From: Catenulispora sp. MAP5-51
GTDB taxonomy: Bacteria > Actinomycetota > Actinomycetes > Streptomycetales > Catenulisporaceae
DNA: 64,000 nt
Assembly (NCBI RefSeq): GCF_041261205.1
Contig: NZ_JBGCCH010000011.1
Span: 62,001 to 126,000 of the forward strand
Direction of reading: 5' to 3'
This document shows positions 1 through 64,000 of this stretch, piece after piece. Every line of letters begins with the position of its first letter. The stretch's first letter is position 1. The notes beneath the pieces were generated by a model that saw nothing but the letters and a program-made list of their open reading frames with translations, was not told the DNA's origin and ran no database searches. A program made the position numbers and the translations under genes.

Positions 1-210
1 GGTACCGGCCACCATGAAGAACCCGCCGACCAGCCGGGGGAAGACGGCCGTCATGAACGGACCCAACCCGTCGGGCATGCTCGCCACGAGCTTGGTCTGG
101 CCGACGAGCTCCATCATCGTGTCGACGGCGCCCCCGACGTTGAACGCGAACACGGTGCCCAGCCCCAAGACCAGGACGCCCCACCCGATGAGGAAAACCA
201 GGCCCCCCAT
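1..210 (-). CDS. N-terminal part of a small membrane protein (cut by window edge)
   Basis: An open frame runs from an ATG at 210 to the left edge with no stop, giving 70 codons. The first 25 residues (MGGLVFLIGWGVLVLGLGTV and on) form one hydrophobic segment, and a second apolar stretch begins near residue 55, so at least one and probably two membrane spans are present. A GGGGGA ribosome-binding site lies just upstream of the ATG, which supports the start. I do not recognise a family from this fragment and no function is proposed. Confidence 0.55.
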   Translation of the reverse strand, partial: MGGLVFLIGWGVLVLGLGTVFAFNVGGAVDTMMELVGQTKLVASMPDGLGPFMTAVFPRLVGGFFMVAGT

Positions 211-286
211 GCTCCCCCGTCCCCTGCTACTGCAACTGCAACTGCCGTCGACTCGGCCCCAACCATCGTGCCACCGAAAACACAAC

Positions 287-314
287 GCCGCCCGACCGAA
301 TCCGGTCAGGCGGC
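287..314 (-). terminator. Hairpin terminator after the HNH-like gene
   Basis: Two 12-nt arms (287-298 and 303-314) pair with a single mismatch around the 4-nt loop AATC. On the minus strand the stem is followed by GTTGTGTTTT. It lies 30 nt past the stop of the HNH-like gene, consistent with intrinsic termination of that transcript. Confidence 0.6.
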
Positions 315-343
315 GCCGCTGTATCAGAGCTCTGATCAGCCGC

Positions 344-1150
344 CTACTTGGCCGCCGCCTTCTTCGCTGCCGTCTTCGCCGCCGGCTTCTTGGCGTCGTC
401 GTCATCGTCCTGCGCGTCCTCGCGGGCCTTGACGTCGTCGGCCGACAGGAACTCGGCCGCGGGTCCCGTGCCGGTCTTGTGGAAGCGCAGCGCTTCCCAC
501 AGCGGGCCGGGGATGACGTGTATGCCGTAGTGCGCGCGGTGGTGGTTGGCGCACAGGACTTCCAGGTTGCCGGGGGACTCGGCCCACTTCTGGAAGTCCT
601 CGTCGGTCTCGAAGTGCAGACCGAGGGCCTGCATGATCTTCTTCTCGTCGACCTGGTTGATCTGCGAGAACTCCACGTGGGTGTGGTGCAGTTCCGGCTC
701 GCCGTCGCACAGGTCGTCGTCGATGATGCACTTCCACATGCCCTGGCGCTTCAGGCGCGACTTGGCCTGCTCGAAGAGGTGGTAGTGCGGGTCGTCCTCG
801 CGGGGAGAGTGCTCGGGGACGTGCGTCAGGACGTGGACGGTGAGCAGCTGGTCGTGCTCGAGCGTCTTGCCGGTCGCCTTGGACACCGTCGGGTGCGTGG
901 GCGAGCCGGTGCGGTGGGGTTCTTCCTTGGCGGCGGCGCGTGGGGCAGGCACGGCCTTCTTCGCGGCCGGCTTGTCGTCGTCCTTGTCGTCGGCCTTCGC
1001 GGCCGCGGCAGTCTTCTTGGCCGCGGTGGCAGCCTTCTTCGCCGCCGGGTGCTCTGGCGCCTCGGCCTTCTTCTCGGCCTCGGCGCGACGATGCGCCTCC
1101 TCCGGTCCGATCTCCTCCTCGGAACCGAACAGCTTGTTCATCCAGCCCAT
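344..1150 (-). CDS. HNH endonuclease-like protein with Lys/Ala-rich tails
   Basis: The 268-residue protein has a compact core at about residues 100-230 flanked by low-complexity arms rich in AAKK. The core shows two cysteines (WKCIIDDDLCDGEPELHH), then an HH pair near residue 155 and NLEVLCANHHRAHYG near 195-210. This spacing of His, Asn, Cys and His-His fits an HNH/beta-beta-alpha-metal fold with a zinc knuckle. The basic Ala/Lys arms resemble those of actinobacterial histone-like proteins and would favour non-specific DNA binding. An earlier GTG at 1165 is possible, but the ATG at 1150 has GGGGAG 8 nt upstream and is preferred. Nuclease activity is inferred from the motif only; a structural zinc-binding role is the alternative. 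It is followed by a hairpin terminator and is not linked to restriction genes. Confidence 0.7.
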   Translation of the reverse strand: MGWMNKLFGSEEEIGPEEAHRRAEAEKKAEAPEHPAAKKAATAAKKTAAAAKADDKDDDKPAAKKAVPAPRAAAKEEPHRTGSPTHPTVSKATGKTLEHDQLLTVHVLTHVPEHSPREDDPHYHLFEQAKSRLKRQGMWKCIIDDDLCDGEPELHHTHVEFSQINQVDEKKIMQALGLHFETDEDFQKWAESPGNLEVLCANHHRAHYGIHVIPGPLWEALRFHKTGTGPAAEFLSADDVKAREDAQDDDDDAKKPAAKTAAKKAAAK

Positions 1151-1206
1151 CGGGCTTCTCCCCACCTTGCTCGCTCGTGCGACAACCGGCTTAGCCGGGG
1201 CCGACC

Positions 1207-2253
1207 CTATGCCCTCTCAGGGGATTGCATCAAGACGGAGGAAACCACGTCGGCGGCGGTGTCACAGTCCTGAGCCGACACGTCCAGATGAGTCACGATC
1301 CGCAGCAGTTTGGGCCCGAAGGCGGAGATGCGCACGCCCTTGGCGAAACATTCCTTTGCCACCGCCGGGGCGTCGGCGGCGTCGACGAGGACGATGTTGG
1401 TCTCGGGCTCGCGCACCGAGGCGCCGGCCGCGCGCAGCGCCGTCGCGATCCGTCGCGCGTTCTCGTGATCCTGCGACAGCCGGCCCAGGTTGTGCTCCAG
1501 GGCGTAGTGCGCGCCGGCGGCCAGGATGCCCACCTGGCGCATCGAGCCGCCGAGGCGGCGGCGCAGCGAGCGGGCCTCCTCGGAACGGCCGGCCGGCAGC
1601 AACAGCAGCGAGCCGGCCGGGGCGCCCAGTCCCTTGGACATGCAGACCGACATCGTGTGCGCGATCGCGCCGTACTCCTTCAACGGCACGCCGGTGGCCG
1701 CGTGGGCGTTCCAGATGCGCGCGCCGTCCAGGTGCAGGCCGATTCCGGAGGCGTCTGTCAGGGCCCTGATGCCCTGGAGGGTTTCGAGGGGATATACCGC
1801 GCCGCCGCCGCGATTGTGCGTGTTCTCCACCTCCACCGCGCGGGTACCAACGGTGTAGCGGTCGCCGACGCGGATCATCCCGGCGAGGGCGTCGGGGTCC
1901 AGCAGCCCGCGCGCCGAGGGCAGGGTGCGTGTCTGGATCCCGGCGTGCGCCGCCAGGCCGCCGTTCTCGTGGGCCACGATGTGCGCGTCGGCGTCGCAGA
2001 TCAGCTCCTCGCCGGGGCCGACCAGCAGGCGGATCCCGATGTGGTTGGCCATGATGCCGGTCGGGACGAACATCGCCTCCGGGAAGCCGAACAGGGCCGC
2101 GACGGCCTCCTCCAGCCCCCGGGCGCTGGGGTCCTCGCCGTACTGGTCGTCGCCGACCTCCGCGGCGGCCATCGCCTCGCGCATCGGCGCGGAGGGCCTG
2201 GTGACGGTGTCGCTGCGCAGGTCGATCGGGTACTGGGAATCAATGGTCGCCAT
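1207..2253 (-). CDS. ltaE: Low-specificity L-threonine aldolase
   Basis: A 348-residue PLP-dependent fold-type I enzyme of the beta-eliminating lyase / threonine aldolase family, which cleaves L-threonine or L-allo-threonine to glycine and acetaldehyde. Visible motifs are DLRSDTVTRP near the N-terminus, the cofactor-binding HLDGARIWNA (Asp176) and SVCMSKGLGAP, in which Lys207 should form the Schiff base. The length is normal for the family. The open frame extends upstream to 2457, but the first well-placed ATG giving the typical N-terminus is at 2253, and the upstream part overlaps the DAHP synthase terminator. It follows the DAHP synthase gene on the same strand, separated by a strong hairpin, so it is probably transcribed separately. 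Confidence 0.9.
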   Translation of the reverse strand: MATIDSQYPIDLRSDTVTRPSAPMREAMAAAEVGDDQYGEDPSARGLEEAVAALFGFPEAMFVPTGIMANHIGIRLLVGPGEELICDADAHIVAHENGGLAAHAGIQTRTLPSARGLLDPDALAGMIRVGDRYTVGTRAVEVENTHNRGGGAVYPLETLQGIRALTDASGIGLHLDGARIWNAHAATGVPLKEYGAIAHTMSVCMSKGLGAPAGSLLLLPAGRSEEARSLRRRLGGSMRQVGILAAGAHYALEHNLGRLSQDHENARRIATALRAAGASVREPETNIVLVDAADAPAVAKECFAKGVRISAFGPKLLRIVTHLDVSAQDCDTAADVVSSVLMQSPERA

Positions 2254-2265
2254 GGGGTGAAACGT

Positions 2266-2302
2266 ATCGCTCCCGGCCCGGCGGCGCCGGGTCGGGAGCG
2301 AT
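2266..2302 (-). terminator. Strong hairpin terminator after DAHP synthase
   Basis: Two 17-nt arms (2266-2282 and 2286-2302) pair with one mismatch around a 3-nt loop. On the minus strand the stem is followed by ACGTTTCACC. It lies between the DAHP synthase stop and the aldolase start and should end the DAHP synthase transcript. Confidence 0.7.
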
Positions 2303-2318
2303 GGGGGGACAGCGGGCT

Positions 2319-3683
2319 CTAGCGGCGGGCGCGCAGCATCTCCGCGACGAGGAAGGCCAGGTCCAGCGACTGGCTGCGGTTCAGCCGGGGGTCGCACAGC
2401 GTCTCGTAGCGGGTGTGCAGGTGGTCGAAGGCGATCTCCTCGCCGCCGCCGACACACTCGGTGACGTCCTCGCCGGTGAGCTCGACGTGGATGCCGCCGG
2501 GGTGCGAGCCGAGGCCGTGGTGCACCTCGAAGAAGCCCTTGACCTCGTCGAGCACGTCGTCGAAGCGGCGGGTCTTGTGGCCCGAGGGCGCCTCGAAGGT
2601 GTTGCCGTGCATCGGGTCGCAGATCCAGGCCACCTGGTGGCCCTCGCCGCGGACCTTCTCCACCAGCGCCGGCAGCTTCTCGCGCACCTGGCCCGCGCCC
2701 ATGCGCACGATGAAGGACAGCCGGCCGGGCTCGCGGTCGGGGTCGAGGCGGTCCAGGTAGGACAGCGCGTCGTCCGGGCTGGTCTTCGGGCCCAGCTTGA
2801 TCCCGATCGGGTTGCTGATCCGGCTGAAGTACTCCACGTGCGCGCCGTCCAGGTCCCGGGTGCGCTCGCCGATCCAGATGTAGTGGCCGCTGGTGGCGTA
2901 GGGGTTGCCGGTGCGCGAGTCGATGCGGGTCAGCGCCGACTCGTACGGGAGCACCAGGCCCTCGTGCGCGGCGTAGAACTCGACGGTGCGCAGCTCCTCA
3001 GGATCGGTGCCGCAGGCCCGCATGAACTGCAGGGCGCGGTCGATCTCCCCGGCCAGCACCTCGTAGCGCTCCCCGGAGGGCGAACCGGCCACGAAGTCCT
3101 GGTTCCAGGCGTGCACCTGGCGCATGTCGGCGTAGCCGCCGGTGGTGAACGCGCGCACCAGGTTCAGCGTGGAGACGCTGGCCTGGTACATGCGCAGCAG
3201 GCGCTTGGGATCCGGGATGCGGGACTCGGGGGTGAAGTCGAAACCGTTGACGGAGTCCCCGCGGTACGCCGGAAGGGTGACGCCGTCGCGGGTCTCCATC
3301 GAGCTGGAGCGGGGCTTGGAGTACTGCCCGGCGATGCGCCCGACCTTCACCACCGGCAGCGAGGCCGCGTAGGTGAGGACGACCGCCATCTGCAGCAGGG
3401 TCTTGAGCTTGGCGCGGATCGCGTCGGCGGTGACGCCGGCGAACGTCTCGGCGCAGTCGCCGCCGGTGAGCAGGAACGCCTCACCCCGGGCCACCGCGGC
3501 GATCCGGTCCTTGAGCTGATCCGCCTCCCCGGCAAAGACGAGCGGCGGATACGAGCGGAGCTCGGAGACGACGGCGCTCAGCTCGGCGGCGTCCGGCCAC
3601 TCCGGCTGCTGGCCCGCGGGGAGCGCGGACCACGTGTCCTCGATGGATCCGGTCCCGGCCGGATTCCTGACAACTTCGCTCAT
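2319..3683 (-). CDS. aroG: Class II 3-deoxy-7-phosphoheptulonate (DAHP) synthase
   Basis: The 454-residue protein is a plant/mycobacterial-type (class II) DAHP synthase. It condenses phosphoenolpyruvate with erythrose 4-phosphate in the first step of the shikimate pathway. Recognisable class II segments include PPLVFAGEADQLK, LTGGDCAETF (metal-binding Cys), AGQYSKPRSS, SGHYIWIGERTR, IGIKLGPKTSP, WICDPMHGNT and GGIHVELTGEDVTEC. Length and ends match the family. The ATG at 3683 has no convincing Shine-Dalgarno sequence, but TACGCT lies exactly 6 nt before it, which suggests a leaderless transcript. No tryptophan-rich leader peptide is visible upstream. A LexA-like palindrome sits 168 bp upstream. 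Actinobacteria use either aroG or aroH as the symbol. Confidence 0.95.
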   Translation of the reverse strand: MSEVVRNPAGTGSIEDTWSALPAGQQPEWPDAAELSAVVSELRSYPPLVFAGEADQLKDRIAAVARGEAFLLTGGDCAETFAGVTADAIRAKLKTLLQMAVVLTYAASLPVVKVGRIAGQYSKPRSSSMETRDGVTLPAYRGDSVNGFDFTPESRIPDPKRLLRMYQASVSTLNLVRAFTTGGYADMRQVHAWNQDFVAGSPSGERYEVLAGEIDRALQFMRACGTDPEELRTVEFYAAHEGLVLPYESALTRIDSRTGNPYATSGHYIWIGERTRDLDGAHVEYFSRISNPIGIKLGPKTSPDDALSYLDRLDPDREPGRLSFIVRMGAGQVREKLPALVEKVRGEGHQVAWICDPMHGNTFEAPSGHKTRRFDDVLDEVKGFFEVHHGLGSHPGGIHVELTGEDVTECVGGGEEIAFDHLHTRYETLCDPRLNRSQSLDLAFLVAEMLRARR

Positions 3684-3689
3684 TGAGCC

Positions 3690-3695
3690 AGCGTA
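3690..3695 (-). promoter_or_regulatory. Candidate -10 element for a leaderless DAHP synthase transcript
   Basis: TACGCT (read on the minus strand) matches the actinobacterial TANNNT -10 pattern and ends 6 nt before the ATG at 3683, so transcription would begin at or next to the start codon. No clear -35 hexamer is visible at 17-18 nt, which is common for such promoters. Confidence 0.4.
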
Positions 3696-3850
3696 CGCGA
3701 AGCTTCGCCGTGCCCCGCGGACACGTCCAGAGCGTGGGACCGCGAAGACCGAGCAGCAGGACCGCCGGGCGCTGACCGGCTGTGACGGATGGTGTCTGTG
3801 GGGTAGTCGGTTCTGTGGAGGTCCGGCGGGGATGCGGGCGCCATGGTTTT

Positions 3851-3864
3851 CGAACGCATGTTCG
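3851..3864. promoter_or_regulatory. LexA-type SOS box
   Basis: CGAACGCATGTTCG is a perfect match to the actinobacterial SOS box core CGAAC-N4-GTTCG. It lies in the 233-bp gap between the response-regulator gene and the DAHP synthase gene, about 168 bp upstream of the latter's ATG. No DNA-repair gene adjoins it. Binding is inferred from the sequence match alone. Confidence 0.45.
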
Positions 3865-3916
3865 CAGTCTAAGGCGGGGGTTGAGGGGCGCGCAGCTTAG
3901 GCCGTGCTCCCACTCG

Positions 3917-4591
3917 TCAGTCCAGCCACCCCGGCCGCGCCAGCCCCGACTCGTACGCCAGCACCACCAGTTGCGCCCGGTCGCGCGCGCCGAGCTTGAC
4001 CATACTGCGGCTGACGTGGGTCTTGGCGGTCAGAGGGCTCAGGACCAGGCGGTCGGCGATCTCCTCGTTGCTCAGGCCCGCCGCGACCAGGGCCAGGACC
4101 TCGCGTTCGCGGTCGGTCAGGGCCTTGATCTGCTCGGCGGCCGGGTTGGGGCCGGTGCGCTTGCTGCGGACCGCGAACTCCTCGATCAGGCGGCGGGTGA
4201 CGCTGGGGGCCAGCAGGGCCTCGCCGGCGGCGACCGCGCGCAGGCCGCGGAGCAGGTCGGCCGGTTCGGTGTCCTTCAGCAGGAAGCCGCTGGCGCCGGC
4301 GCGGATGGCCTCGAAGACGTACTCGTCCAGTTCGAAGGTGGTCAGGATGAGGATGCGGACGCCGGAGAGCTTCTCGTCGGCGGTGATCAGGCGGGTGGCC
4401 TCCAGGCCGTCGGTGCCGGGCATGCGGATGTCCATCAGGATCACGTCCGGGGCCAGCTCGGCGGCCATGCGGTGGGCCTCGGCGCCGTCGGTGGCCTCGC
4501 CGGCCACCTCGATGCCGTCCTGCACCTCCAGCAGTGCGCGGAAGCCCGCGCGCACCAAAGCCTGGTCGTCGGCGAGCAGGACCCTGATCAT
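3917..4591 (-). CDS. NarL/FixJ-family response regulator
   Basis: This 224-residue protein has a receiver domain (residues 1-120) with the acidic pair Asp8-Asp9, the phospho-acceptor Asp54 in ILMDIRMPG and the conserved Lys in LLKDTEP. A linker follows, then a LuxR-type helix-turn-helix (about 150-215, LTDREREVLALVAAGLSNEEIADRL). Its ATG overlaps the stop of the upstream histidine kinase gene by 4 nt, so the two are translationally coupled and form a two-component pair. The target genes are not evident. Confidence 0.93.
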   Translation of the reverse strand: MIRVLLADDQALVRAGFRALLEVQDGIEVAGEATDGAEAHRMAAELAPDVILMDIRMPGTDGLEATRLITADEKLSGVRILILTTFELDEYVFEAIRAGASGFLLKDTEPADLLRGLRAVAAGEALLAPSVTRRLIEEFAVRSKRTGPNPAAEQIKALTDREREVLALVAAGLSNEEIADRLVLSPLTAKTHVSRSMVKLGARDRAQLVVLAYESGLARPGWLD

Positions 4592-5865
4592 CGGTGCTCC
4601 TGGTCAGTGAGGGTGGTGGATGGTCCGGCGGCGGGCGCTTCAGTCGAATCGACCACCGCGGCATAGGGAATGTGCGCGTCGACGCGGAACCCGCCGCCGG
4701 GTTGGGGACCGGCGGTGAGCGTGCCGCCGAAGGCGCCGGCCCGCTCGCGCATGCCCGGCAGGCCGTTGCCGCCGGTCGCGGTCTCGCCGAGCGGACAGCC
4801 CCGGCCGTCGTCGGCGATGCGCAGGTGCAGGCCGTCGGCGGCCTCCACCAGGATGGTCGCGCGGCCGGCGCCGGCGTGCCGGACCACGTTCGTCAGCGAC
4901 TCCTGCACGATCCGGTACCCGGCCTGGCTGACCGCCAGCGGCACCCGCTCGGGGTCGCCGACCACGCTGAGCGCGACCTTGAGCCCGGCGGCCTCGGCCA
5001 GCTCCACCAGGTGCCCCAGCCGTCCCAGGTCGGGGGCCGGGTCCCGGGGCGCGGCCCGGTCGCCGCGCAGCACGGTCAGCACCGAGCGCACCTCGCCCAG
5101 CGCCGAGCGGCTGGCGTCCTTGATCGCCGACAGCGCGATCCGGGCCTGCTCGGGGCGGCGGTCCATGACCTCCAGCGCCACGTTGGCCTGCACCGCTATC
5201 AGCGAGATCGAGTGCGCCAGGACGTCGTGCAGCTCGCGGGCGATCTCCAGCCGCTCCTCGCTGGCCTGCCGCCGGGACTCCTGCTCCCGGGCCTTGGCCT
5301 CCTGCTCGCGGGCCCTTTGCGCCTCCAGCGCGCGCTGGCGCAGCACGCGGAACAGCTCGGCCAGCGTCAGCAGGGCCAGCAGCCAGCCGGCGGTGAACAG
5401 GATCTCGGCCGGGCTGCTGCGCAGCTGGCCCGGCGCGCTGTGGGTCGGGACGAAGATCATCCCGATCGCGAACAGCACCGACGCGGTCCACACCTCGCGC
5501 CGGTACCCGGTGCCGCCGATGACGATCACGGCGACCAGCGCGTTCAGGAAGATCGGGCCGTAGGCGTAGCCCATCAGGAGGTAGAGCAGGGTCGCGCCGA
5601 GACAGACGGCGAGCGCGGTGCGCGGAAAGCGCCGCCGGTGATGCAGCGCGACGGGACCGGCGACCACCAGGACCCAGGCGAACCAGTCCAGGGACCGGAT
5701 GTCGTACTGGCTGGTGGAACTGCTCGAGCTGTGCCAGTGGCCGTACGCGCCCCACGTCCCGAGCACGTCGAACACCAGAATGATCAACGGCAGCCCGACC
5801 GTCGACCGCTCCATCCACAGCCACGCCAGCCAGGGACGTGAGGGCGGCGGCGGCTGTTCGGTCAT
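4588..5865 (-). CDS. Membrane sensor histidine kinase (HisKA_3 family)
   Basis: The 425-residue kinase has four to five N-terminal membrane spans (about residues 22-175) and a charged coiled-coil linker rich in Arg/Glu (175-205). The dimerisation/phospho-acceptor box is ELHDVLAHSISLIAVQANVA, with His213 as the likely phosphorylated residue. A C-terminal HATPase domain ends with GNGLPGMRERA. The periplasmic parts are short, so it probably senses a membrane or intramembrane signal. It partners the response regulator encoded immediately downstream, with a 4-nt ATGA overlap. Confidence 0.93.
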   Translation of the reverse strand: MTEQPPPPSRPWLAWLWMERSTVGLPLIILVFDVLGTWGAYGHWHSSSSSTSQYDIRSLDWFAWVLVVAGPVALHHRRRFPRTALAVCLGATLLYLLMGYAYGPIFLNALVAVIVIGGTGYRREVWTASVLFAIGMIFVPTHSAPGQLRSSPAEILFTAGWLLALLTLAELFRVLRQRALEAQRAREQEAKAREQESRRQASEERLEIARELHDVLAHSISLIAVQANVALEVMDRRPEQARIALSAIKDASRSALGEVRSVLTVLRGDRAAPRDPAPDLGRLGHLVELAEAAGLKVALSVVGDPERVPLAVSQAGYRIVQESLTNVVRHAGAGRATILVEAADGLHLRIADDGRGCPLGETATGGNGLPGMRERAGAFGGTLTAGPQPGGGFRVDAHIPYAAVVDSTEAPAAGPSTTLTDQEHR

Positions 5866-5975
5866 GGTTGAACGCTAGATCAGATCGCGGATCGCGGGTA
5901 TCCGTCGTGCGGAGGCTGTGTCGCGCCGCCGCCTACTCCGGGGGGAGTATGCGCAGGTCCCGCCATGACCCTCCC

Positions 5976-7001
5976 TCAGGGCAGCCCGACCGCTGCGATG
6001 GCAGCCTCCGTCAGACTGCCCAGATACAAGGTCTCCCCACTCCGCCGCACAGCGGTGACCGCCTTGTAGCCGACACCCCACCCCCGCAGCTCCCGCACCT
6101 TCTCCCCCGTGCCGTCGACCGCGATCGCCCACGCCAGGTCCTTCTCCCCCGGCTGGAGCCGCTCGGGCGTGGACCACACCAGCGAGCGCAGGCGCGGGTG
6201 GCGGGGCAGGAGCCAGTCCAGGGCCGGGTCGCGCGGGGAGACCATGGCGATCCAGATCAGGCCGTCGGCGTCGCGGGTGAGGTTGTCGGGGAAGCCGGCC
6301 AGTGGGGCGCCGAAGGCAGAGGTGCGGCCGGCGTCGGGGCCCGCGAGCTCGACCCGGGTCAGGCAGTAGCCGCCGGTCTCGGCGACGACCGCGGCCGCGC
6401 CGTCCTCGATCAGCACGATGCCGTTGGCGAACGCGAAGCCGTCGGCGACCAGGTCCACGGCGCCGTCGCGGTAGCGGAACAGGCGGCCGGTCGTGGAGTG
6501 CTCGAACAGGTCGCCCCGGTACTCGTCGATATTGAAGTGCCGCGAGGACTGGGTGAAGTAGATGCTCCCATCGGCGGCGACGGCCGCGTTGCTGCAGAAG
6601 ATCAGCGGCTCTCCCTCGACCTTCGCGACGAGCACCTCGACCGTCCCGTCGGACAGGCGTACCTTCAGCAGTCCCCGGTACGCGTCGCACACGATCAGCG
6701 CGTCCTCGCCGAGCAGCTCCAGCCCGAGCGGGCGCCCGCCGGTGGTGGTGACGGCACCGACCCCGCCGTCCGGGGAGACGCGCAGGATGCGGCCGTCGGC
6801 CAGGCCGGTGAACAGCTCGCCGGAGGCGGCGACCGCGATGTGCTCCGGTCCGGCGCCCGGCAAGGGGATCCGCTTCAGCGGCGGCAGCGTCGCCACGTCG
6901 CCACGGCGGCGCACCGGCTGCGGGTTCGGCGGCGGGGTCCACCGCACCGCGGCCATCCGCGTCCGATGAGAGCCCTGAGAGCCCTGAGTGCGCTGAGCCA
7001 T
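5976..7001 (-). CDS. SMP-30/gluconolactonase-like beta-propeller protein
   Basis: The 341-residue protein has the repeated blades of an SMP-30/strictosidine-synthase-like six-bladed propeller: GPEHIAVAASGELFTGLADGRILRV, EDALIVCDAYRGLLKV, GSIYFTQSS and FANGIVLIEDG. The segment GFPDNLTRDADGLIWIAMVSPRD is typical of this family in both bacteria and animals. Members bind a divalent metal in the central channel and often hydrolyse lactones or esters; the substrate here is unknown. No signal peptide is seen, so it is probably cytoplasmic. It follows the phosphofructokinase gene on the same strand, 75 nt away, with a hairpin between them that includes its own ribosome-binding site. Confidence 0.8.
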   Translation of the reverse strand: MAQRTQGSQGSHRTRMAAVRWTPPPNPQPVRRRGDVATLPPLKRIPLPGAGPEHIAVAASGELFTGLADGRILRVSPDGGVGAVTTTGGRPLGLELLGEDALIVCDAYRGLLKVRLSDGTVEVLVAKVEGEPLIFCSNAAVAADGSIYFTQSSRHFNIDEYRGDLFEHSTTGRLFRYRDGAVDLVADGFAFANGIVLIEDGAAAVVAETGGYCLTRVELAGPDAGRTSAFGAPLAGFPDNLTRDADGLIWIAMVSPRDPALDWLLPRHPRLRSLVWSTPERLQPGEKDLAWAIAVDGTGEKVRELRGWGVGYKAVTAVRRSGETLYLGSLTEAAIAAVGLP

Positions 7002-7004
7002 GAA

Positions 7005-7053
7005 CGCCCCCTCCCGCCGGTCCGAAAATGAGGACGCTAGCGGGGAGGGGGCG
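7005..7053 (-). promoter_or_regulatory. Stem-loop between pfkA and the SMP-30-like gene, covering the SD sequence
   Basis: The arms 7005-7017 and 7040-7053 pair over 13 bp with one bulge around a 22-nt loop. On the minus strand the second arm carries GGGAGGGGG, which is the Shine-Dalgarno sequence for the ATG at 7001. The structure could act as a weak terminator for pfkA or could limit translation of the downstream gene. Confidence 0.4.
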
Positions 7054-7076
7054 AAAGCGCTAGATGCCGGGGCTGC

Positions 7077-8111
7077 CTAGCCGAAGAAGACCTTCGCCTC
7101 GTCGTACAGGGACATCGGCACCGTCTTCAGCGTCGCCGTCGCGTCCTTCAGCGGCACCCGGATGATGTCCGTGCCGCGCAGCGCGACCATCTTGCCGTAG
7201 TCGCCGTCGTGGACCGCGTCGATGGCGTGCAGGCCGAAGCGGGTGGCCAGCCAGCGGTCGAAGGGCGAGGGGGTGCCGCCGCGCTGGGTGTGGCCCAGGA
7301 CGGTGGTGCGGGCCTCCTTCTTCGTGCGGCGCTCGATCTCGGCCGCCAGACGCTCGCCGATGCCGCCGAGGCGGACGTGGCCGAAGGCGTCCAACTCGCC
7401 GGAGGCCAGCTCCATCTGGCCGTCCTTGGGGGTCGCGCCCTCGGCGACCACCACGATCGGGGCATAGCCGCGGGCGAAGCGGGACTCGATCCAGCCGCAG
7501 ACCTCGTCGATGTCGAAGGTGACCTCCGGGATCAGGATCACGTTGGCGCCGCCGGCCATGCCGGAGTGCAGGGCGATCCAGCCGGCGTGGCGGCCCATCA
7601 CCTCCACGATCAGCGCCCGGGAGTGGGACTCGGCGGTGGTGTGCAGACGGTCGATGGCCTCGGTCGCGACATGGACCGCCGTGTCGAAGCCGAAGGTGTA
7701 GTCGGTGGCGTTCAGGTCGTTGTCGATGGTCTTCGGGACGCCCACCACGTGGATGCCGTGGTCGTCGCCGAGCACGGTGGCCACACCCAGGGTGTCCTCG
7801 CCCCCGATCGCGATCAGGGCGTCCACGCCCTCGGCCGCCAAGTTCTCCTTGATCCGCTCGACACCGCCGTCCACCTTCAACGGGTTGGTCCGCGAGGATC
7901 CGAGGATGGTGCCGCCGCGGGGCAGGATGCCGCGTACCGCCTCGACGTCCAACGGCTTGGTCATCCGTTCCAGGGGGCCCTTCCAGCCGTCCCGGAAGCC
8001 CACGAACTCGAAGCCGTAATACTGCACGCCCTTGCGGACCGCGGCGCGGATCACCGCGTTCAGGCCCGGGCAGTCGCCGCCGCCGGTCAGCACTCCGATG
8101 CGCATGGCCAC
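7077..8111 (-). CDS. pfkA: 6-phosphofructokinase, group with PPi-type active-site signature
   Basis: The 344-residue enzyme phosphorylates fructose 6-phosphate at C1 in glycolysis. Motifs: GVLTGGGDCPGLN (nucleotide/PPi-binding loop), GGEDT at 103-107, PKTIDND at 126-132 with the catalytic Asp130, MGRHAGW at 172-178 and LGHTQRGGTPSPFDR. ATP-dependent enzymes carry Gly at the fourth position of GGDGT/GGEGT and Gly before TIDND. Here those sites are Asp106 and Lys127, as in the PPi-dependent enzyme of Amycolatopsis methanolica. The donor may therefore be pyrophosphate; this is inferred from two residues. Of the Streptomyces paralogues I recall, it is most like the GGEDT type. A CRP-like palindrome lies just upstream. 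Confidence 0.93.
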   Translation of the reverse strand: MAMRIGVLTGGGDCPGLNAVIRAAVRKGVQYYGFEFVGFRDGWKGPLERMTKPLDVEAVRGILPRGGTILGSSRTNPLKVDGGVERIKENLAAEGVDALIAIGGEDTLGVATVLGDDHGIHVVGVPKTIDNDLNATDYTFGFDTAVHVATEAIDRLHTTAESHSRALIVEVMGRHAGWIALHSGMAGGANVILIPEVTFDIDEVCGWIESRFARGYAPIVVVAEGATPKDGQMELASGELDAFGHVRLGGIGERLAAEIERRTKKEARTTVLGHTQRGGTPSPFDRWLATRFGLHAIDAVHDGDYGKMVALRGTDIIRVPLKDATATLKTVPMSLYDEAKVFFG

Positions 8112-8128
8112 ACTCCAATGTTCACGAT

Positions 8129-8142
8129 GTGATCTGGGTCAC
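8129..8142. promoter_or_regulatory. CRP/GlxR-like operator upstream of pfkA
   Basis: GTGATCTGGGTCAC fits GTGA-N6-TCAC, the core recognised by CRP and GlxR proteins in actinobacteria. Its centre is about 24 bp upstream of the pfkA ATG, where binding would cover the promoter or start region. A second inverted pair (TCACATCTGGTGA at 8217-8229) lies on the side of the divergent hydrolase gene. Assignment rests on motif match only. Confidence 0.45.
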
Positions 8143-8325
8143 CGTACGATCACCGCCACCGTAACCGCTACGAGACGGTAACGAGAAGCGGTTGATCACC
8201 TGACGAGACACGCCGGTCACATCTGGTGATCTTCGTCCCGGGCCATGTCAGTCGGGGCGTGTCGCCCGGGGGCTTACACCCGCGGGCCGATGTGCTGCGG
8301 AATCGCCGCGTGACAGGGTTCGAAC

Positions 8326-9627
8326 ATGACGACCACACCGATCACCGGCCGCACCCGGCGCCCGACTCGCCGCACCGTCCTGGGGGCCGCGCTGGCCGCC
8401 GGGACCGCGGTTCCGTTGAGCCTGGCCGACCGGGCCTCGGCCGCCGCGAGCGCCGCAAACGGCATGACCGCCACAAATGCCGCTGCCACCACGAACGCCG
8501 CCGGCGCCGCCCACGCCTTCTCGCCGCGACCGGCCGCCGCCAAGAACTCCGGCGCCCCGGCGAGTCTGACCATCCCGCCGCCGACCGGCCCGCACCGCGT
8601 CGGCACCGTCAACCTGCACCTGGTGGACGACTCCCGTCCCGACCCGCTGACCCCGAGCCAGCGCTATCCGCTGATGGCCAGCATCTGGTACCCGGCCCGC
8701 GACACCGAGCGCTTCCCGACCGCGCCCTGGATGACGCCCGGCACCTTCCAGGCCTGGCTGGCCGACGTCGGCTTCCCCCCGACCAGCCTGCCGGTCCCGG
8801 ACACCGCCGGGCACCTCGGCGCCCCGGTGGAGCGCGGCCGGCGCCCGCGCCCGGTCATCCTGTTCTCCCACGGCGCCCACGACCACCGCTCCGACACCAC
8901 GACCGTGGTGCAGGAACTCGTCAGCCACGGCTACGTCGTGGCCACCGTGGACCACACCTACGACGCCTTCACGCAGTTCCCCGGCGGCCCGGTCCTGAGC
9001 CCGGTCGGCGCCGTCAACGTCCCGGAGTCGCCGAGCGACTTCGCCGCCGACCTGAAGTTCCTGTTGGACACCGTCCACGCCATAGCCGCCGGCCACAACC
9101 CCGACGTGGACCGGCAACCGCTGCCCGCGGGCCTGGCCGGCAGCCTGGACCTGGAGCGGGTCGGCGTCTTCGGCTGGTCCAAGGGCGGGACCGCGGCCAC
9201 CCTGGAGACCATCGCCGACGACCGGGTCCGCGCCGGCCTGGCCTTCGACGGCCCGATGGAGCCCACCATCACCACCGACCTGGACAAGCCGTTCATGATG
9301 ATGAGCGCGGTCTTCACCCGGGAGAGCGACCCCGACGCCCAGGAGTTCTGGACGCACCTGAAGGGCTGGCGGCGGTACTGCGAGCTCCAAGGCGCCGAGC
9401 ACATCTCGTTCACCGACAGCGAGGGCCTGATCCTGCCGGCGGCCGCGCTCCTCGGGCTGGACGAGGCCGGAGTCCAGGGCTTCGTCGGCACCATGGACCC
9501 GAACGAGGGCGTCCGGATCCAGCAGGCCTACCCGCGCGCCTTCTTCGACCTGCACCTGCGGAACCGGCACAGCAAGCTGCTGGACGGGCCCTCGCCGCAG
9601 TTCCCCTCGGTGAAGTTCGTGGCCTGA
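8326..9627 (+). CDS. Secreted alpha/beta hydrolase, PAF-acetylhydrolase/lipase-like
   Basis: The 433-residue protein starts with a twin-arginine type signal (RRTVLGAALAAG at residues 15-26, followed by an Ala-rich cleavage region), so it is probably exported folded. The mature part has ILFSHGAHDH (oxyanion region, about 179-187) and the nucleophile elbow GWSKGG with Ser285, as in the platelet-activating-factor acetylhydrolase-like branch of alpha/beta hydrolases. DGPM and EHISFTD supply candidates for the acid and His. The true substrate is unknown. The gene is divergent from pfkA and monocistronic, and nothing suggests a pathway. Confidence 0.8.
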   Translation: MTTTPITGRTRRPTRRTVLGAALAAGTAVPLSLADRASAAASAANGMTATNAAATTNAAGAAHAFSPRPAAAKNSGAPASLTIPPPTGPHRVGTVNLHLVDDSRPDPLTPSQRYPLMASIWYPARDTERFPTAPWMTPGTFQAWLADVGFPPTSLPVPDTAGHLGAPVERGRRPRPVILFSHGAHDHRSDTTTVVQELVSHGYVVATVDHTYDAFTQFPGGPVLSPVGAVNVPESPSDFAADLKFLLDTVHAIAAGHNPDVDRQPLPAGLAGSLDLERVGVFGWSKGGTAATLETIADDRVRAGLAFDGPMEPTITTDLDKPFMMMSAVFTRESDPDAQEFWTHLKGWRRYCELQGAEHISFTDSEGLILPAAALLGLDEAGVQGFVGTMDPNEGVRIQQAYPRAFFDLHLRNRHSKLLDGPSPQFPSVKFVA

Positions 9628-9658
9628 GGGCCGGAGCGGTCCGAACTGGATCGGGGCG

Positions 9659-9689
9659 GGTCAGGGCACCAGCAGGTCAGGGCACCAGC
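9659..9689. repeat. Stop-codon-straddling 15-bp tandem duplication
   Basis: GGTCAGGGCACCAGC occurs at 9659-9673 and 9675-9689, a period of 16 bp. The second copy contains the last codons and the stop (9677-9679) of the DinB-fold gene; the first lies just beyond it. The period is not a multiple of three, so the duplicated stop is in another frame. Confidence 0.85.
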
Positions 9690-10390
9690 GGCGCCTTGAC
9701 CACCCGCTCCCCCGCCTCCCGGTCGCCGTTCCACACCAGCCCCGAGGCGTCCGTCCCGATCCGGCCCCACAGCATCAGCGCCAGGTCCGAGGCCGTCCCG
9801 GCGACCTCGGACACCGGCTCGCCGGGCCCGTGCTCCCAGGACCGGCCGACGTCCGTGGCGGTCAGCCGCAGCGCGGTCGCGGGCTCGGCGGCCAGTCCGC
9901 GCTGGACCATGCGCGGCGCGAACAGTTCGAACACCTCGCTGACCGCGTCGACGGCGAACGCCGGCTCGAAGGGCTCGGCGGCGCCGAGGGCGTTCTGCGC
10001 GTCCCAGCGGTGCATCCGGGTCTCGTGCGCGCGCCGGCGCTGCCAGAAGCCGACGGTGCGCGGCATCAGGCTGCTGAAGGTCCAGGCCTCGGTGGCGGCG
10101 TCGGCGGACAGCGCGGTGGTGATCTCCTCGACGGTGCTCAGGTACCAGGTGTGCAGGGACGCCGGGTCGTGCGGCGCGGTGCGCTCCTGGTCGTTGCGGC
10201 CGTGGCCCTCCTGGACCGCCGTGCCGACCCACAGGTTGCCGTTGCCGAGGTGGTCGACCAGCTCGTAGAGGGTCCACGGCGCGCAGGAGGGCACCTGGCG
10301 GCCGAGGTCCTCCTTGGTCAGGCCGACGAGCAGCGTGCCGAAAGTGTCCAGCTCGGAGCGCAGGACGCCGAAGAAGTCGAATTCACCCAT
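9677..10390 (-). CDS. DinB-fold, mycothiol-dependent maleylpyruvate isomerase family protein
   Basis: The 237-residue protein has the typical start FFGVLRSELDTFGTLLVGLTKEDLGRQVPSCAPWTLYELVDHLGN. This gives the first His of the metal-binding His triad in DHLG, with a later one in RAHETRMHRWD. This family (maleylpyruvate isomerase N-terminal domain) uses mycothiol in actinobacteria, but most members are of unknown substrate. The stop codon lies inside the second copy of a perfect 15-bp direct duplication (9659-9673 and 9675-9689). Upstream is a 13-bp tandem repeat array. Confidence 0.8.
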   Translation of the reverse strand: MGEFDFFGVLRSELDTFGTLLVGLTKEDLGRQVPSCAPWTLYELVDHLGNGNLWVGTAVQEGHGRNDQERTAPHDPASLHTWYLSTVEEITTALSADAATEAWTFSSLMPRTVGFWQRRRAHETRMHRWDAQNALGAAEPFEPAFAVDAVSEVFELFAPRMVQRGLAAEPATALRLTATDVGRSWEHGPGEPVSEVAGTASDLALMLWGRIGTDASGLVWNGDREAGERVVKAPLVP

Positions 10391-10444
10391 GGGCCGGAAC
10401 CTACCGGAGCCGCCCCGCCGCCGCGTCCGATGACCGCCAGGAGA

Positions 10445-10514
10445 GGCAGTACTGAGTGGCAGTACTGGGAGGCAGTACTGGGAGGCAGTACTGGGAGGCA
10501 GTACTGAGAGGCAG
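10445..10514. repeat. 13-bp intergenic minisatellite, 5.4 copies
   Basis: Five head-to-tail copies of GGCAGTACTGGGA, with small changes in the first and last, run from 10445 to 10509 and are followed by a partial copy. Each unit contains the self-complementary AGTACT. The array fills most of the gap between the GNAT gene stop and the DinB-fold gene start. The unit length is not a multiple of three and no gene spans it. Regulator sites in phase with about 1.25 helical turns are possible but unproven. Confidence 0.9.
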
Positions 10515-10520
10515 CGGCCG

Positions 10521-10952
10521 TCAGTCGAGGCGCTTGAACATGTGGACGTCCTCGGCGTCGCCCGGGATACCGCGCGTACGGCCGGTCTCGACGTAGCCGT
10601 GGCGCTGGTAGAACTCCGGGGCCTGGAACGTGAACGAGGACACCGCGACCCGGTCGCAGCCGCGCCGCCGGGCCTCGTCCTCGGCGGCGCGCAGGATCTT
10701 CGAGCCCCAGCCGTCCTGGCGGGAGTCGGCGCGCACCCACAGCATGCTGATCCCGCACAGCCCGGCCCAGGTCCAGGCGGTCAGGCCGCCGACGATCGCG
10801 CCGGCGTCGTCGGTCACCTTCACCGAGAAGACGTCCTGGTCGGCCTTGGTGGTGCCGGTCGCGGCGAAGTTGAACTCGTCCAGCCCGGCTTCGAGAGCCT
10901 CGGAGAGCTCCGGGTCGCGGCCGCCGGTGGTCAGGGTGGTCAGGGTGGTCAT
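10521..10952 (-). CDS. GNAT-family N-acetyltransferase
   Basis: The 143-residue single-domain acetyltransferase shows the acetyl-CoA loop region VRADSRQDGWGSKILRAAEDEARRRGCDRVAVSSFTFQAPEFYQRHGY, where a Q-x-x-G-x-G-type loop and the YQRHGY segment mark motifs A and B. The acceptor is unknown. Its ATG shares one base with the stop of the MacR-like regulator gene (TGATG), so it is the last gene of the plsC-macS-macR operon. The open frame reads further upstream, but that part is out-of-frame regulator sequence. Confidence 0.85.
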   Translation of the reverse strand: MTTLTTLTTGGRDPELSEALEAGLDEFNFAATGTTKADQDVFSVKVTDDAGAIVGGLTAWTWAGLCGISMLWVRADSRQDGWGSKILRAAEDEARRRGCDRVAVSSFTFQAPEFYQRHGYVETGRTRGIPGDAEDVHMFKRLD

Positions 10953-11656
10953 CAGTCGTCCTCGTCGAGCCCTTGGGCTATCGCGTAACGCACCAGCTCG
11001 ACACGGTTGTGCAGCTGAAGCTTGTTGAGCGTGTTCTGTACGTGGTTCTGCACCGTCCGGTGCGAGAGCACCAGGCGGTCGGCGATCTGCTTGTACGACA
11101 GCCCCTTGGCGACCAGCCGCAGAACCTCGGTCTCGCGCTCCGTGAGCCGCGGGGCGTCCGCTCCGGCCCCGGTGCCGGAGCCCGCTGGCGTGATCGCCAG
11201 CTTGCGGAACTCCCCGAGCACCAGCCCGGCCAGGCCGGGGGTGAACACCGGGTCGCCGACCGCGATGCGCTCCACCGCCGCCAGCAGTTCCTCGCGGCTG
11301 GCGGACTTCACCAGGTAGCCGATGGCGCCGGCCTTCACCGCCTGGAGCACGTCCTGCTGCTCGCCGGAGGCCGAGAGCACCAGGACCTTGACGTCCGGGT
11401 CGGCGGCGACCAGGCGGGCGGTGACCTCCGCGCCGGAGAGCTTGGGCATCTGCATGTCCAGGACCACGACCTGCGGGCGCGCGGCCGTCCCGCGCCGCAC
11501 CGCCTCCTCGCCGTCGCCCGCGGTGGCCACCACGTCGTACCCGGCCTCGGCGAGGTCGCGGGCCACCGCGTCGCGCCACATCGGGTGGTCGTCGGCGACC
11601 ATGACCCTGACCTGAGTGTCCACGGTCCCCGACCCTATCGAGGGCTGCCCACTCAT
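10952..11656 (-). CDS. macR: LuxR-type response regulator, MacR-like
   Basis: The 234-residue regulator has a receiver domain with Asp22-Asp23 and phospho-acceptor Asp67 (VVVLDMQMP), and an HTH-LuxR domain near residues 165-225 (LTERETEVLRLVAKGLSYKQIADRL). It is encoded 19 nt after a histidine kinase of the MacS type. The kinase-regulator pair next to plsC matches the position of MacRS in Streptomyces as I recall it; MacRS influences morphology and antibiotic production there. The symbol is assigned on that basis. Confidence 0.85.
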   Translation of the reverse strand: MSGQPSIGSGTVDTQVRVMVADDHPMWRDAVARDLAEAGYDVVATAGDGEEAVRRGTAARPQVVVLDMQMPKLSGAEVTARLVAADPDVKVLVLSASGEQQDVLQAVKAGAIGYLVKSASREELLAAVERIAVGDPVFTPGLAGLVLGEFRKLAITPAGSGTGAGADAPRLTERETEVLRLVAKGLSYKQIADRLVLSHRTVQNHVQNTLNKLQLHNRVELVRYAIAQGLDEDD

Positions 11657-11675
11657 CGCACCATCCCTGTGGCGC

Positions 11676-13031
11676 TCACCGCAGGGCCTTGCGCAGCGCC
11701 GACACCGACGGGGCCGCGCCGCGCGGGACCGGCGGGCGCGGCACCCGCATCTCGACCTCGGTGCCCTGGCCCGGGATGGAGACCACCTCGACGCTGCCCC
11801 CGACGTCGGCCAGCCGGCCCCGGATGGAGTGCGCGACCCCGAGGCGGCCGGCCCGGCGGGCCTCCTCCAGGCGGCCCTCGGGGATGCCGGGGCCGTCGTC
11901 GCGGACGGTCACGATGACGCCGTCGCCCTCGTCCTCGACCAGGATCCAGGCGCGGGCGCCGAGGCCGTCGGCACCGGGGCCGCCGTGCGCGCGGACGTTG
12001 TCCAGCGCGGCCGCGGCCGCCGCGGCCACCTCGCGCGCCACCGGGCTCGGCAGCGCCACCGGCGCCCCGGGCCCGGCCAGCGTCACCCGCGGGCCGGTCA
12101 GCCGGCCGAGCAGGGCGCACAGGTCCAGGTCGACGGGGTCGACGGGGTCGGCGCCGTCGGCTCCGGCCTCCTGCTCGACCTCGTGCCAGCTGTGCACCAG
12201 CGCCCGCAGCGCCAGCTCCTGCTCCCCGGCCATCAGGCCCAGGTCCCGGCCCGCGCCGCCGATCTCCGCGCCGCGCCGCTGGACCAGGGCCAGCACCTGC
12301 AGCACGCCGTCGTGGATGTCGCGGGCCAGGCGCTGGCGCTCGCGGGTGGCGGCCTCCAGGCGCTGGGCCCGCACCAGGGTGAGCTCGGCGGTGCGGCCGA
12401 GCTCGGTGACGTAGCCGATGGCCGCGCCGGTCAGCACCATCAGCACGATGTTGTGGATCGAGTCCGGACTCAGCGCGCCGCGTTCGAGAAGGTCGGCGCC
12501 GCCCATCAGGGCCGCCGCGCCCACGCCGCCGCGCCATCCCAGTGCGATGGCCGCGGCGATCACCGGGGCCGAGGACCAGACGGTGGGCAGGGTCAGGGCG
12601 CCGTCCTGGATCCGCGTCGGGGTGTCGACCAGGACGGTGCTCAGGACCGCGGCCGCGCCGACGGCGAGGTCGGCGGCCAGGAAGGACAGCAGCGCGCGCC
12701 GGGGCGTGGTGGTGCGGTGGTAGACGATGCCGGTCCAGGCGGTCCACACGGACATGGTGAACAGGACCACGATCGCCGGGCCGATGTGCGCGTACTGGTT
12801 GTAGGAGGCTGCGAAGCGGGTTATGGCGTAGAGGAGGGCCAGGGAGCGGAAGAAGCCGAGCGCGCGCCACAGGGCGGTGTCGACGGCCGAGCGCGGTTCC
12901 GGCGCGGCGGCGGCAAAAGCCGGCGTGGCGGTCTTCTCGATCGACCCGGCCGACCCGGCGAGCGCCTCCACAGCCCCCTCGATGACCGGCTGCGGCACCG
13001 CAGCCGCCGCCGGCTCCCCCAGCCCGCTCAT
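11676..13031 (-). CDS. macS: MacS-family sensor histidine kinase
   Basis: The 451-residue kinase has an N-terminal cytoplasmic tail of about 60 residues and around six membrane spans (60-205) with very short loops. The HisKA_3 box ERQRLARDIHDGVLQVLALVQRR places the acceptor at His240. The C-terminal ATPase domain has DDGPGIPEG and GLGARAWILVEDEGDG. The lack of a large sensor domain implies an envelope or membrane signal. It lies 10 nt after plsC and 19 nt before its response regulator. Confidence 0.88.
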   Translation of the reverse strand: MSGLGEPAAAAVPQPVIEGAVEALAGSAGSIEKTATPAFAAAAPEPRSAVDTALWRALGFFRSLALLYAITRFAASYNQYAHIGPAIVVLFTMSVWTAWTGIVYHRTTTPRRALLSFLAADLAVGAAAVLSTVLVDTPTRIQDGALTLPTVWSSAPVIAAAIALGWRGGVGAAALMGGADLLERGALSPDSIHNIVLMVLTGAAIGYVTELGRTAELTLVRAQRLEAATRERQRLARDIHDGVLQVLALVQRRGAEIGGAGRDLGLMAGEQELALRALVHSWHEVEQEAGADGADPVDPVDLDLCALLGRLTGPRVTLAGPGAPVALPSPVAREVAAAAAAALDNVRAHGGPGADGLGARAWILVEDEGDGVIVTVRDDGPGIPEGRLEEARRAGRLGVAHSIRGRLADVGGSVEVVSIPGQGTEVEMRVPRPPVPRGAAPSVSALRKALR

Positions 13032-13041
13032 CGCTCCCCGC

Positions 13042-13896
13042 TCATTGCCGCCGGGCGTCCTCGTCGGCCTCCTGCTGCCGCTGCTCCTCGATCGCGGCGC
13101 GGCGCTCCTCGGCGGCGGCCTTCTTCGCCTCGGCCCGCTGCTCGGCGCGCTCGGCGGCCTTCTCGGCGGACAGGATCTTCTTAGCGTCGGTGGCGTACAT
13201 GTCGACGTACTCCTGTTCCGACAGGTCCAGGAGCGCGTACATGATCTCGTCGGTGATGGACCGCAGGATGTAGCGGTCGTCCACGGCGCCGGGGACCTCG
13301 CGGTAGCGGGAGAAGTCCAGCGGTTCGCCGAAGCGGACGCCGACCCGCTTGATCTTCGGCATCACCTGGCCGGTGGGCTGGATCTCGTAGGTGCCGACCA
13401 TGGCGCAGGGCACGACCGGGATGCCGGACTCCAGCGCGATGCGCGCGATGCCGGTGCGGCCCTTGTACAGGCGTCCGTCGGGCGAGCGGGTGCCCTCCGG
13501 GTACAGGCCCAGGGCCTTGCCCTCGGACAGGATCCGCAGGGCGGTCTTCAGCGCCGGGTCGGCGGCCTTGCCGCTGGAGCGGTCGATCGGCACCGAGCGC
13601 ACGCCGCGGAAGAAGGCCGCGGTCAGCCGGCCCTTGACGCCCTTGCCGGTGAAGTAGTCGCTCTTGGCCAGGAAGTACACCGGCCGCGGGACCATCAGCG
13701 GCATGAAGAAGGAGTCGGAGAAGGACATGTGGTTGCTGGCAAGGATGACCGGACCCTCGGCCGGGATGTTCTCCAGGCCCTTGGCCCACGGACGGAAGAG
13801 CACCCGGAGAAGCGGCCCCAGGAAGATCACCTTGAGCAAGCCGTAGAACAACCGTCTGCCTCTCCGTAGGGCGGTATGCGCGTACAGTGACTCCAT
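13042..13896 (-). CDS. plsC: 1-acyl-sn-glycerol-3-phosphate acyltransferase (PlsC/LPLAT family)
   Basis: The 284-residue acyltransferase makes phosphatidate from lysophosphatidate and an acyl donor in phospholipid synthesis. Motif I is NHMSFSD (residues 55-61) and motif III is EGTR (134-137), with VRSVPIDRS and IPVVPCAMVGTYE as motifs II and IV. A hydrophobic N-terminal stretch anchors it to the membrane. The C-terminal 45 residues form a charged Ala/Glu/Arg helix, a tail common in actinobacterial members. It heads the operon with macS, macR and a GNAT gene and is divergent from an esterase gene 89 bp away, so lipid genes flank the promoter on both sides. Confidence 0.92.
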   Translation of the reverse strand: MESLYAHTALRRGRRLFYGLLKVIFLGPLLRVLFRPWAKGLENIPAEGPVILASNHMSFSDSFFMPLMVPRPVYFLAKSDYFTGKGVKGRLTAAFFRGVRSVPIDRSSGKAADPALKTALRILSEGKALGLYPEGTRSPDGRLYKGRTGIARIALESGIPVVPCAMVGTYEIQPTGQVMPKIKRVGVRFGEPLDFSRYREVPGAVDDRYILRSITDEIMYALLDLSEQEYVDMYATDAKKILSAEKAAERAEQRAEAKKAAAEERRAAIEEQRQQEADEDARRQ

Positions 13897-13985
13897 ACCG
13901 TCAACGCGCGGGGTCTTCTTCGGGTTTCCGAAGCGAACACTACTGCGTGCGGCGTCGCTGTACTCCCCCCGTCCGCCGTGGAACG

Positions 13986-14768
13986 ATGGTGACCATGACC
14001 GCGCCCGTGCTCCCCGGTGCCGAACCCTTCTCGCACGACTCCGAGCCCGCAGGCCCGCGCATCGGCGTACTGCTGTGCCACGGCTTCACCGGCTCCCCGC
14101 AATCCCTGCGCCCCTGGGCCGAGCACCTGGTGGAGGCCGGTTTCGGGGTGCGGCTGCCGCGCCTGCCCGGCCACGGCACGCACTGGCGGGACATGCAGGT
14201 CACCACCTGGGACGACTGGTACGCCGAGGTGGACCGGGCCTTCCACGAACTGCGGGCCGGCTACGAGCAGGTGTTCGTGATGGGCCTGTCGATGGGCGGC
14301 ACGCTCACCCTGCGCCTGGCCGAGCGGCACGGGGCCGAGGTGGCCGGGATCGTGCTGGTCAACGCCTCGGTGAAGCCCGACAAGGCGGTCCTGAAGGCGG
14401 TGCCGGTGCTCAAGCACCTGGTGCCCAGCGTCGCCGGCATCGGCAACGCGATCAACAAGCAGGGTGTCAGCGAACTGGCTTACGACCGGGTGCCGCTCAA
14501 GGCCCTGGACTCCTTCGCCGGCGGCTGGCGGACCGTGGCGGCCGACCTGCCGAAGGTCACGCAGCCGACCCTGTTGTTCCGGTCCACCGCGGACCCGGTC
14601 GTGCACCCGTCGAACAGCGCCGTGATCTTGTCCCGCATCTCCTCCACCGACGTCACCGAGCAGGTGCTGGAGAAGAGCTCGCACGTGGCCACCCTGGACC
14701 ACGACGCGGAGCGGATCTTTGCCGGAAGCGTGGAATTCGTCCGGCGGGTCGCCGGGTTGGGGAATTGA
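13986..14768 (+). CDS. Alpha/beta hydrolase, carboxylesterase/monoacylglycerol lipase-like
   Basis: About 260 residues, resembling Est30/thermostable carboxylesterases. LLCHGFTGSP is the oxyanion-hole motif, VMGLSMGG the nucleophile elbow (Ser102), STADPVV carries the catalytic Asp, and SSHVATLDHD the His. Start choice is uncertain: ATG at 13986 and ATG at 13995 are in frame, and GTGGAACG provides a weak ribosome-binding site. The gene is divergent from plsC and its stop is followed one base later by a GTG start, so it is co-transcribed with the membrane protein downstream. A role in lipid turnover is plausible from context only. Confidence 0.85.
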   Translation: MVTMTAPVLPGAEPFSHDSEPAGPRIGVLLCHGFTGSPQSLRPWAEHLVEAGFGVRLPRLPGHGTHWRDMQVTTWDDWYAEVDRAFHELRAGYEQVFVMGLSMGGTLTLRLAERHGAEVAGIVLVNASVKPDKAVLKAVPVLKHLVPSVAGIGNAINKQGVSELAYDRVPLKALDSFAGGWRTVAADLPKVTQPTLLFRSTADPVVHPSNSAVILSRISSTDVTEQVLEKSSHVATLDHDAERIFAGSVEFVRRVAGLGN

Positions 14769-14769
14769 T

Positions 14770-15414
14770 GTGAGCACCGCCAGCGAACAACCGGGTCCCG
14801 GTCTGCCCGAGGAGCCCGTCGAGTCCATGGAGCCGGCCGAAGGGCCCGCCGAGGAGGTGGCGACGGCCGCGGGGGCCGGCGCCGACGTGGCCGCCGAAGC
14901 GCCGGAGCCGTCCGAGCCCGAGAACGAGCCCACCGCCCCCGCCGACCATCCCGAGACCGAGGAAGAGCGCGTCGCCCGCGAGCGCGTGGAGTTCGACAAG
15001 CTGGTCGCCGCCTTCCACGGCGAGTCGGCCCCGGACCCGCAGCCGAACCGCCCCGACAGCTCGGCCCCGCGCAAGATCGTCCGCTACCCGGTGCTGGACC
15101 CGCGCCCGGAGTGGCCCTCGGAGATCCTGGAGCCGAGCGACGAGACCACCTCGGACCCGCTGGACCACGTCGAGCACTACGAGCAGCCCGATCCGCCGCT
15201 GCCGCAGGTCGCCGCCGCGACCCTGGCGTCCTGGGTGATGTTGCTCGGCGGCGTGGGCTTCCTGGTGCTGCACACGCTGCTTCAGTGGCAGACGCCGGAG
15301 TACCTGGGCTGGCTGGCGGTGATCGGCGTCTTCGGCGGCATCATCTCCCTGGTGATGCGGATGAAGCCGGACCGCGACGAGTACGACGACCCCGACAACG
15401 GCGCGGTGGTTTGA
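14770..15414 (+). CDS. Acidic-linker membrane protein of unknown function
   Basis: The 214-residue protein begins at a GTG one base after the esterase stop. Residues 1-70 are rich in Glu, Pro and Ala and look disordered. A conserved-looking central part (EERVARERVEFDKLVAAFHGES and KIVRYPVLDPRPEWPSE) precedes two membrane spans near residues 150-172 and 178-197, followed by a short acidic tail. Most of the protein would be cytoplasmic. I recognise no functional domain; homologues are linked to the plsC/esterase region in other actinomycetes as I recall. Its stop is immediately followed by the stop of the converging endonuclease-like gene. Confidence 0.75.
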   Translation: MSTASEQPGPGLPEEPVESMEPAEGPAEEVATAAGAGADVAAEAPEPSEPENEPTAPADHPETEEERVARERVEFDKLVAAFHGESAPDPQPNRPDSSAPRKIVRYPVLDPRPEWPSEILEPSDETTSDPLDHVEHYEQPDPPLPQVAAATLASWVMLLGGVGFLVLHTLLQWQTPEYLGWLAVIGVFGGIISLVMRMKPDRDEYDDPDNGAVV

Positions 15415-16122
15415 TCAGATCCGCAGGACCGCCAGCACCGGCAGGTGGTCGGTGGCCAGCGCGGTGTCGGCCGGACTGACCAGGTCCGTGGGAACCCCCG
15501 CGCGCACCACGTCGATGTCCCGGGAGACGAACACCGCGTCCAGCCGCTGATACGGGTTCTTGCCGGTCGAGGTGAACTCCGCCCCGAACGGCGCGGCCAT
15601 CCACGCGTCCGCCAAGCGGTCGGTGAGGATGCCCCACTCGACGCTGCCGGGGTAGCTGTTGAAGTCCCCGGCCAGGATCCGCGGCTTGGTCTGGTTGCGC
15701 TCCGCGAACCCGTCGAGATGCCCCAGCACCTCCCCGGCCTGGTAGACGCGCTGCTTCAGGTTCATGCTCAGGTGGGTCCCGGCGACGGTGAACCGGCTGC
15801 CGCCGATCTTGAGCGCGGCCAGCGCCAGTCCCCGCAGGTGGTAGCCCCGGCGGTGCTCCAGGTAGAGCACCTCGGTGTCCTCCACCGTGACGTTCGGCCC
15901 GGCCAGCAGCAGGTTGCCCGAGGCGTCGGCGCCGCCGGCCACGATCTTCAGGCCGAACGAGGCCGCCATCGTCCGGGCGGCGCGGCGCCACCCGAAGAAG
16001 CGCGGCGACTCCTGGATGCACACCACGTCGGGAGCGCATGAGCGCACGACGCGTGCCAGGGCTGCGCGGTCGTCTCGTAAGGACCGCACGTTGTAAGTGA
16101 GTACCCGTATCGTCTCCTCCAT
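15415..16122 (-). CDS. Endonuclease/exonuclease/phosphatase-family metal hydrolase
   Basis: The 235-residue protein has the EEP fold hallmarks: LTYNVRSL (Asn), VCIQES (metal-binding Glu), AGTHLSMN (His), LAGDFNSYPGS (Asp-x-Asn), RLDAVFVS and ATDHLPVLAVL (Asp-His). It may cleave DNA, RNA or phosphate esters; the family does not settle this. The ATG at 16122 gives the conserved N-terminus, and no ribosome-binding site precedes it. Earlier GTGs at 16134 and 16131 are in frame. The start codon lies within one arm of an 18-bp inverted repeat. It is downstream of the glucokinase gene on the same strand. Confidence 0.82.
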   Translation of the reverse strand: MEETIRVLTYNVRSLRDDRAALARVVRSCAPDVVCIQESPRFFGWRRAARTMAASFGLKIVAGGADASGNLLLAGPNVTVEDTEVLYLEHRRGYHLRGLALAALKIGGSRFTVAGTHLSMNLKQRVYQAGEVLGHLDGFAERNQTKPRILAGDFNSYPGSVEWGILTDRLADAWMAAPFGAEFTSTGKNPYQRLDAVFVSRDIDVVRAGVPTDLVSPADTALATDHLPVLAVLRI

Positions 16123-16159
16123 AGCGATCACCACGCTAAGCGGTGATCGCTATGGAGGA
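16115..16159. repeat. 18-bp perfect inverted repeat over the EEP-gene start codon
   Basis: Arms 16115-16132 and 16142-16159 are exact inverse complements separated by 9 nt. In the minus-strand transcript the second arm contains the ATG of the EEP gene and the following GGAGGA. The hairpin would hide the initiation region from ribosomes. It also lies 31 nt beyond the glucokinase stop, but it lacks a following T-run, so it does not look like a simple terminator. Confidence 0.85.
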
Positions 16160-16189
16160 AAGTGCTGGGGTCCTTGTGAGACCAGAGGT

Positions 16190-17128
16190 TCAGACCCGGG
16201 CGAGGTCCGCGGCGCCGATCAGACCGGCGTCCGGCCCCAGCGTCGCGGTCAGCACCTGCGCGTACGGCCGGTGCCCCTTGCCGGCCAGCTTGCGCCGGTA
16301 GGCCTCGGCGGCCGGGGCGCGCAGCAGGTCGCCGGCCTCGGAGACGCCGCCGGCCAGCACGAAGGCGCTGGGGTCCAGCAGCGCGGCGATGTCCGACATG
16401 CCCTGGCCGAGCCAGTCGGCGATCTCGTTGAAGGCCGCCAGCGCTATCGTGTCGCCGTTGCGGGCGGCCTCGGTGACGTGCGAGCCCTGGATGCCCTCGA
16501 CGGTGCCGTCGCCGAGCGCGAGCAGCTCCTTGGCCCGCCCCGTGGCCGCGGCGGCGCGCTCGCGGGCGGCGCGGACCAGGGCGTTGCCGGAGGCGTACTG
16601 CTCGAAGCAGCCGCGGTTGCCGCAGCCGCAGGGCCGGCCGTCGGGGACCACGCGGTAGTGGCCGGGCTCGCCGCCGATGCCGAAGCGGCCGCGGTACAGG
16701 GAGCCGCCCAGGATCAGGCCGCCGCCGATGCCGGTGCCGACGGTTATCACCACGACGTCGTCGTGGCCGGCCGCGGCGCCGAACTTGGCCTCGCCCCAGG
16801 CCGCGGCGTTGGCGTCGTTCTCCACGACCACCGGCAGGCCGATGCGCTCCTCGATGCGGTTCTTCAGCGGCTCGTTGACCCAGGAGACGTTGGGGGCGAA
16901 CAGCACGGTGGCGCGGTCGGCGTCGATGAAGCCGGCGGCGCCCAGGCCCACGGCGACGACCTCGTGGTCACCGCGGACCTTGCGCACCGCCTCGGCGATG
17001 GCGTCGGCAGTCTGGTCGGAGTTCTCCGGAGTGGAGACCTTGACCGAGTCGAGGATCTTCCCCTTCTCGTCGACCACGCCGGCCAGGATCTTCGTGCCGC
17101 CGATGTCTACGCCGATGGTGAGAGTCAT
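16190..17128 (-). CDS. glkA: ROK-family glucokinase
   Basis: The 312-residue enzyme phosphorylates glucose with ATP. Motifs: IGVDIGGTKI (ATP phosphate loop), VVVENDANAAAWGE (catalytic Asp), TVGTGIGGGLI, EPGHYRVVPDG and the ROK cysteine cluster CGCGNRGCFEQ, which binds zinc with the preceding His. The sequence is typical of actinobacterial GlkA, which in Streptomyces also mediates carbon catabolite repression. The start ATG overlaps the stop of the upstream DUF5304-like gene (TAATG), so translation is coupled. Confidence 0.93.
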   Translation of the reverse strand: MTLTIGVDIGGTKILAGVVDEKGKILDSVKVSTPENSDQTADAIAEAVRKVRGDHEVVAVGLGAAGFIDADRATVLFAPNVSWVNEPLKNRIEERIGLPVVVENDANAAAWGEAKFGAAAGHDDVVVITVGTGIGGGLILGGSLYRGRFGIGGEPGHYRVVPDGRPCGCGNRGCFEQYASGNALVRAARERAAAATGRAKELLALGDGTVEGIQGSHVTEAARNGDTIALAAFNEIADWLGQGMSDIAALLDPSAFVLAGGVSEAGDLLRAPAAEAYRRKLAGKGHRPYAQVLTATLGPDAGLIGAADLARV

Positions 17129-17655
17129 TAGTCCCTGTTCTTCTGTTCGGACGGATCGATCCGGTCCACCCGTTCGACGATGATCTTCTCCTGCTGTCCT
17201 GCCTTGTCGCCGCCGGGACCGGAATCCCGCCAGGACTGCTCGGAGCCGCGCACCGCCGACCGGAACGCCGCGGCGACCTCGCGGCCGGCGGCGCCGAGGT
17301 GGCGCGCCACCTCAGGGTACGACTGGACCGCCGGGGCCACGACGCGCGCCTCGAGGGCCGACCAGAGCTTGCGCGCCTCATCGGCGAGCGTCCCGAGATC
17401 CTCGCGCACCCCGGTGGGCCCTGTCGAGCCGGGACCGGGCGGTGTCCGTTCCTCGGAAGCCTGCGCGGCGCGGCCGGCGGAGCCGGGGTCCGCGTTGTCC
17501 GTTTCGGGGGTCTTGTCGCCCTGAACTGCGCCGATGCCGCCGATGCCGCCGTCGCCGGCGTCATCGCCGACGGCGCTGTCGGCGCTGTCGGCAGCGGCCG
17601 GGCGCGGCGGGATGTCCTCGAAGGGGATGTCGTCTTTTTTCTGGTTATCGCTCAC
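17128..17655 (-). CDS. DUF5304-like small acidic protein co-transcribed with glucokinase
   Basis: Starting at GTG 17655, which has GGGAGGGAC upstream, the protein is 175 residues. The first 80 are low-complexity Asp/Ala/Gly and Pro and probably disordered. The C-terminal 90 contain a predicted helical region (GTLADEARKLWSALEARVVAPAVQSYPEVARHLG) ending with EKIIVERVDRID. Genes of this type precede glkA in Streptomyces from memory, and the function is unsettled. A longer frame to 17703 overlaps the ATPase gene. Tight spacing on both sides places it in the ArsA-DUF-glkA operon. Confidence 0.72.
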   Translation of the reverse strand: MSDNQKKDDIPFEDIPPRPAAADSADSAVGDDAGDGGIGGIGAVQGDKTPETDNADPGSAGRAAQASEERTPPGPGSTGPTGVREDLGTLADEARKLWSALEARVVAPAVQSYPEVARHLGAAGREVAAAFRSAVRGSEQSWRDSGPGGDKAGQQEKIIVERVDRIDPSEQKNRD

Positions 17656-17671
17656 GGCTGGGTCCCTCCCG

Positions 17672-19003
17672 TCACCGGTCACCGTTTTGGGTGTCTTCAT
17701 CACTATGATCCGCCAGGAACCGCTCGGGCCACAGGCTCTCGTCCGGTTTGAAGCCGACGCGCAGCACGCCGTCCGAGATCCGGGCCGAGGCGATGCGGCA
17801 GCGGCGCAGCGCCCCGGGCAGCGGGAAGGCCCGCCGCTGGGCCGCGACGCCCGGGACCTCGACGCTGACCACCAGCTCGTCGCCGGAGCGCACCAGGCCG
17901 AGCTGGTCCCGCTCCACGCCGGGCAGCGGCAGGTCGTAGCGGTAGCCCTCGCCCTCGCTCAGCATCACCGGCTCCGGCGGGTCGGCCAGGCCGGGACCGG
18001 GATCCCCGCCGGCGTAGACCGCCTCGCCGAGGGCTTCCAGGGCCGCGACGCCGAGCGGCTCGGCGTCCTGGCGCGGCACGTCGGCCAGGGTGTCGGCGTC
18101 GGCGCGCAGGCCGTGCAGGGCCAGCAGGGTCGGGGTGGCCTGCAGCAGCGGCTGCACGGCGGCCGCGGGCGAGCCGACGATCCGCACCACGCTGCCGGGG
18201 TGCACCAGCGAGGCCCGCACGGCGGCGATCTCGGCGGCGGCGTTGTCGGTCCACTGCGTGACCATCGCGAACGGGGTCGGCAGGCCGACCAGCCCGGCCA
18301 GCAGCGGACGCAGCGCGCGGGCGGCCTGGCCCTCGATGGGCCGGACCCGGCGCAGCGCGGCGGCGGCGGTCTCGGGCCAGGCCAGCATCGCCAGCGCGGC
18401 CTTCAGCGGCGGGCCGTCCACCACGACGGTGTCCCACTCCGAGGAGCCCACGGCCGAGGCGATCTCGCGCAGCGCGAGGATGTCCGGCAGGCCGGGGACC
18501 GGCCCGAGCTCGGTGGCGTCCGGCGCCGTGAGGCCGGCGGCCGCCAGCGGGCCGGTGAGCAGCTTGGCGAGGTCGACCAGCGCGGTCTCGGTGGCCGCGG
18601 CCGGGTCGAAGCGGCGGACGGTGAGGTTGGCCAGCGCGGTGCGGCGGACGGCCGAGGCGTTCGCGGCGCTCGGCTCGCCGGAGTCGTCGGCGTTCCCGGC
18701 GTTCCGGGTGTCCTCGGAGCTCGCGGTGACCTCGATGTCCTCTGAGTCTGCGGCGGCGGAGTCTGCGGCGGCCCCGGAGTCCTTCAAGTCGTCGAAGTCG
18801 TCGTCGAGGGCGTCATCGATGTCCAGGACGTTTCCGTCCCCGGAGACACCCGACGCGCCGAGCACCGCGGCGAGCTCCCCGGCGTCGGCGACGCCGAGCA
18901 GCAAAGTCCGGTGTCCACTGCCCGCGGCCCGCAGCGCGGTCGCCGCCGCCAGGGTCGTGGTGCCCGCGCCGCCGGGGCCGGTGAGGAAGAGCAGCCGCGT
19001 CAC
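17672..19003 (-). CDS. ArsA/GET3-like ATPase with a degenerate P-loop
   Basis: The 443-residue protein starts with LLFLTGPGGAGTTTLAAATALRAA, at the site where ArsA ATPases have GKGGVGKTT. The nucleotide-binding lysine is replaced by Thr, so ATP hydrolysis is doubtful or altered. DTVVVDGPP is the switch region. An Asp/Ser/Ala-rich insertion lies around residues 60-115. The C-terminal 90 residues (DLPLPGVERDQLGLVRSGDELVVSVEVPG) form an HSP20-like beta-sandwich, the usual fusion in actinobacterial ArsA-like proteins. It shares 4 nt with the SRPBCC gene upstream and lies 16 nt before the DUF5304-like gene. Confidence 0.8.
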   Translation of the reverse strand: MTRLLFLTGPGGAGTTTLAAATALRAAGSGHRTLLLGVADAGELAAVLGASGVSGDGNVLDIDDALDDDFDDLKDSGAAADSAAADSEDIEVTASSEDTRNAGNADDSGEPSAANASAVRRTALANLTVRRFDPAAATETALVDLAKLLTGPLAAAGLTAPDATELGPVPGLPDILALREIASAVGSSEWDTVVVDGPPLKAALAMLAWPETAAAALRRVRPIEGQAARALRPLLAGLVGLPTPFAMVTQWTDNAAAEIAAVRASLVHPGSVVRIVGSPAAAVQPLLQATPTLLALHGLRADADTLADVPRQDAEPLGVAALEALGEAVYAGGDPGPGLADPPEPVMLSEGEGYRYDLPLPGVERDQLGLVRSGDELVVSVEVPGVAAQRRAFPLPGALRRCRIASARISDGVLRVGFKPDESLWPERFLADHSDEDTQNGDR

Positions 19004-19440
19004 GCCGAGATCGCCTCGACACGCTTCTTCAGCCCGGACAGCGCGCGGTCGATGATCAGCTTCTCGACCTTGCGCTTGAGCAGGCCGACCATCGGCAGCT
19101 TGACGTCCACCGCGAGCTGGTAGGTGACGTGGCTGCCGGCGTCGGTCGCCTCCACCACATAGGAGCCGTCCAGCGCCCGCATCATGTTCGAGGACAGGAG
19201 AGTCCAGCGGACCTCAACGTCCGAAGGGTATTCGTAAGCCAGGGTGTGCTCGTCGCGCAGCGCGCCGGCGTCCATGCGGTACCAGGCGCGGGTGGCGCGG
19301 CCGGCCTCGTCGCGCTCCTCGATCCGCGCTTCCTTCACTTCTCCGGCCCATTCCGGATAGGACTCGAAGTCGGTGATGACCTGGAGTACGGCCTCTGGCG
19401 GGGCCGCGATGTCGATGCTGGACTTGGTGCGCTCGGACAT
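19000..19440 (-). CDS. SRPBCC (START-like) ligand-binding protein
   Basis: The 146-residue protein has the START/polyketide-cyclase-like fold: SSIDIAAPPEAVLQVITDFESYPEWAGEVKEARI is the characteristic first strand-helix unit, and the C-terminal helix LLKRKVEKLIIDRALSGLKKRVEA closes the pocket. Such proteins bind hydrophobic ligands, and no catalytic residue can be assigned. It heads the operon SRPBCC-ArsA-DUF5304-glkA, with a 4-nt overlap to the next gene. Divergent from an acyl-CoA ligase gene, which makes a lipid ligand plausible. Confidence 0.82.
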   Translation of the reverse strand: MSERTKSSIDIAAPPEAVLQVITDFESYPEWAGEVKEARIEERDEAGRATRAWYRMDAGALRDEHTLAYEYPSDVEVRWTLLSSNMMRALDGSYVVEATDAGSHVTYQLAVDVKLPMVGLLKRKVEKLIIDRALSGLKKRVEAISA

Positions 19441-19590
19441 GGCCCGCCTCCTCGCCGTCGGTGGATGCGGCCAAGGCTATCGCGTACGCCACACCTGACG
19501 GCCGGTCGAGGGTCGCGGCAGGGCATGATGGTGTCCGACGGCCCTTGCCATGGGCAGGAGTCGTACAGGTTACAAAACAGCATCAAGTAC

Positions 19591-19606
19591 TACCTACCGG
19601 TTGGTA
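19591..19606. promoter_or_regulatory. TetR-type operator candidate upstream of the acyl-CoA ligase
   Basis: TACCTACCGGTTGGTA is a 16-bp near-perfect palindrome (14 of 16 positions). The ACC-N-ACCGGT-N-GGT pattern is typical of TetR-family operators. It lies 90 bp upstream of the ligase GTG and 150 bp upstream of the SRPBCC ATG, in a 255-bp divergent promoter region. No TetR gene adjoins it. Confidence 0.45.
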
Positions 19607-19695
19607 ATAAGCAGTAGCGTCAGGGCGCGCCTCGACCCCACGCGGCGCCCGGCCGCCCCGTCGTCCGGCCTCGAAGACGAGGAGTCAAGACAACC

Positions 19696-21543
19696 GTGCG
19701 TGAGTTCAGCGTCCCGCCGCTTTACGAGGTCGGCGCCACCGGCAACCTGACCGACGTGGTGCACAACGCGGCCGAGAAGGCCCCGGCCGCGGCGCTGCTG
19801 GGCCGCAAGGTCGGCGGCGTATGGCGTGATGTCACCGCCAAGGACTTCCTCTCCGAAGTCACCGCCTTGGCCAAGGGCATCGCCGCCTCCGGAATCGCGG
19901 TCGGCGACCGCGTAGCCCTGATGTCCCGCACCCGCTATGAGTGGACGCTGCTGGACTTCGCGCTGTTCGAGGCCGGCGCCGTGGTGGTGCCGGTGTACGA
20001 GACCTCCTCGGCCGAGCAGGTCGAGTGGATCCTGTCGGACTCCGGCGCGGTCGCGGTGTTCGCCGAGACCGACGGCAACGCCGCGTGCGTGGAATCCGCT
20101 CGCACCGGCCAGACCGGCTCCAGCATCGGCGGCGCGCCGAACGTCCGGCAGGTGTGGACGATCGAGCCGGACAGCGGCAAGGGCGCGGTCGAGGAACTGA
20201 CCGCGGCCGGCACCGCGATCAGCGACGAGGACCTGGCCGAGCGCCGCCGCGCGGCCACCCCGGAGTCGCTGGCCTCGATCATCTACACCTCCGGCACCAC
20301 CGGCCGGCCCAAGGGCTGCGTGCTGACCCACGGCACGTTCCTGGCCGAGTGCGAGAACGTGACGCGCATGGCGTCCGCGGCGTTCAACGACTCCGGCTCC
20401 ACGCTGCTGTTCCTGCCGCTGGCGCACGTGCTGGCCCGGGTCATCCAGACCGCGGCGCTCACCGCGCGGGTGAAGCTGGCGCACTGTTCGGACACCAAGA
20501 AGATCGTCGAGGAGCTGGCCGGCTTCAAGCCGACCTTCATCCTGTCGGTGCCGCGGGTGTTCGAGAAGGTCTACAACGGCGCGTCGCAGAAGGCGCACGC
20601 CGAGGGCAAGGGCGCGATCTTCGACAAGGCCGCGGCCACCGCGATCGCCTGGTCGCGCGCCGAGTACGCGGGCAAGGTCCCGATGGGCCTGAAGGTCAAG
20701 CACGCGGTCTTCGACAAGCTGGTCTACGGCAAGCTGCGCGCGGCCCTGGGCGGCAACGCCACGCTGGCCGTCTCCGGCGGCGCGCCGCTGGGCACCCGGC
20801 TGGTCCACTTCTTCCACGGCATCGGCCTGCAGGTCCAGGAGGGCTACGGCCTGACCGAGACGTGCGCGGCGATCACGCTGAACCCGATCGGCAAGGCCCG
20901 CCCCGGCACGGTCGGCGTCCCGGTCCCCGGCGCCTCGGTCCGCATCGCCGAGGACGGCGAGATCCTGCTCAAGGGCCCGATGGTGTTCTCCGGCTACTAC
21001 CACAACGACGCCGCCACGGCCGAGGCCATGCAGGACGGCTGGTTCGCCACCGGCGACATCGGCTCCCTGGACGCCGAGGGCTATCTGTCGATCACCGGCC
21101 GCAAGAAGGAGATCCTGGTCACCGCCGGCGGCAAGAACGTCGCCCCGGCCGTCCTGGAGGACCGGATCAACGCCCACCCCCTGGTGAACCTGTCGATGGT
21201 GGTCGGCGACAAGCAGCCCTTCATCGGCGCCCTGGTCACCCTGGACCCGGAGTCCCTCCCGACCTGGGCCGCGGCCCACGGCAAGCCGGCGGACTGGACC
21301 ATCGCCGACGCCGCCGAGGACACCGACGTCCGCGCCGAGATCCAGAAGGCGATCGACGACGCGAACCGCGCCGTCAGCCACGCCGAGGCGATCAAGAAGT
21401 TCGCGATCCTGGGCACGGAGTGGAGCGTCGAGGGCGGGCAGGTGACGCCGTCGATGAAGCTGAAGCGCAACGTGGTCATGCTGGAGAACTCCACGGACGT
21501 GGAGGCGCTCTACGCCGGGATCGGGTCGACGACCGGCTCGTGA
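19696..21543 (+). CDS. Long-chain fatty acyl-CoA synthetase (AMP-forming)
   Basis: The 615-residue ANL-superfamily enzyme activates fatty acids with ATP and CoA. Motifs: YTSGTTGRPKG (P-loop), VQEGYGLTETCA, GWFATGDIG and ITGRKKEILVTAGGKNVAP, with the catalytic Lys expected near the C-terminus (VTPSMKLKRN). It starts at GTG 19696 after GAGGAG. The N-terminal PPLYEVGATGNLTDVV is typical of the mycobacterial/streptomycete FadD15-like group. A hairpin terminator follows. Divergent from the SRPBCC operon and preceded by a palindrome, so transcription may respond to fatty-acid signals. Confidence 0.92.
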   Translation: MREFSVPPLYEVGATGNLTDVVHNAAEKAPAAALLGRKVGGVWRDVTAKDFLSEVTALAKGIAASGIAVGDRVALMSRTRYEWTLLDFALFEAGAVVVPVYETSSAEQVEWILSDSGAVAVFAETDGNAACVESARTGQTGSSIGGAPNVRQVWTIEPDSGKGAVEELTAAGTAISDEDLAERRRAATPESLASIIYTSGTTGRPKGCVLTHGTFLAECENVTRMASAAFNDSGSTLLFLPLAHVLARVIQTAALTARVKLAHCSDTKKIVEELAGFKPTFILSVPRVFEKVYNGASQKAHAEGKGAIFDKAAATAIAWSRAEYAGKVPMGLKVKHAVFDKLVYGKLRAALGGNATLAVSGGAPLGTRLVHFFHGIGLQVQEGYGLTETCAAITLNPIGKARPGTVGVPVPGASVRIAEDGEILLKGPMVFSGYYHNDAATAEAMQDGWFATGDIGSLDAEGYLSITGRKKEILVTAGGKNVAPAVLEDRINAHPLVNLSMVVGDKQPFIGALVTLDPESLPTWAAAHGKPADWTIADAAEDTDVRAEIQKAIDDANRAVSHAEAIKKFAILGTEWSVEGGQVTPSMKLKRNVVMLENSTDVEALYAGIGSTTGS

Positions 21544-21591
21544 GGCAGCTGCCGCGCCGCGCTCGCAAAGCGTGAAGGCGCGGAGAATATG

Positions 21592-21623
21592 AAGAAGGGC
21601 GTCCCGGCCGGGACGCCCTTCTT
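21592..21623 (+). terminator. Perfect hairpin terminator after the acyl-CoA ligase
   Basis: The arms AAGAAGGGCGTCCC (21592-21605) and its exact inverse (21610-21623) flank GGCC, making a fully symmetric stem. It lies between the converging ligase and VOC genes and can serve both strands. Confidence 0.8.
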
Positions 21624-21672
21624 GCTGCCGAAGATCTGGTGATGTGACTCATCGTGGCCGAAGAGCCGCCGG

Positions 21673-22095
21673 CTACCCCATCTCGCGCGGCGTCATGAGC
21701 CGGATGTGGTTGCCGGAGGGGTCGCGGAAGGACGAGTCGCGGCCGTAGAGCTCGTCGCTGGGCTTCTCGATGAACTCCACGCCGCGCTCCACCAGGGCGG
21801 CGTAGTCGGCGTCCACGTCCTCGGTGGTCAGGAAGACCGTGCCGGCGAAGCCCTTGCCGGTCAGCTCCTCCACCTTGGCGCGGGTGGCCTCGTCCATGAG
21901 CGGCTCGCCGACGATCTTCATCAGCACGATGCTGACGTCCGGCTGGTGCGCGGGGCCCACGGAGAGCCAGCGGAAGTTCCCCATCTCCGGCACCGTGATA
22001 TCCGCCCGGACCACGAAGCCGAGCTTGTTCGTGTAGAAGTCCAGGGCCACGTCCTGGTCGTGGACCCAGAGCTGAGTGCTGCTGAAGGAGATCAT
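21673..22095 (-). CDS. VOC-family (glyoxalase/bleomycin-resistance fold) protein
   Basis: The 140-residue protein has paired beta-alpha-beta-beta-beta modules: the first with STQLWVHDQDVALDFYTNKLGFVVRAD, the second with GTVFLTTEDVDADYAALVERGVEF and RDPSGNHIRLMTP. Its sequence matches the usual small actinobacterial VOC proteins of unknown substrate. The upstream AraC-type regulator gene ends 4 nt before the ATG, so the two are co-transcribed. Confidence 0.85.
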   Translation of the reverse strand: MISFSSTQLWVHDQDVALDFYTNKLGFVVRADITVPEMGNFRWLSVGPAHQPDVSIVLMKIVGEPLMDEATRAKVEELTGKGFAGTVFLTTEDVDADYAALVERGVEFIEKPSDELYGRDSSFRDPSGNHIRLMTPREMG

Positions 22096-22099
22096 GGGC

Positions 22100-22540
22100 T
22101 CACGCTAGGCCGCCGGGCGGCGCGCCGTCTTCTCGAAACGTCCGGTTCTTCGGCCGTCCGTAGGCGCGCAGCACACAGCCCGGGACCTGCACGAAGTGCG
22201 CCGCCGGCGGCGCGGCGGCCCGGTAGGCGGCCGGCGGCAGGCCGTAGACCCGGGTGAAGCTGGTGGTGAACGACCCGACGCTGGTCAGCCCGACCGCGCA
22301 GCAGATGTCGGCGACGGCGTAGTCGGTGTGCCGCAGCAGCGCCGCGGCCCGCTCCAGGCGCCGGGTGAGCAGGTAGGCGTGCGGCGACTCCCCGAAGGCG
22401 CGCCGGAACTCCCGCGAGAAGTGCGCCCGCGACAGCCGCGCCGCCGCCGCGAGGTCGGCGACGGTCAGCGGCTCGGCGTAGCGCGCGTCGGCGAGGTCTT
22501 TGGCGCGCTGCAGGTGGCGGGCGGGAGGGACGGGGGCCAC
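22100..22540 (-). CDS. Short AraC-family transcriptional regulator
   Basis: Starting at GTG 22540 the protein has 146 residues, almost all of it the AraC DNA-binding domain: LTVADLAAAARLSRAHFSREFRRAFGESPHAYLLTRRLERAAALLR (first HTH) and YAVADICCAVGLTSVGSFTTSFTRVYGLPPAAYR (second HTH). No N-terminal ligand-binding domain is present, and the C-terminal 25 residues are unassigned. Small AraC regulators next to a VOC gene are a common pair, suggesting that the VOC protein and regulator act together. The open frame continues far upstream but only as antisense to the UvrA-like gene. Confidence 0.83.
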   Translation of the reverse strand: MAPVPPARHLQRAKDLADARYAEPLTVADLAAAARLSRAHFSREFRRAFGESPHAYLLTRRLERAAALLRHTDYAVADICCAVGLTSVGSFTTSFTRVYGLPPAAYRAAAPPAAHFVQVPGCVLRAYGRPKNRTFREDGAPPGGLA

Positions 22541-22620
22541 GCTGCGAGGGTAGCGCCGGGCACCGACACGCGCCGCCTCGCGCGCAGGTGCGCCGACGTG
22601 CGCCGCCCAGCGCCCGCCGA

Positions 22621-22626
22621 TACCGT
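22621..22626 (+). promoter_or_regulatory. Candidate -10 for a leaderless uvrA-like transcript
   Basis: TACCGT matches TANNNT and is followed by 7 nt and then the ATG at 22634, so the transcript would start at the ATG. No Shine-Dalgarno sequence precedes that ATG. Confidence 0.4.
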
Positions 22627-22633
22627 GACTGGC

Positions 22634-25273
22634 ATGGTCGACAAGCCCGCCGAGCAGCACGGAGCGGGCTCGGACCCGGCCGGTGCTCCGGACCCCGCCG
22701 GTGCCGGCGCCGGCCCGGCCCCCGTCGCCGACCCGATGATCCGGGTCCACGACGCCACCGAGCACAACCTGCGCCACGTCGACGTGGCGGTGCCGCGCGA
22801 CCGGGTCGTGGCCTTCACCGGGGTGTCGGGGTCGGGCAAGTCCTCGCTGGCGTTCGCGACCGTCTACGCCGAGGCCCAGCGCCGCTATCTGGAATCGGTG
22901 GCCCCCTACGCGCGCCGCCTGATCGAGCAGGCCGGCGCGCCGCGGGTCGGCGGTATCAGCGGTCTGCCTCCGGCGGTGGCGCTGCGGCAGCAGTACGGCG
23001 CGGGCAGCGCGCGCTCCAGCGTCGGGACCGTCAGCCGGGTGTCGAACGTGCTGCGCATGCTCTACTCGCGCGCCGGCACCTATCCGGCGGGCGCCGAGCC
23101 GGTCGACTCCGACTGGTTCTCCCCCAACACCGCCGTCGGCGCCTGCCCGACCTGCCACGGGCTCGGCCGCCGGTACACCGTGGACGAGGACCGGCTGGTC
23201 GGCGATCCGGAGCTGAGCATCCGCGAGGGAGCGGTGGCCGCCTGGCCCGGGGCGTGGCAGGGCAAGAACTACCGGGACATCCTCGGCGAGCTCGGCATCG
23301 ACATCGACGCGCCGTTCCGGACGCTGCCCGCCGAGCGGCGGCACTGGCTGCTGACCACCGAGGAGCAGCCGGTCGTGACGGTGCATCCGGTGCGGGAGGC
23401 GCATCGGATCACCCGTCCTTATCAGGGCACATACATGTCGCCCAAGAGCTGGGTGCTGCACACCTACGCCACCACCAAGAGCGCGTCGCTGCGCGCCAAG
23501 GCCGCGTCGTTCCTCACCGAGGAGCCGTGTCCGACCTGCGAGGGCCGCCGGCTCAACCGCTTCGCGCTGAGCATCACCGTCGCCGGGGTCGACATCGCCG
23601 AGGCCACCGCGCTCCCCCTGACCGAGCTGGCCGATCTGCTGCGCCGGGCCCGCGTCCATCCCGACACCGCCGCACTGTCGCCGGAGCGCCGTCAGGCCGC
23701 CGAAGCGCTGATCGGCAACCTGGAGGAGCATCTCAAGACCCTGACCGAGCTCGGCCTGGGCTACCTGGGTACCGACCGCACGACTTCCACGCTGTCCGGC
23801 GGCGAGTTCCAGCGGCTGCATCTGGCCACACAATTGGGCAGCGGGTTGTTCGGCGTCCTGTATGTGCTCGACGAGCCCTCCGCCGGTCTGCACCCGGCCG
23901 ACACCGAACTGCTGCTGACCGCGTTGCAGCGGCTGCGCGCCGCCGGGAACTCGGTGTTCGTGGTCGAGCACAATCCGCGGGTGATCGCCGACGCCGACTG
24001 GATCGTGGACCTCGGGCCGGGGGCCGGCACGCATGGCGGCCGGGTCCTTTACAGCGGACCGGAAACCGGGCTGAAGGACGTCGCCGAATCGGCCACCGCG
24101 CGCTACCTGTTCGGGGACGCGCCGAGCATCCGGCCGGACACGGTCCGGGCGCCGTCCTCGTGGCTGACGCTGTTCGACGTCACGCGGCACAACCTCGAAC
24201 GGCTGACCGTCCGTTTCCCGCTCGGCACGCTGACCGCCGTCACCGGCGTCTCCGGCTCCGGCAAGTCGACGCTGGTCGGCCAGGTCCTGGCGGCGACCGT
24301 GCGGGACCACCTCGGCACCCCGGCCGCCGCGGACGTCTCGGACGTCTCGGACGCCGACCGGGACGGCTCGCAGGACGAAGCGGCCGCGCTGGACGACGAC
24401 CGGATCGTCGCCGTCCCGAAGGCCGACGGGCTGGACGCCGTGCAGCGCCTGGTGCAGGTGGACCAGAAGCCGATCGGCCGGACGCCGCGCTCGAACCTGG
24501 CGACATACACCGGGCTCTTCGACGCGGTGCGCAAGCTATTCGCGGCTCAGCCGGTGGCCAAGGAGCGCGGATACACGGCCAGCCGCTTCAGTTTCGCCCG
24601 CCCGTCTCCCACCACCGCCCGTTACGGAGACGCTTCGCGCCACAGTGACATTCGCGACGGCCGCTGCCCGAACTGCCAGGGCGAGGGCGTGGTGAGCGTC
24701 GAACTCCTCTTCCTGCCGACCGAATCCGCGCCGTGTCCGGTATGCCACGGCGCGAGGTACAACCCCGAGACGCTCCAGGTGCTCGTCGCCGGCAAGTCGG
24801 TCGCGGACGTGCTCGCGCTGAGCGTCGAGGACGCGCTGGGCTTCCTGGACCGGCTGCCGGCCGCGCACCGCATCCTGCGCCTGCTCGACGACATCGGCCT
24901 GGGCTACCTCACCCTCGGCCAGAGCGCCACGACGCTGTCCGGCGGCGAGGCCCAGCGGATCAAGCTGGTCAGCGAGCTGCACCGGGCACGGCGCGGCCAC
25001 ACCCTGTACCTGCTCGACGAGCCGACCAGCGGACTGCACCCGGCCGACGCCGACCTGCTGCTGGCGCGATTGCAGGAACTCGTCGACCAGGGCAACACGG
25101 TGATCGTGGTCGAGCACGACATGCGCGTCGCGGCGGCCGCGGACTGGCTGCTGGACCTCGGACCCGGCGCCGGTGCCGACGGCGGCCGGATCGTCGCCGA
25201 GGGGACGCCGGCCGAAGTATCCGGTGGCGGATCCGGGCACACAGCGCGATTCTTGGCTGCGCACGCCTCTTAG
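22634..25273 (+). CDS. UvrA-like (UvrA2/DrrC-type) ABC ATPase
   Basis: The 879-residue protein carries two ABC ATPase halves. The first Walker A is GVSGSGKS (63-70) with signature LSGGEFQRL and VLDEPSAGLHP; the second is GVSGSGKST with LSGGEAQRIKL and LLDEPTSGLHP. Zinc-binding Cys pairs are CPTCHGLGR, CPTCEGRR, CPNCQGEG and CPVC. It is shorter than canonical UvrA (about 950), and the UvrB-binding region between the first Walker A and signature is reduced, as in UvrA2 and DrrC proteins linked to resistance to DNA-binding drugs. It is not the housekeeping UvrA. The stop TAG lies inside a repeated CCTCTTAGAGG palindrome. Transcription may be leaderless. Confidence 0.88.
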   Translation: MVDKPAEQHGAGSDPAGAPDPAGAGAGPAPVADPMIRVHDATEHNLRHVDVAVPRDRVVAFTGVSGSGKSSLAFATVYAEAQRRYLESVAPYARRLIEQAGAPRVGGISGLPPAVALRQQYGAGSARSSVGTVSRVSNVLRMLYSRAGTYPAGAEPVDSDWFSPNTAVGACPTCHGLGRRYTVDEDRLVGDPELSIREGAVAAWPGAWQGKNYRDILGELGIDIDAPFRTLPAERRHWLLTTEEQPVVTVHPVREAHRITRPYQGTYMSPKSWVLHTYATTKSASLRAKAASFLTEEPCPTCEGRRLNRFALSITVAGVDIAEATALPLTELADLLRRARVHPDTAALSPERRQAAEALIGNLEEHLKTLTELGLGYLGTDRTTSTLSGGEFQRLHLATQLGSGLFGVLYVLDEPSAGLHPADTELLLTALQRLRAAGNSVFVVEHNPRVIADADWIVDLGPGAGTHGGRVLYSGPETGLKDVAESATARYLFGDAPSIRPDTVRAPSSWLTLFDVTRHNLERLTVRFPLGTLTAVTGVSGSGKSTLVGQVLAATVRDHLGTPAAADVSDVSDADRDGSQDEAAALDDDRIVAVPKADGLDAVQRLVQVDQKPIGRTPRSNLATYTGLFDAVRKLFAAQPVAKERGYTASRFSFARPSPTTARYGDASRHSDIRDGRCPNCQGEGVVSVELLFLPTESAPCPVCHGARYNPETLQVLVAGKSVADVLALSVEDALGFLDRLPAAHRILRLLDDIGLGYLTLGQSATTLSGGEAQRIKLVSELHRARRGHTLYLLDEPTSGLHPADADLLLARLQELVDQGNTVIVVEHDMRVAAAADWLLDLGPGAGADGGRIVAEGTPAEVSGGGSGHTARFLAAHAS

Positions 25274-25308
25274 AGGTTTGCCCATACCTCTTAGAGGGCT
25301 TAGAGAGG
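25266..25308. repeat. Repeated palindrome CCTCTTAGAGG at the uvrA-like stop codon
   Basis: CCTCTTAGAGG occurs at 25266-25276 (containing the TAG stop) and 25287-25297, 21 bp apart or two helical turns, followed by the related CTTAGAGAGG at 25299-25308. Each full copy is an inverted repeat. The array is directly upstream of the aldo/keto reductase start, so it could be an operator. Confidence 0.75.
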
Positions 25309-25318
25309 ATTGAGTATT

Positions 25319-26293
<975 letters not shown>

Positions 26294-26305
<12 letters not shown>

Positions 26306-26324
26306 GACCTGACTACATCTGAGA
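26294..26324. repeat. Stop-codon-straddling 14-bp duplication in the aldo/keto reductase gene
   Basis: GACTACATCTGAGA is found at 26294-26307, where it encodes the last residues and stop, and again at 26311-26324, a period of 17 bp. Confidence 0.9.
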
Positions 26325-26330
26325 GAGGCT

Positions 26331-26366
26331 GGCCGGGCGTGGTGGGGAAACCCGATGCGCCCGGCT
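26331..26366 (+). terminator. Hairpin after the aldo/keto reductase gene
   Basis: GCCGGGCG (26332-26339) pairs with CGCCCGGC (26358-26365), with an inner GGG-AAA-CCC stem. It separates the converging reductase and YciI-like genes. Confidence 0.5.
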
Positions 26367-26382
26367 TGCCGGTCCGGCGCCT

Positions 26383-26760
26383 TCAGCCCTCCGGATCCGC
26401 GCCCATCCCGAAGAAGTCGTGGATCGGCCGCACCTCGACCGCCACCACATGGAAGTCGAGCACCCGCGAAGCGATTTCCCGAGCCCGCTCAGCACTCTCA
26501 CATTCGAGCACGTAGTAAGCGGTCAGGTGCTCGCCGGCCTCCGCGAACGGCCCTTCGGCGGCCGCCGGTTCGGCATCGGGCTGCCAGCGCAGCGTCGTGG
26601 TGTCCTTCGGGAACACCAGGCCCGCGCCGTTCAGCAGTTCGCCGGTCTGGCCCAGGTCCGTGTGCAGCGCCTCGTGGCGCGCGAAGACGTCGGCGCGCTG
26701 CTCCGGCGTCATCGCGGCGGTGGTGGCCGGGTCGGCGTACATCAGGACCATGAATTTCAT
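26383..26760 (-). CDS. YCII/DGPF-domain protein
   Basis: The 125-residue protein has the YciI-like dimeric alpha/beta-barrel sequence: MKFMVLMYADPATTAAMT at the start, then AEGPFAEAGEHLTAYYVLECESAERAREIASRV, where the family often carries the DGPF motif (here EGPF). The biochemical role of these proteins is mostly unknown. Its ATG overlaps the stop of the upstream glycosyltransferase gene by 4 nt, an unusual operon partner. Confidence 0.83.
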   Translation of the reverse strand: MKFMVLMYADPATTAAMTPEQRADVFARHEALHTDLGQTGELLNGAGLVFPKDTTTLRWQPDAEPAAAEGPFAEAGEHLTAYYVLECESAERAREIASRVLDFHVVAVEVRPIHDFFGMGADPEG

Positions 26761-27914
26761 GCCGCGACTTTAGCCGCGGGGTCCAACAGGCGGCGGAGGA
26801 TCTCCGCGATGGAGTCCCACTGCCATTTCTCCTCGACCCAGGCGCGGCCGCGCTCGCCCATCGCCTTGGCCTTGGCCGGGTCTTTCAGCAGTTCGACGCA
26901 GCGCGCCGCTGTCCGGTCGATCGAGTCGCCGGGGACGACGTAGCCGGTCTCCCCCTCCAGGACCGCTTCCGGGGCGCCGCCGCTGTCGCCGGCGATCACC
27001 GGCAGACCCACTGCCGAGGCCTCCAGGTAGACGATGCCCAGGCCCTCCACGTCCAGGCCGTAGCGGCGAGTGCGGCACGGCATCGCGAAGACGTCGCCGA
27101 CCGCGAACAAGGTCGGCAGCTTCTCCCACGGGACCGAGCCGGTGAAGACCACGTGCTCGGCCACGCCCTCGGAGACGGCCAGCTTCTGCAGCGTCTCCTT
27201 GTACGGCCCGCCGCTGCCGATCAGCAATGCCGCGCCGGGGACCTGCTGGCGGATCAGCGGCAGGGCCCTGATCAGAGTGTCCTGGCCCTTGCGGGGCACC
27301 AGGCGGGAGACGCACGCCACCACCGGGCGGCCGGCCAGGCCCAGGGCCGCGCGCATCTCGGCGGCGCCGGCCGGATTCGGGTGGAACATGTCGACGTCCA
27401 CGCCCGGCGTCAGCTGCACCATCCGGGCCGCGGCGGCCGGGGTCAGGGCCTTGGCGATGCGGGCCCGGTGGTACTCGTTGAGGTAGGTGACGCAGTCCAC
27501 CTGGTCGGCGATCTTGCGCAGCAGGTCACGGGCGCCGGGGAGCTTGGCCCAGCCGGACTCGTGCCCGTGCGTCGTGGCCACCAACCGCCGCACCCCGGCC
27601 TTGCGCAGCGCGGGCGCCATCAGGCCCAGCGGCGCCGCGGCGCCGAACCACACCGACTCCGCGCCGATCTCCTTGGCGATCTCCACGGCCCGCTTGGTGC
27701 GGTCCGGGGTCGGGAGCAGCATGCCGGTCTTCTCGCGGATCACGCGGTGCTTCTGCTTGGCGTCGAACTCGCGGCAGCGCGCCGGGTCGCCGTGCCACGA
27801 GGACGCGTAGACCACGGTCTGCTCGGCGGGCAGCCGCTCGACCATGTTCTGCACGAACTGCTGGATCCCGCCGGGCCGGGGCGGGTAGTCGTTGGTGACC
27901 ACGAGAATCGTCAA
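26757..27914 (-). CDS. GT4-family mannosyltransferase, PimB-like
   Basis: The 385-residue GT-B glycosyltransferase resembles PimB-type GDP-mannose-dependent phosphatidylinositol mannosyltransferases: NDYPPRPGGIQQFVQNM (N-terminal nucleotide-fold loop), ATTHGHESGWA, LTPGVDVDMFHP, VSRLVPRKGQDTLIRALP (donor-site Arg/Lys) and EGLGIVYLEASAVGLPVIAG (the E-x7-E motif). It would act at the inner membrane face in mannolipid or glycolipid synthesis. The gene is divergent from a GT87-type mannosyltransferase gene, supporting a joint role. Confidence 0.88.
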   Translation of the reverse strand: MTILVVTNDYPPRPGGIQQFVQNMVERLPAEQTVVYASSWHGDPARCREFDAKQKHRVIREKTGMLLPTPDRTKRAVEIAKEIGAESVWFGAAAPLGLMAPALRKAGVRRLVATTHGHESGWAKLPGARDLLRKIADQVDCVTYLNEYHRARIAKALTPAAAARMVQLTPGVDVDMFHPNPAGAAEMRAALGLAGRPVVACVSRLVPRKGQDTLIRALPLIRQQVPGAALLIGSGGPYKETLQKLAVSEGVAEHVVFTGSVPWEKLPTLFAVGDVFAMPCRTRRYGLDVEGLGIVYLEASAVGLPVIAGDSGGAPEAVLEGETGYVVPGDSIDRTAARCVELLKDPAKAKAMGERGRAWVEEKWQWDSIAEILRRLLDPAAKVAA

Positions 27915-28054
27915 AATAGCGCCTTCCAGCCCAGGTCACCCTGCAACAGCCCGATAACCCAACGGAGTTTATCCGGTACCGGCGCCCGCCTTTGACGCGC
28001 CGGGCCGAGCGGCGCGCGGGCACCGGTGCGCGGCCGATTAGGATGGCAGCCACC

Positions 28055-29461
28055 ATGAGGATCGCCCGCCGTCAGCCCGTCGTCCCCTGGTACGCCGCCA
28101 CCCGCGCGCTGATGCTCCTGCTGGCCCTGAACGTCCTGCCGTACTTCAACCGCGGCGCGGTCACCGGCGACGTCAGCACCTACCTCGGGTGGATCAACGG
28201 GCCGTTCGACCAGGGGAAGTACCCCGTCGACGATCAGATGTGGCAGTACCCGCCGGGCGCCGCCGCTCCCCTGCTGCTGCCGCACTGGCTGCCGGGCAGC
28301 TACTACGTGCTGTTCTTCCTGATGTGCCTGATCGCCGACATCGCGGTGTTCTGGATGCTGCTGCGGGCGGCGAAGCGCGCCGACCCGGACAAGTCTTCCC
28401 CGGCCGGCCCCTGGCTGTGGACCCTCGGCGTCGCCGCCATCGGGCCGATGGCCTACGGCCGCTACGACCTGGTGGTCACGGCCTTCGCCGTCGCCGCGCT
28501 GACCGTGACGCTGCGCTCCAAGCGCTCCACGGCCGTCGCGCGCGGCGTCCTGATCGGCTTCGGCGCGTTCCTCAAGCTCTGGCCCGCGGCCTTCCTGTTC
28601 GGCGCGCCCAAGCGCCGCAACGGCCGGCTGCTGGTCGGCGTCGCGGCGGCCACGGCCGTGGTGCCGACGCTGGCGCTGGAGCTGTTCTTCCCGGGCGTGT
28701 TGTCCTTCCTCACCAACCAGAAGACCCGCGGCATCCAGCTGGAGTCGGTGTTCGCCACGCCGTTCGTGGCCGGCCGGTGGTTCGGCTGGTCCGGAGGGGT
28801 CACGAACACGCACGGCGCCTACGAGTTCATCGGCCCGGGCGTGCCCCTGGCCGGCAAGGCGGCGTTGCTGTCGACCGCCGTCGGCTTCGCGGTCCTGCTG
28901 CTGATCCGGCGGCGCGCGGCCGTGCGCGGCGGCTTCCCGTTCCCGGCGATGCTGGCCGACGTCGGGTTCGCCGCGGTGCTGGTCGCCGTGGTCACCAGCC
29001 GCGTGCTCTCGCCGCAGTACCTGGTGTGGCTGCTCGGGGTGGCGGCCGTGTGCCTGACACGCCGCGAGACCCTGATGCGCGCCCCGGCCTGGCTGGTCCT
29101 GGCCGCGGTCTCGGTGACCCAGCTGATCTTCCCGCTCTTCTATCACACGCTGCGCCTCGGCCAGGTCTACTCCGGCATGATCCTGATCGGGCGCAACGCG
29201 GTGCTGGTCGTCGCGGCGGTGCTGGCGCTGCGGGCGCTGTGGCACGCGACCGGCAAGGCGTTTGACGGCGCGCCGGCCCCGGCCTCAGGAGTGCTTTTTG
29301 GCGAGGATCGCGGTCACCGTGTGCGCCTCGTTCAGGACGAAGGCGCGCCACTTGGCGGTGAACTCGGCGGTGGTGGTGCCGAGCACGGTCCGGAAAGCGT
29401 GGTCGACGGGGTCGGCGGTCCCGGCCGGGGCGGTGCCGACCGCCTTGTAGAAGGCGACTAG
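28055..29461 (+). CDS. GT87/DUF2029 polyprenol-phosphate-mannose-type glycosyltransferase
   Basis: About 468 residues with at least ten membrane spans. The first loop carries GDVSTYLGWINGPFDQGKYPVDDQMWQYPPG, in which the Asp and the YPPG motif are typical of GT-C enzymes of the GT87 family (PimE/mannosyltransferase-like). ATG 28055 is preferred, with TAGGAT a few bases upstream as a possible -10; ATG 28043 is also in frame. The last 59 codons run antisense into the 3' end of the neighbouring peptidase gene (29285-29461) and read as low-complexity Gly/Glu/Val, so the natural C-terminus is probably near residue 410 and the tail may be an extension after stop loss. Confidence 0.85.
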   Translation: MRIARRQPVVPWYAATRALMLLLALNVLPYFNRGAVTGDVSTYLGWINGPFDQGKYPVDDQMWQYPPGAAAPLLLPHWLPGSYYVLFFLMCLIADIAVFWMLLRAAKRADPDKSSPAGPWLWTLGVAAIGPMAYGRYDLVVTAFAVAALTVTLRSKRSTAVARGVLIGFGAFLKLWPAAFLFGAPKRRNGRLLVGVAAATAVVPTLALELFFPGVLSFLTNQKTRGIQLESVFATPFVAGRWFGWSGGVTNTHGAYEFIGPGVPLAGKAALLSTAVGFAVLLLIRRRAAVRGGFPFPAMLADVGFAAVLVAVVTSRVLSPQYLVWLLGVAAVCLTRRETLMRAPAWLVLAAVSVTQLIFPLFYHTLRLGQVYSGMILIGRNAVLVVAAVLALRALWHATGKAFDGAPAPASGVLFGEDRGHRVRLVQDEGAPLGGELGGGGAEHGPESVVDGVGGPGRGGADRLVEGD

Positions 29462-30664
29462 CTTCGCCTGCCCGTACTTCTGGGCGATCAGCGCGCACGC
29501 CAGGTTGCTGATCTGGTACGTCCGCGACACCGAGTCCCCGGAGCCGGCGAAGTCGTCGGTGGCCGGCAGGTCCTTCGGGGTCCAGCCGCTCTGCGCGACC
29601 GCGTTCGCCAGTTCCTCGAACCGCCGGTCGACCGAGATCGACGAGCCGAGGTAGCCGCTGTAGTCGGCGGCCCCCTCCGAGAGCCACAGCGGCACCGCCG
29701 AGGTGGTCCAGGCACGGGTGGCGACGTGCGTGAGCTCGTGGTCGAAGAAGAACTGCCAGGCGTCCGGCGCCTCGCCGTCGAAGGCGTCCGGGTTGACCAG
29801 CACCCGGCTGGCCGGGGCCGCCGTCAGCGCCTGGCCGCCCTCGCCGGCGGTGATCGCGACGACGCCGGCCAGGCTTCCGGCGGGGCTGTCGAGCAGGGTC
29901 TCGACCTGGGCCTGGTTCATCGGGACCTCGACCACGACGGTCCCCTTCCAGCCCGCCGCGCCCCACACCGTCGCGGCCTTCGTGGCCGCGTGGTCGGCCA
30001 GGTCGGCGAACGGCTTGAGCCGCTCCTGGCCGCCGAGGCCGATGATCAGCGAGCGTGAGCCCTGGACCACCGAGACCGGGCCCTGGTCCCAGATTTGGGT
30101 GTCGGGATGAAGACCCGCGGCGGATCCGTCGCCGCCGGAGGAGATCAACCACTTCCCGCCGCGCTCGACGAACGTCAGGTACCGCGTGTCGGTCACCGGC
30201 CTGTAGTCCACGCCGGAGAGCTCGTAGGACTCGGTCACCTGGTACAGGTGCGGCACCCCGGCCCGCTTCGCCGTGCTCTGGTCGGCGGCCAGCGTCAGGC
30301 TCCAGGAGGCCAGCGGCAGCGCCGTGAGGTTGTCGAAGACCTGCGCGTCGGCACTCTTGTAGGCACCGTCGGCGTCGGTGGCCAGGTAGGCAGCCTTGTC
30401 GTGGGCGGCGACGGCGGCGTCGCGGGCGGCCAGGGTGGCGGCCGCGGCGGCCCGGACCTGCGGCTCGGGCGGGGCGGCCTGCGCCGAGGACGTCATGGCG
30501 CAGCGCGCGACGACGACCGCGATGACCACGGCGAGCAGCGCGGCGCCGGCGCGCAGCCGTCCGCTGCCCCGCCGGCCGTCGCCGAGCCACGCGCCGCCCA
30601 GCGGTCCGGCACCGGGACGGAACGCTGTCCCGTCCGGTCGCCGCAGCCTCGGTATGCCCGCCAT
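29285..30664 (-). CDS. Membrane-anchored HExxH zinc metallopeptidase-like protein
   Basis: The 459-residue protein has a basic N-terminus, one membrane span at about 40-57 and an extracellular part. HELTH at 309-313 supplies two zinc ligands and the general base, and LWLSEGAADY places a candidate third ligand, Glu330. This is the peptidase MA (gluzincin) pattern. The N-terminal 250 residues resemble a nuclear-transport-factor-like domain (PVTDTRYLTFVERGGKWLI). The ATG at 30664 gives the first sensible start. The last 59 codons overlap the converging glycosyltransferase gene. Confidence 0.82.
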   Translation of the reverse strand: MAGIPRLRRPDGTAFRPGAGPLGGAWLGDGRRGSGRLRAGAALLAVVIAVVVARCAMTSSAQAAPPEPQVRAAAAATLAARDAAVAAHDKAAYLATDADGAYKSADAQVFDNLTALPLASWSLTLAADQSTAKRAGVPHLYQVTESYELSGVDYRPVTDTRYLTFVERGGKWLISSGGDGSAAGLHPDTQIWDQGPVSVVQGSRSLIIGLGGQERLKPFADLADHAATKAATVWGAAGWKGTVVVEVPMNQAQVETLLDSPAGSLAGVVAITAGEGGQALTAAPASRVLVNPDAFDGEAPDAWQFFFDHELTHVATRAWTTSAVPLWLSEGAADYSGYLGSSISVDRRFEELANAVAQSGWTPKDLPATDDFAGSGDSVSRTYQISNLACALIAQKYGQAKLVAFYKAVGTAPAGTADPVDHAFRTVLGTTTAEFTAKWRAFVLNEAHTVTAILAKKHS

Positions 30665-30753
30665 AGCGGACCATGCTAAGCCTTGGCGACGACCGTCCCG
30701 CGCCGTCCGGAGCCGTCCGACCGTCCCGCGGGCAGCGACGCCCACCTGCTGCT

Positions 30754-32001
30754 CTAACCCACAGTCACCGGCAGCGTGTCCATTCCTCGGAGGTTGATCC
30801 GGCCGTTCCACACCGGCTCCCCGGCCAGCGCCAGGCCCGGGAACCGCGCGGCCAGCCGCTCGATCGCGACCCGGCCCTCCAGCCGGGCCAGCGCCGCGCC
30901 GAGGCAGTGGTGCGGGCCGCCGCCGAAGGCGACGTGGTTGCGGGCGTTGGACCGGTCCAGCCGCAGCTCCTCGGCGTCCGGGCCCCAGTAGGACTCGTCG
31001 CGGTTGGCCGAGGACAGGCCGGCGACCACGAACGCGCCCTTCGGGATCACCGTGCCCCGGACCTCGTACGGTTCCAGGATGACCCGCCGCGACAACTGCA
31101 CCGGGCTGTCGTAGCGCAGCAGCTCCTCCACGGCGTTGGCGGCCGCCTCCGGCGTCTCCCGCAGCTTCTTCAGCTCGTCGGGGTGGGTCAGCAGGGCCAG
31201 CGTGCCGTTGCCGATGAGGTTGACGGTGGTCTCGTGGCCGGCCACGTACAGCAGCACGACCTGCGCGATGAGCTCCTCGTCGGAGAGCCGGTCGCCGTCC
31301 TGCTCGGCGGCGATGAGCGCGGTCAGCAGGTCCCCGCCCGGGCGCTCGCGCTTGTAGGCGATCAGGCCCCGGACGATGTCCTGCATCTCCAGCCGCGCGC
31401 TGTTGATCTCCATCAGGAGCTCCGGATCGCCGATCGGCTCCAGCGTGCGGACCAGCAGCCCGCTCAGGGCCCTGATCCGCGCGTGGTCGGCGTCGGGGAT
31501 GCCGAGCATCCGGGATATCACCGCGAACGGGATCGGGAAGGCGAGCGTCCCGATCAGGTCCGCGGTCCCGTTCCCGCTCCCCTCCTCGGCCAGCCGGTCC
31601 AGAGCCGCGTCGACGAGTTCAGTGACGAACGGCTCCAGCGCGGCCACCGAGCGCGGCGTGAACACCTTGGACACCAAGCCGCGCAGCCGGGTGTGGTCCG
31701 GCGGGTCGCGGTCGAGCATCGACATGCCGTAGGCGTCGACGGTGTCCCCGGTCACCGGGGCGGCGGCCGCGATCATCGCGTCGGCCTGCAGCCGCGCCGT
31801 GCTGCCCTCCGCGGAGTTGCGGTAGTCGACGGAGTTCCCCGAACGCAGCAGCGCGGAGACGTCGTCGTGCCGGGACAGCATCCAGAAGCCGAAGGGGTGC
31901 CAGTGCACCGGCTCGACGGCCCGGAGCCGGCGGTAGGCCGGATACGGGTCGTCGCTGAACCCCGGCTCAAACGGGTTGAAGAGCGGTTCGAGATCGGTCA
32001 T
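30754..32001 (-). CDS. Cytochrome P450
   Basis: A 415-residue soluble bacterial P450. The I-helix motif is AGHETT (254-259) with the acid-alcohol pair, the K-helix ExxR is Glu293-Arg296, and the heme loop FGGGPHHCLGAALAR has Cys366 as the thiolate ligand. It resembles the CYP107/CYP105-type actinomycete enzymes that hydroxylate xenobiotics or secondary metabolites; no ferredoxin or biosynthetic cluster is nearby. Divergent from a TetR gene with a palindrome between them, so likely repressed by that TetR. Start ATG 32001 has GGCGAGGTGAG upstream. Confidence 0.92.
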   Translation of the reverse strand: MTDLEPLFNPFEPGFSDDPYPAYRRLRAVEPVHWHPFGFWMLSRHDDVSALLRSGNSVDYRNSAEGSTARLQADAMIAAAAPVTGDTVDAYGMSMLDRDPPDHTRLRGLVSKVFTPRSVAALEPFVTELVDAALDRLAEEGSGNGTADLIGTLAFPIPFAVISRMLGIPDADHARIRALSGLLVRTLEPIGDPELLMEINSARLEMQDIVRGLIAYKRERPGGDLLTALIAAEQDGDRLSDEELIAQVVLLYVAGHETTVNLIGNGTLALLTHPDELKKLRETPEAAANAVEELLRYDSPVQLSRRVILEPYEVRGTVIPKGAFVVAGLSSANRDESYWGPDAEELRLDRSNARNHVAFGGGPHHCLGAALARLEGRVAIERLAARFPGLALAGEPVWNGRINLRGMDTLPVTVG

Positions 32002-32070
32002 GCGGACTCACCTCGCCTCTCCCGAGTCCGGGCGGGCCTCGGGCGGCCCTTCGGATACTCAGTGTCGGAA

Positions 32071-32095
32071 ACATACGCTGTGTATGTCGTATGCT
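32071..32095. promoter_or_regulatory. Palindromic operator and leaderless promoter between P450 and TetR genes
   Basis: ACATACGCTGTGTATGT (32071-32087) is a perfect 6-bp inverted repeat with a 5-nt centre, nested in an outer pair CATACG/CGTATG (32072-32077 and 32088-32093). TATGCT at 32090-32095 ends 6 nt before the TetR ATG, so the operator would cover the region just upstream of the -10. Confidence 0.6.
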
Positions 32096-32101
32096 CTGGG
32101 C

Positions 32102-32704
32102 ATGTCCGGTGTCAAGAGCAGGCGCGAGCAGTACTCCGAAGCGACTCGCGCGGCCCTGCTGGCGGCCGCCGCACGCCGCTTCGCCCAGCACGGCTTCGCC
32201 GGCACCGCCCTGGAGGACGTCGCGGCCGACATCCAGGCCACCCGCGGCGCGGTCTACCACCACTTCGCGAACAAGACCGCGCTGTTCCGCGCGGTACACG
32301 AACAGACCGAGGCCGAGATGCTCCAGCGGGTCGAGGCCGCCGCCGCGCTGCACGCCGACGACGTCCGCGCCGCCGCCGAAGCCGCGCTGAACGAGTTCCT
32401 GGAGTGCTGCTGCGAACCGGAGTACGGGCGCCTGGTCTGGCAGGAGGCGCCGATGGCGCTGGGCTGGTCGGAGTGGAAGGCCAGCGAGGAACAGTTCGCC
32501 TTCGGACTGATCGAGCGGACCATCAAGGCCCTGATCGACGCCGGGGCGCTGCCGCCGCTGCCGGCCCGCACCATGGCGCGCGCGGTGTTCCACCTGCTCG
32601 GCGCGGCCGGGATCGAGCTGGCGCTGACCCCGGAGGCGGACAAGGCCCGGGTGAAGGACGAGTACGCCCAGGTGCTGCGGTACATGCTCGGCGACAAGGC
32701 CTGA
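32102..32704 (+). CDS. TetR-family transcriptional regulator
   Basis: The 200-residue regulator has the TetR HTH at about 8-55 (TRAALLAAAARRFAQHGFAGTALEDVAADIQATRGAVYHHFANKTALFRAVH) and a C-terminal ligand domain with LGAAGIELALTPEAD, close to the common actinobacterial TetR_C type. ATG 32102 is chosen because TATGCT sits 6 nt before it; ATG 32084 would add six residues. Divergent from the P450 gene and followed 12 nt later by a DUF4429 gene on the same strand. It probably represses itself and the P450. Confidence 0.88.
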   Translation: MSGVKSRREQYSEATRAALLAAAARRFAQHGFAGTALEDVAADIQATRGAVYHHFANKTALFRAVHEQTEAEMLQRVEAAAALHADDVRAAAEAALNEFLECCCEPEYGRLVWQEAPMALGWSEWKASEEQFAFGLIERTIKALIDAGALPPLPARTMARAVFHLLGAAGIELALTPEADKARVKDEYAQVLRYMLGDKA

Positions 32705-32716
32705 TGTAATCGGGCC

Positions 32717-33601
32717 ATGACCGAGCTCATCGGGAAGAACGGCACGTGGACCTTCGACGGCGCCGTGCTGCGCGTCGTCCCCGGCCACGAGAAGGACGTC
32801 GCGCGGCTCCGCTCGGCCCTCGGTGAGATCGCGGTACCGCTGGAGGCATTGGCCGGAATCGCTTTCGAAGCCGGCAAGAAGACCAAGAACGGCGCGGGCC
32901 GCATCCGTCTGCGCCTGCGCGCCGGCGCCGACCCCCTGCTCCAGGCCTGCGGCGGCCGCCTCGCCGACGAAGCCGATCCCTACCAACTGGAAGTCCCCGC
33001 CGAACGCGGCGGCGTCGCGGAGTACTTCGCCGACGAGGTACGCGACGCACTGAGCGTGGCGCAGATCCCCGCCGAGCCGGCCGACCGCTACCTGATCACC
33101 CCGCCACCGGTACCGATCTCGGCCAACGGACAAGACGGGACCGGCTCCTTCGACGGCGAAACCGTCCGCCTGGAGTGGGGCTGGCTGGCCGACGGGAAGA
33201 AGCGCACTGCCGGCAACCGCGCCTGGCCGCTGGCGGCACTGGAGGCCGTGGAGTGGCGGCCGGCGGTCGGGATGGACTGGGGCTGGATCCGCTTCCGGGT
33301 ACGCGGCGACGCCGGAATCGTCTCGGCGAATCCCCGCCTGGACCCGAACTGCCTGGCCCTGTGGGGGACCAAGAAGGAGAGCGGGAACAGCGCGGTGCTT
33401 GCCGCCGCGATCGTCGGACGGCTGGCGCACCCGAATGCGACCCCTGAGGCGCCCGCGACCGTCGCCGCAGCAGCCCCCGACCACGACGCGCTGCTGCGTC
33501 GGCTTCGGGAGCTGGGCGAGCTGCGCCGCGACGGGGTGCTCACCGACGAAGAGTTCTCGGTGGCGAAGCAGGCTGTGCTGAGGCAGATGCAGGGGCGCTG
33601 A
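32717..33601 (+). CDS. DUF4429 protein with C-terminal SHOCT domain
   Basis: The 294-residue protein contains two similar DUF4429 units (about 1-110 and 140-230: WTFDGAVLRV / GSFDGETVRLEW, each followed by a PL-AL-A block). A C-terminal SHOCT-like helix pair follows (ALLRRLRELGELRRDGVLTDEEFSVAKQAVLRQM). DUF4429 proteins are widespread in Streptomyces and of unknown function; SHOCT segments mediate oligomerisation. It probably shares the TetR transcript. Confidence 0.8.
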   Translation: MTELIGKNGTWTFDGAVLRVVPGHEKDVARLRSALGEIAVPLEALAGIAFEAGKKTKNGAGRIRLRLRAGADPLLQACGGRLADEADPYQLEVPAERGGVAEYFADEVRDALSVAQIPAEPADRYLITPPPVPISANGQDGTGSFDGETVRLEWGWLADGKKRTAGNRAWPLAALEAVEWRPAVGMDWGWIRFRVRGDAGIVSANPRLDPNCLALWGTKKESGNSAVLAAAIVGRLAHPNATPEAPATVAAAAPDHDALLRRLRELGELRRDGVLTDEEFSVAKQAVLRQMQGR

Positions 33602-33634
33602 GCAGGTCTCACGCGCTCGGCTCGGCTCAGCGGC

Positions 33635-35275
33635 TCAGCAGCTCAGGGCGTTGCGGACATCGGCCGGCGCCCCTCTGACCACGCCCTCGCAGAGCGAGGT
33701 TCCGAGGTCGACCGCCTGCCAGCCGGCGCCGTCGTATTCGTACACGACCGAGGCGTTGCCGTAGGACGTTGAGGTGAAGCGGCCCGCGGCCCAGCCGTCG
33801 TCGCACTTCAGCACTGTGACCTTCGCGTCGGAGGGCATCGTGCCGCCGTTCTTCTGCTTGGCGAGGTCGTAGGCCTCCTTGTCGCCGAGGCAGCTCGGGC
33901 TCACCGAGGTCGGCGCCTCGGTCTTGGTGCCGGTGCTGGTGCCGGTACGGTCGCTGCCGGCGGTGCTGGAGTCGGCGGTCGAGGGCTCGGGGGCGGTCGT
34001 CGCGTCCGTCGAGTCTGTCCCGCCGGTCGCGTCCGTCTCGGAGGGGGCGAGCGAGGGCCCCGCCGAGTCCGAGGTGTCCGACTCCGAAGGACTCGCGACC
34101 GGCGCGGAGGCGGATACCGGCGGACTCGCGGCGGTCGGCGACCCGCCGGATCCGGTGGCGACCACGGCCGCCGCCGTCCCGCCGACGGCGAGCGCCGCCA
34201 CGGCCAGGACCGCCGTCAGGGCGCGGCGCGGTCGGCGGTCGCGTCCGCCGCCCTGGCTCGCGGCGGTCAGATCTTCCGGGACCTGGGAGCCGAACGCCGT
34301 CGGGGGCTCGGGCGGCCGTGCGCCGGTGGTGGATATCGGATCCTCCGGCAGCATCGGCACCACCGCCACGTCCGGCGAGGCGCCGCCGTCGCGCAGTGCC
34401 TCGACGACGGCTCGGTCCTGCTCGGCGATCAGCGCGTGCACGGCCTCGGGCCAGGTGCGGGTCACCGCCGGCACGTCGCCTATGAGCGCCAGGACCTGCT
34501 CGGGCGACGGCCGTGCGGCGGGGTCCTTGGCCAGGCAGGCCGCGATGACCTCGCGCAGCTGCTCGGGCACCGCCCGCAGGTCCGGCTCGGCGTGGACCAC
34601 GTTGTAGAGCGTGGCCGGGGTCGAGGCGCCCATGAACGGCTCGGTACCGGTGCACGCCATGTAGACCACGGCGCCGAGCGAGAAGACGTCGCTGGCCGGG
34701 GTCAGGGCCTTGCTCTCGGCCTGCTCCGGCGACATGTAGCCGGGCGAGCCGACCAGCCAGCCGGTGTGCGTGAGCTCGCTGGTGTTGCCGTCGGTCACGC
34801 GGGCCACGCCGAAGTCGATGACCCGCGGCCCGTCGGCGGCCAGCAGCACGTTGGAGGGCTTCAGGTCGCGGTGCACGAGCCCGACCGCGTGGATCTCGCC
34901 GAGCGCCGTGGCCAGCCCGGCGGCCAGCCGCGCGGCGTTCTCCGGCGGCAGCGGCCCGGCGGCCTCGATGGCCTGCCGCAGCGAGGGGCCGGGCACGAAC
35001 ACCGTCACCAGCCACGGGATCTCGGTCTCCACGTCGGCGTCGACCACCGGCGCGGTGTAGGCGCCGGACACCCGCCGCGAAGCGGCCACCTCGCGCCGGA
35101 ACCGCTCCCGGAACCCGGGCTCCTCGACATGCTGGACGTGCACCAGCTTGAGCGCCACAAGCCGCCCGTCCGGCGCTCCGGCCAGGAAGACCCGCCCCAT
35201 ACCGCCCCGCCCGAGCTGGGCGAAGATCCGGTAGGGTCCGATCCGCCGCGGATCCGGCACCCCCAGTGGCTTCAT
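33635..35275 (-). CDS. Ser/Thr protein kinase with single transmembrane span
   Basis: The 546-residue Hanks-type kinase has glycine loop GRGGMG (22-27), ATP-binding Lys43, catalytic HRDLKPSN (Asp137) and DFG at 154-156. TELTHTGWLVGSPGYMSPEQ is the activation segment. A single span at about 351-373 places a Ser/Thr/Pro/Ala-rich stretch and a small C-terminal Cys-containing domain (CLGDKEAYDLAKQKNGG to ALSC) outside the cell. No PASTA repeat is present, so the sensing domain differs from PknB. The stop codon lies in a repeated GCTCAG array (33625-33646). Confidence 0.9.
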   Translation of the reverse strand: MKPLGVPDPRRIGPYRIFAQLGRGGMGRVFLAGAPDGRLVALKLVHVQHVEEPGFRERFRREVAASRRVSGAYTAPVVDADVETEIPWLVTVFVPGPSLRQAIEAAGPLPPENAARLAAGLATALGEIHAVGLVHRDLKPSNVLLAADGPRVIDFGVARVTDGNTSELTHTGWLVGSPGYMSPEQAESKALTPASDVFSLGAVVYMACTGTEPFMGASTPATLYNVVHAEPDLRAVPEQLREVIAACLAKDPAARPSPEQVLALIGDVPAVTRTWPEAVHALIAEQDRAVVEALRDGGASPDVAVVPMLPEDPISTTGARPPEPPTAFGSQVPEDLTAASQGGGRDRRPRRALTAVLAVAALAVGGTAAAVVATGSGGSPTAASPPVSASAPVASPSESDTSDSAGPSLAPSETDATGGTDSTDATTAPEPSTADSSTAGSDRTGTSTGTKTEAPTSVSPSCLGDKEAYDLAKQKNGGTMPSDAKVTVLKCDDGWAAGRFTSTSYGNASVVYEYDGAGWQAVDLGTSLCEGVVRGAPADVRNALSC

Positions 35276-35384
35276 AGACGCCCACCCTAAAGGGCATGCT
35301 TTCCCGGAGGGAAACGCCAGGGGGCAAATCCGGGATCGGGCACCGCGCGAACCTGGTGGTCGTCGGGCAAGACGTTGTTGAGGT

Positions 35385-36320
35385 TCACCCCATCAGATCG
35401 CCGACCGCTTCAACCACCGCGTCCGGCCGCTCCATCACCAGCGTCACGTGCCCGACCCCCTCGACGCGCCGGTTCTCACCCCGGGTGAAAGACGCGGCCA
35501 GCTCGTCGTACAGCCGCACCTTGCCGGCAGTCTCGGCGGCCAGCAGGTCCTCCGGCATGCCCGCCGAGACCGCGCGCTTGAACGCGTCGACATCCATCGC
35601 GGTCAGGACGATCGTGGGAACGTCCGGGACGGCGTCCGCGACAGCGCGCATCTCCTCGCCGAGCGCCTTGACGTTCGAGGCCTCCTGGAGGCCGACGCGC
35701 AGCCAGGCTGGGTGGACGTGGTTGGCGGCCAGCGGATCGCGGACCTCGGCCGGGAAGTCCGCCATGGCGTCCCGGAACAGGCCCCGATAGAAGTCCCTGA
35801 TCTGTATATATTCTTCGGAAACCCGCGGGATCTCATCGGGCACGACACTGTCCGGGTCGAAGGCGTCCCAGAGGTCGGTCAGCTCCTTGGGCATGTACTT
35901 CCGGAAGTCCTCGTGGCCGGGCTCGACCAGGACCAGGGCCGAGACCCGGTCGGGGTGGCGGGCCGCGAAGTAGCGCGCGTACAGGCCGCCGAGCGAGTGG
36001 CCGACCAGGATGCAGGGCCCGGTGACCCCCGCAGCGTGCAGCAGTCCCTCCAACTCGTCGGTGACCTCGCGCAGGCTGCGCGGCAGCTCCACGTCGCGGC
36101 CGCTCCAGCCGGTCCCGCCGCGGTCGTAGCCCACGACGGTCGCGAACTGGGCGATCCCCTCCTGTACGCGCCACATGTCCAGGCCCACCGAGCCGCCGCC
36201 GGGCAGCAGCACTACGGTCACCTCCCCCGAACCGCTGCGGTACGTCTGCAAACCGTGGCCGTGCACTTCGTAGCGCCGGCCGAGCGGCGCGGGCAGCTCG
36301 GTGTCATCCGGACCAGTCAT
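35385..36320 (-). CDS. Alpha/beta hydrolase
   Basis: The 311-residue enzyme has LLPGGGSVGLDMW (oxyanion turn), VVGYDRGGTGWS, the nucleophile elbow VGHSLGG, a lid helix region and the terminal EGVGHVTLVMERPDAVVE with the catalytic His. It resembles haloalkane dehalogenase/peroxidase-like hydrolases; the substrate is unknown. ATG 36320 follows a normal ribosome-binding site. It is divergent from an ArsR-like regulator, with a 16-bp palindrome between the genes, so it is probably that regulator's target. Confidence 0.86.
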   Translation of the reverse strand: MTGPDDTELPAPLGRRYEVHGHGLQTYRSGSGEVTVVLLPGGGSVGLDMWRVQEGIAQFATVVGYDRGGTGWSGRDVELPRSLREVTDELEGLLHAAGVTGPCILVGHSLGGLYARYFAARHPDRVSALVLVEPGHEDFRKYMPKELTDLWDAFDPDSVVPDEIPRVSEEYIQIRDFYRGLFRDAMADFPAEVRDPLAANHVHPAWLRVGLQEASNVKALGEEMRAVADAVPDVPTIVLTAMDVDAFKRAVSAGMPEDLLAAETAGKVRLYDELAASFTRGENRRVEGVGHVTLVMERPDAVVEAVGDLMG

Positions 36321-36342
36321 CGTGGGCTCCCCTCGTTCTGCA

Positions 36343-36358
36343 TTCCCAACTATGGGAA
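36343..36358. promoter_or_regulatory. Operator palindrome between hydrolase and ArsR-like regulator genes
   Basis: TTCCCAACTATGGGAA has perfect 6-bp arms around ACTA and lies 22 bp from the hydrolase ATG and 19 bp from the regulator ATG. A second GG-ACC-rich half site (GGTACCAGATATGGAACC) follows at 36360-36377. It is the likely binding site of the adjacent regulator. Confidence 0.55.
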
Positions 36359-36377
36359 CGGTACCAGATATGGAACC

Positions 36378-36938
36378 ATGCAGCCCGTGGACACGCTCAC
36401 GCTCCTCCTGCACCCCGTCCGGCTCCGCATCGTGCACGCCATGGCCGGCGGTCGGACCCGCACCACGGCCGAGCTGTGCGAGCAGCTGGCCGACGTCCCG
36501 AAGACGACGGTGTACCGCCACGTCGGCCTGCTCGCCGACGGCGGCGTCCTGGACGTGGTCGGCGAACAGCGCGTCCACGGCGCCGTCGAACGCCGCTACC
36601 GCATGCGCGACACCCGGGCCCGCATCAGCGCCGAGGACGCCGCCGGAATGAGCGTCGAGGACCACCGCCGGTTCTTCGCCGCCGCCGTCGCCGCCCTGCT
36701 CGCGGCGTTCAACGGCTACCTCGACGGCGACGGCGCCGACCCCACCGCCGACTCGGTCGGCTATCGCCAGATCCCGTTGTGGCTCAGCCCTGCAGAGCTC
36801 GCGGAGATGGTCGAAGAGCTGCGGGCCGGCATCGTCTCGCGCGCCGGGAACGAGCCGGCGCCGGATCGCAGCCTGTATCTGCTCAGCCCGATCTTCTTCC
36901 CGATCGAGAAGGCCGCGGGCGCCGGTCCCGTCAGCTGA
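36378..36938 (+). CDS. ArsR/HTH_20-type transcriptional regulator
   Basis: The 186-residue regulator has a winged helix at residues 1-80 (LLLHPVRLRIVHAMAGGRTRTTAELCEQLADVPKTTVYRHVGLLADGGVLDVV) and a C-terminal domain of about 100 residues with WLSPAELAEMVEELRAGI, the type found in ligand-responsive HTH_20 proteins. No metal-binding Cys of classical ArsR is visible. It probably controls the divergent hydrolase gene. The final codons overlap the converging XRE-type gene by 8 nt. Confidence 0.83.
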   Translation: MQPVDTLTLLLHPVRLRIVHAMAGGRTRTTAELCEQLADVPKTTVYRHVGLLADGGVLDVVGEQRVHGAVERRYRMRDTRARISAEDAAGMSVEDHRRFFAAAVAALLAAFNGYLDGDGADPTADSVGYRQIPLWLSPAELAEMVEELRAGIVSRAGNEPAPDRSLYLLSPIFFPIEKAAGAGPVS

Positions 36939-37824
36939 TCGGCACGTCGGCAGGCGCGGCGGCGCCCGCGATCACCGCGAGCCGCAGCTTGGTCTCGTCC
37001 TCGCTGCCCGGCGCCGCGGTCATGACGACGATCTTCAGCTCGGTGTCGCCGTCCCCGAGGACATCGCAGTTCACCGTGACCGCGCCGACCGAGGGATGCT
37101 CGATCCGCTTGTGGTCCTCGCGATGCGCGCCCACCACGCCGGCGGCCCACAGCTCGGCGAAGCGCGCGTTGCCGGCTTCCAGGTCGGCGATCAGGGCGGC
37201 GAGGCGGGGATCCTTCGGGAACCTCCCCGTCGCGCGCCGCAGATCGGCGACGACAGCGTGCTCCACGCTGTCGGGATCCGATTCGATCACCGGCCAGTGC
37301 GCGAGCCGCGCGGACTCCGCTCCGGCACCGGCACCGGCGGCCACCGGGAACTTGCTGCGCGCGAAGTTCCGCAAGCGCGGCGATACCTCCGCGGGATCGC
37401 CCAGCAGCGCGGCCCAGCCGCGATTCCACCAGACCAGCTCCCAGTCGGCGGCGAACACCGCGACCGCCGTGTCCCCGAGGCGGCTGAGCACCCGGTGCAC
37501 GCCGGGCGGGATGTGGTCGCTGATCATGCCGTCCGCCGGCGGCACCAGGCGGGCCAGGCGGTACAGGTGGTCGCGTTCGGCGACCGTCAGTTGCAGCGCC
37601 CGGGCCAGCGCGGCGACCACCGGGGCCGAGGGCGTCGTGGCCCGGCCCTGCTCGAGCCGGACCAGATAGTCCACCGACACGCCGGCCAGGTCGGCGAGCT
37701 CCTCGCGCCGCAGGCCCGCGGCCCGCCGCGCCCGCCCCGAGGGCAGCGCCACCGCCGAGGGCGGCAGCCGGTCCCGCCAGATGCGGATCGTCGCGCCGAG
37801 GTCGGCCGCCGGTGGAATGCTCAC
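36931..37824 (-). CDS. XRE/MmyB-type helix-turn-helix regulator
   Basis: The 297-residue protein has an XRE HTH (RRAAGLRREELADLAGVSVDYLVRLEQGRATTPSAPVVAALARAL) followed by the MmyB-like ligand-binding PAS-like domain (FAADWELVWWNRGWAALLGDP, DLRRATGRFPKDPRLAALIADLEAGNARFAELWAAG). GTG 37824 is the likely start. Divergent from a short-chain dehydrogenase gene, a classic MmyB/SDR pair in actinomycetes; it probably represses that gene. Confidence 0.86.
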   Translation of the reverse strand: MSIPPAADLGATIRIWRDRLPPSAVALPSGRARRAAGLRREELADLAGVSVDYLVRLEQGRATTPSAPVVAALARALQLTVAERDHLYRLARLVPPADGMISDHIPPGVHRVLSRLGDTAVAVFAADWELVWWNRGWAALLGDPAEVSPRLRNFARSKFPVAAGAGAGAESARLAHWPVIESDPDSVEHAVVADLRRATGRFPKDPRLAALIADLEAGNARFAELWAAGVVGAHREDHKRIEHPSVGAVTVNCDVLGDGDTELKIVVMTAAPGSEDETKLRLAVIAGAAAPADVPIS

Positions 37825-37937
37825 GGTTCCATCCTCGCTCGCCACCGCAGCGTGCGGCAGGTCCAAGGGTGGTACCGCTGTTCCTACCGTTGAGGCGATC
37901 CTGGCCGACGCCTCACCCCGGGGCAGACCATGAAGCC

Positions 37938-38633
37938 ATGGCAATCATCTTCATCACCGGAGCCAACAAGGGACTCGGCCACGAGGCCGCCCGGCGCCTC
38001 ATCGGCCTCGGACACACGGTGCTGCTCGGGGCACGCGACGCGGAGCGGGGCCGGCAGGCCGCCGACGCGCTCGGCGCGCGCTTCGTCCAGATCGACGTGA
38101 CCGACGACGCCTCGGTCACCGCCGCCGCCGCGGACGTCGCCGCCCGCGAGGGCCGGATCGACGTGCTGGTCAACAATGCCGGGATCAACCACCGGAACAG
38201 CGACCCGGAGACCATCACCGGCGCCGACGCGCTGCGGGTGTTCGACACGAACGTGGCCGGCGTGGTGCGCGTGACGTCGGCGTTCCTGCCACTGCTCCGC
38301 AAGGCCGAGGACCCGGCGATCGTCAACGTCAGCAGCGGCATGGGCTCCCTGGCCTTCACCCACGACCCGGACCGGGTCGAGTCCACGGCGATCGCGCCGC
38401 TCTACGCCGCCTCCAAGAGCGCCCTGACGATGCTCACCACGATGTACGCGAAGGCGCTGCCCGACATCCGCGTCAACGCCGCCGACCCCGGTTACACGGC
38501 GACCGATCTGAACAGACACCACGGGACGCAGACGGTCGCCGAGGGGACGGACGCGATCGTCGCGCTGGCCACTGAAGGGCCGGGCGCGGGCTCGGGGCGG
38601 TTCGTGGACCGCGAGGGCGACATCGGTTGGTGA
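37938..38633 (+). CDS. Short-chain dehydrogenase/reductase
   Basis: The 231-residue SDR has the NAD(P) loop ITGANKGLGHEAARRL, the NNAG motif (LVNNAGINHRN), the catalytic serine region VNVSSGMG and YAASKSALTM (Tyr and Lys). Arg in LLGARDAERG suggests NADP preference. Substrate unknown. Its promoter region faces the XRE/MmyB regulator. Confidence 0.88.
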   Translation: MAIIFITGANKGLGHEAARRLIGLGHTVLLGARDAERGRQAADALGARFVQIDVTDDASVTAAAADVAAREGRIDVLVNNAGINHRNSDPETITGADALRVFDTNVAGVVRVTSAFLPLLRKAEDPAIVNVSSGMGSLAFTHDPDRVESTAIAPLYAASKSALTMLTTMYAKALPDIRVNAADPGYTATDLNRHHGTQTVAEGTDAIVALATEGPGAGSGRFVDREGDIGW

Positions 38634-38655
38634 GCCGCGCCGGGCTGAGCCGGGC

Positions 38656-39042
38656 TCAGCCGATCCCCACGGTCTGCTTGTCCGGCTCGATGAGCAGCAC
38701 GACCCGGTCCATGCTCCGGTCGTAGGGCTGACCGATGTACTTCATCGCGATCGGGTCGATGATCTCCCAGGCCGCGTCGCCCTCGATCCACTCCACGACG
38801 CGGCCGCGGATCGCGACCGGCACGTTGGGCGCGTCGACCGGGGTGAAGGAGAGGGCGACGCGGGGATCGCGGCGCATGTTGCGGGCCTTGGGGCTGTCCG
38901 GGCCGGTGAGGATCGCGATGCGGTCGCCGCGCGGGGCGGCCCAGATGGTGACGGAGTGCGGGGCGCCGTCGGGCAGGATCGTCGCCAGGTGCACGAGCGG
39001 GGCGGCGTCCAGGATGCGGCGGATTTCCGGGTCGAGCGTCAT
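38656..39042 (-). CDS. Pyridoxamine 5'-phosphate oxidase-like, flavin/F420-binding protein
   Basis: The 128-residue split-barrel protein (PLVHLATILPDGAPHSVTIWAAPRGDRIAILTGPDSPKARNMRRDPRVALSF) belongs to the PNPOx-like/F420-dependent group, which includes biliverdin and F420 reductases. The KARNMRRDPRV segment is the characteristic cofactor-contact region. It shares 4 nt with the upstream RibD-like reductase gene. Confidence 0.85.
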   Translation of the reverse strand: MTLDPEIRRILDAAPLVHLATILPDGAPHSVTIWAAPRGDRIAILTGPDSPKARNMRRDPRVALSFTPVDAPNVPVAIRGRVVEWIEGDAAWEIIDPIAMKYIGQPYDRSMDRVVLLIEPDKQTVGIG

Positions 39043-39692
39043 TTCTGCACCTCGTATCGCAAGTGGGTGACGCCGGGAGCCGGGACGGCCTCGACGAGGG
39101 TCAGCCGGATGTGCTGCGGCAGCTCCTGGAAGAAGGGGCGGCCGCCGCCGAGCAGCACCGGCACCTGGTGCAGGATCAGCTCGTCGACCAGGCCTTCCTT
39201 GAGCGCCGCGGTCACCACGCCGCCGCCCATCAGGCCGATGTCCTTGCCGCTCTTGCCGTCCTTGCCGTCCTTGCCGTCCTTGCTGTCCTTGCCGTCCTTG
39301 CCGTCCTTGCCGCCGGCCAGTTCCCGGGCGGCGGCGATCGCGTCGGCGACGCCGGTGGTGACCAACCGCTGGCGGTCGGAGACTTCGGCCGGACGGTGGC
39401 TGAGCAGGACCAGCGGCGCGTTCGGGTGCGGGCTGCCGCCGCCGAAGTGCTCGGAGTCCTCGAAGGTGTTGCGGCCGACGACGACGGCGCCCACCCGGGC
39501 TGCGGTCTCGTCGAAGACCCGAGCGCTGGCCTGGCTCAGGCGGAAGCCGTCGAACTCGCGGCTCGGCGTGTCGCCGGAGAAGTACCAGTCGAAGAGTATC
39601 CCGCCGTCGCCGAGGCCGTGACCGGGCCCGGCGCCGCGTCCGGTGATGTATCCGTCAACCGACACCGCGAGGGCGCTGAAGACCTTGCCCAT
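39039..39692 (-). CDS. RibD/DHFR-family reductase with a GKD-repeat insertion
   Basis: The 217-residue protein has a dihydrofolate reductase-like fold of the RibD C-terminal group: FSALAVSVDGYITG, VVVGRNTFEDSEHFGG and LMGGGVVTAALKEGLVDELILHQVPVLLGGGRPFF. It probably reduces a pterin- or deaminated-riboflavin-like substrate with NADPH. A tandem insertion of eight Gly-Lys-Asp triplets (residues 128-151, two with Ser changes) sits where a surface loop is expected. Divergent from an HxlR regulator gene with paired palindromes between. Confidence 0.85.
   Translation of the reverse strand: MGKVFSALAVSVDGYITGRGAGPGHGLGDGGILFDWYFSGDTPSREFDGFRLSQASARVFDETAARVGAVVVGRNTFEDSEHFGGGSPHPNAPLVLLSHRPAEVSDRQRLVTTGVADAIAAARELAGGKDGKDGKDSKDGKDGKDGKSGKDIGLMGGGVVTAALKEGLVDELILHQVPVLLGGGRPFFQELPQHIRLTLVEAVPAPGVTHLRYEVQK
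39240..39311 (-). repeat. 9-bp in-frame coding repeat (GKD triplets)
   Basis: Eight copies of a 9-bp unit, CCGTCCTTG in the plus direction, lie within the RibD-like gene and encode Gly-Lys-Asp repeats. Two copies carry substitutions giving Ser. Length variation would keep the frame. Confidence 0.9.
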
Positions 39693-39744
39693 CGTTCGCT
39701 TCCCTTCTGGTGGTACTGAAGTTCGGAAGTTCTGGAGTTCTGGA

Positions 39745-39805
39745 GTTCCTTCAGGAAACCCTGCCCTGATGTGAACCGTAGCACCTTCGGGTTCCCTGAG
39801 GGAAC
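39745..39805. promoter_or_regulatory. Two matching operator palindromes between reductase and HxlR genes
   Basis: GTTCCTTCAGGAAAC (39745-39759) and GTTCCCTGAGGGAAC (39791-39805) share the consensus GTTYCC-N3-GGRAAC; the second is a perfect inverted repeat. Their starts are 46 bp apart. The second overlaps the expected -35 position of the HxlR promoter. They are the probable sites for the HxlR protein encoded downstream. Confidence 0.65.
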
Positions 39806-39814
39806 TCCAAGCGC

Positions 39815-39820
39815 TAAAAT
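39815..39820 (+). promoter_or_regulatory. -10 element of a leaderless HxlR transcript
   Basis: TAAAAT is followed by 6 nt and then the ATG at 39827, so the mRNA should start at the ATG. It is an unusually AT-rich hexamer for this genome. Confidence 0.6.
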
Positions 39821-39826
39821 GGGCGC

Positions 39827-40303
39827 ATGCAGCGCACGAACTTCAGCGACCTGGCCGCGTGCTCGATCGCCCGCACGCTGGACGTGATCGGGGAGCCCTG
39901 GTCCCCGTTGATCCTGCGGGACGTGTGGGTCGGACTCCGGCGCTTCGACCAGATCCAGGGCGACCTCGGCATCTCCCGCAAGGTGCTGACCGAACGCCTG
40001 AACCACCTGGTGGAAGAGAGGGTTCTGGAGCGGCGGCCGTACGACCAGCGGCCCCGGTACGAGTACCACCTGACGCAGAAGGGGGCCGAACTGGTCGACC
40101 TGCTGATGGTGATGACGGCCTGGGGCGACCGGTGGCTGGCCGGCGAGGCGGGACCGCCGGTGCTGCTCCGGCACCACGCGTGCGGGGAGATCAGCTCGGT
40201 GGACTTGCGGTGCGCGCACTGCGGGGAGCCGATGCACGCGGGGGACGTCGATCCCCTGCCGGGGCCGGGGGCGAGCGCCCCGGCGACCGAACCCGCCGCG
40301 TAA
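39827..40303 (+). CDS. HxlR-family transcriptional regulator
   Basis: The 158-residue winged-helix regulator starts FSDLAACSIARTLDVIGEPWSPLILRDVWVGLRRFDQIQGDLGISRKVLTERLNHLVEERVLERRPY, the typical HxlR domain. Cys12 is in the position used for redox or aldehyde sensing in several members. A Cys-rich tail (HACGEISSVDLRCAHCGEPM) resembles a small zinc ribbon. Probably controls the divergent RibD-like/PNPOx operon and itself through the paired palindromes. Confidence 0.9.
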   Translation: MQRTNFSDLAACSIARTLDVIGEPWSPLILRDVWVGLRRFDQIQGDLGISRKVLTERLNHLVEERVLERRPYDQRPRYEYHLTQKGAELVDLLMVMTAWGDRWLAGEAGPPVLLRHHACGEISSVDLRCAHCGEPMHAGDVDPLPGPGASAPATEPAA

Positions 40304-40352
40304 AAGTCGGTGCGCGACGACGGGCTGACGGCACGGTCGCACCAGCGCGGGT

Positions 40353-41486
40353 TTAGCAGCGTCCTGCCTTGCGCCGAAAGATCCGGAACCCGCGCCGCCC
40401 CTCAGCCACGGGCACGGGCACGGGAACATCCTCGGGCCTGTCGATCCCGCTGATGAAGTACAGCAGGCGCACATCGCGCGGCGGCAGAACAGCGTCGGCC
40501 TTCGGCAGATGCGCGGCCAGAATGTCTCTGGGCTGCCCGGCAGGTTTGGTGTAGAGCTGCTGCTGCGTCGCGGCGACGAGGCTTGTACGGGCACGGCGCG
40601 CCAGGGTCTCGTCCACGTCGTCCAGCAGCATCACGTTCACCGCCAGGCGCCAGGCGCTGTCTCGTGAGGTCAGCAGGCGCCAGGCGGCGATGCGGGTGGG
40701 GGCGGGGCGGTCCGGGGCGAGCAGGGTGAGCAGACGATCCGCGTCCACGGCCGCGCCCCGGTGCAGGATCACCTCGGCTGCCTGGCGCGTGACCGCCGGG
40801 GACGGGTGGTTCTCGATGAGGGCGAGCATCGCGGCGGTGTCGACCGGCGCCGAGAGCTTGACCAGGGCTCGCAGCGCCTCCACCGCCAGCCTTGCCCTGG
40901 GGTGGGACAGCAGCGGGAGCAGCAGTTCCGCATCGGCGACGGTACCGACCTCGGCCAGCCCGGCCACGGCGCCCGGCGTCACGTCGGCGGACTCGACGAG
41001 GCGGCGGAGGGCGTCGGCGAACTCGGTGACGCCACGGCGCCGAAGATAGAACCGGGCCGTTCCGCGGACCAGGGCACTGCGATCGCTCAACGCGCCGTAC
41101 AGCGGCTCGACCTCGTCCAGACGATCGAGCGCGGTCAGCGCCTCGACGCGGACGAGCGGGGTGCGCGAAGCCAGCAGCCGCCGCATCGCCGGCACCGCGG
41201 ACGCGTCCACGGCCAGCCGTGAGGCACGCTCGGCGCAGCGAGCGCGGATCACGACGTCCCGGTTGGTGAGCGCGATGCGGACGACCTGCTCCAGGCCGAG
41301 CTTGCCGGCGTCCAGGAACACCTGGTGGGCCAGGCGGCGCAGCTCGACGTCCGCGCTGGCCAGCAGGCGCTCGACCACGGGGCCGGCCGAATCGGCGGCC
41401 AGTCGCTCGGTGACCACATCGGCCGACCACCGGCCGTCGCGACGCCCCGCCAGCAACAAAGCCATCGGCGCCGCCGCCGCCAACAC
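40353..41486 (-). CDS. HEAT-repeat protein, C-terminal frame of a frameshifted gene
   Basis: The intact frame encodes 377 residues made of alpha-helical HEAT-like repeats (for example DRSALVRGTARFYLRRRGV, HPRARLAVEALRALVKL, HPSPAVTRQAAEVIL). HEAT solenoids bind partner proteins or nucleic acid; no enzyme domain is present. The only start here is GTG 41486, lacking a ribosome-binding site, and the first residues begin in mid-repeat. Matching upstream helices lie in two other frames between 41487 and 41869, so the ORF is best read as the 3' part of a longer gene broken by two frameshifts or sequencing errors. Confidence 0.7.
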   Translation of the reverse strand: MLAAAAPMALLLAGRRDGRWSADVVTERLAADSAGPVVERLLASADVELRRLAHQVFLDAGKLGLEQVVRIALTNRDVVIRARCAERASRLAVDASAVPAMRRLLASRTPLVRVEALTALDRLDEVEPLYGALSDRSALVRGTARFYLRRRGVTEFADALRRLVESADVTPGAVAGLAEVGTVADAELLLPLLSHPRARLAVEALRALVKLSAPVDTAAMLALIENHPSPAVTRQAAEVILHRGAAVDADRLLTLLAPDRPAPTRIAAWRLLTSRDSAWRLAVNVMLLDDVDETLARRARTSLVAATQQQLYTKPAGQPRDILAAHLPKADAVLPPRDVRLLYFISGIDRPEDVPVPVPVAEGRRGFRIFRRKAGRC

Positions 41487-41869
41487 CGCGCCGTCCGGAT
41501 CCGCGGCCAGGAGCGCGCCGATCGCCTCACGAGCCCGTTCGCAGCACCTGCGGCACCCAGTCGCCCGCGCGCAGAACGAGAACCGGCACCGCCGCCAACG
41601 ACGCAGACGAAGACAAACACGCAGACGCAGACGCGGCCAGCAGCCCGACAGCCCGCTCCCGAACCCGGCCGTCGGCGAACAGCGCCTTCACCACCAGAGC
41701 CGGAACCGGATCCCCGTCCTCAACCCGGGTCGGCACACGCAAGCCCTCCCAGGAAAACCAGTCGGGGCAGTCCCTTGTCGATCGCGTCCGAGACCGAGCC
41801 CGTAGCGAACCCGCTTCCTTCGACCGAACCGCCCGCGATCCCGAGCCAGCCGACGTTCAGCCGCACCAT
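41487..41869 (-). pseudogene. 5' part of the HEAT-repeat gene, split over two other frames
   Basis: From ATG 41869 one frame encodes about 44 residues ending GLPRLVFLGGLACADPG-stop. A second frame (about 41742-41523) gives VPALVVKALFADGRVRERAVGLLA and PVLVLRAGDWVPQVLRTGS-stop, clear HEAT-like helices. Removing one T within CAGGTGCTGCGAACG near 41552 would give DWVPQVRERAREAIGALLA and join directly to the downstream frame. The two shifts are in the same direction. Third-position GC stays high in both fragments, so decay is recent or the shifts are errors. Confidence 0.6.
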
Positions 41870-41926
41870 GGTCGGCTGCCCTGCTTATACGTGTACGTGC
41901 TCAGGCCTTCGAAGTACGCCAACCCC

Positions 41927-43033
41927 TCAAACCCGCACCACCATGTTCACCGGCATCGACATCAAAGGCGCGTACCGCACCCGCGTCCCCGGATGCGGAG
42001 CGTGAATGATCTTCCCATCCCCCACGTACATCCCGATGTGGCTTCGCCCCGCGTAGTAGATCACCAGGTCGCCCGGCTGGATCTGCGACAGGGGGACCTG
42101 CTGGCCGGCCTGGGCCTGCTCCGACGAGGTGCGCGGCAGCTCCACGCCGGCCTGGCGCCAGACCTGCTGGATCAGGCCGCTGCAGTCGAAGGCGTCGGGG
42201 CCTTCCGCGCCGAAGACGTAGGGCTTGCCGAGGTCGGCGATGGCGGCGTCGATCGCGGCGCGGGCCCGGTCGGTGGGGGCGGTGACCTGGTTCAGGCGGG
42301 CGACCAGGGTGGGGTCGACCTGCTGGCCGGCGAAGGGGTCGGCGGGGTCCTGGCCCAGGTCGGCCTGGATCGTGGTGGCTCGTTGGGGGGCTGACAGGGT
42401 GTTGAGGAGGGACTGCGCCTTGTGGAGCTGGTCCGTGACCGCTTTGCGGGAGTCGGCTGCCGCGTCGCGGGTCTGGTTCAGTTCGGCGAGCTGGTCGGCT
42501 GCCGCGCGCTGGAGTTGGATGATCTGGCGGCGCTCCTCGACGACTTCGGCGACCTTGCGGCCTTGCTCCTCCGACAGGCGGGTGGCCATGGCCTCGTTGC
42601 CGAGGAAGGTCTCGGGGTGGTCGGCCAGCATCAGGGCCAGGCGTTGGTCGACGCCGCCGGCGCGGTACTGGCCGGCGGCGATGGCGCCGACGGTTGCCCG
42701 CTGGTGCTCGTAGTCGGTCTGCATGTCCTGCAGGGAGGACTGCGAGCGCTGCAGGGCCAGGCTCAGGCGGGCCTCCTGCTCCTGGGCCGCGTCGAAGGTC
42801 TGGGTCAGCTGGTCGGCCTGGCGGTACAGCGCCGCGATCTGGGCCTTCACCGTGGTGCGGTCGCCGTCCGCGGAGCCTGTGCCGGGGCCCGCCGCCGGGG
42901 CGGCGGCCGCGGTGCCGACCACCCCCGCGGCGGCCGCCACGGCGGTCAGGGCGGCGGCTGCGACGGTGCGGCCCCTGGCCGGCAGGGTCGATCCGCGGTG
43001 ACGCTTCGACCGCTTCGTACTGTGATGCGCCAT
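41927..43033 (-). CDS. Secreted NlpC/P60 peptidoglycan endopeptidase (RipA-like)
   Basis: The 368-residue protein has a signal peptide (basic start, hydrophobic 22-48), a long coiled coil (about 60-215, LTQTFDAAQEQEARLSLALQRSQSSLQDM) and a C-terminal NlpC/P60 domain. The catalytic Cys284 is in FDCSGLIQQVW, His332 in SHIGMYVG, and the third residue is likely His344. It hydrolyses stem-peptide bonds in peptidoglycan; the coiled coil may autoinhibit or recruit it. A Shine-Dalgarno GGAGG lies 11 nt before the ATG. The 160-nt upstream region shows no recognisable c-di-AMP riboswitch. Confidence 0.9.
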   Translation of the reverse strand: MAHHSTKRSKRHRGSTLPARGRTVAAAALTAVAAAAGVVGTAAAAPAAGPGTGSADGDRTTVKAQIAALYRQADQLTQTFDAAQEQEARLSLALQRSQSSLQDMQTDYEHQRATVGAIAAGQYRAGGVDQRLALMLADHPETFLGNEAMATRLSEEQGRKVAEVVEERRQIIQLQRAAADQLAELNQTRDAAADSRKAVTDQLHKAQSLLNTLSAPQRATTIQADLGQDPADPFAGQQVDPTLVARLNQVTAPTDRARAAIDAAIADLGKPYVFGAEGPDAFDCSGLIQQVWRQAGVELPRTSSEQAQAGQQVPLSQIQPGDLVIYYAGRSHIGMYVGDGKIIHAPHPGTRVRYAPLMSMPVNMVVRV

Positions 43034-43194
43034 TCTGTGATGACCTCCACATCAGGGCACGCCGGAACATACCGGCAGAACAGCGCACGAACCTAAACCC
43101 AGCGGACACATATGGGCAAGGATCAACCACTCAAATAGGTGAGCGGATCAGAGATAAGACATCCGGGATCAATGAGACAGAGAAGGCTTGAACC

Positions 43195-44520
43195 TCAAGA
43201 CCGCGCCATCCGGTTCAGCAGCATCGAAGCCGGTACCGGCCGCGCTCCCGACCGCCGCACCCCCTCGGCCACCTCCCGGTCCGAGGACACCACCACGACC
43301 GGCCGTCCGGCCGGCTCGGCGGCCACCAGCCGCCGGATCAGCTCGTCGGCGATCTCCCCGGGCGCGGAGAACAGCACCCGCACCCCCCGCGGCTGCGTCA
43401 GCCGTACCGGCCCGTCCAGCGCGGCCCCGTCGAAGACGCACGTCACCTCGGCGCCGGTCCGCGCGGCCAGCGCCGCCAGCCCGCCGACCAGCCGCACCCG
43501 CTGCTCGGCCAGCGACAGCGTCGGGTAGCCCGTCTTGGTGACGTTGTAGCCGTCCACCACCAGGTGCACCATCGGCAGCGCCAGGTACTGGTCCAGCAGA
43601 GCCGGATCGTCCTTGGCCCGCCCCTGCACCGACATATCCGAGGGCGCGACAGAGTCCGGAGACGCCGCCCCCACCGTGTCCGCCGGCCTCGTCTCGGTCG
43701 GCGGCAGCGCCAGCTCCCGCTCCAGCCCCTTCACCGCGCCGGTCACCGTGTCCAGTAACAGCCGCAGCCGCATGTCCCCCTCAGAGCGCCCCGAACGGGC
43801 CGAACGGCGTGCGGTGTCCAAGGCCGTCTCCGCGGCCGTCAGACGCGTCCGCAGACGCCGTAGTTCGGCCTCTGAGGCCGACGCGGCTGCCGCCGCCGCC
43901 GACCGCTCGGCCTCCAGCGCCGTCTCGGCGCTCCGCGCCGCCGCCTGCGCCCGCCGCATGTCGGCCTCCAGCTGCCGCACCTTGCGGCGCAGCTGGTCGC
44001 CCTCGCGGCGGGCCTCCTCCTGCGCGACGCGCAGGCCGTCGGCCGACGTGCGCGCCGTGTCCCGCAGCTCCGCGACCTCCGCGCTGAGCCGCGCGACCTC
44101 ACTCTCGGCGGCCTCGCCGGCGGCCACGCGGGCACCCTGCGTCACCGCCTCCAGGGCGTCCTTGACGATCCCGGTCCAGCCGTGCGGACGCAGCACATAA
44201 GCGACCGCCGCGACCTCGTGCGGGTCAGCGGCGGCCGGTACCACCCCGGCGTACAGGGAGTCGGACAGGTCCGGGGATGCTTCGCGCACCCGTTCGGCCA
44301 CCCGGGCGCGGAACGCCCCGTCGCCCTCCAGCGACGCCGCCATGGGGATGGCCGCGGCTTTGGCCCGTTTGGCGGGGGCGAACTTGGCGAACGGGCGCAG
44401 CGGGGCCGGGATCTCCGCGGCCGGCATCCGGCCCAGCACCTCGGAGGCGATCTCCACGACGCGCTGGCGCACCGAGTCGGGAAGCGTGATGGTGAGACGT
44501 TCACCCTCCGGTGAGCTCAC
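43195..44520 (-). CDS. NYN-domain (PIN-like) putative RNA-binding nuclease
   Basis: From GTG 44520 the protein has 441 residues. The N-terminal 130 residues are helical (DSVRQRVVEIASEVLGRMPAAEIP and FAKFAPAKRAKAAA), and a coiled coil spans about 150-270 (Glu/Arg/Ala heptads). The C-terminal NYN/YacP-like domain carries HLVVDGYNVTKTGYPTLSLAEQRVRLV, VTCVFDGA, VLFSAPGEIADELIRRLV and VVVVSSDREVAEGVRRSGARPV, with the acidic residues of a PIN-fold nuclease. Streptomyces and mycobacteria carry similar proteins of unknown role. The longer frame to 44703 overlaps the divergent rhomboid gene start. Confidence 0.85.
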   Translation of the reverse strand: MSSPEGERLTITLPDSVRQRVVEIASEVLGRMPAAEIPAPLRPFAKFAPAKRAKAAAIPMAASLEGDGAFRARVAERVREASPDLSDSLYAGVVPAAADPHEVAAVAYVLRPHGWTGIVKDALEAVTQGARVAAGEAAESEVARLSAEVAELRDTARTSADGLRVAQEEARREGDQLRRKVRQLEADMRRAQAAARSAETALEAERSAAAAAASASEAELRRLRTRLTAAETALDTARRSARSGRSEGDMRLRLLLDTVTGAVKGLERELALPPTETRPADTVGAASPDSVAPSDMSVQGRAKDDPALLDQYLALPMVHLVVDGYNVTKTGYPTLSLAEQRVRLVGGLAALAARTGAEVTCVFDGAALDGPVRLTQPRGVRVLFSAPGEIADELIRRLVAAEPAGRPVVVVSSDREVAEGVRRSGARPVPASMLLNRMARS

Positions 44521-44671
44521 GTCGCTCGCCCCACTCCCTCGCCTCGCCGGAGACTCCTCCGGACATCGTTCCTGATCCGCCGACTGTATCGGCCTGACTT
44601 GTGCCCGTACCAAGCACTCACTCAAAGGTAGGCCCTCCGCGCCGCGTTTCGGATCTCCCGCGCGCACGGTG

Positions 44672-45478
44672 ATGGGCCATGATGCAACAGTGGTGATCCC
44701 CATTCACGACAGGAACCCGGTGTCCCGGGCGCCCTATGTCACCTACGGTCTGATCATCGCGAACGTGGTGGTGTTCCTGTCGGGCCCCATCGCCTTCGCC
44801 GGGCTGGACCCGGACGCGGCACGCAAGGCCAGGGAGAACGCGTACCTGTACCACTACGGCGCGATCCCGGCCCAACTGCTGAACGGGCACGGCAACCCGG
44901 TCCTGCCGGTGTTCACCGCCATGTTCGTGCACGCCGGCTGGATCCACCTGCTGGGGAACATGCTGTTCCTCTACGTCTTCGGCAACAACGTCGAGGACGT
45001 TCTGGGGCGCGTGCACTTCCTGGCGTTCTACGTCGTCGGCGGCGCGGTCAGCACCTACGCCTTCGCCTGGGCCAACCCGACGGCCACCGGGCCGCTCGTG
45101 GGAGCCTCCGGGGCGATCGCGGCGGTCCTGGGTGCGTACATCTACCTGTTCCCTCAAGCGAGGGTCACGCTATTGGTGCCCTTCTTGTTCTTCCTGCCCA
45201 TGCGGGTACCGGCCTGGCTGGTCCTGGGCCTGTGGTTCGTGATGCAGCTGCCGGAGTTCCAGCAGACGATCGGGGTGGCGGGCTCCACGGACGTCGCCTA
45301 CTTCGCGCACGTGTCGGGATTCGTTCTAGGGCTCCTGTACGTAGCGCTCGTCATCGGCAGAGGACCCGACGGACCGGCCCGCCTGCCGTCCGCCGACGCG
45401 CCTCCCCCGCCGCCGCCGCTGATGCCGGACTACCGCTCCGCCGATCCGGACGATCCGTACGGCCAATACCATCGCTAA
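44672..45478 (+). CDS. Rhomboid-family intramembrane serine protease
   Basis: About 268 residues with seven membrane spans. The catalytic dyad is Ser147 in GASGAIA and His213 in FAHVSGFVLG; Asn96 in HLLGNMLFL completes the oxyanion site. It cleaves substrates within or near the membrane. The C-terminal tail is proline-rich (PPPPPP) and cytoplasmic. Start is uncertain: ATG 44672 is used, GTG 44690 or 44693 would give the more usual VIPIHDRNP start, and no good ribosome-binding site supports any of them. The AsnC-like gene follows 24 nt later. Confidence 0.88.
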   Translation: MGHDATVVIPIHDRNPVSRAPYVTYGLIIANVVVFLSGPIAFAGLDPDAARKARENAYLYHYGAIPAQLLNGHGNPVLPVFTAMFVHAGWIHLLGNMLFLYVFGNNVEDVLGRVHFLAFYVVGGAVSTYAFAWANPTATGPLVGASGAIAAVLGAYIYLFPQARVTLLVPFLFFLPMRVPAWLVLGLWFVMQLPEFQQTIGVAGSTDVAYFAHVSGFVLGLLYVALVIGRGPDGPARLPSADAPPPPPPLMPDYRSADPDDPYGQYHR

Positions 45479-45502
45479 CGAGTCCCGCGAGAAGGAGCCG
45501 CT

Positions 45503-45781
45503 GTGATCACTGCCATCGTCCTCATCAAGACCGACGTCGACGCCATCCCGGAGGTCGCCGAGAAGATCTCCCAGCTGCCCGGCGTCAGCGAGGTGTACTC
45601 GGTCACCGGGGAGTACGACCTGATCGCCATGGTCCGGGTCCGCGAGCACGAGCAGCTCGCCGACGTGATCCCGGGCGGTGTGAACAAGGTGGCCGGGGTC
45701 AGCCACACGGTCACGCACGTGTCGTTCCGGACCTACAGCGCGCTGGACCTCGAGGCGGCGTTCTCGTTGGGCCTGGACTGA
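45503..45781 (+). CDS. Stand-alone AsnC/Lrp ligand-binding (RAM) domain protein
   Basis: The 92-residue protein is only the RAM domain (VLIKTDVDAIPEVAEKISQLPGVSEVYSVTGEYDLIAMVRV), with no DNA-binding helix-turn-helix. Such proteins form ring oligomers and bind amino acids. GTG 45503 follows GAGAAGGAG. It lies downstream of the rhomboid gene and before a shared hairpin terminator. Its last codons and stop lie in a 13-bp duplication with a 16-bp period. Confidence 0.88.
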   Translation: MITAIVLIKTDVDAIPEVAEKISQLPGVSEVYSVTGEYDLIAMVRVREHEQLADVIPGGVNKVAGVSHTVTHVSFRTYSALDLEAAFSLGLD

Positions 45782-45797
45782 GTCGGGCCTGGACTGA
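45769..45797. repeat. Stop-codon-straddling 13-bp duplication in the AsnC-like gene
   Basis: GGGCCTGGACTGA occurs at 45769-45781, ending with the stop codon TGA, and again at 45785-45797, a period of 16 bp. Confidence 0.9.
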
Positions 45798-45848
45798 CCC
45801 CTAAGGGAAACTCCCGACCAACACTGCGCGAACTCCCGGCAAACGCCG

Positions 45849-45879
45849 AGCCCCGCCCCCCGGATCGGGAGGCGGGGCT
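45849..45879. terminator. Bidirectional hairpin between AsnC-like gene and divIVA
   Basis: AGCCCCGCC (45849-45857) pairs perfectly with GGCGGGGCT (45871-45879) over a 13-nt loop; further pairs may extend it inward. It lies between converging genes and can stop both transcripts. Confidence 0.65.
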
Positions 45880-45966
45880 TGTGACGCCACGTCATTGTGT
45901 GAGTGCAGGTCGCACAGTGCGGGTCAGCGCACCGTGCTCCGGACGCCGTCCGGTCCAGCCGAGCCG

Positions 45967-47076
45967 TCAGGCGTCGGGGTCCTCGTCGATGAGGAAGCCG
46001 CGCATCGGCGAGGGCTGGGACGGGACCGGGGGCTGGCCCAGGCCGTTGCCCGAACCCATGAACGGCGGCTGCTGCCCGCCGCCCATCGGCGGGGCCGGCA
46101 TCTGCGGCCGGATCGGCGCCATGGTCTGGGTCAGAGCCGCGGCGTTGGAGCCGTTGTTGCCGGCGGACTGGAAGGACCCGGAGTTGCCGGCGGACTGGTA
46201 GGACCCGGTGTTGCCGGCGCTCTGGTAGGACCCGGTGTTGCCGCCGCTCTGGAAGGAGCCGGTGGAGCCCATTCCGCCGCCGTTCATACCGGCACCGACC
46301 GGGGACGGCGCCGGCGACATGCCCGGGGGCAGCGAGGCCTGCATCGGCATCGGCGGGGCCGAGGGGGCCGGCGGCGGCGCGGACAGGCCGGTCGGGCTCA
46401 GCTGCGAACGCGAGCCCATCGAGGAGGCCATGTCGTCGCCGCCGGAGGCCTCGAGCTGGCGCATCTGGCCGTCCAGGTAGGACTTCAGGCGCTGGCGGTA
46501 CTCGCGCTCGAAGGCGCGCAGGTCGTCGACCTTGCGCTCCAGGGCGGCGCGGGCGGTCTCCAGCGAGCCCATCGCCACGCGGTGCTTCTCCTGCGCGTCC
46601 CGCTCCAGGGCGTCGGCCTTGCCGCGGGCCTCGCGCTCCAGGCCGTCGGCCCGGCCGCGGGCCTCGCCGACGATCTTGTTGGCCTCGTTGCGGGCCTCGG
46701 CGATCGCCTGGTCGGCGGTCTGCTGGGCCAGGGCCAGCACGCGGGCGGCCGAGTCGCCGCCGGGGGCCTGGAACTGCGGCGCCTGCGGCACCGGGAGCGG
46801 CGCGGGCAGCGGAGCCGGAAGCGCCGGCTGCGGAGGCGCGGGCGCGGGTATCGGGGTCGGCTCCCGCCGCATCGGCACCGGGGCGGCCGCCGCGCTGGCC
46901 GCGGCCCGGGTCGCGGCGGCCAGCTTGGCCCGCAGCTCCTCGTTCTCGCGGATCAGGCGGGTCAGCTCAGCCTCGACCTCGTCGAGGAAGGCGTCCACCT
47001 CTTCCTCGTCGTAGCCCTCACGCAGGCGTACGGTCGTGAACTGCTTGTTGTGGACATCCTCGGGAGTCAACGGCAT
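45967..47076 (-). CDS. divIVA: DivIVA/Wag31 polar growth protein
   Basis: The 369-residue coiled-coil protein directs apical growth. The N-terminal membrane-binding domain [40 protein letters not shown] is followed by a Pro/Ala linker (60-108) and a second coiled coil (110-205). The C-terminal 155 residues are Pro/Gly/Met-rich and include four copies of a nine-residue unit (TGSYQSAGN and variants, 272-307) not usual in DivIVA. It is the last gene of the ftsZ-pgeF-yggS-sepF-yggT-divIVA block. The gene could be transcribed separately; a 56-nt gap precedes it. Confidence 0.95.
46156..46263 (-). repeat. 27-bp coding repeat, four copies, in divIVA
   Basis: Four 27-bp in-frame copies encode [27 protein letters not shown] and SGSFQSAGN. 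They lie in the disordered C-terminal tail, so copy number can change without affecting the frame. Confidence 0.9.
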
Positions 47077-47132
47077 CTTTCATTCACCTCAGGCGTGGCG
47101 TGGTCGTCGGCATTCGCACAGACATTACCCGG

Positions 47133-47417
47133 TCACAGCGTAGCCGCGACCCGGATCAGCAGTAAGACGATGATCACGAGGATCATGAACGCCACGTCAA
47201 ACCCCATCCCGCCGAGCCGCAACGGCGGGATGTACCGCCGCAACAGCTTCAGAGGAGGATCTGTGACCGTGTACGCCGTCTCCACGACGACCAGCATGAC
47301 ACCCCGCGGCTCCCACGACCGGGCGAATACCAAAACCCAGCCGATGATGAGGCGGATGATCAAGCACAGCGCGAAGAGGTAGAGCACCCACAGGAGCAAC
47401 GCCCCCACAACGCTCAT
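47133..47417 (-). CDS. yggT: YggT-family membrane protein
   Basis: The 94-residue protein has two membrane segments (4-30 and 72-93) around a conserved-type loop with DPPLKLLRRYIPPLRLGG, matching the YggT family found between sepF and divIVA across actinobacteria. It may help osmotic or division functions; the precise role is unclear. Start ATG 47417 is well placed, with GGAAGGGGAG upstream. Confidence 0.92.
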   Translation of the reverse strand: MSVVGALLLWVLYLFALCLIIRLIIGWVLVFARSWEPRGVMLVVVETAYTVTDPPLKLLRRYIPPLRLGGMGFDVAFMILVIIVLLLIRVAATL

Positions 47418-47557
47418 AGCGCACTCCCCTTCCCACGTTCGCCGGCGCCCCGCCGCTCACGGTCATCACGAATCTTGTCGCAAAACCGCCGCGGGACGCC
47501 GCCGGACCCGAAACCTCCACCGCCGCCTGAGGCCGCCCGGCCCCAGCCGGCGCCGCC

Positions 47558-48166
47558 TCAGCTCTGGTTGAAGAAGCCGCCCTCGGCGATCCGGGCCTTG
47601 TCCTCGGCCGTCACATCGACATTAGCAGGCGACAGCAGGAACACCTTCTGCGTCACCCGCTCCATGTTCCCGCGCAGGCCGAAGATCAGCCCGGCCGCGA
47701 AGTCCACCAGGCGCTTGGCATCGGCGTCCTCCATCTCGGTCAGGTTCATGATCACCGGGACTCCCTCGCGGAAGTGCTCGCCGATCGTGCGCGCCTCGTT
47801 GTAGGTGCGCGGATGCAGCGTCGTGATGCGGTAGGACGCTTCACGGTCCGCCGACCGGTCCGTCGGGACGCTGTACATCACCGGTCCACCTCTCTCGGCT
47901 CGGTCGGCTCGCGCGGACCGCTCGGAGCGGTCCGGCATCACCGTCACGTTGGAAGGCGCCGCGAATGCGCGGCGGTCGTTCTGCGCGACGACGAGCGCTC
48001 CGGAGCCGGGGTCCGGCTCGTGGTGCGCCGAGTCCGGAGCCGCGGCGGGCTCGGCGGGCTCGGTCTCGTACTCGTCCTCGTAGTCGTCGTAGTACCGCTC
48101 GTCCTCGAACCGCTGTTCGTCAGTGAGCCCGAGGTAGACCGCTGCTCTGCGCATCATGCCGGCCAT
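47558..48166 (-). CDS. sepF: SepF cell-division protein
   Basis: The 202-residue protein has an N-terminal membrane-binding amphipathic helix ([18 protein letters not shown]), an acidic linker, and a C-terminal SepF domain ([72 protein letters not shown]) that binds FtsZ and anchors it to the membrane. ATG 48166 has GGAGG 9 nt upstream; an earlier start at 48208 lacks this. Part of the ftsZ-downstream group. Confidence 0.95.
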
Positions 48167-48317
48167 GTTGTTCGCCTCCGGACGGGGCCTGTTACGGCTG
48201 TCTTGCAACTGTCAACGTAAATGGGTGCCGCGGAGGTTTCCCGATCGCGGTCGATGATGGGTGGCGCAGAAGTGCGGTCGTCGTATCCGATGTTCGATAG
48301 ATGCGACGTTACCGGAA

Positions 48318-49064
48318 TCACCGTCTGATACCGAGTATCGCGCTGCCGATGCGGACGTGTGTCGCGCCCGCCGCCACCGCTTCGCCCAGATCCCCACTCA
48401 TCCCCGCCGAGATCATGGTGGCCGAAGGGTGTGCGGTCCGCAACCGCATAGCCAGCGTGTGCAAGCGCTCGAAGGCCGGTCCCGGCTCGGCACCCAAAGG
48501 CGCCACCGCCATCAGGCCCCCGAATCGCAGGCCCGGCGCCGCGGCGATCGCGTCGGCCAGTTCCGGCACCTGGTCCGGAAACGCCCCGCCGCGGGCCGCG
48601 TTGTCATCCATGGGCTCTGCGTTACCCAGGTCGACCTGCACCAAACATGTCAATTCCTTGTCATACCGGACAGCCGCCTTGGACAGCGCACCCACCAACC
48701 GGACCCGGTCCACGGAGTGCACGAAGTCGGCGTATTCGGCCACTGACACGGCCTTGTTGGTCTGCAGCTGCCCGATGAAGTGCCAGCGCAGCCCCAGCCC
48801 CGCGGTCTCCCGCGCCTTCGGCCCGGCCTCCTGGTCGCGGTTCTCGCCCACGTCCAGGACCCCGAGCTCGGCCAGGATGCGCACGTCGGAGGCCGGATAG
48901 GTCTTGGTGACGGCGATCAGGGACACCTCGGAGGGGTCCCGGCCGGCCTTGCGGGCCGCGGCCGCGATGTCCTCGCGGACCACGGCCAGATTCTCCGCGA
49001 TCTGTTCTGTTCGCTGCGAAATCTGTACTTTCCGCTGGGAAATCTGCTCTTCCGGCTCGGACAT
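48318..49064 (-). CDS. yggS: YggS/PLPBP pyridoxal-phosphate homeostasis protein
   Basis: The 248-residue PLP-binding alanine-racemase-fold protein carries LIAVTKTYPASDVRIL (Lys for PLP), GENRDQEAGPKA, WHFIGQLQTNKA, SMGM-like ISAGMSGDLGEAVAAGATHVRIGSAILG. It regulates PLP levels rather than racemising amino acids. Three heptads, EEQISQR-KVQISQR-TEQIAEN, precede the usual start, an N-terminal extension produced by near-repeat codons. It lies 3 nt after pgeF and is followed by sepF. Confidence 0.93.
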   Translation of the reverse strand: MSEPEEQISQRKVQISQRTEQIAENLAVVREDIAAAARKAGRDPSEVSLIAVTKTYPASDVRILAELGVLDVGENRDQEAGPKARETAGLGLRWHFIGQLQTNKAVSVAEYADFVHSVDRVRLVGALSKAAVRYDKELTCLVQVDLGNAEPMDDNAARGGAFPDQVPELADAIAAAPGLRFGGLMAVAPLGAEPGPAFERLHTLAMRLRTAHPSATMISAGMSGDLGEAVAAGATHVRIGSAILGIRR

Positions 49065-49067
49065 GGC

Positions 49068-49817
49068 TCAGTCCAGCCAGACGAATCCGGCGAACCGGCC
49101 GGTCGTCCCCTCGCCACGGAAGGAGTAGTAGTCCTCGGACTCCTGGGTGCACACCCGCAGCCGCACCGAGGACTTCAGGTCGATGCCGCACGCCTCCAGC
49201 TGCGCCCACACGCCCTCGGCGACGTCCAGGCCGGGCGTGCCCTGCCGGGTCACCGCGTAGCTGGCCGGGACCTTCTCGGCGACGTCCGCGCGCATGCGCT
49301 CGGGCACCTCGTAGCAGAGCCCGCACACCGCGGGCCCGCTGACCGCGACGATCCGCTCGGGCACCGCGCCGAGGGACACCATGTGCTCGATCACGGCCGG
49401 CACCACGCCGGCCTTCATGCCCGGCCGCCCGGCGTGCGCGCCGCCGACCACGCCGGCCTCGGCGTCGGCCAGCAGCACCGGCACGCAGTCGGCGACCAGC
49501 ACCGCCAGGGCCAGGTGCCGGCGGTCGGTGACCAGCGCGTCCACGTCGGGGGCCCGGCCCTGCCACTGCGCGGCGGCGTAGGCCACGTCGGCGCCGTGGA
49601 TCTGGTTCATGTACACGACGTTGCCGGGGTCGGTGAACCCCAGCTCGAAGGCCACCAGCGAACGGTTGGCGGCGACCGCCTCGGGGTCGTCGCCGACGTG
49701 CCCGCCGAGGTTGGTCGCGGTGTAAGGGGCCTTGGAGACCCCGCCCCAGCGGTCGGAGAAGGCGAAGCGGGCCTTGCCGCCTTGCCCTGCCGGACCGGTG
49801 TGCTGCCATATAGCCAC
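49068..49817 (-). CDS. pgeF: Peptidoglycan editing factor PgeF (YfiH, laccase domain)
   Basis: The 249-residue enzyme has the CNF1/YfiH fold with NQIHGADV (His), VLVADCVPVLLAD (Cys) and GGAHAGRPGMKAGVV (His), which bind zinc or copper. Editing removes misincorporated residues such as L-Ser from UDP-MurNAc peptides in E. coli. It is located 15 nt after ftsZ, a stable arrangement in actinobacteria. Confidence 0.93.
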   Translation of the reverse strand: MAIWQHTGPAGQGGKARFAFSDRWGGVSKAPYTATNLGGHVGDDPEAVAANRSLVAFELGFTDPGNVVYMNQIHGADVAYAAAQWQGRAPDVDALVTDRRHLALAVLVADCVPVLLADAEAGVVGGAHAGRPGMKAGVVPAVIEHMVSLGAVPERIVAVSGPAVCGLCYEVPERMRADVAEKVPASYAVTRQGTPGLDVAEGVWAQLEACGIDLKSSVRLRVCTQESEDYYSFRGEGTTGRFAGFVWLD

Positions 49818-49832
49818 GTCTCGCGCCCGGCT

Positions 49833-51023
49833 CTACTTCAGGAAGTCGGGGATGTCGAGCTCGTCGGCGGCCGACGGCGCCGGCTGGACCGGGATGACCG
49901 GGACGTTCTGGGTGTCGGCCATCGGGTCGTGGGCCGGCGCCGGCACGCCCTCGGAGGGCTTGGGCAGCGTGCCGAGCACCTGCTCGCGCATGCCGTCGCG
50001 GACGCTGGTCTCGTCGTAGCGCTGACCGCCGGCCGCCACGGCGTGGCCGGCGTTGGTGATGCGGCGCTTGGCCGGCTCGCCGCCGTCGAACCCGGCGGCG
50101 ATCACGGTGACCCGGACCTCGTCGCCGAGGCCGTCGTCGATCACCGCGCCGAAGATGATGTTGGCCTCGGGGTGCGCGGCCTCGCTGACCAGCTGCGCGG
50201 CCTCGTTGATCTCGAACAGGCCGAGGTCGGAGCCCCCGGAGATGCTCAGCAGCACGCCGCGGGCGCCGTCGATGGAGGCCTCCAGCAGCGGGGAGGAGAT
50301 CGCCATCTCGGCCGCGGCCACCGCGCGGTCGTCGCCGCGGGCCGAGCCGATGCCCATCAGGGCCGAGCCGGCCTCGCTCATCACCGACTTCACGTCGGCG
50401 AAGTCCAGGTTGATCAGGCCCGGGGTGGTGATCAGGTCGGTGATGCCCTGCACACCGGACAGCAGCACCTGGTCGGCGGCCTTGAAGGCGTCCAGCACCG
50501 AGACGTTCTTGTCCGAGATCGACAGCAGCCGGTCGTTCGGGATGACGATCAGGGTGTCGACTTCCTCGCGCAGCGCCGCGATGCCGTCCTCGGCCTGGTT
50601 CGCGCGGCGCCGGCCCTCGAAGGTGAACGGCCGGGTCACCACGCCGATGGTCAGCGCGCCCAACTCCCGGGCGATGCGGGCCACCACCGGGGCGCCGCCG
50701 GTCCCGGTGCCGCCGCCCTCGCCGGCGGTGACGAACACCATGTCCGCGCCCTTGAGGACTTCCTCGATCTCCTCGGCGTGGTCCTCGGCCGCCTTGCGGC
50801 CGACCTCGGGGTTGGCGCCGGCGCCGAGCCCCCGGGTGAGTTCCCGGCCGACGTCCAGCTTGACGTCGGCGTCGCTCATCAGCAGAGCCTGGGCGTCGGT
50901 GTTGACGGCGATGAACTCCACGCCCTTCAGACCGACCTCGATCATCCGGTTGATGGCGTTCACGCCGCCGCCGCCGATGCCGGCGACCTTGATAACAGCC
51001 AGGTAGTTCTGCGGTGCTGCCAC
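49833..51023 (-). CDS. ftsZ: Cell-division GTPase FtsZ
   Basis: The 396-residue tubulin homologue polymerises with GTP to form the Z-ring. GTP-binding motifs: [13 protein letters not shown], the signature GGGTGTG (103-109), NTDAQAL and [11 protein letters not shown] with the T7 loop Asp. The C-terminal tail [10 protein letters not shown] is the peptide that binds SepF and other partners. GTG 51023 with GGAGAGG 9 nt upstream gives the standard (M)[12 protein letters not shown] start; an ATG at 51068 is in frame but adds an atypical extension. A 302-bp gap precedes it, unlike the tight spacing downstream, consistent with its own promoters. Confidence 0.97.
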
Positions 51024-51325
51024 GTCCGACGGCCTCTCCGTGGTGTCCGGTGATCTGTAGTGATTCATTAAACCCTGTGATCACCTTAGTCCCGCCCACA
51101 CCGGCCAGGGGACACGGCGGGGTCGTGCGACTGTGAAGTCTTTACAGGACATTAGGTCCCGCGACCTGTGAGGTTCAACGAACACGCCGAAACTGTCGGC
51201 AGGTTTTACTTCTCAGCGTGGTCCGACGACCCTCGCGAGGTCCGTGGGGACCCGCTGAGGGGAATACGTATGTTGTTCGATTGCCCGCCAGATCTTAGCC
51301 GATCCGGCGTGTTGGATTCGAACCG
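51024..51325 (-). promoter_or_regulatory. ftsZ upstream region (302 bp, no gene)
   Basis: The interval between the ftsQ stop and the ftsZ GTG has lower GC than its surroundings and no convincing gene; a 65-codon plus-strand frame at 51168 lacks support. It holds the ftsZ ribosome-binding site and, by analogy with streptomycetes, probably several ftsZ promoters. A short inverted pair GCCGA/TCGGC lies near 51190. I could not assign -10/-35 elements with confidence. Confidence 0.5.
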
Positions 51326-52117
51326 TTACGAATACGCCGGGGCCGCCGGAGCACTGAGATCATAGTGCGCCGCGTCATTTCCGATCAGCGCGGCCAGTAT
51401 CCGAGCCTTGAGATCCGGCTGATCCGGACCGCCCCACAGGACCGTCACCGAGTGCTGTTTCTTTGTCGAAGCCGTCAGCGTCAAGGTGATCGCATAGGGC
51501 CCCGTCGCCGACACCGTGAGCACCCGCGAGTGCACCGGGGCCGGCAGGGCCCCCAGCGCGGCCAGCGCGCCGGCCACGGTCGCCGCGCGGTCCGCGGCCG
51601 CCCGGTCGGCGAACTGCTCCAGGTGGATGACCGGGACGTGCGCCGGAATCGCCGAGGCGGTGGCCGCTGTGTCGAAGGCCACGCCGTCGGAGTCCACGAT
51701 CTGGTAGGAGCCGTCGGGCTGCGGCAGCGCGGCGGCGGGCGTGCGCTCCACGATGGAGATGGCGATCGTGTGCGGCAGTGAGCGCTCCACCCACGCGTCC
51801 TTCACCCGCGGAATCGCCATCAGCCGGGCCTTGGCCGCCGCGGTGTCCACCCCGGCGACCGGTGTGTGCGGCGCGATCGCGGCCGCGGCCAGCACCTGCT
51901 GGCGGCTCAGCACCCTGGTGCCGGCCACGGTCGTGGTGCGGACGTCGAACACCTTGGTGTGCCACAGGATCGAGTACCCGGTCAGGGCCAGCAGCGCCAG
52001 GAACACCGTGATCGTCACCGACAGCCGCCGCCAGCGGCGCCGCCGCCGCAGCCGGTCGAGGTAGCGCTCGACCAATACCCTGCTGACCCGCGGGTGGTCG
52101 GCTCCGGTGGCGTTCAT
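51326..52117 (-). CDS. ftsQ: Cell-division protein FtsQ
   Basis: The 263-residue protein has an Arg-rich cytoplasmic tail (RLRRRRRWRRL), a membrane span at about 34-52 and a periplasmic POTRA domain (VFDVRTTTVAGTRVLSRQQVLAAAAI), followed by the FtsQ beta domain (VKDAWVERSLPHTIAISIVERTPAA). It links FtsZ-associated proteins with septal synthases. ATG 52117 is supported by family length; the frame extends to 52627 without a good start. Unlike most actinobacteria, murC does not precede it. Confidence 0.92.
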   Translation of the reverse strand: MNATGADHPRVSRVLVERYLDRLRRRRRWRRLSVTITVFLALLALTGYSILWHTKVFDVRTTTVAGTRVLSRQQVLAAAAIAPHTPVAGVDTAAAKARLMAIPRVKDAWVERSLPHTIAISIVERTPAAALPQPDGSYQIVDSDGVAFDTAATASAIPAHVPVIHLEQFADRAAADRAATVAGALAALGALPAPVHSRVLTVSATGPYAITLTLTASTKKQHSVTVLWGGPDQPDLKARILAALIGNDAAHYDLSAPAAPAYS

Positions 52118-52250
52118 GGGCCCAGTTTCGCAGATGGGGACGATGCCATCGGGCAGGTGCGCCTCTTCGGGATCCTCAACGGATTCCCCCCGATCCCCCA
52201 TTCGGACCGCGCGGCGTGCGGGGCCGCGCCGGGCAGCGTCAGATCGAGCC

Positions 52251-52832
52251 ATGGCACTCACCTCCAGGCAGAAGAAGCAGGGGGCCGTGGCGACCGCCGC
52301 GGTCGGCGCCCTGGCGATCGGCGGCATCGCGGTCTCGACCCTCGGTTCCTCCGCGTCCCCGACGGATTCCCGGCCGGTCGCCGCCGCGGCCGTGCCACAG
52401 CCGGCGGCCGCGCCCGCCGCGCCGGCATCACCGAAGATGCAGAGCCCCGCGGCCGCCGCGGCGGCGGGGACGGTCGCCGTCACCGCCCAGGCCGACAACA
52501 CAAAGCCCGGCGACGACACCGTGTTCACGGTCTCCGGCGAGGTCACCGGCGCCAAGCCGGGCACGAAGATCCGCCTGCAGCGGCAGCAGACGACGACCTC
52601 GCACAAGGCCGCGTCGGCCTGGAACACGCTGGCCTACACGACCTTCACCGACCAGGACGGCAAGTTCTCGCTGCCGGTGAAGATGGAGACGGCCGGTTCC
52701 TTCAACCTGCGCGTCCAGCACCCGCAGGACAAGGAGGGGCCGCAGACCGTGTACTCGATCCCGTTCACGGTGACTGTGAGCTCGACGGCGGCCTCCGCGA
52801 AGACCTCAGCGAATCCGGCCAAGCAGGGCTGA
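52251..52832 (+). CDS. Secreted protein with Ig-like beta-sandwich, unknown function
   Basis: The 193-residue protein has a signal peptide (RQKKQGAVATAAVGALAIGGIAVSTL), an Ala/Pro-rich linker and one domain (VAVTAQADNTKPGDDTVFTVSGEVTGAKPGTKIRLQRQ to TVTVSS) with the alternating pattern of a bacterial Ig-like fold. No catalytic residue is evident. Its function is unknown. It is divergent from ftsQ and starts the block that separates ftsQ from murC. Confidence 0.7.
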   Translation: MALTSRQKKQGAVATAAVGALAIGGIAVSTLGSSASPTDSRPVAAAAVPQPAAAPAAPASPKMQSPAAAAAAGTVAVTAQADNTKPGDDTVFTVSGEVTGAKPGTKIRLQRQQTTTSHKAASAWNTLAYTTFTDQDGKFSLPVKMETAGSFNLRVQHPQDKEGPQTVYSIPFTVTVSSTAASAKTSANPAKQG

Positions 52833-52916
52833 GGCGAAAGCCCCTCGATCCGCCCGGCCACCACTTAGGCGAGGAGTGGCCGGGCTTTCCCCTGTCCGGA
52901 TTCAGAGGAACCTCTG

Positions 52917-54239
52917 TCAGAGGAACCGCGAACTCGGCACGGGCCCCGGCGAGCCGATGTACTCCCGCCGCGCGGTCAGCCAGGTGCCCTCGATCTCGGA
53001 GACGAACGCCTCCAGGACGGAGTCCGGGTCCGGCGGGGTCGCACCGTCGCCCTCGTCGGCGTAGGGCTCGGCCGCGGCGAGTTCGGCCGCGATCTCCTCG
53101 GCCGGACGGTCGTCGGGCTCGGTCTCGACCACCTCGCCGTCGACCATGCGGAAGGCCGCGCCCCACGGCTCGCGCACCGCCTGGCGCAGGAAGCCCACCA
53201 CGTCGGCGGCGGCCAGCGGCGGATCGGTCCAGTCGGTGGCCCGCTCGAACAAGATCTGGCCGGCCGTCCGGTCGCGCAGCGCGGACAGGATCTCCGGCTC
53301 AGATTCGTTGAGGTCGTAGGCGACCACGAGGGTCTCGGATCGGTCCGGCGCGAACGGCACGGCCGGCAGCCCGAAGTACCGCGCGGCCGCCATCCCCAGG
53401 ATCCGGCTGTCCCGGTCGGGCAGCAGCGAGACGGTCTGCGGGGCCCGGCCCTTGACCGCCAGCACCATTTTGAGCCGGCGCAACACCTCGGCGCAGGTTC
53501 CATAGGAGTCCCCGACCATGGCCCAGCGGCCGGTCATGCCCGCGTCGTAGCCGTACGGCGAGACGGTCAGCAGGACGCCGCCGGTGAGGGCGAAGTGCCA
53601 GCCGCGCAGGTCCTTCGGCGCGAGCCCGCCGTCGGTCACGGCGACCGCGGCCGCCCGGACCAGCATCGCGCGCACCTTCTCCCGCAGCGGCGCCAGCTCC
53701 TCCCGGTCCTGCGGCTCGGGTTCGGGCAGCGCCGCGAACTCCTGCTCGGCACCGGCCACGTCGCCGGCCAGCAGCGCGTTGAACGTCAGCTGGTAGCGCG
53801 CCAGCCAGGGCAGCTCGCCGTCGAAGCCGCGCAGCGCGGCCATCGCCTCGCGGTGCTCCCAGGAGCGCTCGCAGGCCGCGGCCAGCTCGGTGCGGATCTG
53901 GATGACGCCGGGCTCGCGCTCGGCGGCCTCGCGCAGCGGCCGGACCGCCAGGAAGGCGATCCCGTGCTCGACGCACTCGTACCCGAACTCGTACAGGCCC
54001 ACCGCCTGCTCCTCGCGGTCCTCGCCGGCGGCCAGGACCCGCTCGGCGGCGACCGCCATGGCATCGAAGCCCATGGCGCCGGCGGCGTCGCGCAGGACGC
54101 GCACGAAATCCAGCAGGGGCAGCGCGTCGCCGTCCACGCGCAGATGCCGGACCACCCCGGCGATGTCGCCCGCGGCGAGCAGGTCGTCGACGGCGGACAG
54201 GACGTCGGTGGCCGCGGGGGCGGCGCCTTCAGGAGTCAC
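52917..54239 (-). CDS. Actinobacterial protein of unknown function, 440 residues
   Basis: Starting at GTG 54239 the protein contains helical repeats in the first half (VLSAVDDLLAAGDIAGVVRHLR, EDREEQAVGLYEFGYECVEHGIAFLAVRPLREAAEREPG and others), resembling TPR-like units. A second half follows with mixed alpha/beta sequence (GWHFALTGGVLLTVSPYGYDAGMTGRWAMVGDSYGTCAEVLRRLK). No signal peptide or membrane span. I do not recognise a family. Convergent with the upstream secreted-protein gene and alone in its transcript. Confidence 0.7.
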   Translation of the reverse strand: MTPEGAAPAATDVLSAVDDLLAAGDIAGVVRHLRVDGDALPLLDFVRVLRDAAGAMGFDAMAVAAERVLAAGEDREEQAVGLYEFGYECVEHGIAFLAVRPLREAAEREPGVIQIRTELAAACERSWEHREAMAALRGFDGELPWLARYQLTFNALLAGDVAGAEQEFAALPEPEPQDREELAPLREKVRAMLVRAAAVAVTDGGLAPKDLRGWHFALTGGVLLTVSPYGYDAGMTGRWAMVGDSYGTCAEVLRRLKMVLAVKGRAPQTVSLLPDRDSRILGMAAARYFGLPAVPFAPDRSETLVVAYDLNESEPEILSALRDRTAGQILFERATDWTDPPLAAADVVGFLRQAVREPWGAAFRMVDGEVVETEPDDRPAEEIAAELAAAEPYADEGDGATPPDPDSVLEAFVSEIEGTWLTARREYIGSPGPVPSSRFL

Positions 54240-54444
54240 CGTGGCACGGTAGCGATTCCGCCGTATGCCGCGCCGAGGTTTTTCGCAGCGGCCGTCTCAT
54301 CCTCATTGAATCAGTGAACGAATTTCAGGACTCTTACAACCAGATGGGATCCCGGCGTCGTCGGTACTTCGCGAGAGCACAGGGCTCCGGGGCGCACAGC
54401 GCATCCGCGCGCCGGGGCCGTCCGACGATCTGGAGGAACCGCTT

Positions 54445-56439
54445 GTGCTAGCACGAACCCGTCGTGTCCCGACCATGGCCGCGGCCGTGGCGCTGGGCCT
54501 TGCCACCGCCGGGGGAGCCGCCTCGGCCGCCTCGGCCCTGTCGGCCCCGGCCGCCGCACCGGCCCCGCACAGCCTGGCCGGCCCGCAGGCCGCCACGCTG
54601 CCCAACGGCGACCGCGTCCTGGTCTCCGGTACCGGTCCGGCCGCGTCCATCATGGTCCAGGCTCCCGACGGCAGCACCGTCCCGGCCGTCCGCTACATGC
54701 CCGACACGCACCACGCCTACGTCATCCCCGACTCGGTCCTGGCGAACCCGGCGCAGCTGTCCACCCTGGCGCAGTACCAGGTACCGGCGCTGAGCACCGC
54801 GAGCGCGCCGGCGGCGACGCCGTTCTACCCGCTGAGCATCCTGCAGATCAACGCGCTCGGCCTGGACGGCAAGGCCGCGGACGCCACGACCTTCCTGACC
54901 AACGTCGACGACGCCACCAAGTGGAGCATGCCGCTGCCGGTGGCCGGCGGCATCGAGCGGGTCGCGGTGCCCACCGGGCACTACTCGGCGACCACCATCT
55001 TCGACTCCTACGACGCCACGACCGGCATCGACACCATGCACGTGGCCGCGCAGCTCGACCTGACGGTCACCGCCGGCGGCGTCACCACCGTGACCGCCGA
55101 CGAGCGCACCGCGACCGCGCAGGTCACCGCGATCGCGCCGAAGCCGACCGTCGCCGACGCCACCACGCTGGCCTACCTCCGCACCGACACCAAGGGCCTG
55201 ACCGGCGGTGTGACCATCCTCGGCGACGGCGGCCCGACCTACGTCAGCCCGACGGGCACCGCGCAGGTCGGCACCTTCAGCTACGACCTGCAGTCCTGGG
55301 GCGGCGAGAGCCCGGCCGGGACCGCGAACCCCTATCGGTACGACGTGATGTTCCCGGCCGCCGACCACGTGGACGCGAACCAGAACCACACGGTCGACGC
55401 CTCGAAGCTGACCACCACCCACAACATCGTCTCCACGGATCCCGGCGAGACGCGGCACCAGGGCGAGTACATGGTGGGCCCGGTCTCGCCGACCCAGGGC
55501 GGCTTCCAGACCGGCCACGTGATCACGGTCCCGGAGAACCTGACCGCCTACACCGGCCCGCCGATCGGCGACGACCAGTGGGTGGCGACCGTCATCCCGG
55601 CCCTGCCGGACGTGACGAGCGGCTTCCCGGCGGCGCTGTTCTTCAACCAGAACGGACCGGTCTACCAGGGCAAGACCGAGGTCTGGCACACCTGGGCGCA
55701 CGGCCCGCTGACCCCGCAGGCGGGGCAGTTCAAGGACCCGGCCGGCTGCCGCTCCTGCGCTGACGGCGGCACCGTCGACCTGGCCCTGAGCGCACTGACC
55801 GACAGCAACCCGGACAGCACGGCCGACTTCATGGGCCCGGCGACGGGCCACTTCACGGTCTACCGCGACGGCACCCAGGTCTTCTCCCAGGACAACGCCT
55901 CCGGCGCCGAGCTCACCGGCCAGGCGCAGACACCCGGCACCTACCGCATGGTGTTCGACCTGGACCTGAGCCAGTTCCCGATCACCCAGTCCACGGCCTC
56001 GCACACCGACATCACCGTGCCCTACACCCCGGCACAGGACCCGAAGTCGACGCTGCCGGCCGGCGACTTCTGCCAGGCGCAGGGCACCGGCACCACGCCG
56101 TGCTCGATCCTGCCGGTGCTGAACCTGAACTACCAGCTGGCCACCGACGGCTTCAACACCACGCACGGCCCGGTCGCGGCGATGCTGCTGACCGTCGGCC
56201 ACCAGTCCTACGGCAAGGCCGGTTCGCAGGCGGCGATCACCGGCGCGACCGTGTCCGTGTCCTACGACAAGGGCGCCACCTGGACCCCGGCCTCGGTGGT
56301 CCCGGCCGGGCAGGGCCACTACGCCGTGCTGTGGACGAACGGTGCCAAGGGCGCCACGCCGTGGCTGAAGGTCACCGCCACCGACGCGCTCGGCGGCTCG
56401 ATCACCCAGACCGTCGCCAACGCCTACACCATCGGCTGA
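54445..56439 (+). CDS. Large secreted protein, protease-associated beta-rich domains
   Basis: The 664-residue protein starts at GTG 54445 after GGAGG. A signal peptide (about 1-35) precedes beta-rich sequence with no protease triad. Segments such as YPLSILQINALGLDG, TWAHGPLTPQAGQFKDPAGCRSCADGG and GHFTVYRDGTQVFSQDN recall the long C-terminal regions of actinomycete S8 peptidases, but here they stand alone. It may be a secreted adhesin or protease partner. The S53 peptidase gene follows 14 nt later on the same strand. Confidence 0.75.
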   Translation: MLARTRRVPTMAAAVALGLATAGGAASAASALSAPAAAPAPHSLAGPQAATLPNGDRVLVSGTGPAASIMVQAPDGSTVPAVRYMPDTHHAYVIPDSVLANPAQLSTLAQYQVPALSTASAPAATPFYPLSILQINALGLDGKAADATTFLTNVDDATKWSMPLPVAGGIERVAVPTGHYSATTIFDSYDATTGIDTMHVAAQLDLTVTAGGVTTVTADERTATAQVTAIAPKPTVADATTLAYLRTDTKGLTGGVTILGDGGPTYVSPTGTAQVGTFSYDLQSWGGESPAGTANPYRYDVMFPAADHVDANQNHTVDASKLTTTHNIVSTDPGETRHQGEYMVGPVSPTQGGFQTGHVITVPENLTAYTGPPIGDDQWVATVIPALPDVTSGFPAALFFNQNGPVYQGKTEVWHTWAHGPLTPQAGQFKDPAGCRSCADGGTVDLALSALTDSNPDSTADFMGPATGHFTVYRDGTQVFSQDNASGAELTGQAQTPGTYRMVFDLDLSQFPITQSTASHTDITVPYTPAQDPKSTLPAGDFCQAQGTGTTPCSILPVLNLNYQLATDGFNTTHGPVAAMLLTVGHQSYGKAGSQAAITGATVSVSYDKGATWTPASVVPAGQGHYAVLWTNGAKGATPWLKVTATDALGGSITQTVANAYTIG

Positions 56440-56453
56440 GAGAGAACACAACC

Positions 56454-57707
56454 ATGAGTCGAATAGGAAACCACCGGCTGCTGGGGATGCTCGGGGCCAC
56501 CGTGCTGGCCGTCGGCACCGTCGCGGCCGCGGTGGCACCGGCCAACGCCAGCGCCGCTCACAGCAAGACTCCCAGCACCATCAAAGACGTGTGCGCCACC
56601 GCCAAGCCCGGCTTCGACCGCTGCTTCGCACAGGCCCGCACCGACGTTAAGGAACCGGCCCACATCGGGCATGCGGCAGGCCTCAACGCCGCCGCGACCA
56701 CTCTGCCGGCCGGGTTCGGCCCGGCGGACCTGCAATCGGCGTACAAGCTGCCGACCACCGGCGGCGCGAACCAGACTGTTGCGATCGTCGACGCCGGGGA
56801 CGACCCGACGGCTGAGGCGGACCTGGCGGTCTACCGTTCCACCTACGGCCTGTCGGCCTGCACCACCGCCAACGGCTGCTTCACCAAGGTCAACGAGCAG
56901 GGCAAGACCACCCCGGTCCCGGCCGACCAGGGCTGGGGCGTGGAAATCGCCCTGGACCTGGACATGGTCTCCGCGGCCTGCCCGCAGTGCAAGATCCTGC
57001 TGGTCGAAGCCGACCAGCCCACCGGCGACGACCTCGGCAAATCCGTCAACACCGCCGTCAGCCTCGGCGCCACCGAGGTGTCCAACAGCTACGGCGCCAC
57101 CGAATCCAGCGTGACGCCCGCCGACGCCGCCTACTACACCCACCCCGGCACGGCCATCGTCGCCTCCTCCGGCGACAGCGGCTACGGCATCCCGGCCGAA
57201 CCAGCCGTGTTCTCCTCGGTGATCTCCGTCGGCGGCACCTCGCTGACCAAGGCCACCAACGCCCGCGGCTGGTCTGAGAGCGCCTGGCAGGGCGCCGGCT
57301 CCGGCTGCTCCGCCTGGGTCGACAAGCCCGCCTGGCAGACCGACGCCAACTGCCCCGGCCGCATGGTCGCCGACGTCTCCGCAGACGCCGACCCCAACAC
57401 CGGCCCGGCCATCTACGTCACCGACACCCCCGACCTCGAGGGACTGCCCTCCGGCTGGAACGTCGTCGGCGGCACCAGCGCCTCCTCGCCCTTCATCGCC
57501 GGCGTCATCGCCCTGGCCGGCAACCCCGCCAAGTACAACAACGCCTCCGCCTTCTACACCCCCGGCGCCAAGACCGGGCTCAACGACGTGGTCAGCGGCA
57601 ACAACGTCACGTTCCAAGACTGCGGCGGCGACTACCAGTGCAACGCCGTCACCGGCTACGACGGACCCACCGGGCTGGGCACGCCGAACGGGCTGTCAGC
57701 CTTCTGA
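56454..57707 (+). CDS. Secreted S53 (sedolisin-like) serine-carboxyl peptidase
   Basis: The 417-residue enzyme has a signal peptide (1-34) and a short pro-region. Catalytic motifs are Glu164 and Asp168 in WGVEIALDLDMV, Asp241 in SSGDSGYG and Ser342 in GGTSASSP. Sedolisins work at low pH. The typical large S53 propeptide is much reduced here. Cysteines (CTTANGC, CPQC, CSAW) suggest extracellular disulfides. It is transcribed with the large secreted protein upstream; the stop codon is in a 13-bp duplication, followed by a perfect hairpin. Confidence 0.87.
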   Translation: MSRIGNHRLLGMLGATVLAVGTVAAAVAPANASAAHSKTPSTIKDVCATAKPGFDRCFAQARTDVKEPAHIGHAAGLNAAATTLPAGFGPADLQSAYKLPTTGGANQTVAIVDAGDDPTAEADLAVYRSTYGLSACTTANGCFTKVNEQGKTTPVPADQGWGVEIALDLDMVSAACPQCKILLVEADQPTGDDLGKSVNTAVSLGATEVSNSYGATESSVTPADAAYYTHPGTAIVASSGDSGYGIPAEPAVFSSVISVGGTSLTKATNARGWSESAWQGAGSGCSAWVDKPAWQTDANCPGRMVADVSADADPNTGPAIYVTDTPDLEGLPSGWNVVGGTSASSPFIAGVIALAGNPAKYNNASAFYTPGAKTGLNDVVSGNNVTFQDCGGDYQCNAVTGYDGPTGLGTPNGLSAF

Positions 57708-57728
57708 TGTCCCAGTTCTGATGTCCCA
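57702..57728. repeat. Stop-codon-straddling 13-bp duplication in the S53 peptidase gene
   Basis: TTCTGATGTCCCA occurs at 57702-57714, including the TGA stop, and again at 57716-57728, a period of 14 bp. Confidence 0.9.
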
Positions 57729-57742
57729 TTAAGTACACAGCG

Positions 57743-57774
57743 AGGGGCCGGTGCCTCCCCAGGCACCGGCCCTT
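57743..57774 (+). terminator. Hairpin terminator after the S53 peptidase
   Basis: GGGCCGGTGCCT (57745-57756) and AGGCACCGGCCC (57761-57772) are exact inverse complements around CCCC, extended by two weaker pairs. A short T/C run follows. Confidence 0.75.
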
Positions 57775-57854
57775 CGTCCACCCACCCCGCCGCCATAATT
57801 ATGTTCTGATAGGGTATCGAAACGTAATTCATCGCTCGAAGGGTGGGGATCGCC

Positions 57855-58181
57855 ATGACCGCTAACGTGCCCGCAACCGCAGTGCTCCGCGTCTCGTCCG
57901 GGAGCTTCGACCCGACTCTGTACACCGACATCTCGGCGCTGAGCACGAAGCAGTCGGAGTACCTGATCCCGGCCATCAAGGCCCTGCCGGGGCTCCTGGA
58001 CTTCGTCGCCGGTGTCTCGCCGGACGGCTCGATGGTGAACTTCAGCGTCTGGGACACCGCCGAGCACGCGGCGCAGATGAACACGCTGAAGGAGATGGCC
58101 GTCATCGCCCGCGGCGAGATGGAGGCGGCCGGCGTGACGTTCAACCCGATCGTCACCCAGCCGGTCGGCTGGACCATCTGA
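57855..58181 (+). CDS. Small ABM-like dimeric alpha/beta-barrel protein
   Basis: The 108-residue protein has the antibiotic-biosynthesis-monooxygenase-like pattern: VLRVSSGSFDPTLY, LIPAIKALPGLLDFVAGVSPDGSMVNFSVWDTAEHAAQM, with no clear catalytic residues. Such proteins can act as small monooxygenases or as binding partners. ATG 57855 has GTGGGGAT upstream. It converges on a flavin monooxygenase gene with 2 nt between stops, which hints at a common role. Confidence 0.75.
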   Translation: MTANVPATAVLRVSSGSFDPTLYTDISALSTKQSEYLIPAIKALPGLLDFVAGVSPDGSMVNFSVWDTAEHAAQMNTLKEMAVIARGEMEAAGVTFNPIVTQPVGWTI

Positions 58182-58183
58182 CC

Positions 58184-59383
58184 TCACGCGGTCGCTTTGC
58201 GGTCCCAGTCCACCCGGAAGCGGTGGACGGGACCGAACATCTTCTCCGGCCGCAGGAACGTCCGCGTCGCGATCGGCATGATGAGGCCGAACACGAACTT
58301 GGCGGCCGGACCGGCGGTCTTGCCGTTGTTCGTCTTCACCGCCTGCTCCGAGATCTCCTCCACCCGCGGCCGCCGCAGGCCCTCGTACTTGGCCAGCGCC
58401 GCCGGCAGGTCGTCGATGTCGCGCAGGCAGCGCGCCAGTTCCAGCGCGCTCTCCAGGGCCAGCGAGGCACCCTGGCCGGAGCTGGAGGACGGCGCGTGCG
58501 CCGCGTCCCCGACCAGCACCATGCGGTCCCGGAACCAGTGCGGCAGCTTGGGCATCCGCTCCATCGGGCCGGTCAGCAGCATGGTGTCCTCGGTGGCGGA
58601 CTGGAACAGGCGGTTGCCGGGCCGGTCGTCGGCATGCGCGGCGCGCAGCTTGGCCAGCCACTCCCCCTTCGGCACGGCGCGGGCCTGGGCCAGCGTCATG
58701 GGCTTGTCCTGCGGGTGGTTGCTGAAGAAGACCTCTGAGCCGTCCGGCTGCGTCCAGTACCCGTAGAAGGAGTGCTTGCCGAAGGCGAAGCGCATCTCCT
58801 GGATGTCGCCGGGCTTGAAGGGCCCCTTGAGGTTCCCGAAGCCGAAGCTCATCAGGCCGGTGTACTCCGGCCCCGGCGCCTGCGGGTCGATCAGGGTGCG
58901 CACGGTCGAGCGGATGCCGTCGGCGCCGATCAGCAGGTCGGCGGTGGCGGTGCTGCCGTCCTCGAACCGCGCGGTGACGCCGCCGGCATGCTCCTCGACA
59001 CCGACCAGGCGCTTGCCGTCGTGGATGACGATGCCCTGCGCCGCGGCACCGGCCCGGATGGCGTCGAACAGGTCGGCGCGGTACATGACGCGGCTCGACG
59101 GCAGGTCCGGCAGCGAGGGCACGCGCATCAGGGTCTTGCCGTTGCCCTTCTCCATGACCATGGCGTGCAGCGGGTTGCCGACGGCCTCGACCGCGGCCCG
59201 CAGGCCCACGGTCTCCAGCGCGGCCAGGCCGTTGGGGGCGACGGTGAGCATGGCGCCGGACCGGTCTGTGGTCGCGTAGGCCTCGTAGACGGTGGCTTCT
59301 ATCCCGGCCTTGGCCAGGGCGAGGGCGGTGACGGGGCCGGCGATTCCGCCGCCGATGACGATGGCGTTCTTGATGGCTGTCAT
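58184..59383 (-). CDS. FAD-dependent monooxygenase (PHBH/UbiH-like)
   Basis: The 399-residue class A flavoprotein monooxygenase has AIVIGGGIAGPVTALALAKAG (dinucleotide fold), LLIGADGIRSTVR (DG motif) and RMVLVGDAAHAPSSSSGQGASLALESA (FAD ribityl-binding GD motif). It hydroxylates or epoxidises an aromatic or polyketide-like substrate; which is unknown. A 27-bp palindrome lies 18 nt upstream of ATG 59383. Regulators for such genes are usually adjacent, but none is here. Confidence 0.9.
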   Translation of the reverse strand: MTAIKNAIVIGGGIAGPVTALALAKAGIEATVYEAYATTDRSGAMLTVAPNGLAALETVGLRAAVEAVGNPLHAMVMEKGNGKTLMRVPSLPDLPSSRVMYRADLFDAIRAGAAAQGIVIHDGKRLVGVEEHAGGVTARFEDGSTATADLLIGADGIRSTVRTLIDPQAPGPEYTGLMSFGFGNLKGPFKPGDIQEMRFAFGKHSFYGYWTQPDGSEVFFSNHPQDKPMTLAQARAVPKGEWLAKLRAAHADDRPGNRLFQSATEDTMLLTGPMERMPKLPHWFRDRMVLVGDAAHAPSSSSGQGASLALESALELARCLRDIDDLPAALAKYEGLRRPRVEEISEQAVKTNNGKTAGPAAKFVFGLIMPIATRTFLRPEKMFGPVHRFRVDWDRKATA

Positions 59384-59400
59384 GAGGAGATAGTTACATG

Positions 59401-59427
59401 GAGACTAGTTGTAGTGCAACTAGTCTC
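59401..59427. promoter_or_regulatory. 27-bp operator palindrome of the FAD monooxygenase gene
   Basis: GAGACTAGTTG (59401-59411) and CAACTAGTCTC (59417-59427) are exact inverse complements around TAGTG. The ACTAGTTG core is of the TetR operator type. It lies at the promoter position for the monooxygenase gene (-18 from the ATG). Confidence 0.7.
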
Positions 59428-59442
59428 TGGAATTGCGCACGC

Positions 59443-59471
59443 AAAAGGGCGCCCCGTAGACGGGACGCCCT
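59443..59471 (-). terminator. Intrinsic terminator of the ftsW-murG-murC operon
   Basis: The arms 59446-59457 and 59460-59471 pair over 12 bp with one G-T or mismatched position. On the minus strand they are followed by TTTT (59443-59446). It lies 22 nt past the murC stop and marks a real end of the cell-wall operon before ftsQ. Confidence 0.75.
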
Positions 59472-59492
59472 GATCTCGAAGTGTGCTGCCGG

Positions 59493-60902
59493 TCAGGCCA
59501 GCAGCCTCAGCAGCCGCGGACCGATCTCGGTCACGTCGCCGGCCCCGACCGTCACCACCAGGTCGCCGGGACCGGCCAGCTCGGCCAGCCGCTGCGGCAC
59601 CAGGTCGAAGTCGGGCTCGAACACGCTCGCGGCGGCCGGGAGTCCGGTCTCGGCGGCGATCACGTCGCCGCCGACGCCGGGGATCGGCTTCTCGCCGTGC
59701 GCGTACACGTCCAGCACCACGACCGCGTCGGCGCCGCCGAGGGCCGGGCCGAACTCGTGCAGGAAGGTGTTGGTGCGGAAGTAGCGGTGCGGCTGGAAGG
59801 CGGCGATCACGCGGCCCTGGCCGGCCAGTTCGCGGGCCGCCGACAGGATCGAGGCGATCTCGGTCGGGTGGTGGCCGTAGTCGTCGTAGACCCGCACGCC
59901 GGCGGCCTCGCCGAGCAGCTGCATCCGGCGGCGCGCGCCGCTGAACCCCGCGACGCCCTCCAGGTACGGCTTGGCGTCCACGCCCAGGGCCAGCGCCACG
60001 CCGAGCGCGGCGGCGGCGTTGAGGGCGTTGTGCCGAGCGGGGATGCTCAGGGTGATCGGGCCGTGGGTGTCGGCGGCCGTGACCAGGGTGAAGGTCGGGT
60101 AGCCGCCGACGGTGCCGACGTCGGCGACCCGGATGTCGACGTCCTCGCCGGCGCCATAGGTCAGCACCCGGATCCCGCGCGCGGCGGTGCGCTCGGCGAT
60201 GGCCCGGGCGGCCGGGTCGTCGGCGTAGCAGACCAGGGTGCCCCCGGGCTCCAGGCGGTCGGCGAAGTCCTGGAACTCGGCGCGGACCTGCAGCACGTCG
60301 GCGAAGTGGTCGGGATGGTCGAGCTCGATGTTGGTGATGACCGAGACGTCCGGCCGGTAGTGCGTGAAGGTGCCGTCGGACTCGTCGGCCTCGGCGATGA
60401 GGATGTCGCCGGACCCGGCGTGCCCGGACTCCCCGGTCTCGCCGAGCTCGCCGCCGATGACGAAGCTCGGGTCCAGCCCGGCGTGCCGCAGCGCGACGGC
60501 GACCATCGAGGTGGTGGTGGTCTTGCCGTGCGTGCCGGCCACCGCCACCGACCGGTACCCGGGCATCAGCGAGGCCAGCGCGGAGGCCCGGTGCAGCACC
60601 CGCAGCCCGCGCGCCTTCGCCTCGACGATCTCGACGTTGTCGGCCGGGATGTCGCCGGAGACCACGACGGTGTCGACCCCGTCCAGATTCTCCGCCGCCT
60701 GCCCGATGGCGATGGTCGCACCGAGCGCCCGCAGCTCGCTGACGGTCGCGGTGTCCTTGATGTCGCTACCGGACAACGGCAGGCCGCGACCGAGCATCGC
60801 GCGAGCCAGCGGAGCCATGCCGACGCCGCCGATGCCGACCAGGTGGATGCGGCCGAGGTCGGCGGCGGGGACCACTTCGGCGGGGGCGGGGAAGCGGGTC
60901 AT
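59493..60902 (-). CDS. murC: UDP-N-acetylmuramate--L-alanine ligase MurC
   Basis: The 469-residue Mur ligase adds L-Ala to UDP-MurNAc with ATP. Motifs: IHLVGIGGVGMAPLA (N-terminal Rossmann), the P-loop GTHGKTTTTS (123-132), DESDGTFTHY, NIELDHPDHF and DDYGHHPTEI (ligand-binding domain). It overlaps the stop of murG by 4 nt and ends with a terminator. It is normally followed by ftsQ, but is not here. Confidence 0.96.
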   Translation of the reverse strand: MTRFPAPAEVVPAADLGRIHLVGIGGVGMAPLARAMLGRGLPLSGSDIKDTATVSELRALGATIAIGQAAENLDGVDTVVVSGDIPADNVEIVEAKARGLRVLHRASALASLMPGYRSVAVAGTHGKTTTTSMVAVALRHAGLDPSFVIGGELGETGESGHAGSGDILIAEADESDGTFTHYRPDVSVITNIELDHPDHFADVLQVRAEFQDFADRLEPGGTLVCYADDPAARAIAERTAARGIRVLTYGAGEDVDIRVADVGTVGGYPTFTLVTAADTHGPITLSIPARHNALNAAAALGVALALGVDAKPYLEGVAGFSGARRRMQLLGEAAGVRVYDDYGHHPTEIASILSAARELAGQGRVIAAFQPHRYFRTNTFLHEFGPALGGADAVVVLDVYAHGEKPIPGVGGDVIAAETGLPAAASVFEPDFDLVPQRLAELAGPGDLVVTVGAGDVTEIGPRLLRLLA

Positions 60903-62068
60903 CGGTCGCCGTCCTTGTTCTCGCCGTCCAGGATGTCTGTGGCCGTTCCGGCCGGTGCGGCGGCGACTTCGGCGGCCGACCCCGGCCGCTTCTTCCCCGC
61001 CGCGGCGAACACCAGGTCGACGATCTTCTCGTCCGCGTCCCGGATCCCGAACCGCCGCGCGGCCTGGCTCATCGTCGTCAGGCGCTCGCGGTCGAGCAGC
61101 AGCGGCACCACGTTCGCGGCGAACCACTGCGGGGTCAGGGCCGCGTCGTCGATCAGCAGCCCGCCGCCGGCCTCGACCACCGGCGCGGCGTTCAGGCGCT
61201 GCTCGCCGTTGCCCACCGGGAGCGGCACGTACACCGAGGGCAGCCCGACCGCGGCCAGCTCGCTGCAGGTCATCATCCCGCTGCGGGTCATCGCCAGGTC
61301 GGCGGCCGCGTAGGCGAGGTCCATCCGGTCCACGTAGGGCCGCGCCACGTACGGCGGGCCCGCGGGGTCCTGCTCTATCCACACCGAGTTCTTGTCGCCG
61401 TAGGAGTGCAGCACCTGGATCCCGGCGTCGTGCAGGGCCTTCACCGAGGCGACCATCGTGTCGTTCAGCCGCCGCGCGCCCTGCGAGCCGCCGGTGACCA
61501 GCAGCGTGGGGCGGTCGGGGTCCAGGCCGAAGGCCTTGCGGGCCTCGGCGCGCACGGCCGCGCGGTCCAGGCCGGTGATGGCCGGGCGCAGCGGCATGCC
61601 CACGCAGGTGGCGCCGGGCATCGGGACCGCCGGGTTGCCGGTGAGCACGTGGTCGGTGAACTTGGCGCCGACGCGGTTGGCCAGGCCCGGGCGGATGTTC
61701 GCCTCGTGCACGACGATCGGCCGCTTGGCCCGGCGCGCGGCCAGGTAGGCCGGCAGCGCGACGTAGCCGCCGAAGCCGATGACGACGTCCGCGTCCACGT
61801 CCATGATCACCTGCTGCGCCGCCTTGACCGTGCCGAGCAGCCGCGAGGGCAGCGTCAGCAGCGAGGCCGAGGGCTTGCGCGGCAGCGGGACGGCCGGGAT
61901 CAGGCGCAGCTCGTACCCGCGGGCCGGGATGAGCTTGGTGTCCAGGCCCTTCTCGGTGCCGAGCATCGTGACCCCGATCGAGGGGTCGGCACGCCGCAGG
62001 GCGTCCGCGGTGTTCAGGGCGGGTTCGATATGCCCGGCGCTGCCGCCGCCGGCGATGACCACATGCAC
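60899..62068 (-). CDS. murG: UDP-N-acetylglucosamine transferase MurG
   Basis: The 389-residue GT28 enzyme converts lipid I to lipid II at the inner membrane face. MHVVIAGGGSAGHIEPAL is the first G-loop, VHEANIRPGLANR the donor/acceptor loop, LLVTGGSQGARRLNDTM the second G-loop and DLAMTRSGMMTCSELAAVGLPSVYVPLP the UDP-GlcNAc site. It is encoded 9 nt after ftsW and overlaps murC by 4 nt. The C-terminal extension (about 30 residues, PGSAAEVAAAPAGTATD) is poorly conserved. Confidence 0.96.
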   Translation of the reverse strand: MHVVIAGGGSAGHIEPALNTADALRRADPSIGVTMLGTEKGLDTKLIPARGYELRLIPAVPLPRKPSASLLTLPSRLLGTVKAAQQVIMDVDADVVIGFGGYVALPAYLAARRAKRPIVVHEANIRPGLANRVGAKFTDHVLTGNPAVPMPGATCVGMPLRPAITGLDRAAVRAEARKAFGLDPDRPTLLVTGGSQGARRLNDTMVASVKALHDAGIQVLHSYGDKNSVWIEQDPAGPPYVARPYVDRMDLAYAAADLAMTRSGMMTCSELAAVGLPSVYVPLPVGNGEQRLNAAPVVEAGGGLLIDDAALTPQWFAANVVPLLLDRERLTTMSQAARRFGIRDADEKIVDLVFAAAGKKRPGSAAEVAAAPAGTATDILDGENKDGDR

Positions 62069-62077
62069 CCGGCCACC

Positions 62078-63331
62078 CTATCGGTCGGCGGGGGCCGATT
62101 CCGGACGCGGTGCGGTGACGCCGCGGTCGCGGACCGTGGCCGGGTCGATCGGCTCCGGGCGCCGTCTGGCGAAGGACATGAGCATCCCCACCGCCGTCAA
62201 CGAGGGCAGCAGCGACGACCCGCCGTAGGAGACGAAGGGCAACGGCACCCCCGCGATCGGCAGCACGCCGGTCACCGCCCCCAGGTTGATCATCATCTGC
62301 GCGGCCAGCCAGACCGTGACCGAGGCCGAGACCAGCCGCACGAACGGATCGTCGGTCCGCAGCGCCATCCGGATCCCGGCGTAGGACAGCGTGAGGAACA
62401 GCGCCAGCACCGTCAGCGCGCCGATCAGCCCCAACTCCTCGCCGATGATGGCGAAGATCATGTCGGTCTGCACCTCGGGCAGCTGCCCCCACCGCTGCTT
62501 GCTGGCGCCCAGCCCCTCCCCGAACCAGCCGCCGCTGGCCAGCGCCTGGAAGGCGTGGATGGCCTGATACCCGGTCCCGCCGGGGTCGTTCTCCGGGCTG
62601 AGGAAGTTGGTGAACCGGCGCACCCGCGAGGGCCGCATCAAGATGGCCAGCGTCGCCAGGCCCATCGCGGAAGCCACCATGATCGAGAACAGCCGCCCCG
62701 GGGCCCCGGCCGTGAACAGCAGGCAGAACACGATGGCGACGATGATTATCGAGGTCCCCATGTCCCCGCCCATCATCACCAGCGCGATGATCACCACGGC
62801 CCCCGGCACCAGCGGCACCAGCAGGTGGTCCCAGGTGGTGAGCAGCTTCTCCTTGCGCACCAGCAGGTCGGCGCCCCACAGCACCAGCGCCAGCTTGGCG
62901 AACTCACTGGGCTGCACCGTCAGCGGCCCGATGATCAGCCAGTTCTTGTTCCCGTTGTGCGAGGACCCGATGGCCAGCACCAGCAGCAGCGCCAGCACGG
63001 TCCCCACGAGCGCCGGATAGGCCAGCGTCCGGTACGCCTTCGGCGGCAGCCGCGAGGCCCCCCACATGAGCATGAGCCCCAGCACCGCGGAGATCGCCTG
63101 GTTCTGGATCGAGGAGAACATCGGCCGCCCGTTGACCATGTTGTTCACACTCGAGGCCGAGAACACCTCCAGCAGCCCGATCCCGAGCAGCAGCAGCACC
63201 GCCCCGACGAGCAGGTAGTACGACGTGAGTTCGAGGTCGAACAGCGATTTCAGAACCGCGCGACGGGCCCGCAGCACCCGGACGGCGTTCTTCAACGGCG
63301 ACGCCGGCGGGCCCGAGGCCTGTTCACTCAT
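62078..63331 (-). CDS. ftsW: FtsW/RodA-family septal peptidoglycan polymerase
   Basis: The 417-residue SEDS protein has about ten membrane spans. Motifs: NQAISAVLGLMLMWGASRLP, GNKNWLIIGPLTVQPSEFAKLALVLWGA, GGDMGTS, FGEGLGASKQRWGQLPEVQTDMIFAIIGEELGL and GVPLPFVSYGGSSLLPSLTAVGMLM. It polymerises lipid II with FtsI at the septum. It heads the operon here: murD is not upstream, and the intergenic region at 63332 faces a divergent gene. AAGGA lies only 2 nt before the ATG, so initiation may be weak or leaderless. Confidence 0.95.
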   Translation of the reverse strand: MSEQASGPPASPLKNAVRVLRARRAVLKSLFDLELTSYYLLVGAVLLLLGIGLLEVFSASSVNNMVNGRPMFSSIQNQAISAVLGLMLMWGASRLPPKAYRTLAYPALVGTVLALLLVLAIGSSHNGNKNWLIIGPLTVQPSEFAKLALVLWGADLLVRKEKLLTTWDHLLVPLVPGAVVIIALVMMGGDMGTSIIIVAIVFCLLFTAGAPGRLFSIMVASAMGLATLAILMRPSRVRRFTNFLSPENDPGGTGYQAIHAFQALASGGWFGEGLGASKQRWGQLPEVQTDMIFAIIGEELGLIGALTVLALFLTLSYAGIRMALRTDDPFVRLVSASVTVWLAAQMMINLGAVTGVLPIAGVPLPFVSYGGSSLLPSLTAVGMLMSFARRRPEPIDPATVRDRGVTAPRPESAPADR

Positions 63332-63833
63332 GGTCCTTAGGGTAGCCAGCCACCGGTGGACGCGGCGTCAGCTTGGGACGGGGTGTCGGGGCGGTGGGTT
63401 TAGCACACGAAACACGGGTGGTTGTGACTTGCTATAACTGTGCGATTGCGCCCGGCGTGGTGTGGATGCGGTTTGTTCGTGGGCTGACAGGCACAGGCGT
63501 TTCATGACAACAATCCGGGACAAACCCGATCCGTGGTGGCGACGACGTCCACTCCGCACGGCACAGCGGCGGCCGGGCAGTGTGTGCGTGAGGTGCGGGA
63601 ACCGTTCCCACGAAGCCGTAAAAAAGCCTGTAAGCCCCCATACAGACCATGAAGACCCAAAAAGTCATCTTCACCCCCTTCTCCACAAGCGACCACCCCG
63701 GCCCAGCCCGCGCCCGAAGGAACAGCGGCTACAGTGGGCCTTCGTATTGCCTCTGCCGCATGCCGTATCGTCTTCGCGCGCCGCACAGGCAATGCCTTGT
63801 TATGCCCGTAGCCGCTTCGGGGGTCCGTACTGC
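63332..63833. promoter_or_regulatory. Divergent intergenic region upstream of ftsW (about 500 bp)
   Basis: A stretch with visibly lower GC than the rest of the window, carrying AT-rich tracts (for example TATAAC near 63431, GTAAAAAAGC near 63618). It probably holds the promoter of the ftsW-murG-murC operon and of the gene starting at 63834. A minus-strand frame with a GGAG-like start at 63668 gives only a 78-codon peptide without family features. I saw no riboswitch or RNA gene. Confidence 0.4.
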
Positions 63834-64000
63834 ATGCCGCTCATACCCGCTGCCATCGGCCCCGTTCGCGACGCCGGTAAGGCCGCGTACACCTCTTTGC
63901 GCCGGGGCGAGCGCGTCAGGTATTCGGGCATCGCTTCCCAACACCTCCGCATCCCGCGCGGCAAGACGCTGGCCGTGGTCGGCGTCGTGGCCTTCGTGCT
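63834..64000 (+). CDS. N-terminal part of an envelope protein gene (cut by window edge)
   Basis: From ATG 63834, with GGGGGT upstream, an open frame continues to the window end without a stop. It begins MPLIPAAIGPVRDAGKAA, continues with basic residues, and ends RGKTLAVVGVVAFVL, a basic-hydrophobic pattern typical of a signal anchor or secretion signal. An earlier ATG at 63792 is also in frame. The product could be a secreted or membrane-anchored protein such as a resuscitation-promoting factor, but the visible part cannot show this. Confidence 0.4.
   Translation, partial: MPLIPAAIGPVRDAGKAAYTSLRRGERVRYSGIASQHLRIPRGKTLAVVGVVAFV

What the first reader, a model, noticed from the sequence alone, without database searches (positions are those of the whole stretch)
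52118..59492. 7.4 kb of unrelated genes interrupts the division and cell-wall cluster between ftsQ and murC
In actinobacteria the usual order is ftsW-murG-murC-ftsQ-ftsZ. Here a strong terminator (59443-59471) ends murC, and six genes on both strands, including a secreted S53 peptidase, a large secreted protein and a flavin monooxygenase, lie before ftsQ. murD is also absent upstream of ftsW. The rearrangement separates ftsQ/ftsZ transcription from lipid II synthesis genes and places new secreted proteins in the gap. The interruption is visible in the sequence; the usual order is established knowledge; its consequence is inference.
Basis: partly seen in the sequence, partly recalled or inferred. 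Interest (0 to 1): 0.55.

Follow-up and report, generated by a model that had tools for sequence, protein, structure and literature searches.

The report
Protease cassette splits cell-division gene cluster
In soil bacteria of the genus Catenulispora, a pair of secreted-protease genes and later add-on genes have become wedged into a row of cell-division genes that relatives keep together; it is a real and inherited rearrangement of the genus, probably without a direct role in division.

Summary
Confirmed: between the ftsQ start (52117) and the murC stop (59493) lie six genes on both strands, and a hairpin follows murC. The genome belongs, by inference, to Catenulispora. This is no one-strain oddity or assembly join: 8 of 9 genus genomes with an ftsQ match have it, including finished C. 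acidiphila. G007 of the genus, four genomes of sister genera and one of another family read murC-ftsQ directly, so the gap is derived. It seems to have grown by steps: G003 holds two of the genes. murD is not missing; it lies 4.5 kb upstream of ftsW, outside the window. The cluster is fractured further: mraZ to mraY sit elsewhere. The probable founding insert is a two-gene unit, a secreted beta-sandwich protein (g664) followed by an S53 sedolisin. The genome has seven g664 matches; the pairing recurs across actinobacteria (39 of 47 near-full-length copies). Between copies the peptidase domain, and in G008 the end of g664, look homogenised by gene conversion, while most of g664 diverges. Likely meaning: accessory exoproteases settled beside an ftsQ that can be expressed on its own. 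A role in division is unsupported; transcription was not measured.

The parts
51326..52117 (-). ftsQ
   Evidence: POTRA_1 and FtsQ_DivIB_C; single POTRA match in the genome
52123..52136 (-). 14-base block CATCTGCGAAACTG just upstream of ftsQ, identical in 9 of 9 genus loci with or without the insert
   Evidence: one exact copy in the own genome
52251..52832 (+). g193, secreted-looking protein with a weak, below cut-off Ig-like match; at this place in 7 genus genomes
52917..54239 (-). g440, protein of unknown function with a weak TPR match; at this place in 7 genus genomes (broken in G008), patchy relatives in family f2
54445..56439 (+). g664, secreted tandem beta-sandwich protein, first gene of the two-gene cassette
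   Evidence: model pLDDT 87.5; fold search; copies; linkage
56454..57707 (+). S53 sedolisin, second gene of the cassette
57855..58181 (+). g108, small protein of unknown function; among the dcw loci compared, found only here and in G008
58184..59383 (-). FAD-dependent monooxygenase
   Evidence: FAD_binding_3 E 1.1e-28
59446..59471 (-). terminator-like hairpin after murC
   Evidence: not listed by the stricter scan
59493..60902 (-). murC
   Evidence: TIGR01082 E 1.3e-140
60899..62068 (-). murG
   Evidence: TIGR01133
62078..63331 (-). ftsW
   Evidence: TIGR02614

Best explanation
A genus-level, stepwise break-up of the dcw cluster. Shown: in Catenulispora the cluster is in pieces (mraZ-rsmH-FtsI-like PBP-murE-murF-mraY elsewhere, murD separated from ftsW, murC separated from ftsQ), while sister genera keep murC beside ftsQ. 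Inferred from the distribution: the first insert at murC|ftsQ was a two-gene unit, a secreted beta-sandwich protein (g664) followed by an S53 sedolisin, of which the genome has several copies; g440, g193, the monooxygenase and g108 came later. Inferred: ftsQ is expressed from its own promoter near the conserved 14-base block, murC transcripts stop at the hairpin, and the inserted cassette works outside the cell as an accessory exoprotease rather than in division. Inferred for the pair: g664 is the targeting or docking partner of the peptidase, because the two genes are neighbours or fused in many actinobacteria and because the peptidase domain stays alike between copies, apparently by gene conversion, while residues 45-480 of g664 diverge.
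For: Interruption in 8 of 9 genus genomes with an ftsQ match; G003 has only g664 and S53 there; G007, G010-G013 and G015 have 112-197 bases between the murC and ftsQ matches. murE/murF lie 5.1 Mb from murC in one-contig C. acidiphila and on other contigs in seven more genus genomes, but in one stretch with murC in G010-G013 and G015 (names). The hairpin after murC is found in six of the seven genomes with the large gap, a different one in G003, none in G007. S53 lies right behind g664 in 39 of 47 near-full-length cases; the two read as one ORF in two genomes tested. Window against copy C57 of the same genome: S53 86-417 97.3% aa and 0.847 at four-fold sites, against 96.7% and 0.818 for the orthologue in G008, while g664 45-480 is 52.7%. 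The seven dcw S53 copies tested are rejected as one clade (AU p 1e-4) while their g664 partners group at 92/90.
Against: No transcript data, and no sigma-70-like site found. The tree joins G003 with G007 (91/93); putting G007 outside all interrupted genomes costs 10 log units, p-AU 0.081, so insertion followed by loss in G007 is open. The dcw cassette of G003 does not group with the other seven dcw copies, so an independent insertion there is not excluded. Gene conversion in S53 of G008 is weaker: four-fold identity with its paralogue is 0.768, below the orthologue's 0.818. The run test also gave low counts for orthologous and between-genome pairs, so it is not specific. 8 of 47 near-full-length g664 copies have no S53 beside them. 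G002 lacks the hairpin. The targeting role was not tested.
Confidence: 0.7

Rival explanations
1. The cassette entered once in the ancestor of the whole genus, together with the separation of murC from ftsQ, and G007 later lost it cleanly.
For: Tree joins G003 (with cassette) and G007 (without) at 91/93; in G007 murC and ftsQ are 112 bases apart with the same 14-base block, not nearly overlapping as in sister genera.
Against: The other placing of G007 is not rejected (p-AU 0.081), G003 fills only 45% of the columns, and no remnant of the cassette was seen between murC and ftsQ in G007. G007 is a 77% complete MAG.
Confidence: 0.4
2. The cassette was placed and kept here because its protease acts in septation or sporulation together with FtsQ/FtsZ.
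For: Kept at this place in 8 genomes of the genus; ftsQ and g193 are divergent neighbours here.
Against: Other copies lie beside genes unrelated to the wall (oxidoreductase, glycosyl hydrolase 16, NB-ARC/TPR); the pair occurs in many actinobacteria at loci where no other dcw gene was found; G007 has no copy here.
Confidence: 0.08
3. The segment is a recently acquired genomic island.
For: g440 is patchy, with relatives in 13 f2 genomes of 147 order genomes searched, so single genes may have come by transfer.
Against: No mobility gene among the six, no tRNA gene in the window, no long direct repeat framing the segment among those shown, base composition like the flanks, and step-like presence across the genus.
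Confidence: 0.05
4. g664 is not a targeting partner but an inhibitor, a folding helper replacing the missing prodomain, or a substrate of the peptidase.
For: No activation prodomain recognised in the peptidase; g664 lies in front of S53, also in the fused forms.
Against: Related modules sit at the C-terminal end of S8 subtilases, where a prodomain role is unlikely (reasoning, not tested); 8 of 47 near-full-length copies stand without S53.
Confidence: 0.35
5. The interruption is an assembly artefact.
For: The assembly has 87 contigs.
Against: Same junctions in one-contig C. acidiphila and six other genomes; G003 shows it in shorter form.
Confidence: 0.01

Closest known systems
dcw cluster with murE to ftsQ co-transcribed (M. 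tuberculosis/BCG; PMC3605390, passages)
   Same: Same genes, and the same order inside the pieces: murD, ftsW-murG-murC, ftsQ-ftsZ
   Different: Broken between mraY and murD, widened between murD and ftsW, interrupted by 7.4 kb between murC and ftsQ; hairpin after murC
Streptomyces dcw cluster (murX, murD, ftsW, murG, ftsQ, ftsZ in a published construct; PMC5943314, passage)
   Same: ftsQ does not follow murC there either; 29 of 29 f2 loci have murG beside ftsQ
   Different: There murC lies elsewhere; here murC stays in place and unrelated genes lie between
S53 sedolisins (kumamolisin, sedolisin)
   Same: Catalytic domain match, E 6.5e-29; conserved Glu/Asp/Asp/Ser
   Different: No prodomain recognised; a separate beta-sandwich gene precedes it
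Large S8 subtilases of Streptomyces and relatives with long C-terminal regions
   Same: Their C-terminal part matches g664; 6 of the 8 proteins examined carry Peptidase_S8
   Different: In Catenulispora the module is its own gene, usually in front of an S53 peptidase

Membership tests
dcw cluster | contiguous same-strand division and wall genes | tested here: not met
   three breaks in this genome
dcw cluster | gene order kept inside the pieces | tested here: met
   ftsW-murG-murC and ftsQ-ftsZ as in sister genera; mraZ to mraY collinear
dcw cluster | co-transcription of murC with ftsQ | not testable with these tools
   only indirect signs: hairpin and opposing genes
S53 sedolisin | catalytic Glu, Asp, oxyanion Asp and Ser (which residues they are here is recalled from motif patterns) | tested here: met
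   E164, D168, D241, S342 invariant in 23 sequences
S53 sedolisin | similarity to solved members | tested here: met
   13 kumamolisin or sedolisin sequences at E 3e-21 or better with the profile; none with the single sequence
S53 sedolisin | N-terminal activation prodomain (typical; not part of the catalytic definition, recalled) | tested here: not met
   no such Pfam match up to E 1
genomic island or mobile element | mobility genes, tRNA site, framing repeats, odd composition | tested here: not met
   (one search showed the 20 largest of 33 direct-repeat families)

The most novel reading that the evidence does not exclude
The g664-S53 units form a constant-catalyst, variable-adaptor protease system: dispersed copies exchange the peptidase domain and the docking end of g664 by domain-wise gene conversion while the rest of g664 diversifies and aims the same enzyme at different targets; one such unit became fixed inside the division cluster.
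Probability: 0.28. Interest if true: 0.55.

Novelty: new variant of a known kind. Interest (0 to 1): 0.35.

Why it matters
Gene order in the dcw cluster is often taken as nearly frozen. One genus here shows what look like intermediate states of its break-up (no gap genes, two, five or more), so the order and the tolerance of such breaks can be tested. Separately, the recurrent pairing and fusion of a beta-sandwich partner with an S53 peptidase, together with likeness between copies confined to certain domains, gives a concrete hypothesis for how secreted peptidases are aimed in acid-soil actinomycetes.

Tried and rejected
A fold of g440 from its single sequence was too poor to use (pLDDT 42). 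phmmer of the single S53 protein against the PDB found nothing; the profile did. The promoter scan gave no site. The PDB fold search for g664 shows only tandem Ig/Fn3-like chains with whole-length TM near 0.1, so no particular relative is named. Island and misassembly readings were rejected as told among the rivals. Literature searches: (open-licence papers only). Their listings showed no report of this interruption or of the g664-S53 pairing; most listed papers were not opened. PMC3605390, PMC5943314, PMC4255298, PMC6411800 and PMC3035231 were seen as passages only.

Full report
Observation. The gap genes are g193 (+), g440 (-), g664 (+), an S53 peptidase (+), g108 (+) and an FAD monooxygenase (-). 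G+C content over the gap is like that of the flanks. The hairpin after murC folds with 11 pairs in a 55-base stretch of -25.7 kcal/mol; the stricter scan did not list it. Signal peptides are read from the sequences by eye; no predictor was run.

Where it comes from. The window is G000:C11:62001-126000 of a 10.9 Mb genome in 87 contigs. G004, of the same genus, is one contig of 10,467,782 bases, the length published for C. acidiphila (PMC3035231, passages). The genus name is an inference from this. Family f2 is taken to be Streptomycetaceae from its kinship and genome sizes, also an inference.

Is it special to this genome? No. Of ten genus genomes nine have an ftsQ match; G005 has none. In eight of the nine the gap between the murC and ftsQ matches is 3.6-9.5 kb, in G007 112 bases; in G010-G013 (other genera of the family) and G015 (another family of the order) it is 116-197 bases. 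One-contig C. acidiphila has the same junctions, which excludes a misassembly. In a class-wide draw of 60 genomes, 50 had a match and the best 30 were kept as loci. All 26 of these from outside the order have murC within about 1.5 kb of the ftsQ match. All 29 f2 loci (27, 2 more) have murG there and no murC match. The usual order is right for most of the class sampled and wrong for that family, in line with the gene list of an S. coelicolor construct (PMC5943314, passage).

A cluster in pieces. murD lies 4.5 kb upstream of ftsW, outside the window (L056:5829-7379). murE and murF lie on other contigs than murC in seven draft genus genomes and 5.1 Mb away in one-contig C. acidiphila; for G003 no murE was recognised among its four matches. 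Being on different contigs of a draft is weak evidence by itself. In G000 the other half is mraZ, rsmH, an FtsI-like PBP, murE, murF and mraY, followed by unrelated genes, and G007 also has mraY away from murD. In G010-G013 and G015 the Mur ligases of the cluster lie in one stretch with murC. In G007 a single ORF lies between murD and ftsW.

Growth by steps. G003 has only g664 and S53 in the gap. g193 and g440 are in the seven others. The monooxygenase is whole in six, a 22-residue remnant in C. acidiphila; g108 was matched only in G008 besides the window. g440 is broken into pieces in G008. G004 and G009 carry one more ORF next to ftsQ. In 14 family genomes g193 and g440 gave no strong match outside this place; one weak match each was seen elsewhere. 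g440 has matches in 13 f2 genomes among 147 order genomes searched, 11 of them long, at 43-52% identity. The tree of seven dcw proteins joins G003 and G007 at 91/93, so a loss in G007 competes with a later insertion; the alternative is not rejected (p-AU 0.081). The dcw cassette of G003 does not group with the other seven: its lineage may have parted before the copies multiplied, or the insertion there may be independent. The same place and direction speak for one event (inference).

The border with ftsQ. A 14-base block just upstream of the ftsQ start is identical in nine of nine genus loci with and without the insert, while further upstream only scattered columns agree in all nine. It is absent from eight loci outside the genus and occurs once in the own genome. 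Much the same hairpin follows murC in six of the seven genomes with the large gap, not in G002; G003 has a different hairpin and G007 none. In G010, G012 and G013 the murC stop and a likely ftsQ start nearly overlap (by eye). With the opposing genes this makes separate expression of ftsQ likely, as an inference. In BCG murE to ftsQ are co-transcribed and ftsZ starts a new transcript (PMC3605390, passages).

The cassette. The peptidase is an S53 sedolisin by profile with the four catalytic residues invariant in 23 sequences; no prodomain was recognised. g664 has no Pfam match up to E 1. Its model from 43 aligned sequences is confident (pLDDT 87.5) and nearly all beta, like tandem Ig/Fn3 sandwiches. 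The own genome has seven g664 and 21 S53 matches. Five of the seven g664 have S53 directly downstream, one of them in a single ORF; a like fused frame is suggested by equal open-frame lengths in six genomes and was read through in two. Among 65 named loci two gave no match at 1e-5 and were left out. Of 47 near-full-length g664, 39 have S53 right behind on the same strand (19 of 24 in Catenulispora, 20 of 23 elsewhere); of 16 partial matches one does. Of eight proteins with long open frames examined by Pfam, six carry Peptidase_S8, one sigma-70 regions and one nothing.

Gene conversion. Window and copy C57 of the same genome are 52.7% identical over g664 45-480 but 97.3% over S53 86-417, where four-fold sites are 0.847 identical, slightly above the orthologue in G008 (96.7%, 0.818, 203 sites each, a small difference); over S53 1-85 the order reverses (0.478 against 0.944). 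In G008 the paralogue is below the orthologue in S53 (0.768) but above it in g664 485-664 (0.894 against 0.782). The longest run shared at polymorphic sites was 52 for the G000 pair (0 of 5000 shuffles; third positions of S53 6 of 5000) and 57 for the G008 pair (0 of 5000; third positions of S53 48 of 5000). The between-genome pair G000dcw-G008C5a (34 sites, 0 of 5000) and the orthologous pairs (25 and 6 of 5000) also gave low counts, and pairs with C35/C14 82-91 of 5000, so the test reflects uneven constraint too. The seven dcw copies of g664 tested form one group (92/90), those of S53 do not (AU p 1e-4). Conversion is thus the best reading, not proven; old exchange plus strong constraint on S53 is the alternative. 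Similarity between copies falls off at the S53 stop codon, and the copies share GATCTGGAGGAAC just before the g664 start.

Reading. The interruption is a real, inherited, derived feature of Catenulispora. The most economical account is that a dispensable exoprotease pair settled between murC and a separately expressed ftsQ, and that further accessory genes followed. C. acidiphila is acidophilic (PMC3035231, passages) and S53 peptidases go with acidophily in archaea (PMC6411800, passages), which fits an extracellular digestive role. A role in division has no support here. The adaptor role of g664 rests on neighbourhood, fusion and the contrast of divergence.

Noticed in passing
L137:7137-9851: ORF of 905 aa with sigma-70 regions 2 and 4 near the N-terminus and a g664-like C-terminal part in Actinocatenispora comari: possibly a sigma factor joined to an extracellular sensor.
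   Followed up: partly
window 59401-59427: Palindrome GAGACTAGTTG-5-CAACTAGTCTC upstream of the monooxygenase gene, present in variant form in some relatives; perhaps the operator of a regulator encoded elsewhere.
   Followed up: no
L066:1117-4179 and L074:3750-6653: g664-like and S53 parts in one open frame.
   Followed up: partly
L038:5114-6321: g440 matched only in separate pieces in G008: decay or sequencing errors.
   Followed up: no
L035:4583-6022 and the like place in L039: Extra ORF between ftsQ and g193 in G004 and G009, looking like a MocR/GntR-type regulator from its first residues (recalled, not tested).
   Followed up: no
L065:4915-7284: g664 copy without S53 beside a gene for an NB-ARC/TPR protein.
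   Followed up: no
own genome (G000) and G008: 21 and 27 S53 matches in single genomes: a large set of sedolisins in the genus.
   Followed up: partly
L056:5829-7379 and L166:5425-14494: murD beyond the window end, and the mraZ-mraY half of the dcw cluster on another contig.
   Followed up: yes
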